From: a virus
Virus record (IMG/VR): IMGVR_UViG_3300046804_000075
Coordinates: 1 to 26,204 of that record
Reading direction: 5' to 3' (one strand)
DNA length: 26,204 nucleotides
Part shown: piece after piece, positions 1-26,204 of the stretch
Position numbering within the stretch: the stretch's first letter is position 1
How the letters are laid out: the number at the start of each line of letters is the position of its first letter
Translations under genes and position numbers: made by a program
Notes under the pieces: model-generated
Told to the model about the DNA's origin: nothing
Databases searched by the model: none
The model's input: the letters and a program-made list of their open reading frames with translations, nothing else

Positions 1-2
1 CA

Positions 3-533
3 AGCAAGCTGCAGCAGATGGCGTCTGGGTTTGTCTACGACAGCAGCCGCGAGGCGTCTGATGCGCCGGGCAAGTTTACGAGCAGCAAAGAGGCTGTCTG
101 GTTTAGCAGCCATAAGTTTGATCGATTGGACGAATTACTGGAGGAAAATCAACATGCCAATACACTGCTGGTTTACCAGTTTCAGGAAGAGGTGGCAGAA
201 CTTCGTCGCCGCTATCCGAAGCTTGCCACCCTCGACGACGACCGAGCGATTGAGCGATGGAACAAAGGTGAGATCGAACTCCTTGCCGTCCATCCAAAAT
301 CAGCAGGACACGGTCTTAACTTACAACACGGCGGATGCCACATGGTCTTCCTGTCCTTGCCCTGGTCTCTCGAACTCTACGAGCAGGTCATTGGACGCCT
401 GCACCGCTCTGGCCAGCGGCAAGATGTGTGGGTGTATATCCTACTCGCCGAGAAGACAGTTGACGAAAAGATCTACGCCGCCCTGCACGACAAACGAGCC
501 ATCTCAGACATCGCAATGGAGGCACTGAAATGA
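3..533 (+). CDS. SNF2-type DEAD/DEAH helicase, C-terminal part (5' end outside window)
   Basis: The frame is open to the left edge, so only about the last 176 residues of a larger helicase are present. The first ATG (position 18) is preceded in frame by SKLQQ and is internal. The fragment is the second RecA-like lobe of superfamily 2 helicases. A motif V-like stretch (HPKSAGHGLNLQHG) is followed by motif VI (YEQVIGRLHRSGQ), in which the arginines contact ATP. The ending resembles the SNF2/HepA branch seen in many phage replication modules. Known family members are ATP-driven DNA translocases; a role in phage replication or recombination is inferred. Its stop overlaps the next start as ATGA. 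The N-terminal Walker A/B half cannot be checked here. Confidence 0.88.
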   Translation, partial: SKLQQMASGFVYDSSREASDAPGKFTSSKEAVWFSSHKFDRLDELLEENQHANTLLVYQFQEEVAELRRRYPKLATLDDDRAIERWNKGEIELLAVHPKSAGHGLNLQHGGCHMVFLSLPWSLELYEQVIGRLHRSGQRQDVWVYILLAEKTVDEKIYAALHDKRAISDIAMEALK

Positions 534-808
534 GATACCTACTACCCCTACTATTCGCAGCACCCGTGCTTGCCGCCGAGCCTGGTTATCTGACCTACGA
601 CGACGTGCATGTGCAGACGGTGCTAACCCAAGATCACCCCAGCTGGTGCTACGGGATGCGCATGGCCTTCGACATTGACGGGCTAAACCGCGCGTATTAC
701 GGTTGCTGGGCAGCCTCGCAAGGCTTCGTGCATATCGAGATGCTAGACGGCAGCAAACGTGTCATACCAATGGCAAAATTCAACAAACCCAAGGAGACAA
801 GCAAATGA
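530..808 (+). CDS. Small exported protein of unknown function
   Basis: This 92-residue protein begins with a classic Sec signal peptide: MRY, a hydrophobic LLPLLFAAPVLA core and a likely AxA-type cleavage before EPGY. The mature part is about 75 residues. It is rich in aromatics, has two cysteines (in SWCYG and YGCWA) that could form a periplasmic disulfide, and has a basic C-terminus. The start overlaps the helicase stop by 4 nt (ATGA), so translation is probably coupled. I do not recognise the family. An exported protein in an early operon could act on the host envelope, for example in superinfection exclusion, but that is speculation. Confidence 0.75.
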   Translation: MRYLLPLLFAAPVLAAEPGYLTYDDVHVQTVLTQDHPSWCYGMRMAFDIDGLNRAYYGCWAASQGFVHIEMLDGSKRVIPMAKFNKPKETSK

Positions 809-951
809 CTGACTTTACGAAATACGAAACACAGCGCGAGATTCTGATTGACTACCTGCATGTCATGATCGCCCGCAGTGACTGGCACGGCGTCTCGGAC
901 GTTGCCAACGACCTGCGTGAACTGGAGGCCGAACAACGTGAAAAGAATTGA
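805..951 (+). CDS. Small helical protein, unknown function
   Basis: This is a 48-residue ORF starting MTDFTKYETQRE and ending EAEQREKN. It starts inside the previous stop (ATGA overlap). An upstream GGAGAC sequence near 792 can serve as ribosome binding site. An in-frame extension upstream exists but would overlap the exported protein heavily, so the ATG at 805 is preferred. The protein is predicted mostly helical and soluble. No family recognised. The tight overlap chain supports it as a real early gene. Confidence 0.6.
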   Translation: MTDFTKYETQREILIDYLHVMIARSDWHGVSDVANDLRELEAEQREKN

Positions 952-1111
952 TTACTGGAAGGCCAAGTTGCCCGGCGCACGGGCAGAGGAGCGCATACGC
1001 CAGAAGGAACTAAACCAGATGGCCAGAGCATTTGAGCGGGCGGTCGAAAAGGTCGCCGAAATTGAACAAAGGATTGAAGATGAAAAAGCAAAGCTGGCGC
1101 GCCCTGAATGA
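938..1111 (+). CDS. Small charged coiled-coil protein (GTG start), unknown function
   Basis: A 57-residue protein read from a GTG at 938, inside the end of the preceding gene. GGAGG at 924-928 gives a good Shine-Dalgarno at about 10 nt. The protein (MKRIDYWKAKLPGA at the start) is rich in Glu, Lys and Arg with heptad-like spacing over residues 20-50, so a coiled coil is likely. Reading the frame further upstream would overlap the 48-aa gene completely, which argues against a longer form. Function unknown. Confidence 0.6.
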   Translation: MKRIDYWKAKLPGARAEERIRQKELNQMARAFERAVEKVAEIEQRIEDEKAKLARPE

Positions 1112-1274
1112 CGTCCTGCCATCGCTGTCGGAAGATGAGGTGTTCGCGCTGCTAACGCAAGAGCAGCTGCATGAGCGCCGCGCCTCGCACCTGCAGCGCC
1201 TGCATCAGCGGTACTGCGCCCTGCGCGACGCCCGTGAGCGGATTGAAATCATGTCGGGGGCCATCAAACCGTGA
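1080..1274 (+). CDS. Small helical protein, unknown function
   Basis: A 64-residue protein beginning MKKQSWRALNDVLPSL and containing a helical SEDEVFALLTQEQLHERR segment and an RLHQRYCALRDARERIEIM segment. It starts within the last 32 nt of the 57-aa gene; AGGATTGA just upstream gives a short Shine-Dalgarno. From memory, similar short proteins with an EDEV..LL..E....R pattern occur beside phage replication genes, but I cannot name a family. It overlaps the next gene by 4 nt. Confidence 0.65.
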   Translation: MKKQSWRALNDVLPSLSEDEVFALLTQEQLHERRASHLQRLHQRYCALRDARERIEIMSGAIKP

Positions 1275-1516
1275 AATGTCAGCATTGTGGCTCCAAGACG
1301 TTCGTTGTGAACACCAACCAACAGCCAGGCGGCATTCGACGCCAACGACGCTGTGACTCATGCAAGTGCAGCGCCTACACCGCCGAGGTGTGGATTGCTG
1401 GCAACGTCCAGGTCGGCAAATCGATCTATACTAACCAAGAGGCAGCGTTAATAAAAAAGAAAGGCGTTGACGCTCGCCGCGCAAATGAAGACAGGAGGAA
1501 AAAAGATGCTTCGTGA
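1271..1516 (+). CDS. Zinc-ribbon protein resembling the NrdR N-terminal domain
   Basis: An 81-residue protein starting with GTG at 1271, which overlaps the preceding TGA as GTGA. The N-terminal 35 residues hold a zinc-ribbon layout, CxxC at C3/C6 and CxxC at C28/C31 (with C33 nearby). An intervening IRRQRRC stretch closely resembles the zinc ribbon of the ribonucleotide-reductase repressor NrdR. The ATP-cone domain that follows in full-length NrdR is absent. The C-terminal half is basic (IKKKGVDARRANEDRRKKD). DNA or RNA binding is likely from the fold; regulation of nucleotide metabolism is only a guess. Confidence 0.7.
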   Translation: MKCQHCGSKTFVVNTNQQPGGIRRQRRCDSCKCSAYTAEVWIAGNVQVGKSIYTNQEAALIKKKGVDARRANEDRRKKDAS

Positions 1517-1688
1517 TGGATACTTTATCAGAGAAGAACCCCCTAAGATCGGCGCGCACTATGTGCCGGAGTTTTACGCTAAACCTGCAACGCCTGAAGA
1601 GCGCTTTGTGCAGGACATCATGCTGGGCGTGCCGGTGCGCTACGAGTCGCCGGTGGTGAAATTTTTAGGTCGACTGTTGAGCGTATGA
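1506..1688 (+). CDS. Small protein of unknown function
   Basis: A 60-residue protein, MLRDGYFIREEPPKIGAHY at the start and VKFLGRLLSV at the end. The start at 1506 is fixed by a strong AGGAGG Shine-Dalgarno at 1493-1498 with 7-nt spacing; the same frame is open further upstream but without a comparable site. It overlaps the zinc-ribbon gene by 11 nt and the next gene by 4 nt. No recognisable motif; function unknown. Confidence 0.65.
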   Translation: MLRDGYFIREEPPKIGAHYVPEFYAKPATPEERFVQDIMLGVPVRYESPVVKFLGRLLSV

Positions 1689-1873
1689 AAGAACTTGTCC
1701 TTATCTACTACGCAGCCATCGTGGTGGCCACTGTCGGCTTTCTGGCGCTTTTTATCCCTGAAGAGCGCCGCCCCACGCCTGCTGAGTGCGGTGTGGTTGA
1801 GATTGCACCCGACATGTCGCCGCAAGACCGCGCGGTGTGCCGGCAACTACGCCAGCATCGTCACCGCATGTGA
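1685..1873 (+). CDS. Small single-pass membrane protein, last gene of the early operon
   Basis: A 62-residue protein with an N-terminal hydrophobic helix (about residues 4-24, LVLIYYAAIVVATVGFLALF). It is followed by a polar tail with two cysteines and a basic end (RQLRQHRHRM). The start overlaps the previous stop as ATGA. Its 3' end overlaps the 3' end of the convergent endolysin gene by 27 nt. The topology, one N-terminal membrane helix and a short soluble tail, could suit a lysis accessory or membrane-anchored regulator. No family recognised. Confidence 0.6.
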   Translation: MKELVLIYYAAIVVATVGFLALFIPEERRPTPAECGVVEIAPDMSPQDRAVCRQLRQHRHRM

Positions 1874-2359
1874 CTTCGTCTCGTCCACCCGGCGCAGCCA
1901 GCCTTTACCGAAGGTGGCAAATGTTGGAAGCGCCTTGTAAAACAACTCCTTCTCCATGCTGAACTTGGCAATCAAGTCCGTCGGATCGGCGGCCTTCAAG
2001 GCGGCCATCGTCTTGGGGCCGATGACACCGTCAGGCTTGGTGCCAAGGGCTTTCTGCATGGTCTGGATGGCGCGGCCAGGGCCAGCGTTCACCGCAAAGT
2101 CGAACATCAGATAGTCCAGACCCGTTGGCAGCTCGTCGGCCTTGACCGCATCCCAATACTTCTTGCGGTACATCGGTGCCACTGTAGCCGGGGTCAATGC
2201 GCGCATCTCTTTTTCGCCAACAGCTTTGCCTATCCATGCTTCCCACACCTTTTTGGTGACGCCCAAATTGGTCATGCCGCCGGGGTCGAGTCTGTGGTTA
2301 CTAAAACCCCCTTCGTGCATCAAGACGGCTTTTAACGCCGCGTCGAAGTTCTCTTTCAC
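1847..2359 (-). CDS. Endolysin, glycoside hydrolase 108 (N-acetylmuramidase)
   Basis: A 170-residue phage lysozyme that cleaves peptidoglycan glycan strands. The N-terminal GH108 domain carries MHEGGFSN (Glu16 is the expected catalytic acid), then DPGGMTNLGVT. The C-terminal part (from about residue 75, with FAVNAGPGRAIQTMQKALG and DGVIGPKTMAAL) fits the PG_binding_3 domain that usually accompanies it. The frame is open to 2485, but that extension is the holin gene read in another frame. The GTG at 2359 overlaps the holin stop as GTGA and gives the usual family length. There is no signal peptide, so export would depend on a holin. It is the last gene of the late operon. Confidence 0.93.
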   Translation of the reverse strand: MKENFDAALKAVLMHEGGFSNHRLDPGGMTNLGVTKKVWEAWIGKAVGEKEMRALTPATVAPMYRKKYWDAVKADELPTGLDYLMFDFAVNAGPGRAIQTMQKALGTKPDGVIGPKTMAALKAADPTDLIAKFSMEKELFYKALPTFATFGKGWLRRVDETKSHAVTMLA

Positions 2360-2526
2360 TGCTTGTCTGGCGCGACGACACCGATCAGACCGGCGACTGC
2401 CAGGCCGGTTGCGATGATCGACTCGGCTAGTTGAGGGGCGATGGGTATACCGATGGCGGTTAGGAACAGCATGGCGCCACGCCAAGTGGATGGCTCTTTA
2501 GCACGGGCAAGAAAGTAGCTTTTCAT
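2356..2526 (-). CDS. Holin-like small membrane protein
   Basis: A 56-residue protein, starting MKSYFLARAKEPSTWRGAML. One or two hydrophobic helices follow (about residues 18-32 and 37-52, the latter GLAVAGLIGVVAP) and the tail is the short charged DKQ. A strong AAGGAG Shine-Dalgarno lies 6 nt before the ATG. It sits directly upstream of the endolysin with a GTGA overlap, the standard holin-endolysin arrangement. Small size, hydrophobic helices and position suggest a holin forming the lethal membrane lesion. Sequence alone does not tell a holin from a pinholin, but the endolysin lacks a SAR helix, which favours a conventional holin. Confidence 0.75.
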   Translation of the reverse strand: MKSYFLARAKEPSTWRGAMLFLTAIGIPIAPQLAESIIATGLAVAGLIGVVAPDKQ

Positions 2527-2542
2527 AATGGCTCCTTAGTGG

Positions 2543-2764
2543 TTATTTGTCCTGCTTGTGGTCGAGCTTGTCGAATATCTTGGTCAGCATGTCGCGGACG
2601 TCACGGATGTCTTCCTTGTAATCCTCACGGGTCACGTAGGTGTGCGGCATGGCGCGCACGTCGGTGTCCAGCCGGTCGATGGATCGGTGGATGTTGTTCA
2701 ACACCCAGCCTCCAAAGAATCCAGCAATCGCCACCGCGATATTGAAAAGGACTTGCGAATCCAT
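2543..2764 (-). CDS. Membrane-anchored protein of the lysis cassette, unknown function
   Basis: A 73-residue protein starting MDSQVLFNIAVAIAGFFGGW. It has one N-terminal membrane helix (about residues 5-22) and then a charged helical region (NNIHRSIDRLDTDV, and DIRDVRDMLTKIFDKLDHK) likely to form a coiled coil. The frame extends upstream to 2809, but the ATG at 2764 sits 1 nt after the stop of the previous gene and gives a clean N-terminus. This layout is common in small phage proteins next to holins. Whether it is a second holin, an antiholin or a tail-associated anchor cannot be decided here. Confidence 0.7.
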   Translation of the reverse strand: MDSQVLFNIAVAIAGFFGGWVLNNIHRSIDRLDTDVRAMPHTYVTREDYKEDIRDVRDMLTKIFDKLDHKQDK

Positions 2765-2765
2765 C

Positions 2766-3410
2766 TTAGGCCCATGTTCCAACGCTAGTGTTAGCGCCTG
2801 ATGCGCCAATAGGATAAATCAAGAAGTAGCTACCTGCCGCTGTTGTGTACGCACCACCCGGCGCTGCCGACAATGTGTACTGCGGTATGAACGTGCCGCC
2901 AGCGTTGACAGAAACTGTACCCTTTATATTGTAAGTTTTGGTTTGAGTTGCTGCGGACGATGAGCCTTGGCTAAAGGTTGTGTTTGCCGCAGTTTGGATA
3001 TAGATGCCAATCGTACCTACACCATCGGTCGTAAAAGAAGTATTTGTACCGACAAAAACTCCTGAATATGCAATATTGTTTAGTGTTGCCGTGCCGCCAA
3101 ACCCCAGCCCTACTGAATGACTAGTAGTGCCAGCAGATTTACTAAGCGCATATACAGCTTCAAACGCATACACCGTACTCGCAGACAGTGTTACACCAAC
3201 ACCAAGCACGTTTTGCGCTGTGTTGACGTTAGCACCAGCCAAAGCGGAATCTAGACGGAAGAACTGCGCTCCCGGAACAACACCACGCTGAGTGCCTTGA
3301 GGCGTTGCGTAAAACACCTTACCGTCATAATCAAACGCACCTGCAACGGCTGTGCCTAGCGTATCTGCGTTCAGGATAAAGTTATCTGTGCCGCTAATCG
3401 TGACTGCCAT
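2766..3410 (-). CDS. Tail fibre/tip structural protein
   Basis: A 214-residue protein almost wholly made of beta-prone, Gly/Ala/Ser/Thr-rich sequence with few charges, starting MAVTISGTDNFILNADTLG and ending SGANTSVGTWA. An aromatic-rich central part (STVYAFEAVYALSKSAG) and a C-terminal YFLIYPIG element resemble C-terminal domains of phage tail fibres and structural proteins. It is the third of a run of beta-rich genes sharing MAVT or MSSL starts. Role inferred: a distal fibre or receptor-contact protein. Host specificity cannot be deduced. Confidence 0.65.
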   Translation of the reverse strand: MAVTISGTDNFILNADTLGTAVAGAFDYDGKVFYATPQGTQRGVVPGAQFFRLDSALAGANVNTAQNVLGVGVTLSASTVYAFEAVYALSKSAGTTSHSVGLGFGGTATLNNIAYSGVFVGTNTSFTTDGVGTIGIYIQTAANTTFSQGSSSAATQTKTYNIKGTVSVNAGGTFIPQYTLSAAPGGAYTTAAGSYFLIYPIGASGANTSVGTWA

Positions 3411-3412
3411 AA

Positions 3413-4009
3413 TCAGCCCTCGTAAAGAATGTTAACGCCACCGTTAGCGTCAAAAGTATCTGTACCACTAACTGTGGTAATGCGAACCATATCTAGCGTA
3501 CCAGCAAGTGTTTTTGTGCCAGAGATGGAATTTGCGCCCACTAACGATGTGGCTATGATTCCGTTTGCAACCCACGCATTACTGCCGATCAGCGAAAATG
3601 TTACCGCGCCATACGCAGCCGTTGCAGCAGTCAACCCGCCATACATATCAAAACCTGCTGTAAACGATTGCACTGTAGGGGATGATGCTGCATTGATAGT
3701 TGTACCTACGTATCCCGAAGTTTCAACTGCACCGCCAGTACCCAACCTAAACCGAAGGGTAGATGTGCTGTTAAGACTTAAACCATTAAACATTACTGTA
3801 ATTCGCTTTACCCATGATGGAATGCTGGTAAAGTCAATGCTAGTGCCGCCAGTAGTCGTAATTACAGTGCTTGCTTTTAGTTGACCATACGCGCCGGTAG
3901 ACGTGACGTTAAACTGCGTTGTGCCATTGCTTTGAAGGGCTAGATCGCCGCTGGTGTCAGCAGTCTGGATATAGCCCGTTGAGGTGGATGCATTCAGAGT
4001 AACAGCCAT
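3413..4009 (-). CDS. Tail fibre/tip protein, paralogue of the gene at 4154-4726
   Basis: A 198-residue beta-rich protein. From about residue 50 on it aligns with the 190-aa protein two genes upstream. Both contain TTGGTSIDFTSIPSWVKRIT followed by VMFNG, both have a GSNAW/TSNTW element, and both end DTFD-NGG-NILYE. The N-terminal 45 residues differ (here STSTGYIQTADTSGDLALQS), so the pair share a C-terminal domain on different attachment segments. Known family context: the IPSWVKRIT element recurs in phage fibre and tip proteins. A receptor-binding role is inferred from position and composition. Confidence 0.68.
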   Translation of the reverse strand: MAVTLNASTSTGYIQTADTSGDLALQSNGTTQFNVTSTGAYGQLKASTVITTTGGTSIDFTSIPSWVKRITVMFNGLSLNSTSTLRFRLGTGGAVETSGYVGTTINAASSPTVQSFTAGFDMYGGLTAATAAYGAVTFSLIGSNAWVANGIIATSLVGANSISGTKTLAGTLDMVRITTVSGTDTFDANGGVNILYEG

Positions 4010-4011
4010 AA

Positions 4012-4143
4012 TTATTGCTCCGCAGAGGGTTCAGCCGGTGGCTCGACAAGCGCTTTGGCAGCCTCGATCGCTGCGATCTCTTCAGCCGTCAGCTCAACTT
4101 GGGTCACTTCGCCTGTTTGTACGTTCACAACGATTCTGTGCAT
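4012..4143 (-). CDS. Small tail-cluster protein, possible chaperone-like peptide
   Basis: A 43-residue ORF starting MHRIVVNVQTGEVTQVELTA, then an acidic helix EEIAAIEAAKALVEPPAEP. A good AAGAGG Shine-Dalgarno lies 6 nt upstream, and the gene fits exactly into the gap between the two paralogous tip genes. A beta strand with a TGE turn followed by a Glu/Ala helix is typical of small proteins encoded beside phage tail fibres, some of which are called fibre-assembly chaperones. That role is inference. Confidence 0.6.
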   Translation of the reverse strand: MHRIVVNVQTGEVTQVELTAEEIAAIEAAKALVEPPAEPSAEQ

Positions 4144-4153
4144 GATTGACCTC

Positions 4154-4726
4154 TTACTCGTAAAGGATGTTAATGCCGCCATTAACGTCAAAAGTGTCTG
4201 TACTAGTAGACGTAATTCTAATTTGCGTCAATGTGTCAGATAGGGTTTTAGCGCCAGAACTAGAAATAGTGTTTCCTACTCCGTCATTAAAGTTGCCGCC
4301 CTCTACCCAAGTGTTTGACGTTACCAAACAAATCTGCATGACTCCTTGATAACTTCTGGCCGCAGTTCCAGCAGAAATTAAAAAACCTGAAGTACTTGAT
4401 GCGGTACTTACAGTGCTAGCTGCAAGCGTGGACAGGCTTACATAACTTGTATTTTCAATTCCTCCAGCATCACCAAGTTGAATTAAAAACGACGCGGTTG
4501 AAGATAAAGACACACCATTAAACATCACCGTAATTCGTTTTACCCAAGACGGTATACTAGTAAAGTCAATACTAGTGCCACCGGTGGTAGTAACTACTGT
4601 ACCCGACACAATAGGGGCCAACGTACCTGTGGTCGCAACCAGCGTTTGTGTATTCGATCCTGCAACCGCAGGGGCTGACACTGTAATCGATCCGCTGGTG
4701 TCACCTGAAAGAACTAAAGAAGACAT
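4154..4726 (-). CDS. Tail fibre/tip protein, paralogue of the gene at 3413-4009
   Basis: A 190-residue beta-rich protein with an N-terminal segment LVLSGDTSGSITVSAPAVAG, a common module in phage fibres. The shared domain follows: TTGGTSIDFTSIPSWVKRIT, then VMFNGVSL, and an ending DTFDVNGGINILYE. The domain is clearly homologous to that of the 198-aa gene downstream while the middle regions have diverged. The two genes are separated only by the 43-aa gene, consistent with a local duplication followed by divergence. Confidence 0.68.
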   Translation of the reverse strand: MSSLVLSGDTSGSITVSAPAVAGSNTQTLVATTGTLAPIVSGTVVTTTGGTSIDFTSIPSWVKRITVMFNGVSLSSTASFLIQLGDAGGIENTSYVSLSTLAASTVSTASSTSGFLISAGTAARSYQGVMQICLVTSNTWVEGGNFNDGVGNTISSSGAKTLSDTLTQIRITSTSTDTFDVNGGINILYE

Positions 4727-4740
4727 AATTTATCCTTGTA

Positions 4741-5628
4741 TCAAAGTACAACCCACCGAGCGCCGGACGAGACGGTGACAATCACCGCAGCAGTAATCGT
4801 CGTAGATGATACCGACTGCGAAGCGCTGACTGTGTACGTACCCGCGCCACCAGTGGCCGTGCCCAACGCCGTGATTGTTGTGCCGGCAGTCACGCCTGAT
4901 CCGGTGATGACCGAGCCTACACCCAAAGCGCCGGTGGTAACCGACGCAATCGTCAACGTCGTGCCTGCAATACTACCGGTGCCGCTAAAGCCCGCGCCCA
5001 GCGTGATTGGGCCGGTTGACATGGCGTTCTTGGTTGACGGGATTGTATAGCTGATCGTGACCGTCTGGTCATTTTCATAGAAGACTTCGTCTGGCCCACC
5101 ACCTGTGGCTCCCGCACCGCCCACTTGGCCCCAAGAGCTGTTGGAGTAGCCCTCAAAGACATCCAGCGTGGTGTTGTAGCGGAACATACCTTCGGCAGGC
5201 GTTGCAGGCCGGTCGGTCGTAGCCCCTGAAGGCACTTGAACATAGCCCGTACCGGAGAAGGTCACATCCAGCGTGGCCGATAGGGTCGTGAACGCGCCGG
5301 TGTTAGGCGCCACGTCACCGATGGGAGGCGGTGAGGAGAACGACAGGTTGTCCACAGGCACCAAGATATTGTCCGTGGTGTACTGGGTAATATCGTTCTC
5401 ATCGGTGACGACGAACTTGTACGCAACGGTCGGCTGCAGCCAGATGTTGGCCATGCCGCGCGAATCCAAGATGATTGGGTTCGTGTTGGCTGTCGCGCCA
5501 GCTTGGTCAGTGTAGGTTGCAATCGGCGTCGTCGTGCCGCCGGCGTAGGTGTAGACCTTACCGGCGACCAGCGGATTGCCATTGGCGTCGAAGAACTGCT
5601 GCTTGGGTGTTGGGGTTAGGGATGCCAT
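4741..5628 (-). CDS. Tail fibre protein with tailspike-like N-terminal attachment domain
   Basis: A 295-residue protein. Residues 4-65 ([43 protein letters not shown]) match the N-terminal virion-attachment region of many podoviral tailspikes and fibres. Residues 104-119 carry the fibre motif [16 protein letters not shown]. Residues 128-171 carry a second one, with [18 protein letters not shown] followed by an EGY...WG segment. The C-terminal tip ([20 protein letters not shown], then [14 protein letters not shown]) matches the end of the large fibre at 11404. Here it is split by an inserted glycine-rich domain (residues 214-281). AAGGA precedes the ATG, and the start abuts the stop of the upstream ejection gene. 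It probably attaches to the tail hub. Confidence 0.8.
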
Positions 5629-7764
5629 CTAGTCATTCCTTAATTTATTTCGGTTTTCCGGTGCCAATACATTAACCACCGCGCCTTTACTTTCTTTCGG
5701 AATTATCATCCATTCTTGGGGGTTATTGAGCACACGAAGTATAGTATTGCGCTCAACCGCCGGCATAGTATCCAAAAGCCGCGCCAAATCTTGGCCTGAT
5801 TGAGATGCGCGGGTCAGCTTATCCATGACGGATTTACCCAGCTTTTTCTCTAACGCGGCCAACATGGTGTTGGTAACTGTAGCGGCAGCGCTAAGCAATC
5901 CTGGCGCGCGGGGCATTTTCAGCTCAAGTTTCAATAGTTCGCGCAGCGCTTCTTGACCCGCAGCTGTTTGCTTTGTGACGCTAATATCACGTTTGACTTC
6001 GGCTGCCACGCCTTTAAGTGTCTGCATGGCTTTGGCGCTCAGCTCTTTAGCAATGTCGTAGCTGCCCGCACCGAATACTTTCTCAACTTCTTTCGGGTTG
6101 TTGCCCTCAACTAACTTAATAAAAGCGTTTGGATCGTTTTGATACATTTCCATCGCCCTAGCGCTCAGCTTCTTTTCGCCAACAGCTTTTAAGCCTTGCG
6201 AGTAAGCTTCCAAATACGCGCGGTAACCGGTACCGCCAGCTGCTTCAATTGCGTCTACCAAAATAGGGTTGACGCTTTGGCTAACTTTGGCGGCTAACTC
6301 TTTTTGCGCGGTAGGATCTGCACCGGCTATACGCCGTGCGTTGGCGTTTAAGTTTTTGCGGATTGTATCTACCGCCCACGCATCAATAACGCCGCCGGCG
6401 TTCGTCCACTTAACCAAATCATTTTTGAGCATGGTGAGCAAACGCACCAGATCGCGGTTACCTGGGGCAAGTTTGGGGTCAGCCAACAGATTATCGATGT
6501 AGTTGGTAACTTTTTCAATTTTAAGAGGCTTTAGCCCGTGTGCTTCAAGGCTGTTAGCCGCAGCTGTTGCAAACCGCGATGCCTCACCAAATATAAGCGA
6601 ACCAGCCGCCGCGTCGTCCGCTACTTGTTCGGCGCGTTTGGCTAGTTCACCTTCATAGGTGTAGCGCCCCGGCACAGGCCGACCACGCTCGGCAGCACCG
6701 CGTTCGCTACCGGCTTTAGCTAGTCGTTCTGCCGCTGGTGCCATACGGCGTACATCCCCAACTTTTTGCTCGGCAACAGTGCCCATACGTTCGGCCTGCG
6801 CGCGTAGTTGCATCCCCAATGTGCCCCCCATATTAGCCGCTGCCATATCAGCTTCTAGTTGGGGCAACAATCTATACCGCAGTTCATTTTTAGCTTCTTT
6901 TTGCGCACCGCGAGCTGCTGCTTGAGACTCACCGCCAGCAAGCTCGGCTAACTTATTTAGCCGGGCGGCTTCTTGCGCTTGGGCAGTGCTCAACACAAAA
7001 CTAGGTTTACGTTCAGCGGCTGCCGCAAGCAGCGCTTGTGTCGTGGGTGAATTAAGCCCAGCAATGGATTGCGCGGCGGTTAAATCACTAGCTGCGCCGC
7101 GTGACTCTTTAATGGCATTTGCCAACGCAACGTCGTCTAGCTTTAATGTGTCACGCAAAATCTTGGCGGCTTTTTGTTGGCCTATTTGGCCTGTCAGCAT
7201 GTCATACAGCTTGCCAACACCGCTAGATCCTGCCTGCAGCAACTTGTCTACGTAAGGCGCAGCAACCTGACCGCCCGCTTCAAAAATAGCGCCCATCAGC
7301 AGATCGCGAGTGCCAGCGGCCAAACCTTCGCCAGTCGTCATGGCAGGTTCGTTGCCTAGCGCAATATCTGCTTGGCGTAACAACCCTCTAGCGGCTCCGT
7401 ACCCTCCAGCGGAACCCATAACTGCGCCTAGAGGCCCTGCGGGGGCACCAAACGCGCCTCCAGCTAAAGCGCCTCCAACTTCTATGAGCGGCCCCGTTAA
7501 TTCGCGTGTTTCACTAGCAATGTTATACGCAAAAGGATATTCTTTTGCCCACGCAGGAGGTTGCCGGCGAGGGCCGGGCACTTCGCTAGTCACCGGTTCA
7601 GGTGCAGGTGGGGCTGCCGGCTCGTCAGTTATCCACTTACCGCCAATAAGGTAGGCTTTCTTACCTTCTGCGTTAGTGGCCGTCTCTGTAATCGGCAACC
7701 ACTTACCGTCAACGAACGCAGCCTGTTCGCCGGTCTTAGGGTTGGTTGCGGTTTCGATCGCCAT
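5629..7764 (-). CDS. Internal virion / DNA ejection-type protein (711 aa)
   Basis: A 711-residue, mostly helical, Ala-rich protein. The N-terminus has two tandem copies of a short unit (residues 5-26 and 28-47: ATNPKTGEQ...GKWLPIT and ATNAEGKKA...GGKWITD), a tag often seen at the start of phage internal proteins. A Pro-rich linker (49-70) follows, then a Gly/Ala hydrophobic stretch (about 90-135) that could insert into membranes. The rest is long helices. No catalytic motif of a transglycosylase or peptidase is evident. Size, composition and position between tail and fibre genes fit the ejection proteins of P22-like phages (the gp7/gp20/gp16 class). Homology to a particular one is not claimed. 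Confidence 0.65.
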   Translation of the reverse strand: MAIETATNPKTGEQAAFVDGKWLPITETATNAEGKKAYLIGGKWITDEPAAPPAPEPVTSEVPGPRRQPPAWAKEYPFAYNIASETRELTGPLIEVGGALAGGAFGAPAGPLGAVMGSAGGYGAARGLLRQADIALGNEPAMTTGEGLAAGTRDLLMGAIFEAGGQVAAPYVDKLLQAGSSGVGKLYDMLTGQIGQQKAAKILRDTLKLDDVALANAIKESRGAASDLTAAQSIAGLNSPTTQALLAAAAERKPSFVLSTAQAQEAARLNKLAELAGGESQAAARGAQKEAKNELRYRLLPQLEADMAAANMGGTLGMQLRAQAERMGTVAEQKVGDVRRMAPAAERLAKAGSERGAAERGRPVPGRYTYEGELAKRAEQVADDAAAGSLIFGEASRFATAAANSLEAHGLKPLKIEKVTNYIDNLLADPKLAPGNRDLVRLLTMLKNDLVKWTNAGGVIDAWAVDTIRKNLNANARRIAGADPTAQKELAAKVSQSVNPILVDAIEAAGGTGYRAYLEAYSQGLKAVGEKKLSARAMEMYQNDPNAFIKLVEGNNPKEVEKVFGAGSYDIAKELSAKAMQTLKGVAAEVKRDISVTKQTAAGQEALRELLKLELKMPRAPGLLSAAATVTNTMLAALEKKLGKSVMDKLTRASQSGQDLARLLDTMPAVERNTILRVLNNPQEWMIIPKESKGAVVNVLAPENRNKLRND

Positions 7765-9836
7765 TATTTATCCCGTACATAACCGGCTGGAGGCTCAACA
7801 GCTCCTGCGCCGCCAACATCAAGTTCAGTGCCTTTTAACGCAAATTGATTCTTGCGTTGTTTCATAAATTTCAAAACAATTTCGCCCGCTGCTTTACGTT
7901 TGTCTGCGGGTAGTCTTGGATTAGCTAAGTCACCTGCAGCGCGTTCGTAAAATTTACGATCCGCTTCCGACTGAGGGCCTTCAAAACGCGGTACAGTCAT
8001 AGTAATCATGGCGGCAATAGGCTCTAAACGGCTAGACGCGATAGAGCCTTCGGTAGCATAACCAAAAAACTCCGCCCCCACGTCAGCAAGTCGGCCCGCA
8101 CCGCTGCCTGTAGATTGATCAATCAAACCGCCGTTTTTGATCATCTCTTCTACATCAGGAATCAGAGACTCTACTGTGCGTAAGGCTTCAGCTTTAGCCT
8201 GCTCTTGTTTAATCAGCGCAGGGCTACGCTTACCTGCGTTAGGTATAGACCTAATAACTTGCCCCCGCGCATTAAAATGCGTAACGGTGCCATTATCGTC
8301 AACTTGGGTGTTGGCAATTTGATTGGGTTTATCAGCCAACAAATAGTATTGATTTTTCTGTATGCCCTCAAGAACTTTTGCATGACGCGCGTTTTCTTTT
8401 GCAATATCTGCTTGGCGGTTTTCGCTTCGCAACGCAATGTTTTCCATAAACTTTCGGTGCTCGAGATCCGCTTGCAAGCGATCACTATCCAACTTACGTT
8501 TTGCAGCCGCCGCAGGGCTATGTTCTGCTTGCGCCAATTCTGCCAATTTGCGGCGGCCTTCTGGGGTGCCTCTTAATAGATTTACTACTGCAGACGATAT
8601 GCCAGGAATTCCGTAAGTTACTTCAACGGGAGGAAGCGAAGCAATTTCAGCTTCCGCAGCCTTTTCTGGCGTTGGCGCAGCTTCAGGGCGCGCTACATTT
8701 CTACCAAAACCTTGCGCTTCAACCATGCGCGGCGCAACGGCAGTTGATTCAGCTGTTGAAGCTGTTGCTGGTGCAATAGCAGGTTCAGGTGCGGGTGAGG
8801 AAGCAGCGCCTTGTTTAGATAAATAATCGGCTTTAAATTCCGAGTACGGCATTGCGTACTTACCGGTCATTGAGGTTTCAAGCGTGTACTCGTCAAACGC
8901 AGCACGAATATCTTTTTCGCGGCGTTCTTCTGCTTTTTGGCGCGTTTCTATAATCTTTTCGCCCGTCAAACCCATCAGCGTACCAGCGTAACCCTCTGGG
9001 TCTCGTCCATACGCATCAAGATGCTGTTGTAATGCTGCTTCATAAGGCATGAATTTTTTAGCTTCTGCACCCAATATAGGGTGCTCGTACATAGCCTTTA
9101 GGCGCTGCGTAACTTGCGCGCGCCCAACATTTTTATCTACAGTAGAAATAAACGCGGGGTTATAGACGCTATTAAACCCAGTTAAACTGCGGTCTAATTC
9201 TTTAGCTTCAACTTCGCCGCTCTCTTTGCGAACACCTAGCTGAGCTTTTTTAATATCTGACTCAGCAGTCAACGCTTCTTTTGCTGGCAGCAAGTTAGTC
9301 AACACGTTACTTCTAAACTGCGCCATATCGGTATCGGGGCCGGTTGCGTGAAGCTGCCCCAACATATCGTCGCCTTCTTCTCGGTTAATTTCGCCGGTAC
9401 GTATGCCGCGTTCAATCAAACTTACGGCGCTTTGGTAGTCTTTAGCACTAGCAATCTTGCGCAAACCAAACTCACGTTTAAGTTGGCGCTGTTCAAATTC
9501 ATGTTTAAGTGTTTTTTGTCTGCGCTCTTCTTCCGCTGCTTCACCTAATTTTTGCTTTTCGTAGCCTGCCGCAAGATCTGCATAGCGGCGCGGGGCACGG
9601 GCAGCTACTTCAGCAAAAAATTCAGCCGATCCATATTTAAGCTTTGGGTTGCGTATGATTTGCGCTAACTCGTTGCTTTCTTGTTGCTGTTGCTGATACT
9701 CTTGCATCTTCAACGCATTCATCTGCGCCGCTTCTTGCAGCCCGCGCAACTGCATGGCTTGTGTCATAGCGTTCATCGGCGATTCAAGCTGAATCGGTTT
9801 AAACTGCCCTGGGATGGTGTAATCGATACCGGCCAT
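7764..9836 (-). CDS. Internal virion / DNA ejection-type protein (690 aa)
   Basis: A 690-residue, helix-rich and highly charged protein. The N-terminus (MAGIDYTIPGQFKPIQ) runs into a coiled coil over about residues 24-60 with a run of five glutamines. A second coiled coil spans about 92-130 (EEERRQKTLKHEFEQRQLKR). Pro/Ala/Glu-rich low-complexity linkers occupy the middle (about 340-400), and a longer helical segment lies near 430-500. No enzyme motif seen. It overlaps the next gene as TAATG. Layout and length match the large coiled-coil ejection proteins of short-tailed phages, which are released into the periplasm to extend the tail. Confidence 0.65.
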   Translation of the reverse strand: MAGIDYTIPGQFKPIQLESPMNAMTQAMQLRGLQEAAQMNALKMQEYQQQQQESNELAQIIRNPKLKYGSAEFFAEVAARAPRRYADLAAGYEKQKLGEAAEEERRQKTLKHEFEQRQLKREFGLRKIASAKDYQSAVSLIERGIRTGEINREEGDDMLGQLHATGPDTDMAQFRSNVLTNLLPAKEALTAESDIKKAQLGVRKESGEVEAKELDRSLTGFNSVYNPAFISTVDKNVGRAQVTQRLKAMYEHPILGAEAKKFMPYEAALQQHLDAYGRDPEGYAGTLMGLTGEKIIETRQKAEERREKDIRAAFDEYTLETSMTGKYAMPYSEFKADYLSKQGAASSPAPEPAIAPATASTAESTAVAPRMVEAQGFGRNVARPEAAPTPEKAAEAEIASLPPVEVTYGIPGISSAVVNLLRGTPEGRRKLAELAQAEHSPAAAAKRKLDSDRLQADLEHRKFMENIALRSENRQADIAKENARHAKVLEGIQKNQYYLLADKPNQIANTQVDDNGTVTHFNARGQVIRSIPNAGKRSPALIKQEQAKAEALRTVESLIPDVEEMIKNGGLIDQSTGSGAGRLADVGAEFFGYATEGSIASSRLEPIAAMITMTVPRFEGPQSEADRKFYERAAGDLANPRLPADKRKAAGEIVLKFMKQRKNQFALKGTELDVGGAGAVEPPAGYVRDK

Positions 9837-9839
9837 AAG

Positions 9840-10553
9840 TTATCTCTCAGGGTTAACGTCAAAGGGAAACGGATTGCCTGGCATACCTAACGGCGATGCT
9901 CCACTTGGCTGTTGTTGCGGGAAAAATTTACGCATCCAGTCTTGATTTTGCTGATAATTCAGATATTGACCAATTCCGCCTGTCAAGGCATTTGCCCCGC
10001 CCATATAGCTAGACGCGCGGATGTTGCCTTGATTTATGGCGTTTTGAGCCAACGCTTGGCCGTACTGCCCTGCTTGATTAGCCATAGTCGCTGCGTTAGT
10101 CTGCCCCATGCCGGCAAGACTTTGCAGTGGGTTCAGACGAGCCGCGCGTTCCGCTTGATAGCGGTTAAATGCGTTGGTGTATTCTTGTGACGCCAAGTCT
10201 TGCCCAAACTGAGTGACGCCGCGCAGCTGATTGCCTGACAACAAACCACCGCGTGCGGCGGCTGAACGATCCAGCGCTTTCAAACCTTCACGCATACGGA
10301 ACGCATAACCGGGGTCTTGCTGAAACTGCTCCATACTAAACGGTGTGTAGCGGGAAGCAGCGACCAGCTCAGGTAGCGCATTAACGCCTGCTTGACGGAA
10401 CGGTTCTTGCAATTCAACTTGTTTATTGAACATGCGCTCCTGCGCAGCAGTTGCGCGGTCAGAAGCTTTTGATTGTTCTCTAGCTGCTTGTCCGCTGGCT
10501 ATACCGCCAATAACGGCGCTGCCGGCGATTGCTGCTGCTGTCCATCCAGACAT
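9840..10553 (-). CDS. DNA transfer / ejection-type virion protein (237 aa)
   Basis: A 237-residue protein. The N-terminus has a hydrophobic Gly/Ala helix (residues 5-22), then a coiled coil (24-50). It then has the conserved-looking block DPGYAFRMREGLKALDRSAA followed by RGGLLSGNQL and DLASQEYTNAFNRYQAERAA. From memory, this block recurs in phage proteins annotated as DNA transfer or virion-associated. The C-terminus is Gln/Asn-rich with a Pro/Gly tail. The start at 10553 is fixed by AGGAG (10561-10565) and lies 55 nt inside the cupin-SET gene. With the two following genes it forms a likely three-protein ejection set as in P22. Confidence 0.72.
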   Translation of the reverse strand: MSGWTAAAIAGSAVIGGIASGQAAREQSKASDRATAAQERMFNKQVELQEPFRQAGVNALPELVAASRYTPFSMEQFQQDPGYAFRMREGLKALDRSAAARGGLLSGNQLRGVTQFGQDLASQEYTNAFNRYQAERAARLNPLQSLAGMGQTNAATMANQAGQYGQALAQNAINQGNIRASSYMGGANALTGGIGQYLNYQQNQDWMRKFFPQQQPSGASPLGMPGNPFPFDVNPER

Positions 10554-11419
10554 AATGTTTCTCCTGATAAATAAAGCCCAAAATTTACGCGCATAGAGGC
10601 TCTATAATCTACAAAAAGTTCGTTACCAACGGGTATATCTTTTAACGCTATAGCGTAAATATCATCACCAAACTTGTACGGTGTTACATTGGCATCGTGC
10701 GAATGGTTAATGTACCGCCCTGCTGGGGTACGCTTACCATCTAATCGGCCTGGGCAAATAACTTCACCTGCAAAAAAGTGCCGCGTTGCAAACATCCCAA
10801 TACCATGCACCGGCGACGCCTTTAGCTCTACGTCGTGCCCTTCCGGCATATCAATCAAATCGCTTTCAATGGTCACTATGGCGTCCATTGTGTCTTGGTC
10901 TACCCCTAACTGCTCTAAAAACAGTTGGTAGTCCGCTTGCGCTGATTCAATTGCCAACCGTCTGCGCGTATCACCTAATCCGCATTCGGGCACTACATAC
11001 AACCGATCTTCAATAACACTCAAATCCTGGCAGTCGTCTGGGTTAGGGTAAATGTCCACCCACACCACTTCATCTTCAAACACCCGCCCGGCGCGCTGCT
11101 CACCTGCCTTGGCGTCAAACTCACAGGGTGCTGTCAGTACCACCACTTCGGTGTCAATATTGACAGCTATTGTGCCTTTTTCCAGCCGCACGCGGTAGTC
11201 CGTTTTGTGCGCTGCGCCCGTCAATACTGTCCACGGCGGCACGATAATCTTTCGTTCGTACACCCCCGGCAAAAACGTATGCACGGTGACAATGTCGGCT
11301 TGTGGCATTTGCAGCAATTCATCTTGCAGCGCAACGACTTTTTGCCGCATTACCTCTGGCGTAACCACCGCCGTGCTGTCAGGATCAAATAGCTCAACCG
11401 CGTTCACGCTACCACCCAT
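10499..11419 (-). CDS. Cupin-SET fusion, predicted protein lysine methyltransferase
   Basis: A 306-residue two-domain protein. Residues about 45-125 look like a cupin barrel (HTFLPGVYERKIIVPPWTVL, then AAHKTDYRVRLEKGTIAV with His71 as a possible metal ligand). Residues about 197-275 carry the SET hallmarks in order: ASPVHGIGMFATRHFFAGEV (SAM-binding N motif), GRYINHSHDANV (the NHS..N motif) and ALKDIPVGNELFVDY (final Tyr). SET enzymes transfer methyl from SAM to protein lysines. No post-SET cysteines are present. The start is ATG 11419; GTG 11407, overlapping the fibre stop as GTGA, is a real alternative. It lies between the fibre and ejection genes, so virion association is possible. Substrate unknown. 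Confidence 0.82.
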   Translation of the reverse strand: MGGSVNAVELFDPDSTAVVTPEVMRQKVVALQDELLQMPQADIVTVHTFLPGVYERKIIVPPWTVLTGAAHKTDYRVRLEKGTIAVNIDTEVVVLTAPCEFDAKAGEQRAGRVFEDEVVWVDIYPNPDDCQDLSVIEDRLYVVPECGLGDTRRRLAIESAQADYQLFLEQLGVDQDTMDAIVTIESDLIDMPEGHDVELKASPVHGIGMFATRHFFAGEVICPGRLDGKRTPAGRYINHSHDANVTPYKFGDDIYAIALKDIPVGNELFVDYRASMRVNFGLYLSGETLCLDGQQQQSPAAPLLAV

Positions 11420-14061
11420 CGTGACCCACTGGCCACCGTTACCGTTACGCCACTTGCCACCGTAATTGGCCCCGCCGACATGCCGGACGTGCCCGTGGCA
11501 ATCGTGTAGCTGGTGTTAATAGTTAAATTATTGACAAATATGCCATTAGATGCCACTACTGCCGTGGATGTTAATTCACCCGTACTAGGTTTGTATAGTA
11601 GTTTTGCATTGCTGGTATAGATCGTCGACAGGGTGCCAGACGTTGCCGCTGCAAACGTCGGGTAGACATTCGTCGATGTCGAGGTGTCGTTTGTAATGGT
11701 GGCGCCTGAACTACCGGCGACAGCCCATTTAAGACCGGTAGTCTGGGTGGAATCCGCTTGTAATACCAGTCCATCAGCGCCCACCGGCAGGCGAACATTG
11801 TCCGTGCCATCAAACGCAATTAAATCGCCCTTAGTAGACGCGGGCGACAAGGCGTCAAAAGCCGCAACTTTAGTTGTTTGGCCCGTACCACCGTTTGCTA
11901 TAGCAACTGTTCCGGTGACGTTGCTGGCTGTACCCGTGGTGTTTTGATTCAGGGTCGGCACGTCTGCTGCTTGGATAGCCGACATGACCACGTTGGTGCC
12001 ATTACCGCGCAGATACTGGCCCGAAGTGACCGCACCTGCAAACGCGTTCATAGCCGCCTGAGCTGTTGTTTGGCCTGATCCGCCGTTGGCGATTGCTACC
12101 GTACCCGTCACATTTGACGCGGTGCCTGTAGTGTTTTGGTTTAACGTCGGTATATCGGCTGCAACAATGGCCCTAAATGTTGGCACGCCCGCCAAACCGT
12201 TAGGTGCTGCTAAGACAAAGTTAGCTGTTTTACTAGCGTACGGGTTTTGCGTGTCGCCATATCCTGTTGCCAAACTGATAGCGGGTGTTGCGCCGCCGGA
12301 AGACACTACAGGTGAAGTACCGGTAACCGAAGTAACCGTGCCGGATGTAGGAGTGTAAGCCTCCCATGCTGTGCCGCCCGCGTTTACGCGGATAGATTGC
12401 CCGGCAGTACCAGTAACCGTTGTATAGGTGTTTGCGGTATTAGCTACCGGCACAGATAGAGCGGCAATACTAGTTAAACCCGTACCTCCTTTAGTAACGC
12501 CGATAGTAGTGGCATTCCATGTGCCAGTGCCTACGGTGCCTAAAGTCGTAAGGTTAGTCGATCCAGCCCAAGTAGATAACGCTGTGTTTTCTACATTGCC
12601 TAACCCAACATCCGTTTTTGTAACTGTAGACCAAGCCGGCGCGGCGCTAACAACGCCTGTGCCCGTTTGAGACAGAAACTGTTTTGTCGTGCTTGTATTA
12701 CCTGCTAACCGTACTGCGTTAGTTCCATCGTGGTATTCAGTATCGCCAAGCGTTGACATTGGCGTAAGCGCATTAAAAGCCGCCGTTTTGGTTGTCTGCC
12801 CCGTGCCGCCATTTGCAATAGCAACTGTTCCAGTGACGTTTGACGCTGTGCCAGTAGTGTTCTGATTCAAGGTCGGCACGTCCGCTGCTTGAATAGCAGA
12901 CATGACCACGTTAGTGCCATTACCGCGCAAATACGAGCCTGAAGTAACAGCTCCGGCAAGAGCGTTAAGCGCTGTTTGCTGAGTAGTTTGCCCTGTACCT
13001 CCATTTGCAATAGCGACAGTACCCGTTACATTGCTAGCTGTGCCAGTAGTGTTTTGATTCAGCGTAGGTATATCCGTTGCAACAATTGCACGGAAAGTTG
13101 GCACTCCAGCTACACCATTAGGAGCCGCTAAAAAGAACTTGGCGGTTTTGCTAGCATAAGGATTCTGCGTGTCGCCGTAGCCGGACGCCAAGCTGATGGC
13201 CGGTGTCAAGCCACCGCTAGACACTACCGGCGACGTGCCGGTCACTGAGCTAACGTAGGACAGCGCAGGAATGTCAGCTGTCACCAGCGAACGGAAGGTC
13301 GGCACGCCTGTTGAGCCATTAGGCGAGGCAAATACCAAATTAGCCGTTTGGCTGGCCCACGCGCCGGTCAGCGTACCGCTGCCGGTGACCGGCGAGCCTG
13401 TGACCGTGAACTGCGCAGGCAACGACAGGCCGACTGACGTCACCGTACCGCCAGGGTTGGACGAGTCAATCGTTACCGTACCGACACCCTGTGTGATGGT
13501 GATATTGGTGCCGGCTACCAGAGACTTGTACTCTAGCCCGCTAGCGCCGCTATTAACGCCGAGCAGTTGATTGGCCGTGCCTATAGACGACAAGCCCGTA
13601 CCGCCGGCAGCCGTTGCCACCGTGCCGGTCAGCTTGGATGCTGCAAGCGAAGTAATCCAAGTTGGATCCGCATACGAGCCTGTTGTATAGACGCCGTTGG
13701 TGACCGTGGCAGCATTGCCGGTAATGTCGATACCCCAAGTGCCTGACGCGCCGGATCCCGTTGTGCTAGGCACATCAAGGTTAGTGCGGGCGCCTGCGGC
13801 AGTAGTGGCTCCCGTGCCGCCATTGGCGACATTTAGTGTGCCGGCCATCGTAATGGTGCCAGACGTCGTTACAGGGCCGCCTGACGTCGTCAAGCCCGTT
13901 GTGCCGCCGGAAACATCAACCGACGTGACTGTGCCAGAGCCTGTCCGGTTAAGCAGATTTAGAAAAAATCGATACCAATCACGCGCAACAAGCCCCGTCC
14001 GGTCGTCAATAATTGGCGACTGGTTCTTGGGTAGTTGCGGCTCGTTATCTGGGTTAGGCAT
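11404..14061 (-). CDS. Large repetitive tail fibre protein
   Basis: An 885-residue protein. The N-terminus (PNPDNEPQLPKNQSPIIDD, RDWYRFFLNLLNRTG) fits a short virion-attachment helix. It is followed by beta-repeat modules such as GTVTSVDVSGGTTGL and LNVANGGTGATTAAGARTNL, well known from phage fibres. Four copies of a roughly 32-residue unit (PTLNQNTTGTASNVTGTVAI, then ANGGTGQTT) occur. Residues 272-440 and 578-746 are a near-identical long duplication. The C-terminal tip (YTIATGTSGMSAGPITVASG, then SGSRWVVA) is shared with the 295-aa fibre. No intramolecular chaperone (S74) domain is seen. It overlaps the upstream gp10-like gene by 8 nt and is the likely main receptor-binding fibre. Confidence 0.85.
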   Translation of the reverse strand: MPNPDNEPQLPKNQSPIIDDRTGLVARDWYRFFLNLLNRTGSGTVTSVDVSGGTTGLTTSGGPVTTSGTITMAGTLNVANGGTGATTAAGARTNLDVPSTTGSGASGTWGIDITGNAATVTNGVYTTGSYADPTWITSLAASKLTGTVATAAGGTGLSSIGTANQLLGVNSGASGLEYKSLVAGTNITITQGVGTVTIDSSNPGGTVTSVGLSLPAQFTVTGSPVTGSGTLTGAWASQTANLVFASPNGSTGVPTFRSLVTADIPALSYVSSVTGTSPVVSSGGLTPAISLASGYGDTQNPYASKTAKFFLAAPNGVAGVPTFRAIVATDIPTLNQNTTGTASNVTGTVAIANGGTGQTTQQTALNALAGAVTSGSYLRGNGTNVVMSAIQAADVPTLNQNTTGTASNVTGTVAIANGGTGQTTKTAAFNALTPMSTLGDTEYHDGTNAVRLAGNTSTTKQFLSQTGTGVVSAAPAWSTVTKTDVGLGNVENTALSTWAGSTNLTTLGTVGTGTWNATTIGVTKGGTGLTSIAALSVPVANTANTYTTVTGTAGQSIRVNAGGTAWEAYTPTSGTVTSVTGTSPVVSSGGATPAISLATGYGDTQNPYASKTANFVLAAPNGLAGVPTFRAIVAADIPTLNQNTTGTASNVTGTVAIANGGSGQTTAQAAMNAFAGAVTSGQYLRGNGTNVVMSAIQAADVPTLNQNTTGTASNVTGTVAIANGGTGQTTKVAAFDALSPASTKGDLIAFDGTDNVRLPVGADGLVLQADSTQTTGLKWAVAGSSGATITNDTSTSTNVYPTFAAATSGTLSTIYTSNAKLLYKPSTGELTSTAVVASNGIFVNNLTINTSYTIATGTSGMSAGPITVASGVTVTVASGSRWVVA
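11824..12330 (-). repeat. Downstream copy of a 507-bp internal duplication in the tail fibre gene
   Basis: Encodes fibre residues 578-746. It aligns without gaps to residues 272-440 encoded at 12742-13248, with about 17 differences in 169 residues by eye. The DNA has diverged more than the protein, mostly at third codon positions, so the duplication is old or partly re-homogenised. Confidence 0.8.
12742..13248 (-). repeat. Upstream copy of the 507-bp internal duplication
   Basis: Encodes fibre residues 272-440. The partner copy is at 11824-12330, offset by 918 bp. Each copy itself contains two of the 32-residue NQNTTGTASNVTGTVAIANG units. Confidence 0.8.
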
Positions 14062-15487
14062 TGGTGCCGGACAATACTAACTCGGCGCCCATGATGGCAA
14101 TCTTGACGGGGTCGGTGCCGGACACCTCGTAGACGCGGTCGCGCAGCTTATCAGTCATACCCAGACGGCGCCAGAAAGCACGATAGCCGTAGTTGCCGAT
14201 CTTGCCCATGCCCGTCCAGTGTTCGTTTGACCAGGTGTGGCCACCATCATCAGACCAGCGCATCATGACTTGCGGGTCGTCGCCTTGGCCAGTCACAATA
14301 CCCACGCCTGTCTCGCATTCCAGCTGCAAGGTGTGCTGGGCGGTACGTTTCAAGTTGTTCTGGCCGGTAAGTAACGCCCGCCATGACCGCAACCACTTTT
14401 GCGGCAGCGTGTCGTCAGCAAACACGTCCAAGTCATACGCGTAAATTTTGCCGTTTTCGAAGTCGCCGACGACAACCTCGTTATTAAAGAACATCTGGCA
14501 GTTTGCTCGATGACGGATAAATTGACCGTTGGCAAAGCCGGCGCGCTCATGCCAGGCTTGGGTAGCCATGTCGAACACCCACGTCTTTTGGGCGGTCGGG
14601 AAAGTCAGCACATAGAACGAATGACCGTCCTGCTGGTACGTAAAGCCAATCGCGTCTGAGATCGTGCCATAGCTCTGAATGGCATACTCGACCGCATGAG
14701 TCGAAATGCGCTGGCCGGAGTAGCCTTGCGCACGAAACACGATGCCTTGGCCACGGGCGTCAGCCCCAAGCCAGAACAGCGAGTTGTCCATCTTGGCAAC
14801 CGAGTAAGTCGCAGCGCACCCCAGTTCGTTGACCGCACCCTGAATGCGAGCCAGCGGAAAAGGCGTCGTGCCGGCGTCGTACCAGACCTCAACGGACTGC
14901 GTGCCGAACAGCCACACCTCGCGGTGATCAACGAACAGCGACACCAGATTGTCCGGCATACCTTCGGCACTGGCAAAACTCAGTGGGTCAATCTGGGTGC
15001 CGTCAAGCAGCTCAGATGTCCAGAAACGGTCTGAATCAGGCTCCTGAAAGATGAAGTAACCATCCAGATAGCCGACTGTTACCGCACCTGGGAAGTCTAC
15101 GTCGGTAATCTTGGCATACGCTTCGGTTGATGCATCGTAGATGTAGCCGTCAGGGTTAGCGGCGATGAAGAGCTGCGTGCCGTTGTCGACCATCGACACA
15201 GGGCCGCTGCCGGAAACGGCACCGATAGGTGTGACCGTCCAGTTGGTGTCGATGCGATACAGACGGGCGCCTGACACGGCATAGCCGTAATTACCGTAAG
15301 CCCACAGGCCACGGATGGGGCCAGTACCGACAGTTGCTAGCTTACGCAAGCCTGGCGCCCGGTTCAGGTAGGCCGGCTCGTTACCCTCTGGCGCTGGAGT
15401 CGCTTCAGGGTACAAGTTGACCATGCGGCTGTCAGCAGCGTTGACGCTGCGAGCCACATAGGATTGGCCTAAGATCGGCGTTTTCAC
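14054..15487 (-). CDS. P22 gp10-like packaged DNA stabilisation / tail hub protein
   Basis: A 477-residue protein, close to the length of P22 gp10 (about 472). The N-terminus (ILGQSYVARSVNAADSRMVN, then LYPE) and PAYLNRAPGLRKLATVGTG are typical of this family, as are repeated blade-like beta segments (RGLWAYGNYGYAVSGARLYR, FIAANPDGYIYD, FWLGADARGQGIVFRA). An RWSDDGGHTWSNEHW region lies near the C-terminus. In P22, gp10 forms the hub below gp4 that seals the packaged head and holds the tailspikes and needle. It lies directly downstream of the gp4-like gene, in the expected order, and overlaps the fibre gene by 8 nt. Confidence 0.92.
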   Translation of the reverse strand: MKTPILGQSYVARSVNAADSRMVNLYPEATPAPEGNEPAYLNRAPGLRKLATVGTGPIRGLWAYGNYGYAVSGARLYRIDTNWTVTPIGAVSGSGPVSMVDNGTQLFIAANPDGYIYDASTEAYAKITDVDFPGAVTVGYLDGYFIFQEPDSDRFWTSELLDGTQIDPLSFASAEGMPDNLVSLFVDHREVWLFGTQSVEVWYDAGTTPFPLARIQGAVNELGCAATYSVAKMDNSLFWLGADARGQGIVFRAQGYSGQRISTHAVEYAIQSYGTISDAIGFTYQQDGHSFYVLTFPTAQKTWVFDMATQAWHERAGFANGQFIRHRANCQMFFNNEVVVGDFENGKIYAYDLDVFADDTLPQKWLRSWRALLTGQNNLKRTAQHTLQLECETGVGIVTGQGDDPQVMMRWSDDGGHTWSNEHWTGMGKIGNYGYRAFWRRLGMTDKLRDRVYEVSGTDPVKIAIMGAELVLSGTNA

Positions 15488-15490
15488 GGT

Positions 15491-16201
15491 TTAGTAATTC
15501 CCTGCATAAATATTAAACCGCTGACGAGTCGCGACCAGCGAGTAAGGCATGGACATAATGTCGTCAGGATTGTTGATGCGCTTCAGATTACGCTTGGACG
15601 TCATAGCAATCCGTACTACCTGCGGCATAGGCTCAACACCAAACTCGTTGGCGATTTCCATTGCCAAGTTGTATTTGAACGCCCGTAGGTAGCCTGGCGG
15701 GAAGAACAATTCGGTGTTTAGCGTGGCAGGCCTAGACAGCTCTTCAATCGAAATAAAATGCCACTCCAACAGACGGGTTGGCTTGGGGTACACCGTCATG
15801 GTGATGTTGGGGTACTCCATGTTGATCCACATCACCTGCGGATACGTGGACGTCACGGTCTTGACCGCAATGCCGTCGTACTGCTGCTGGTTAATGAATT
15901 TGATGCCAAACGACACGTTGGTTTGCGGATCGCGGTAATAAGTCGCGTCATCCAGCAAAACCGGACGGTTACCGACAAAATCGCCTGATGGCCCTAGCGT
16001 GCGAGTGATCTCGCCAACAGGCCACAGATAGGTTTGATCTTGGGTGTTAAAAACGGATAGGCGCTCAGTGTTCCATGAATCAATCATTTGATTCATGGCG
16101 TTCAAAGCGTCTTGAGCAGCTTGTGGCGTAGGTTCCTCACCTTCGGCCAGCTGGCCAATCAGCCGGAGTGCTGCCTTGATCTGGTCGAAAGCGGTTGCCA
16201 T
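15491..16201 (-). CDS. P22 gp4-like head completion / tail accessory protein
   Basis: A 236-residue protein with the gp4-family pattern. It has a helical N-terminus (FDQIKAALRLIGQLAEGEEP, DALNAMNQMIDSWNTERL), a WPVGEITRTLGPSGDF loop and an INMEYPNITMTVYPKPTRL strand region. A C-terminal helix GYLRAFKYNLAMEIANEFG follows. It is longer than P22 gp4 (about 166 residues). gp4 is the first protein to bind the portal after packaging and is needed to add gp10. Its position, 3 nt upstream of the gp10-like gene, supports this. P22 gp4 has also been reported to have muramidase activity; no such site can be claimed here. Confidence 0.88.
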   Translation of the reverse strand: MATAFDQIKAALRLIGQLAEGEEPTPQAAQDALNAMNQMIDSWNTERLSVFNTQDQTYLWPVGEITRTLGPSGDFVGNRPVLLDDATYYRDPQTNVSFGIKFINQQQYDGIAVKTVTSTYPQVMWINMEYPNITMTVYPKPTRLLEWHFISIEELSRPATLNTELFFPPGYLRAFKYNLAMEIANEFGVEPMPQVVRIAMTSKRNLKRINNPDDIMSMPYSLVATRQRFNIYAGNY

Positions 16202-16210
16202 GCAGGCTCC

Positions 16211-16411
16211 TTATTCTGGTGCCGCAGCCTCTACGGGTGGGCGGCTACGACGACGTTTGACATCCAGTTCGTTGGCTGGCGCCGCTTCTTCGGGAGCCGA
16301 AGGCGTGTCGGGATTATACCGCTCCCAACCGTTTTGTTCATCATATTCGGCTTCCATTGCCATTGTGGCGACTTTGGTGCCGTGAACAGGGTGTCGTAGA
16401 TATATGGTCAT
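16211..16411 (-). CDS. Conserved-looking small phage protein, unknown function
   Basis: A 66-residue protein. The N-terminal half (MTIYLRHPVHGTKVATMAME, then AEYDEQNGWERYNP) is compact and resembles a small element I recall beside head-completion genes in other phages. The C-terminal half is low complexity, Pro/Ala/Glu then basic (KRRRSRPP). No clear Shine-Dalgarno is free upstream because an 8-bp UUCG hairpin ends 9 nt before the ATG, so translation may depend on ribosomes from the preceding gene. Possibly a head-tail junction accessory; function unknown. Confidence 0.68.
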   Translation of the reverse strand: MTIYLRHPVHGTKVATMAMEAEYDEQNGWERYNPDTPSAPEEAAPANELDVKRRRSRPPVEAAAPE

Positions 16412-16419
16412 AGGTGTAG

Positions 16420-16439
16420 ATAGGGGCCGAAGCCCCTAT
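16420..16439 (-). terminator. GC-rich UUCG hairpin between head genes (no U-tract)
   Basis: On the minus strand ATAGGGGCTTCGGCCCCTAT forms a perfect 8-bp stem closed by a C(UUCG)G tetraloop, an exceptionally stable RNA hairpin. It lies 3 nt after the stop of the 136-aa gene and 8 nt before the next ATG. No T-run follows, so it is more likely an mRNA stabiliser or processing barrier than a full terminator. Confidence 0.65.
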
Positions 16440-16442
16440 GCT

Positions 16443-16853
16443 TTACTGGCAGTGGATGAGGGCAAAGTTGATAACTACCGCTTCCGACAGCGAGCCGCCG
16501 GAAATATTGCGAACGGTAATTGACGCAGTGCCTGCACCAAGACCCGACACCCAGCAGTTGTACGCGCCGGAAGTTGCCCCGCCGGAGACGTTCAAAATAA
16601 GAATGTCATTTGCGCTGATAAGAGAGTTATTAAGGGTAAAAGTTACGTTGGTAACAGACGCCAGCGCAGCGTTGTTCATCGTAATTTGACCAGCAGAAGT
16701 GTTCAGAGTAACAGCAGTTGATTTGCTGGTAGCCTGAGTCACAGTGCCTTGAGCAGCGGTTGTATACCCCAGTTGGCCCTGAGACAAAACATAGTCAGCA
16801 CCAATAATGTCCTGGTCAGTATACGCAACGCCAATCGGCTTCGTATTTGACAT
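16443..16853 (-). CDS. Head-associated decoration/fibre-like protein
   Basis: A 136-residue protein starting MSNTKPIGVAYTDQDIIGAD, an N-terminus I recall from small capsid-associated proteins near podoviral coat genes. The rest is Ser/Thr/Ala/Gly-rich and beta-prone (TVTFTLNNSLI-like and GTASITVRNISGG segments), with an acidic-poor C-terminal strand VVINFALIHCQ. It follows the coat protein by one gene and is preceded by a hairpin/U-tract/AAAGGA leader, a pattern repeated upstream of the neighbouring 137-aa gene. A decoration or head-fibre role is inferred. Confidence 0.65.
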   Translation of the reverse strand: MSNTKPIGVAYTDQDIIGADYVLSQGQLGYTTAAQGTVTQATSKSTAVTLNTSAGQITMNNAALASVTNVTFTLNNSLISANDILILNVSGGATSGAYNCWVSGLGAGTASITVRNISGGSLSEAVVINFALIHCQ

Positions 16854-16865
16854 GATTTTTCCTTT

Positions 16866-16890
16866 AAAAAACAGGGGCCGAAGCCCCCGT
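16866..16890 (-). terminator. UUCG hairpin with U-tract, intrinsic terminator or attenuator
   Basis: On the minus strand ACGGGGGC-TTCG-GCCCCTGT forms an 8-bp stem (one G.U pair). It is followed directly by six T residues and then AAAGGA, the Shine-Dalgarno of the 136-aa gene. It lies just after the stop of the 137-aa gene. This has the form of a Rho-independent terminator placed inside an operon, so partial termination to set protein ratios is plausible. Confidence 0.7.
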
Positions 16891-16897
16891 CAGGTTT

Positions 16898-17311
16898 TTA
16901 GCCAAGGCGGTACAGAGTCCAAGCACCATCGCCCGATTTACGAGCGCGGAACATTTGCGATGTACCTGCAGTAGCCACCACAGTCATCAGACCCACCAGT
17001 GTCCAGCCAGTACCGGCGACTAGCGTGATAACGCCAGAGCTGGAGCCGTCGACGTTCATGACTGAAAAGTCGAACGACACGCCAGCTTTAGTTGCGCTAG
17101 GCAGAGCTGCTTCCAGATCCGACACGGTAGGCAGTGTGTAGCTAGCTGCCGATGTGCCGGGGCTGCCCAACAGAATGCCGTTCAAAACTTGAGCAGCAGT
17201 CAGGGTTGCAGTTGCGGTAGCGGTTGCTGGAACAGGAACCGATTTGATAATTGCTTCATTGAGGTTGCCATCACCGATCTGATAGCCGCCCGAACCATTA
17301 GGAAGTGCCAT
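16898..17311 (-). CDS. Head-associated decoration-like protein
   Basis: A 137-residue protein, MALPNGSGGYQIGDGNLNEA at the start. It is then Ala/Thr-rich beta sequence with YTLPTVSDLEAALPSATKAG, FDFSVMNVDGSSSGVITLVA and a C-terminal AWTLYRLG. The Gly/Val/Thr-rich strand pattern and the position directly downstream of the coat gene suggest a capsid decoration or cement protein. No catalytic motif. AAAGGAAA gives the Shine-Dalgarno. The ATVT-type low complexity (residues 28-40) is unusual but in frame. Confidence 0.65.
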   Translation of the reverse strand: MALPNGSGGYQIGDGNLNEAIIKSVPVPATATATATLTAAQVLNGILLGSPGTSAASYTLPTVSDLEAALPSATKAGVSFDFSVMNVDGSSSGVITLVAGTGWTLVGLMTVVATAGTSQMFRARKSGDGAWTLYRLG

Positions 17312-17340
17312 GATAATTTTCCTTTAAAAAGAATCGTTAA

Positions 17341-17358
17341 TGGGGGCCAAAGCCCCCA
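17341..17358 (-). terminator. GC-rich hairpin between coat gene and 137-aa gene
   Basis: On the minus strand TGGGGGC-TTTG-GCCCCCA forms a 7-bp perfect stem. It starts 6 nt after the coat-gene stop codon and is followed after about 11 nt by TTTTT and the AAAGGA leader of the next gene. It may protect the coat mRNA 3' end or cause partial termination. Confidence 0.65.
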
Positions 17359-17364
17359 CCAAAG

Positions 17365-18567
17365 TTAACCCCAGATACGGCAAGCCATTTGCGGACGGAT
17401 CGTGCTGTAGCCGTACAGAACGTCAATACGGCAAGGCAGACGGTCATTGTTAATGTCGTATTGACGAACAATACGCATCGAAATGCCGTTGTGGACTTGG
17501 CGGGAAGCCATGTCAACGCCTTGAGGCATCAGCAGGTCGGCGGTCGCGAAGGTGATCGCATCTTTGTGGTAAACAAGGTTTTGAGCGTACTGAGTAGCAG
17601 CCGAACCCAACATGGTGACCACAGCGCTAGCTTGTGGCAACACGTCTACAGTAGCCAAAGCTTGACCAGCGGAATACAGAGCTGGGAAGATCGACAGCGT
17701 AGCGGTGGACGAACCAGTAGCAACGGCAGTCACAACGAACTGCTGCAGTGAACCAGTGGACTCACGAGTCTGTGGGTTGACAGCGTTAACGCCAGCGATA
17801 GTAAACACGTCGCCGACATTCCAAGTTTTGCTCGAACCAGTGAAGCTGATTGGCAAAGTGGACTGACCTTCGGTTGTGACAGTCGAAGTCACAGTGATCG
17901 AAGTGCCCCAGCTACCGGTCAGGTGCTGCTTGATCGACTGAGACATGTTGACTTCGTCGAAGCCCAACACGCCGGTGCCCATCATGCCGTTCTTGAACTG
18001 GCGGCTGATGGTGTCGGTCGGATTGAACAGACCTTTCATGCCTTCAACCAAACCAGCGTTAGCAGCTGGGTTAACAGTGGCATAGCGTGGCGACATCACA
18101 GCAGCGTTTTCGTTCAGCTTCTGCTGGGCTTGCAGCAGAACGAGCGAAGTCGAAGGAGTGGTGCCGGGCGTGCCAACCGAGTTACCGATGTTTTTGTATG
18201 CGTTAGCAACGTCAGCATCGATGCTCGAAGCCAGCTGCGAAATACGAGGCTTCAGAACACGCTCTGCGAAGTCATCCAACTGCATGGTGAGTTCGGCAGA
18301 AGTGAAGTTGATACCGATGTGCTTTTGCGAAGCCACGGTCAGCGTGGTGTACTGTTCGTTGTCGTCCTGAGTTTGCAGGGCGGCACCGTCGGTCACCAGA
18401 GCGCGGTCTGGTAAACGGATACGCAGTGTGGAGCCGATCTTGGCGCCTTCAACAGCGAAAGAGTCGTCGTACTGACGGTTAACGTTACGAGTGAGTACCA
18501 GGTTGTTCTCGAGGATTTCGAGAGCCTTCCGAGTAATCATGTCGATGGTAAGAATCGAGTTTGCCAT
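17365..18567 (-). CDS. Major capsid (coat) protein, P22 coat family
   Basis: A 400-residue protein, close to P22 gp5 (430). The N-terminus (ITRKALEILENNLVLTRNVN, then RQYDDSF) and GAKIGSTLRIRLPDRALVTD match the P22-type HK97-fold coat family, as do QKHIGINFTSAELTMQLDDF, ERVLKPRISQLASSIDADVA and a C-terminal DINNDRLPCRIDVLYGYSTI. A beta-rich insertion near residues 220-310 may be the I-domain equivalent. It assembles the icosahedral shell around the scaffold encoded just upstream. AGGAT lies 8 nt before the ATG. The stop is followed by a strong hairpin, as expected for a highly expressed gene. Confidence 0.94.
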   Translation of the reverse strand: MANSILTIDMITRKALEILENNLVLTRNVNRQYDDSFAVEGAKIGSTLRIRLPDRALVTDGAALQTQDDNEQYTTLTVASQKHIGINFTSAELTMQLDDFAERVLKPRISQLASSIDADVANAYKNIGNSVGTPGTTPSTSLVLLQAQQKLNENAAVMSPRYATVNPAANAGLVEGMKGLFNPTDTISRQFKNGMMGTGVLGFDEVNMSQSIKQHLTGSWGTSITVTSTVTTEGQSTLPISFTGSSKTWNVGDVFTIAGVNAVNPQTRESTGSLQQFVVTAVATGSSTATLSIFPALYSAGQALATVDVLPQASAVVTMLGSAATQYAQNLVYHKDAITFATADLLMPQGVDMASRQVHNGISMRIVRQYDINNDRLPCRIDVLYGYSTIRPQMACRIWG

Positions 18568-18585
18568 GATTTATATCCTAAAAAG

Positions 18586-19371
18586 TTAGCGGTTACGTTG
18601 AGCTTCCCACTTTTTTATCTGGCGCTGGCGATCCGCCTCAATCCACTCTGACGTACTCATGGTCTTCACCGAACGAGGATCAGTCGTGTCATAAGAGGGC
18701 GTTCCAGAGCCTCTGCCTGATATAGGCGCGATGGGCGGTGGGGCGCTGGTCGTTTTTCTTAAAACCGGCTCAGAAGCCAATTTAGCTTCAATCTTGCCAA
18801 TTTCTTTGGCCTGTATGATGGGCGAATTCAGTGCGGCTATACGCGCGGCTTCTTTCGGATTGGAACCCAAATAATACGCAATATCAGGGCCAATATCCGA
18901 CGCTTGGATCGTCTCAGCCATCGCGTTAGAGATTGGCAACTTGGGGTTGTATGCAACTTGTTCAAAGTCATCATACTTGCTCCGAGCTTCTTCTTCCCTA
19001 TCGTGATACGCTTCAAGCGCATCCATTTGTTGCCGTTCAAGTTCACGCTTTGCCAGTAATTCTTCAGCCTTGCGCGTCGCCAGTGCATCGGCATACGCAT
19101 CAACGGAGTCAAAATTCTCGACAGGCGGTAACTCTGCAGGTGTAGGTGCAGTTTGCGCCCTACGACTCTGCTCACGTTCCCACTTCCTTTGCTCTCTTGC
19201 AAGCCTTTTGCCTACGATTGCATCTAGCTCTTCTTGTGTGAAGGTCTTGGTCTGCTGTTCGGTCGGCTGTTCATTCTCCGGCGCTGATGTTTCTACAGCT
19301 ACAGGCTCTGCCGTCGGTGCCTGTTCTGGCGCGGGTGAATCCGCTAACTGATTTTGCATTTCTTCAGACAT
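18586..19371 (-). CDS. Capsid scaffolding protein
   Basis: A 261-residue, highly charged protein with few aromatic residues. The N-terminus is acidic and Pro/Gln-rich (residues 1-45). Then FTQEELDAIVGKRLAREQRK begins a long coiled-coil region (45-140), a pattern typical of phage scaffolds. A disordered middle (195-225) and a basic amphipathic C-terminal helix (SEWIEADRQRQIKKWEAQRN) end the protein. In P22 the basic C-terminal helix-turn-helix of the scaffold binds coat protein. The gene lies immediately upstream of the coat gene (18 nt). AGGA precedes the ATG. Identification rests on composition and position. Confidence 0.85.
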   Translation of the reverse strand: MSEEMQNQLADSPAPEQAPTAEPVAVETSAPENEQPTEQQTKTFTQEELDAIVGKRLAREQRKWEREQSRRAQTAPTPAELPPVENFDSVDAYADALATRKAEELLAKRELERQQMDALEAYHDREEEARSKYDDFEQVAYNPKLPISNAMAETIQASDIGPDIAYYLGSNPKEAARIAALNSPIIQAKEIGKIEAKLASEPVLRKTTSAPPPIAPISGRGSGTPSYDTTDPRSVKTMSTSEWIEADRQRQIKKWEAQRNR

Positions 19372-19391
19372 TGTCGATTCCTAAAGAATCC

Positions 19392-19408
19392 CTGACGTAC
19401 CGCGTCAG
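19392..19408 (-). terminator. Small hairpin upstream of the scaffold gene
   Basis: The inverted repeat CTGACG-CGGTA-CGTCAG lies between the 88-aa gene and the scaffold gene. It has a six-bp stem, and a weak T-rich stretch (GGGATTCTTTAG) follows on the minus strand. It is the first of four intergenic hairpins in the head operon and the weakest of them. Confidence 0.4.
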
Positions 19409-19424
19409 TGCGGTTAAAACAAAA

Positions 19425-19691
19425 TTATTCATAGATGACCGTGGCGTTCACCGTGCCACTAATCACTACATAGATACCATTTTTAGCATACGCGCCATCC
19501 AAAGGCAACAGGTACGACGTTGCGGCGGCAGGCGTGAAGGTGCCAAGAATCGTTGTAGTCGTGGTTGCGGCTGCCGAATCATAGACAGTGATGGTCGGCG
19601 TGCTGGAGGCGGCGCTGACAAAAATGCCTTTGAGCTTGCCAGCCATCGGTTTGATGTTGGCAGACGCGGTGATGTAGGTGTAATTTGCCAT
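19425..19691 (-). CDS. Small beta-rich structural protein
   Basis: An 88-residue protein (MANYTYITASANIKPMAGKL) with little charge and many Thr/Ala/Val. It has a TITVYDSAAATTTTTILGTF strand region and an NGIYVVISGTVNATVIYE end. It looks like a single small beta-sandwich similar to modules at the ends of fibre or decoration proteins. It sits between the Dps-like gene and the scaffold and is probably a virion component. AGGTAAAACATG supplies its Shine-Dalgarno. Confidence 0.65.
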   Translation of the reverse strand: MANYTYITASANIKPMAGKLKGIFVSAASSTPTITVYDSAAATTTTTILGTFTPAAATSYLLPLDGAYAKNGIYVVISGTVNATVIYE

Positions 19692-19699
19692 GTTTTACC

Positions 19700-20062
19700 T
19701 CAAGCAAGATATTTCAGTTTGTATAGCGTTGACATGTACAGCCCTTCAATCTCGTCGATGATGTTGTGCAGGGCGGTGCATTCTTTATCGACGACCTTGT
19801 AGCGTACAGAATGAATTTCATCAAGCTGGTCTTCCAAAAACTCGACAATGTTGCCGGTCTTTTTGGCCGAATGCAGCGAAATTGGCCCGATTAACGCGTA
19901 CTTGCCTTGATAGGCTTCAGCAAACTTGTCAGCCAAATCAATAATCGTGTCATAAAACGTGTTCAAGGCCATGTGTTTTGAGAAGCTGCGGGTGTTCAGA
20001 TGCACCGAATGGGCGACATCCCGCGCCAAAAACAACATCCCTACGAAATCTGCGGCTTTCAT
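19700..20062 (-). CDS. Dps/ferritin-like helical protein
   Basis: A 120-residue, all-helical protein (MKAADFVGMLFLARDVAHSV). His18, His30, Asp45 and Glu49 repeat the H-12-H-15-D-4-E spacing of the Dps ferroxidase centre (Listeria Dps H31, H43, D58, E62, from memory). The position of the extra Dps Asp is Asn34 here. A similar phage family may be the one known as DUF5856. Dps proteins (about 155-165 aa) oxidise iron and bind DNA; this one is shorter, so the fourth helix may be altered. The start overlaps the portal stop by 4 nt. Iron binding is inferred, not shown. Confidence 0.68.
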   Translation of the reverse strand: MKAADFVGMLFLARDVAHSVHLNTRSFSKHMALNTFYDTIIDLADKFAEAYQGKYALIGPISLHSAKKTGNIVEFLEDQLDEIHSVRYKVVDKECTALHNIIDEIEGLYMSTLYKLKYLA

Positions 20063-22323
20063 AATTGCGGCTCCTGCGGCGGCATATTAAGCATTTCAGG
20101 CGGCATTTCAGCCGATTCAGGTGGGATCATACCCATTTCCGGCGGCATTTGTTGCATTTGTTGCGGTGCTACGGGCATTTCGCCCGGCAACTCCATGCCG
20201 TTGCCTTCCATGACCAAGTCGCCGGCAGTCATGACGTCGCGCAGCGTTTGCATGACGACCTCTTGCACTTGCTCGGGGTTCATGGCGCCAGAGACAGCGG
20301 TAAGCCGCTGGGTTTCGGCCTGATACGCCTTGATCTCGGCCTCAAAGTTCTTGCGCTCCAGATCCTGCATTTCGATGGACTTGTCCACGTTTTGCAGCAT
20401 CTGGTGCAGCTGATCCAACTCTTGCGCCATCGCCTGCATTTGCTGCTTGGCCTGTTGCATTTCGGGCGACTCGTCGCTGTCGGCCAAGATTTTCGGATCG
20501 ATGATCTTGGCAAACCGTTCGGCCATCTCCTGCGCGCCCGGCCAATCCATGTTCTTGATGAACAGGTCGCCGGCGACTTGCCAGAGCTGCGGGTTGGACT
20601 GCAAGATCATGCCCATTGCGTCCAGTGCCTCTTGACGCTTGGTCAGGTAGGACGGGCCGGTGGTGACCACGACGTCGTACTTGCCCACGCCTGGGTTGTA
20701 AATCTTGTCGATGACGATGTTGTTCTGGTCAACGATCTTTTTGACGGGTTCTGGCTGGGTCGGATCGAGCTTGACCATGTCGGCATCACCATCCACACCG
20801 ATGATGCGAGCCACACGCTGGGTGTCGTAAATTTTGGGGATCAGGTCAACGATCTGACGAGTGACGTGCCGAACAGCCCGTGCCAGATTGTCCACGTAAT
20901 GATAAGTGCCAGTGTCAGACTGACGCTCGCGCGCCATAATCGCCTTGCCCGAACGCTCATTGGATGTCGCTCCCAAGCTGGTGTCATACTGACCTGTAGT
21001 CGACTTGATGTCATCTGACGCGCCCATCTTGGCCTGAATCAGACCCGTTTGTGGCAGCGGTGGGGCTGCACGTTGTGGCAGCGGCAGCACAGCGCCAGAA
21101 CCGTCTGTCACATCTGGATTGACCTCTAGATACGGCCAGTTCTGCGTGTTGGCCGTCTTCCATTGCGTCTCGTACCCTTCAAACTGACCGCCATAGCCAA
21201 TGAACGGTGCCTTGGGCGCCAAGGCCAACATCTCGGCTTCTTGGCTTGTCCAGTAGTTGTACATGCGCTGGGCGTCCTTGGCGTTCCTGACCAGACCCGA
21301 CACGTACAGCTTGCCTTCAACCTCAAACTCGTTACCGATGACGCGGACGATCGGAATCCAGCGACCTGCCCAGTCATTCTCTTCAAGCATCTCGTAACCG
21401 TTGGTCTTGCACCACTTGACCCGCTTGGCGTCCACCTGACGGCTGCGCACCGGCTTGATGCCCATCTGCTTCATCTGCTTGGCCTCGGGCGAACCCTCGA
21501 AAGCCGTCACATTGCCGGGGTACAGGTGCAGCGTTGCCTTGTCATACTCGATGTAGTAGTACTCGGCAATCCTCACCGTATCCTGATTGATCCACTGCGA
21601 GATCGACTGGTCGCCCACGCCTTGCGCTTGCAAGGTGGAGAGCGGGCTGGCGTCAGGAAACATGCGCTCATATTCGGAGCGCTGCAGGTCTTCGGTGATG
21701 AAGCACCACTTGGCATCCGCACCGCATGGGTCTTGGATGGTTGGATCCATGTAGACCGAGAAGCTGTTGCGAATGCGCGATATCTTGATGTCCTGATCGA
21801 ACGTGTTGTCGTCGCAATACTCGGTCAGGATTCGGATGTAGCCTTCGCCGTAGGCGACTTGGTTTTCGCAGGCGGTGTCATAAGCGACGTCGGCGTCTGA
21901 GATGTACTCAATGTGCCTGACCATGCCGTTGTAGATTTCGGCGACTTCGACATCGGCGTTGTCGTCAGCGGGTATAACTTTGCCGCTCGGACGGTTTTGT
22001 CTTTGGTCATTGGTGACCTGTCTTACGTGCTGCGGCAGCTTGTTGATCGTCAGTGTGGGGCGGGCGTTGATCGTCTGACCTTGCACCGCACCGCGTGTGG
22101 CCAACACATCCGCAGGCCACTGCCAGTGATTGTCTGGCGAACCTGCGTAAAAGCGCAGGTCGTCCAACTCATCTTCACGGCTTTCAGACAGCGCAGAAAT
22201 GGCCATTTCTAGCCGTTTGCGCATGGTGGCTAGCGTGTCGTCTCTGCTTTTGCCGTCGTTTGGGGGTGGATTTCCACCCACATCAGCGACTTTTGCTGCC
22301 TTATTTATGCCGGTATAGTCCAT
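20059..22323 (-). CDS. Portal protein, P22 gp1-like
   Basis: A 754-residue protein, close to P22 gp1 (725). An N-terminal helical region (LEMAISALSESREDELDDLR, FYAGSPDNHWQW) precedes RPTLTINKLPQHVRQVTNDQ, RQNRPSGKVIP and NQVAYGEGYIRILTEY, all typical of the P22 portal family. The C-terminal third has a long coiled coil (about 630-680), which in P22 forms the barrel. It ends in a Met/Pro/Glu-rich tail (MPPEM-type repeats, about residues 705-754). The portal forms the dodecameric channel for DNA packaging and ejection. It lies downstream of the terminase and small genes and overlaps the Dps-like gene by 4 nt. Confidence 0.94.
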   Translation of the reverse strand: MDYTGINKAAKVADVGGNPPPNDGKSRDDTLATMRKRLEMAISALSESREDELDDLRFYAGSPDNHWQWPADVLATRGAVQGQTINARPTLTINKLPQHVRQVTNDQRQNRPSGKVIPADDNADVEVAEIYNGMVRHIEYISDADVAYDTACENQVAYGEGYIRILTEYCDDNTFDQDIKISRIRNSFSVYMDPTIQDPCGADAKWCFITEDLQRSEYERMFPDASPLSTLQAQGVGDQSISQWINQDTVRIAEYYYIEYDKATLHLYPGNVTAFEGSPEAKQMKQMGIKPVRSRQVDAKRVKWCKTNGYEMLEENDWAGRWIPIVRVIGNEFEVEGKLYVSGLVRNAKDAQRMYNYWTSQEAEMLALAPKAPFIGYGGQFEGYETQWKTANTQNWPYLEVNPDVTDGSGAVLPLPQRAAPPLPQTGLIQAKMGASDDIKSTTGQYDTSLGATSNERSGKAIMARERQSDTGTYHYVDNLARAVRHVTRQIVDLIPKIYDTQRVARIIGVDGDADMVKLDPTQPEPVKKIVDQNNIVIDKIYNPGVGKYDVVVTTGPSYLTKRQEALDAMGMILQSNPQLWQVAGDLFIKNMDWPGAQEMAERFAKIIDPKILADSDESPEMQQAKQQMQAMAQELDQLHQMLQNVDKSIEMQDLERKNFEAEIKAYQAETQRLTAVSGAMNPEQVQEVVMQTLRDVMTAGDLVMEGNGMELPGEMPVAPQQMQQMPPEMGMIPPESAEMPPEMLNMPPQEPQL

Positions 22324-22653
22324 TTATTTCGTTTTCGGTTGCGGGCGCGCGGCGTAATCACGCAAATCCTGCTCCATGATACCGTGCAGGCGTTGTTCAG
22401 CAGCCAAAGCTTCTTTAACTGTTGGATAAACTGGAAACTTGATGCCCGATTTTATGGCAAAACGCATGGCTTGCGGAATATCTCGCACTTGGCCATGCCA
22501 GTACGTTGGCAAAATCATGTGCCCGCCGTCGGCGCCAATTACAGACCCTTTGAACGTCGTAATTGACCCATCAGGGTTCTTTAAACCCCGGCCCTGCCAC
22601 AGGTTTGACCTGTGGTAGTCGATGACCGCTTGTTCGTCGGGCGAAAGTTCCAT
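22324..22653 (-). CDS. Conserved-looking phage protein, unknown function
   Basis: A 109-residue protein. The core (GRGLKNPDGSITTFKGSVIG, MILPTYWHGQVRDIPQAMRF, KSGIKFPVYPTVKEALAAEQ, RLHGIMEQD) is a compact domain I recall from other phages, sometimes attached to larger virion proteins. It has no known catalytic motif. It abuts both neighbours (portal downstream; the 48-aa basic gene upstream, with its stop touching this ATG). Its DNA looks richer in A+T than the terminase and portal genes. A structural or accessory packaging role is possible but unproven. Confidence 0.68.
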   Translation of the reverse strand: MELSPDEQAVIDYHRSNLWQGRGLKNPDGSITTFKGSVIGADGGHMILPTYWHGQVRDIPQAMRFAIKSGIKFPVYPTVKEALAAEQRLHGIMEQDLRDYAARPQPKTK

Positions 22654-22800
22654 TTATTTCATCTTTTTCGCGGGTTTAGCCGCCGCGCGCTTGGTTGCAT
22701 ACGCGATAGCCACGGCCTGTTTGACCGGTTTGCCTGATTTTACCTCGGCGCGGATGTTTTCTCTGAACGCTTTTTCTGATTTCGACTTAACGAGTGGCAT
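22654..22800 (-). CDS. Small basic protein, unknown function
   Basis: A 48-residue protein starting MPLVKSKSEKAFRENIRAEV and ending KPAKKMK, with about one third Lys/Arg. The middle SGKPVKQAVAIAYATKR is helical. Its stop abuts the next ATG, and its own start lies 1 nt after the stop of the preceding basic gene. It is one of three consecutive basic proteins and is likely to bind nucleic acid or acidic virion surfaces. Function unknown. Confidence 0.65.
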   Translation of the reverse strand: MPLVKSKSEKAFRENIRAEVKSGKPVKQAVAIAYATKRAAAKPAKKMK

Positions 22801-22801
22801 C

Positions 22802-22957
22802 TTACTTCCCCTTTTTGGCTGTTTTGGCCGACTGCTTGAAGTCCTTGTTTGTCGGTGCGCCAGGCGAGCCGGGTTTGCGCATCTTTTCGCCTGATCCGGC
22901 CTTAATTCTTTCGCGTTTTGCGTGAATTGCAGCGTAGAGTCCTGGTTTCGTCGCCAT
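22802..22957 (-). CDS. Small basic protein, unknown function
   Basis: A 51-residue protein (MATKPGLYAAIHAKRERIKA at the start), Lys/Arg-rich, with a GSPGAPTNKDFKQSAKTAKK disordered tail. From memory, short proteins with the GLYANI/AIHAKR...KAGSGEKMRKPG pattern recur next to phage terminase genes. It is spaced 1-2 nt from both neighbours, as expected for a compact operon. No function is known to me. Confidence 0.68.
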   Translation of the reverse strand: MATKPGLYAAIHAKRERIKAGSGEKMRKPGSPGAPTNKDFKQSAKTAKKGK

Positions 22958-22959
22958 AG

Positions 22960-23220
22960 TCAGCACTTCCATCGTTTGAGCGCCGCTTTGGCGCGTTCAC
23001 CGTCTTTCGCTTTCGCTGCCACTCCAGACATGCGAGCACAAAAGGATTTTTTACGACCTTCATCTTCCTTCGTCTTGGGGTGCGGTGCCGGCGCCTTCAG
23101 GTTTGAGCCCGTCTCGCGGTTGTACTTCTCCCGCCCCTTGGCAGTCAGACCCGCGCCTTTACTGACCGGCAGCTTCTCGCCCCGGCCAACACTCAATGAC
23201 ACGCTCTTTTTCGTTGCCAT
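22960..23220 (-). CDS. Small basic protein, DUF6321-like
   Basis: An 86-residue basic protein. The pattern AGLTAKGREKYNRETGSNLK, APAPHPKTKEDEGRKKSFCA, RMSGV and a final LKRWKC matches the phage family I remember as DUF6321. The ATG at 23220 overlaps the terminase stop as TGATG; a GTG at 23223 would add one residue. The conserved Cys in SFCARM and the terminal Cys stand out. Function unknown; the position between terminase and portal suggests a packaging or head-assembly accessory. Confidence 0.72.
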   Translation of the reverse strand: MATKKSVSLSVGRGEKLPVSKGAGLTAKGREKYNRETGSNLKAPAPHPKTKEDEGRKKSFCARMSGVAAKAKDGERAKAALKRWKC

Positions 23221-24758
23221 CACGCCCCCATCCAGCCTGTTGCGGCCACTTGCCGCTGGCCATACCCATCACTGCGTCGCGCTGTCCGCTCGAAGCTAGA
23301 CTCCCGGCTAGCCACCGGGAACGCGAACGTCACTGCCAGCGCGTCGGCTGCGTCCGGTGACGCCAACCCACGCGACTTCATCTCTTTCTTGCCTTCCAAG
23401 TAGATCGTACCCGACGAGTCGGGCTTCTTCATGGGGCCAGTCAAGTCGGCTTTGAGCTGCCGGTCGTTGGGGATGCTGGCCGTTTTGAGCCACTCCTTCA
23501 TTGCGCCCCACATCTCAGCGCGCTTGTTGCCCCACATGACCGGTTTGCTCGACTTCCAGCCGAAGTTCACTCCCCGCACCTTGTATCGCTGTTCTTTTAA
23601 TCTGTCAAGTATCCCGTAACCCAGACCGCCCTCGTCGATGATGGTCAGCGCCGGGCGGTACTCTTCGATCGCATCAATCACGCGGCCTACGGTCGTCATG
23701 GTGTCCTCGCCGTGGTAGCGCTTGATTGCCACTAAATCCCGCCCTTGTCTGACGACGATGACGGTCGCGTCCGCACCGCCTCGAGCCGGGTCAACGCCGA
23801 CAATAATTGGCGCCGTCTCATCCTTGTATTTTGGCCGACTGGCGGCGTCGTCGACAGCACTCGCACCAATAAACTGATCTTCGCCAGCTGATGGAAACTC
23901 TCCGTAGACTTCAACCCGAGCCTGTGGCGAATCCTCGCCATATTCCGCAATGATCTGCTCATATATCTGCTTGTCCGTATCCTCGACTGTGCGTGAGTCG
24001 ATGTTCTCTGTCTGCCAGAAGTTGCGCTTGGCGTGGAAACACTCGTAAAAGTAGCCCTGGTTGCGCCGGGGGTTGGAGAACGCGAACCAGTACCGGTCTA
24101 AAATGGGTTCCGTGAAGAAGCCTGCACCAACCGACCAGATGGCGTCGGGGATACCGCTTGCTTCGTCGAAGATCAGCATCATGCCGTCGTGGTTGTGGAC
24201 ACCCGCGTAGCTGTCGGGGTTCTCTTCCGACCAGAGCTTGCCCTCGGCTGCCCAGTAGCGTGTGCCCTTCTTCAAGTCACGCTCGACCAGTTCAGTCAGC
24301 CACTTGGCAGGCACCAGCTTCGTTGCGCTGATTTCCCACCAGTGGTTGTTGATGATCATTGCCTGCCACTTAGTCAACTCACCCCAAGTGACTGACCGCA
24401 GCTGCGCCTCACTGTTGGCGCTGACGATCACACTCGATCCGATGCGGGTCGACAGCATCCACAAGACGAGCCAAGAGACGAGCGCGGACTTACCGATGCC
24501 TCGACCGGACGCCACCGCAGTGCGTAGGGCGTCCATATCTAGCTGGCCTCGGTTGTTCTTGATGTGCGTGGCGATCCTGCGCAGTATCTTGCGCTGCCAA
24601 GTGCGTGGGCCTTTGAATTTAACCAGTGGCGTGTTGGGCTGCCCCCACGGGAACGCGAACAGCACGAACGCCTCGGGGTCGTCAGCGATGGTCGGCGCCC
24701 AGAGGCGCGTCATTAGGAGCTGCTCGCCCTCGGCGTCATAGATCGGCTGTTGCGCCAT
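23220..24758 (-). CDS. terL: Terminase large subunit (TerL)
   Basis: A 512-residue packaging motor. The ATPase domain carries a Walker A-type loop ASGRGIGKSAL (83-93) and Walker B MMLIFDEAS (193-201). The motor coupling region follows with FAFSNPRRNQGYFYE. The RNase H-like nuclease domain shows GVDPARGGADATVIVVRQGR (Asp323), TIIDEGGLGYG (Asp375) and the late SPDAADAL motif (467-474), giving the usual acidic triad. It cuts concatemeric DNA and pumps it through the portal. The start overlaps the upstream 189-aa gene by 1 nt (TAATG). Length and motifs are complete. Confidence 0.95.
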   Translation of the reverse strand: MAQQPIYDAEGEQLLMTRLWAPTIADDPEAFVLFAFPWGQPNTPLVKFKGPRTWQRKILRRIATHIKNNRGQLDMDALRTAVASGRGIGKSALVSWLVLWMLSTRIGSSVIVSANSEAQLRSVTWGELTKWQAMIINNHWWEISATKLVPAKWLTELVERDLKKGTRYWAAEGKLWSEENPDSYAGVHNHDGMMLIFDEASGIPDAIWSVGAGFFTEPILDRYWFAFSNPRRNQGYFYECFHAKRNFWQTENIDSRTVEDTDKQIYEQIIAEYGEDSPQARVEVYGEFPSAGEDQFIGASAVDDAASRPKYKDETAPIIVGVDPARGGADATVIVVRQGRDLVAIKRYHGEDTMTTVGRVIDAIEEYRPALTIIDEGGLGYGILDRLKEQRYKVRGVNFGWKSSKPVMWGNKRAEMWGAMKEWLKTASIPNDRQLKADLTGPMKKPDSSGTIYLEGKKEMKSRGLASPDAADALAVTFAFPVASRESSFERTARRSDGYGQRQVAATGWMGA

Positions 24759-25327
24759 TACTTAACCCCAACGTAATCACGCACTCGGTTCAAAATGCCT
24801 AGTTGCGTTGGCGTGTACATTTGTTCGGCGTTGTCCCACTGATTAAAGGTATACCCCCTAAAAAGCTCCGGCAGTCCGGTACGTTCTTTCCATATTTCGT
24901 AAGGGCGTTTTTCACCAAATTTTTTCCTGTGCTGTTCGTACCGTTGCCGCAATACGTTAGGGTCAACATTGGCTTCAAATTCTGCGTATAGCGATTGCAA
25001 CGTGGGGTCTGCATTGACGGCGTGGTGGCTTACATAATCCGCAAGAACATCAATAGGCCGCGTTTTATTACTAAGAATTTGAATGCCTACTTTACCCATT
25101 GGAAGTTCTTTTGGGCGCGGGTACTGCGGCGACCCCGGTTCATCGGGCGGATAAAACTCTAAAAAACGATTGTCTTTAGGGTTTATGGTGGTCACGCTAT
25201 GAATGTCTTTATCCGCAAGATAAGGGTACGCTTGCAACGCGCGGTCAAACGTTGACATGGGCGGCGTAATTGTAGCGCGTTGGCGCAGTGTATTAACCGA
25301 CGGCGGTGCGAGTGCGTTCTGCGGCAT
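24758..25327 (-). CDS. Unknown protein inserted between small and large terminase genes
   Basis: A 189-residue protein with no family I can name. Distinct blocks are KELPMGKVGIQILSNKTRPI, DVLADYVSHHAVNADPTLQS and YEIWKERTGLPELFRGYTFN followed by QWDNAEQMYTPTQLGIL. The C-terminal part resembles, from memory, a domain in large phage virion proteins (the pattern F-RGY-F-QW...MYTP.Q). The ATG at 25327 overlaps the preceding gene by 35 nt, with GGAG about 10 nt upstream; ATG 25258 is an alternative without a Shine-Dalgarno. Its DNA looks more A+T-rich than both terminase genes, which suggests later acquisition. Confidence 0.7.
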   Translation of the reverse strand: MPQNALAPPSVNTLRQRATITPPMSTFDRALQAYPYLADKDIHSVTTINPKDNRFLEFYPPDEPGSPQYPRPKELPMGKVGIQILSNKTRPIDVLADYVSHHAVNADPTLQSLYAEFEANVDPNVLRQRYEQHRKKFGEKRPYEIWKERTGLPELFRGYTFNQWDNAEQMYTPTQLGILNRVRDYVGVK

Positions 25328-25742
25328 TTTCCAAATACTCCGGTTGCTGTTCCGTAATCAGCCCGTCGATGACGCGCTCTTGCGCCTGTTGCAGCGCCTG
25401 CGTGATGCTGATCTTGTTGGTGATGTCGACACTAATCTCTTGGCGGGCTGTCCAGCCGTGGGCGTGCTGCAGGATCGCCAACGCTGCTTTGGCGTCGCCA
25501 GAACGTGCTGCTTCACGCAGGTGGGAGCTGGCCTCCATCTCGCTGTCGGCGCGGCCCTTCAAGACCGCCATGTCCGCTGCCGGGTCTAACTCGCACAGCT
25601 GCCTGAACTCTTGCGGCAGCATCCCGGCGGCCAAGGCCAACGAGTCGCCCTTCAGACCCAAGGCGGCAGCGTCATAGATCGCCTGAAGACGCGCCTCAGT
25701 CGCCTCTATCTTGCGCGGGGTGAAGGGGATGGATTTGAACAT
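25293..25742 (-). CDS. terS: Probable terminase small subunit
   Basis: A 149-residue, helix-rich protein. An N-terminal helix-turn-helix-like region (about residues 12-55, AIYDAAALGLKGDSLALAAG, LPQEFRQLCEL) could bind the packaging site. It is followed by SEMEASSHLREAARSGDAKA and ALAILQHAHGW, a pattern found in small terminases and related phage DNA-binding proteins. A C-terminal segment (ISITQALQQAQERVIDGLI) may oligomerise. It is the first gene of the late operon, one gene upstream of TerL. No clear Shine-Dalgarno precedes the ATG. It could instead be a regulator, but position favours TerS. Confidence 0.72.
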   Translation of the reverse strand: MFKSIPFTPRKIEATEARLQAIYDAAALGLKGDSLALAAGMLPQEFRQLCELDPAADMAVLKGRADSEMEASSHLREAARSGDAKAALAILQHAHGWTARQEISVDITNKISITQALQQAQERVIDGLITEQQPEYLENAAERTRTAVG

Positions 25743-25769
25743 GGCTGGATATTAGCGCATTTGTGGGTC

Positions 25770-25787
25770 ATGTTGGCAAGGTTGGCT
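25770..25787 (+). repeat. 18-bp direct repeat, left copy
   Basis: ATGTTGGCAAGGTTGGCT matches the sequence at 26109-26126 in 17 of 18 positions. It consists of two 9-bp units with the core GTTGGC. It sits 28 bp upstream of the TerS start and flanks the control region. Confidence 0.7.
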
Positions 25788-25813
25788 TTCTACAAAAAAT
25801 AAAAAAATTTCTT

Positions 25814-25842
25814 CTGATACCGCCGTAGCCGAGACCGGCCAA
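25814..25842 (-). promoter_or_regulatory. Weak candidate sigma70-type promoter for the late operon
   Basis: On the minus strand TTGGCC (-35-like) and TATCAG (-10-like) are separated by exactly 17 bp and point toward TerS. Each hexamer matches the consensus at only 4 of 6 positions. A late phage promoter may need an activator, so a weak match is possible, but chance is a serious alternative. Confidence 0.22.
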
Positions 25843-25864
25843 GCGATGGCCCCCCACCCCCCAG

Positions 25865-26020
25865 GTTAGTAAGCACTCACTTACAGTTGCCAGCCAGGCA
25901 AGTTAGTAAGCACTAACTAACCAGGTTAGTGAGCACTAACTTCGCCAGTTAGTAAGCACTAACTAACTGCCCAGGTTAGTAAGCACTCACTTTTTGGCGA
26001 GCGGGTTAGTGGTCACTAAC
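25865..26020. repeat. Array of six 16-bp dyad repeats (iteron/operator-like)
   Basis: The consensus is GTTAGTnnnnACTAAC, with spacer usually AAGC. Copies are at 25865, 25902, 25925, 25948, 25975 and 26005 (first base). Start-to-start distances are 37, 23, 23, 27 and 30 bp. Copies 1 and 5 share an identical longer unit with ACTCAC in the right arm; copies 2 and 4 share another, ending ACTAACTAAC. Each is an inverted repeat suited to a dimeric DNA-binding protein. Both iteron (replication initiator) and operator roles are possible. Confidence 0.88.
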
Positions 26021-26029
26021 ATAGGGCTG

Positions 26030-26056
26030 GGGCCCTTTTGCTTAGGGCCCTTTTTT
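26030..26056 (+). terminator. Terminator-like hairpin, rightward
   Basis: GGGCCC, a 9-nt loop, GGGCCC, then TTTTTT. This is a 6-bp all-GC stem with a U-tract on the plus strand. No plus-strand gene lies just upstream, so it would stop rightward transcripts crossing from behind the late operon. Because GGGCCC is itself a palindrome, the structure may instead reflect the repeated GGGCCCTTTT unit. Confidence 0.4.
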
Positions 26057-26064
26057 ATTGCCCT

Positions 26065-26076
26065 TTTGTATACAAA
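26065..26076. promoter_or_regulatory. Perfect 12-bp palindrome, possible operator
   Basis: TTTGTATACAAA is a perfect inverted repeat 2 bp from the DnaA box and differs from the GTTAGT dyads. Its form suits a dimeric regulator such as a GntR-type or phage repressor, but no protein can be assigned. Confidence 0.4.
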
Positions 26077-26078
26077 TC

Positions 26079-26087
26079 TGTGGATAA
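26079..26087 (-). promoter_or_regulatory. DnaA box (TTATCCACA)
   Basis: The minus strand reads TTATCCACA, identical to the strict E. coli-type DnaA box. It lies in an A/T-rich stretch next to the dyad array. A single 9-mer can arise by chance, but the context supports host DnaA binding at an origin. Confidence 0.6.
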
Positions 26088-26108
26088 CTTTTTTGTTGTC
26101 AAAAAGCT

Positions 26109-26139
26109 ATGTTGGCAATGTTGGCTATGTTGGCTATGG
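26109..26139 (+). repeat. 9-bp tandem repeats (ATGTTGGCn x3), right copy of the 18-bp direct repeat
   Basis: Three consecutive 9-bp units with the core ATGTTGGC start at 26109, 26118 and 26127, with a partial fourth. The first two match 25770-25787 in 17 of 18 bases. Nine-bp phasing could seat a repeated DNA-binding protein. Confidence 0.7.
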
Positions 26140-26152
26140 TTTAAAATCGCTG

Positions 26153-26168
26153 CCGTGCGCGTGCACGG
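26153..26168. repeat. Short perfect inverted repeat
   Basis: CCGTGC-GCGT-GCACGG gives a 6-bp perfect stem near the right edge. No U-tract follows. It could be an operator or a structure in a leader of a gene beyond the window. Confidence 0.35.
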
Positions 26169-26204
26169 GCGCCATTCTGCAGAACTGTTAGCATTATGAT
26201 AACA

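Follow-up and report, generated by a model that had tools for sequence, protein, structure and literature searches.

Why would a bacteriophage encode a SET domain, and why among the genes for its tail and ejection proteins? SET methyltransferases are known mainly from chromatin biology, where they mark histones in our own cells, and to our knowledge bacterial hosts have no H3. The question is raised by one gene in the window, by which we mean the whole 26,204-nucleotide stretch analysed here (positions 1 to 26,204 of IMG/VR record IMGVR_UViG_3300046804_000075). A first-pass annotation had described at 10499-11419 a cupin-SET fusion, predicted it to be a lysine methyltransferase and set it between a fibre gene and the genes for three ejection proteins. 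The open reading frame is present on the minus strand and encodes 306 amino acids. Its neighbourhood reads as follows.

5629..7764, minus strand: third putative ejection or internal virion protein, so called by position only; 6.8% Lys
7764..9836, minus strand: second putative ejection or internal virion protein, so called by position; phrog_33352, of unknown function; 6.8% Lys
9840..10553, minus strand: downstream ejection-protein gene; phrog_598 'DNA ejection', 7e-41
10499..11419, minus strand: cupin-SET fusion gene; open reading frame of 306 aa from ATG 11419
11404..14061, minus strand: upstream fibre-like gene, 885 aa, so called from the earlier annotation and its repeat-rich sequence only; its stop overlaps the GTG discussed below
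14054..15487, minus strand: P22 gp10-like packaged-DNA stabilisation or head closure protein; PF11134 5e-15, phrog_578

The real start of the fusion gene is probably the GTG at 11407, which would give a 302-aa protein; we favour this codon because several close homologues have an ATG at or next to it. Read from the sequence, such a start would form a GTGA overlap with the stop codon of the fibre gene. The 3' end overlaps the next gene by 55 bp, and the final ~15 residues lack conservation and have a low pLDDT. The PHROGs profile phrog_34170 matches residues 24-279 (4e-34), a full-length match. No Pfam match was obtained for the 885-aa fibre-like protein, and the third putative ejection protein (5629..7764) has no family match in Pfam or PHROGs. 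Within the fusion we distinguish the following parts.

10988..11302, minus strand: cupin-like beta-barrel, residues ~40-144 (phrog_12032, phrog_24280; AlphaFold2 and VIA)
10874..10972, minus strand: pre-SET helical region, residues ~150-182 (model helices 151-171 and 175-182)
10574..10852, minus strand: SET domain, residues ~190-282 (PF00856; VIA match to 7u5v)
10787..10816, minus strand: SET-N motif SPVHGIGMFA with the GxG, residues 202-211 (S202, G206 and G208 in 61/61)
10700..10747, minus strand: R-x4-RT-x2-GR motif running into NHS, residues 225-240, in the place of SET-I (conservation in 61 sequences)
10604..10621, minus strand: SET-C motif E-x3-DY, residues 267-272, with the predicted catalytic Y272 (E267 in 61/61, Y272 in 60/60)

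Is the C-terminal part a genuine SET domain? The three motifs on which the first-pass annotation had relied were all located, SPVHGIGMFA at residues 202-211, RYINHSHDANV at 235-245 and ALKDIPVGNELFVDY at 258-272. The Pfam profile PF00856 scores 40.1 bits against a cut-off of 22.4, and with an E-value of 5.3e-10 the SET match is therefore well above chance. An AlphaFold2 model built on the 61-sequence alignment has a mean pLDDT of 86.9 (ten-residue blocks of 91-98 in the barrel and ~95-97 in the SET domain); its pTM is 0.62, so the placing of barrel and SET relative to each other is less certain. The model predicts a cupin-type barrel at residues 40-144 and a SET fold at 190-282, as had been supposed, and both match solved structures. 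In VIA-align, run against Foldseek's PDB matches, the SET model aligns with the SET domain of MLL1 with SAH (7u5v) at Z 10.7 and rmsd 1.6 over 78 residues with 33% identity; the SET domains of EZH2 and SET8 give similar scores, the range with MLL1 being Z 9.6-10.8. A profile search of PDB sequences returned MLL1 at 3.5e-10 and PBCV-1 vSET at 1.2e-6. In common with MLL1/KMT2A, EZH2 and SET8, the phage domain has the fold, the GxG, the NHS and the catalytic Tyr; no pre-SET or post-SET zinc clusters were seen in it. A D-Y....G pattern in the pre-SET region is also found in stand-alone SET proteins. A chance motif match was considered and is ruled out by the Pfam score, the AlphaFold2 model and the structural matches.

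Would such a domain be active? Conservation was assessed in 61 fused proteins, 26-91% identical to the window protein. Ser202, Gly206, Gly208, Asn238, His239, Asn244 and Glu267 are invariant in all 61, and Tyr272 is found in each of the 60 rows that reach its column, the one other row being truncated. The residue after Asn-His is Ser in 43 sequences, Ala in 17 and Thr in one. The invariant GxG, Asn-His, Tyr272 and their companions are the residues with which SET enzymes bind SAM and carry out catalysis. Where it could be estimated, dN/dS in the SET region is ~0.06-0.17, a sign of strong purifying selection. Because the residues of the SAM site and of catalysis do not vary at ~30% identity and dN/dS is low, the fusion is likely to be an active SAM-dependent methyltransferase of the SET type, a prediction drawn from conservation and from the model. 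The points on which the SET call might have foundered came out in its favour: the match is above threshold, the fold resembles those of MLL1, EZH2 and SET8, and the Asn-His and Tyr positions are invariant in homologues. A pseudogene or random fusion is ruled out by the low dN/dS and by the occurrence of the fusion in 253 loci.

Which side chain would be methylated? The SET-I segment is absent from 61 of 61 sequences, the NHS following the first SET segment through a short loop. Columns 221-226, where the YxG tyrosine would be expected, are free of aromatic residues in all 61. Position 270, two residues before the catalytic Tyr and the Phe/Tyr switch position of SET enzymes, is Val, Ile or Leu. 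Without SET-I, and with neither the YxG tyrosine nor an aromatic residue at the switch, the phage domain differs from MLL1/KMT2A, EZH2 and SET8, and its acceptor channel would therefore be unlike that of the histone enzymes. An R-x4-RT-x2-GR motif is conserved in these proteins (R225 in 59/61, R230 in 60/61, T231, G234 and R235 in 61/61), and the phage SET reads as a reduced form with this motif instead of SET-I. Since the part of the domain that forms the lysine channel has been rewritten, lysine is only the presumed acceptor; of the original label 'lysine methyltransferase', the SET-type SAM-dependent methyltransferase is likely and the lysine specificity presumptive. The reduced active site offers a natural minimal SET enzyme.

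The cupin-like barrel claimed for the N-terminus is borne out as a fold, but its metal ligands are lost. It aligns with cupin structures (double-stranded beta-helix fold) at Z 10.7 (4e2g) and 10.3 (DddK). Position 75 is His in 39 sequences, Tyr in 19 and Gln in 3, position 77 is Asn, Val or Ile, and there is no HxH. No Pfam family, cupin families included, matches the N-terminal part. A metal-dependent cupin enzyme was also considered and is ruled out, since the ligands of HxH...E and of the second motif are unconserved. The profiles that do match are PHROG 12032, 'short tail fiber protein' (3e-21), and PHROG 24280, 'tail fiber adhesin' (6e-15); these names are annotation labels, and the function they suggest is putative. 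In the literature searched we found no virion mass spectrometry for proteins of either family. Their members (PHA00672 in VvAW1 and VPMS1) share with the window protein the N-terminal barrel and the slot before the ejection gene, but at 143-176 aa they lack the SET domain. In BFVD, the best matches from viruses come from phages and align over the barrel region; one of them is named 'SET domain containing protein'.

How widespread is the fusion? Far from being a one-off, it belongs to a widespread existing family, PHROG 34170, which has the same cupin-SET architecture and no assigned function. Scans of IMG/VR for relatives yielded 185 in one and at least 461 in another. Among the loci examined, barrel and SET are fused in 253, and a phrog_598-like ejection gene touches or overlaps the fusion in 235 of them (230 adjacent, 5 overlapping by open-frame limits); these are counts of loci, not of independent genomes, because some contigs entered twice from different scans. 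As for the slot between a fibre and three ejection proteins, its first ejection gene is a phrog_598 member and the slot is kept in 235 of the 253, whereas the other two ejection proteins are assigned by position only. The SET-bearing phages, which are short-tailed, form a large and mostly freshwater group. Its cultured members include Rhodoferax phage P26218 and Pseudoalteromonas phage PH1; Manatee Spring phages and phage zth2-2 also carry the fusion.

Does the slot belong to the enzyme or to the barrel? Phages of Vibrio, Shewanella, Thalassomonas and Dickeya have only the barrel, immediately preceding the ejection-protein position, and in the Krylovirinae a SET-less barrel is flanked by the genes for tail tubular protein B and for an internal virion protein. 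A Paraburkholderia ferrariae prophage (L179) encodes barrel and SET in adjacent genes whose ends overlap. In viral contig L229 the SET (4899-5402) and the barrel (5396-5821) are likewise separate, overlapping genes, with their order reversed, and still lie ahead of an ejection-like gene; the L229 SET frame lacks an ATG, which leaves its start codon uncertain. A Comamonadaceae contig (L178) has the SET alone in the slot by the ejection gene. Along the barrel tree the SET was gained or lost at least 3-5 times: five changes were counted, of which three are forced by well-supported branches. The tree giving five left out three 'SET-less' rows cut by contig ends and two long-branch rows; before these five rows were removed, nine gains or losses were counted. 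Because the barrel alone fills the slot, and barrel and SET occur as adjacent separate genes in either order, we conclude that the slot is the barrel's own and that the SET is an accessory module travelling with it.

The Krylovirinae barrel gene (L180, L182) lies at the position of T7 gene 13 (L185, 3808-4224), an equivalence of position only: T7 gp13 (PF11090) fills the equivalent slot in T7, and no family link between it and the barrel was found. Stand-alone SET genes also occur outside the ejection slot. One of the same subfamily (L242, 1490-1912) lies just before terminase-like and portal-like genes, and cyanophage P-SSM7 has one of 99 aa (L184, 2983-3282) immediately after nrdB; related proteins occur in P-RSM6 and Pelagibacter phage Kolga. 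The family of the latter, PHROG 28741 (P-SSM7, Kolga), resembles the SET of the window in being a small phage SET with an RTP-x-G...NHS motif, and differs from the fusion in having no barrel and in lying outside the virion module.

What, then, would the fusion do? We lean, with somewhat better than even confidence, towards a late-made two-domain protein in which the barrel of the slot is joined to a reduced, catalytically intact SET enzyme that methylates proteins at the tail or ejection apparatus. The protein would be made together with the late virion proteins. Its cupin-like barrel, as a structural module of the slot between tail or fibre and ejection genes, may anchor the enzyme to the assembling tail or ejection apparatus. 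The SET domain would take SAM through the GxG and Asn-His, and Tyr272 would serve to pass the methyl group on to side chains of proteins, with lysines the likeliest. With the barrel holding the enzyme at the assembling apparatus, the first substrates would probably be virion proteins of the same module; candidates among them are the second and third downstream proteins, both Lys-rich. The fusion may also travel in the virion and, once ejected, act on a host protein. That fused, barrel-only and separate-gene arrangements share one slot fits this reading; that SET also occurs outside the slot (L242; P-SSM7 near nrdB), and that the acceptor channel departs from that of the histone enzymes, run counter to it. 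The first ejection protein, adjacent to the fusion, is poor in Lys, and a comparison of SET-bearing with SET-less phages found no invariant lysine in it, which argues against this protein as a universal target. Its position 92 (K92) holds Lys in 53 of 105 rows with the fusion versus 1 of 11 SET-less rows, a weak difference confounded by ancestry.

Might the protein be aimed at the host from the outset? Packaged and ejected with the DNA, it would methylate a host protein, for example one of the nucleoid or of transcription, early in infection, as vSET acts on algal H3. PBCV-1 is reported to package vSET in its virion; the enzyme trimethylates H3K27, and there is circumstantial evidence that host transcription is inhibited (PMC7019647). 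A delivered effector would also fit the adjoining ejection-protein gene, seen in 235 of 253 loci, and a SET that comes and goes as an accessory of the barrel, in the manner of effectors. The late-operon position, however, suits assembly equally well, and we regard delivery as possible but rather unlikely. Like the phage domain, vSET (A612L; PDB 1n3j and others) is a small viral SET, to which the profile match noted above refers; it differs in being a stand-alone protein of 119 aa from an algal virus, acting on histones and having no cupin barrel. A bolder proposal we consider unlikely: that the fusion is to phages what vSET is to PBCV-1, a SET enzyme carried in the virion, its acceptor channel rewritten, that would enter the bacterium with the DNA, methylate a bacterial protein for takeover and be widespread in P22-like podoviruses.

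Alternatively, the domain might have lost lysine methylation and become a tail binding or scaffold module, possibly holding SAM or a peptide without turnover. That SET-I has disappeared together with the YxG tyrosine and the aromatic switch, and that an invariant Arg/Thr/Gly motif stands in their place, would agree with such a change, as would a partner barrel of structural type. It is doubtful all the same, since the catalytic Tyr, GxG and Asn-His are invariant across very divergent copies, beyond purely structural need. Very improbable is a late methyltransferase outside the virion, modifying a cytosolic host or phage protein and merely sharing an operon with virion genes: stand-alone SET copies do exist away from virion genes (P-SSM7), but here the SET is fused or adjacent to a barrel that keeps its slot in 235 of 253 loci and in three gene arrangements.

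Returning to the preferred reading of a methyltransferase at the tail or ejection apparatus, the presence of a shortened but intact-looking SET beside ejection genes suggests that phages, too, probably methylate proteins. SET domains in viruses are already known, the cupin-SET family already stands in PHROGs without a function, and isolated records are named SET; ORF62 of Ps15 is listed as a SET protein, without study, in a phage paper (PMC9025141). We found no functional study of a phage cupin-SET or SET protein in the open-access literature that was searched. What appears to be new here is the joining of a reduced SET enzyme to a barrel of the phage tail module. Protein methylation by phages has hardly been studied, and here a conserved SET module, repeatedly gained and lost, adjoins the ejection genes.

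Several minor observations concern annotation and the rest of the window. At L083 (MW202557.1, 3809-5231) the cupin-SET gene is unannotated, and an opposite-strand open reading frame ending at its start is labelled 'contryphan-vn-tryptophan', likely a misannotation. The 885-aa fibre-like protein (11404-14061, minus strand) contains internal repeats, NQNTTGTASNVTGTVAIANGGTGQTT, and has a GPIT..SGVTVTVASG.RWVV-like C-terminal ending in common with a 295-aa protein at 4741-5628 on the minus strand. The neighbouring paralogues at 3413-4009 and 4154-4726, also on the minus strand, share TTGGTSIDFTSIPSWVKRITVMFNG and a C-terminal DTFD-NGG-NILYE motif, and are probably duplicated receptor-binding or tail-tip proteins.

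Follow-up and report, generated by a model that had tools for sequence, protein, structure and literature searches.

The window, meaning the whole stretch of DNA analysed here, is a linear IMG/VR record of 26,204 bases with P22-like late genes encoded on the minus strand. Close to its right end, upstream of the terminase genes, a row of six palindromes occupies 156 bp. The locus raises the question of which protein recognises such a row and what purpose the binding would serve. The features needed to answer it are listed below.

Across the window, minus strand: P22-like late genes (terL, portal, scaffold, major capsid protein, head closure)
23220..24758, minus strand: terL, terminase large subunit (phrog_2, E 3e-45)
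25293..25742, minus strand: terS-like gene, 149 aa, before terL, with a helix-turn-helix and homologues before terL in relatives; no PHROG match
25749..25754, minus strand: likely terS promoter –10, TAATAT, read from sequence and conserved in relatives
25793..25862, minus strand: block in the array-terS interval, strongly conserved in relatives, with an A/T tract, a GGAGG-like core (ACGGAGG) and a G-rich run
25865..26020, no strand: array of six palindromes, probably of SlmA type (SBS-like), upstream of terS; about 170 viral contigs have arrays like it
25865..25884, no strand: site 1, GTTAGTAAGCACTCACTTAC, 18/20 to the E. coli SBS consensus (PMC4423959)
25902..25921, no strand: site 2, GTTAGTAAGCACTAACTAAC, 16/20 to the SBS consensus
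25925..25944, no strand: site 3, GTTAGTGAGCACTAACTTCG, right half degenerate, 16/20 to the SBS consensus
25948..25967, no strand: site 4, identical in sequence to site 2
25975..25994, no strand: site 5, GTTAGTAAGCACTCACTTTT, 16/20 to the SBS consensus
26005..26020, no strand: site 6, a shorter 16-bp form, GTTAGTGGTCACTAAC (minus strand GTTAGTGACCACTAAC, whose first 11 bases equal E. coli SBS17 GTTAGTGACCATTTACTTAC)
26079..26087, minus strand: consensus DnaA box TTATCCACA (TGTGGATAA on the plus strand), the only perfect DnaA 9-mer of the window

A sequence-only reading had described the row as six copies of a 16-bp dyad, GTTAGTNNNNACTAAC. Four copies are exact and two carry one mismatch, and at up to two mismatches eight matches were found versus 0.75 expected (maximum of five in 100 shuffles), so the array is well beyond shuffled chance. 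The two alternating sub-types reported at the same time were also recovered: GTTAGTAAGCACTCACTT is common to copies 1 and 5, while copies 2 and 4 are identical. The dyads are thus real, but the 16-bp unit turned out to be a shifted, off-centre part of a longer one. Alignment with relatives gives a 20-bp palindrome, GTTAGTRAG-YR-CTYACTAAC, centred on a two-base pyrimidine-purine step that is mostly CA/TG, with TA and CG also present. Copies 1–5 fit this 20-mer at 20, 19, 17, 19 and 18 of 20 positions, and the shorter copy 6 at 15/20 in the same frame; no site above 15/20 was found in positions 1–25800 of the window.

The palindrome resembles the sites of SlmA, a TetR-type nucleoid-occlusion protein with a 12-bp SBS core in E. 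coli, GTGAGTACTCAC (PMC3116907). The SBS consensus GTAAGTGAGCGCTCACTTAC is bound with a Kd of 25 nM (PMC4423959). Sites 1–5 match this E. coli consensus at 16–18 of 20 positions, in keeping with the SBS pattern of a 20-bp palindrome around a GTGAG-YR-CTCAC core, and the lineage-wide logo agrees. The array shares with E. coli and V. cholerae SBSs the same palindrome and the same pyrimidine-purine centre, and site 6 coincides with SBS17 over its first 11 bases. The arrangement is different: chromosomal SBSs are scattered, 24–52 per nucleoid, whereas the phage array holds six in 156 bp. Judging from these similarities, we consider it likely that the array sites are of the SlmA type.

Arrays of 2–13 SBS-like sites were found in about 170 IMG/VR contigs. 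A tandem-site pattern matched 110 viral contigs and a pair of perfect 12-bp cores matched 64, compared with none for the reversed-palindrome control pair; the symmetric half-site derived from 307 distinct sites is G T (A/T) A G T (G/A) A G Y. Most phage records that were searched whole have their sites in one cluster, and a second cluster, apart from the terminase, is present in L068 and G455. Using eleven queries for recognition of TerS or TerL in 171 array loci, we found the array upstream of terS/terL in every one of the 141 loci with a recognisable terminase; in 29 others no terminase was recognised in the sequence examined, partly because the contig or locus ends there. These loci contain seven TerL types (window, L068, L007, L009, L037, L064 and L106) whose identity to one another does not exceed about 36% or which blastp does not align, all of them PHROGs terminase large subunits. 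Since the window-type loci are redundant, far fewer than 141 cases are independent, though these span seven TerL types. Among cultured phages no array was detected by blastn, and those with the closest terminases have different dyads or lack them altogether; the end of the window found no nucleotide match in the phage collection.

A total of 257 Gb of GTDB genomes contained 25 perfect 20-mers, including matches in a window-type phage contig (L214) and in a phage-like contig with two sites (L196). L214 sits in a beta-proteobacterial MAG that encodes SlmA (273.7 bits, above the curated cut-off; the closest PDB chains are SlmA) and L196 in a different MAG, likewise SlmA-encoding, with misbinning of the phage contigs possible in both cases. 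The SlmA recognition helix SEAALYRHF is identical to that of E. coli in 11/11 proteins examined, including the one from the L214 MAG, and SlmA is encoded in all 11 tested genomes from the family to which this MAG belongs (in our reading, Burkholderiaceae). In a class-wide genome sample, SlmA was encoded in 9/9 motif-enriched genomes versus 6/18 without a motif match (Fisher p ~0.001 by our own calculation, with groups chosen afterwards). Class-wide motif counts were near control, and Burkholderiaceae chromosomes are mostly without enrichment (63 matches versus 88 in the control by our tally, G019 and G055 excluded). G055, of the same family as the L214 MAG, has 26 matches versus 7 in the control and is a candidate host lineage. 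Several of the 25 GTDB matches fall in actinobacterial chromosomes, singly or in pairs, and with such near-identical palindromes there, the binder could be a different TetR protein. Two to five similar tandem palindromes were also seen in actinobacterial chromosomes at L197 (1158–1304), L199 and L207–L209; these are probably operators of another TetR protein.

What might a phage achieve with a cluster of SlmA sites? We propose, as an evenly balanced proposition, that the array is a host-SlmA site cluster that blocks host division on phage replication. SlmA dimers would bind the 20-bp palindromes, and replicating phage genomes, present in tens to hundreds with about 5–6 sites each, would outnumber the host SBSs, so that host SlmA would be drawn to phage DNA all over the cell. 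As known from E. coli work, SlmA disassembles FtsZ when it is bound to an SBS; Z rings would then no longer assemble, which would keep the host from dividing through phage DNA that is being replicated or packaged. Six sites on a hundred phage genomes amount to about 600 sites, and E. coli has about 500 SlmA dimers for the 24–52 SBSs of a nucleoid (PMC3573117, PMC4117426). In E. coli, multicopy tandem SBSs cause a global, lethal, SlmA-dependent division block, the lethal effect having been seen at about four-fold native SlmA (PMC3573117, PMC4117426). The plasmids pHC534 and p2SBSK resemble the phage arrays in placing tandem SBSs on multicopy DNA, but they are laboratory constructs, whereas the arrays are natural and their effect is only predicted. 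We infer both the binding of the array by host SlmA and the division block as a selected trait, as well as the step from sites to block; that the block is the main function of the array appears to us about evenly balanced or slightly less probable than that.

The strict position of the array upstream of the terminase genes is unexplained by division control alone and hints at a further connection to late transcription or to packaging. In the window, the terS-like ATG lies about 120 bp and the likely terS promoter about 110 bp to the left of the array; the –10 is six bp from the ATG, so the late mRNA is likely to be leaderless. Host SlmA, or a TetR protein of the host that is related to it, might bind the array mainly for control of the late/packaging operon or for packaging itself, whether as an activator, as a repressor freed by replication titration (a timer based on copy number) or as an accessory to packaging like IHF at lambda cosB. 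The location near the likely terS promoter, with the array upstream of terS/terL in all scorable loci, speaks for this, as does V. cholerae SlmA, which activates the chb promoter from an SBS 167 bp upstream (PMC5519180); in E. coli, however, lacZ was unaffected when an SBS lay upstream of the promoter (PMC3573117), and array-terS/terL distances vary from about 0.1 to 6 kb among lineages. We regard control of late genes or packaging as the principal role as rather unlikely, while some effect of the array on late promoters is possible. The same neighbourhood brings to mind lambda cosB and pac, which also have repeated sites beside terS, and the conserved block between array and terS is a possible cos/pac candidate or promoter-proximal element. 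These elements are bound by TerS, but the phage array motif does not follow TerS. Phages with unrelated TerS types share one motif, whereas phages of a single TerS type can have GTTTACRTAAAC in its place with almost the same recognition-helix region (L337 LPTEYRRLIQLD, L031 LPSEYRQLTQLD). Likewise, L007-type TerS is found with SBSs in L300, L301, L288 and L317 and with GACCCASTGGGTC-like dyads in L359 and DSL-LC05, and in the TerL tree L300, with SBSs, is sister to DSL-LC05. Contig ends are scattered, with none fixed near the array. Since unrelated TerS share the motif and near-identical TerS helices adjoin a different dyad, recognition of the array by TerS as a cosB or pac element is improbable.

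The remaining alternatives are close to what the sequence-only reading had favoured, namely an origin or operator bound by a dimer of a phage initiator or repressor. The perfect DnaA box that it placed within about 70 bp of the array is indeed there, with TGTGGATAA 59 bp past the array, and in three near-complete relatives (genomes of 36–37 kb) the only perfect DnaA box lies 78–160 bp from the array. Overall, 48 of 95 window-type loci have a DnaA box within 300 bp of the array versus 0.25 expected. The box is real and conserved in about half of the clade, which makes an origin at the array possible, with the DnaA box and iteron-like sites bound by an initiator or by SlmA. Against this, nearly all arrays of other lineages are without a neighbouring DnaA box, cumulative GC skew in the three relatives shows no turn at the array (a weak indicator, given arbitrary contig starts), and no initiator gene tied to the motif was found. 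The rarity of the box beside arrays of other lineages indicates a separate feature of the window's clade; we accordingly rejected it as a part of the general array, and we give the origin explanation little weight. As to the binder, a dimeric DNA-binding protein remains the right kind of candidate, but a phage origin for it looks improbable. Clustered dyads are typical of operators, and many phage proteins have no PHROG match or named function, so a phage-encoded repressor or activator might have escaped recognition. Nevertheless, a TetR_N domain was absent from 12 array-bearing phage records other than the window, blastp revealed no initiator gene tied to the motif in array-bearing phages and, at its sensitivity, no candidate regulator common and restricted to them (partly complete genomes, six lineages), and the motif fits a host SlmA site. 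An operator of a phage-encoded regulator is very improbable.

Comparison of array motifs with terminase phylogeny points to replacement in place. A sister clade of window-type TerL phages, with TerS 52–60% identical to the window's, has GTTTACRTAAAC arrays where the window has its own, ahead of the window-type terS (L329–L353 and L216), and no SBS at that position. In the TerL tree, the GTTTAC group forms one branch (91/100) among SBS phages; four rows are labelled ‘none’ by the strict pattern in this tree though sites are present. A third dyad, GACCCASTGGGTC-like, was observed upstream of L007-type terS in L215 (DSL-LC05; 2853–3382) and L359 (3543–3635). Together, the TerS pairings and the TerL tree indicate that the motif was replaced at least twice, and host change would be the simplest reason. 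The same kind of row at the same place in many unrelated phages suggests that phages may stop host division with bare DNA sites. In a broader and more tentative form, for which we see somewhat less than an even chance, many lineages would have independently gained arrays of nucleoid-occlusion sites upstream of terminase, swapping the array sequence on host change, as a protein-free division stop or as a packaging timer that works via a titrated division regulator.

Phage interference with host division is also exerted by lambda Kil, T7 Gp0.4 and T5 Hdi. These are FtsZ-inhibiting proteins, and the division inhibitors of phages that we came across in the literature are proteins too, whereas the array would act as DNA only, via a host protein; recruitment of a host FtsZ antagonist by a DNA array would be a new route, and we found no paper in the open-access literature searched that links SlmA sites with phages. 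If the division-block proposal is true, such a cis-acting array would be easily acquired and readily missed by gene annotation, would allow tests of what multicopy SBSs do in nature, would provide uncultured phages with a host-range marker (SlmA-encoding proteobacteria), and would link cell-division control with the packaging region.

Several minor observations concern the surroundings of the arrays. Two relatives are circular by overlap. Fixed contig ends were considered as proof of a cos site and rejected, as true ends near terS are scattered and the apparent end of L033 was not a real contig end, its array lying at 16.6 kb of the contig. In the window, 9-bp direct repeats of ATGTTGGC type flank the array (25770–25787 and 26109–26135), and similar TGTGGGNCA repeats are present in relatives. 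Between the array and the DnaA box (26030–26056), two GGGCCC runs are followed by T6, resembling a terminator. In L082, a tRNA-like sequence has apparently been inserted in the interval between the conserved block and terS. Finally, L034, L041 and L046 (66-kb and 97-kb phage contigs) have SBS-type sites spaced 28 bp apart, adjacent to genes that encode D5-like helix-turn-helix paralogues.
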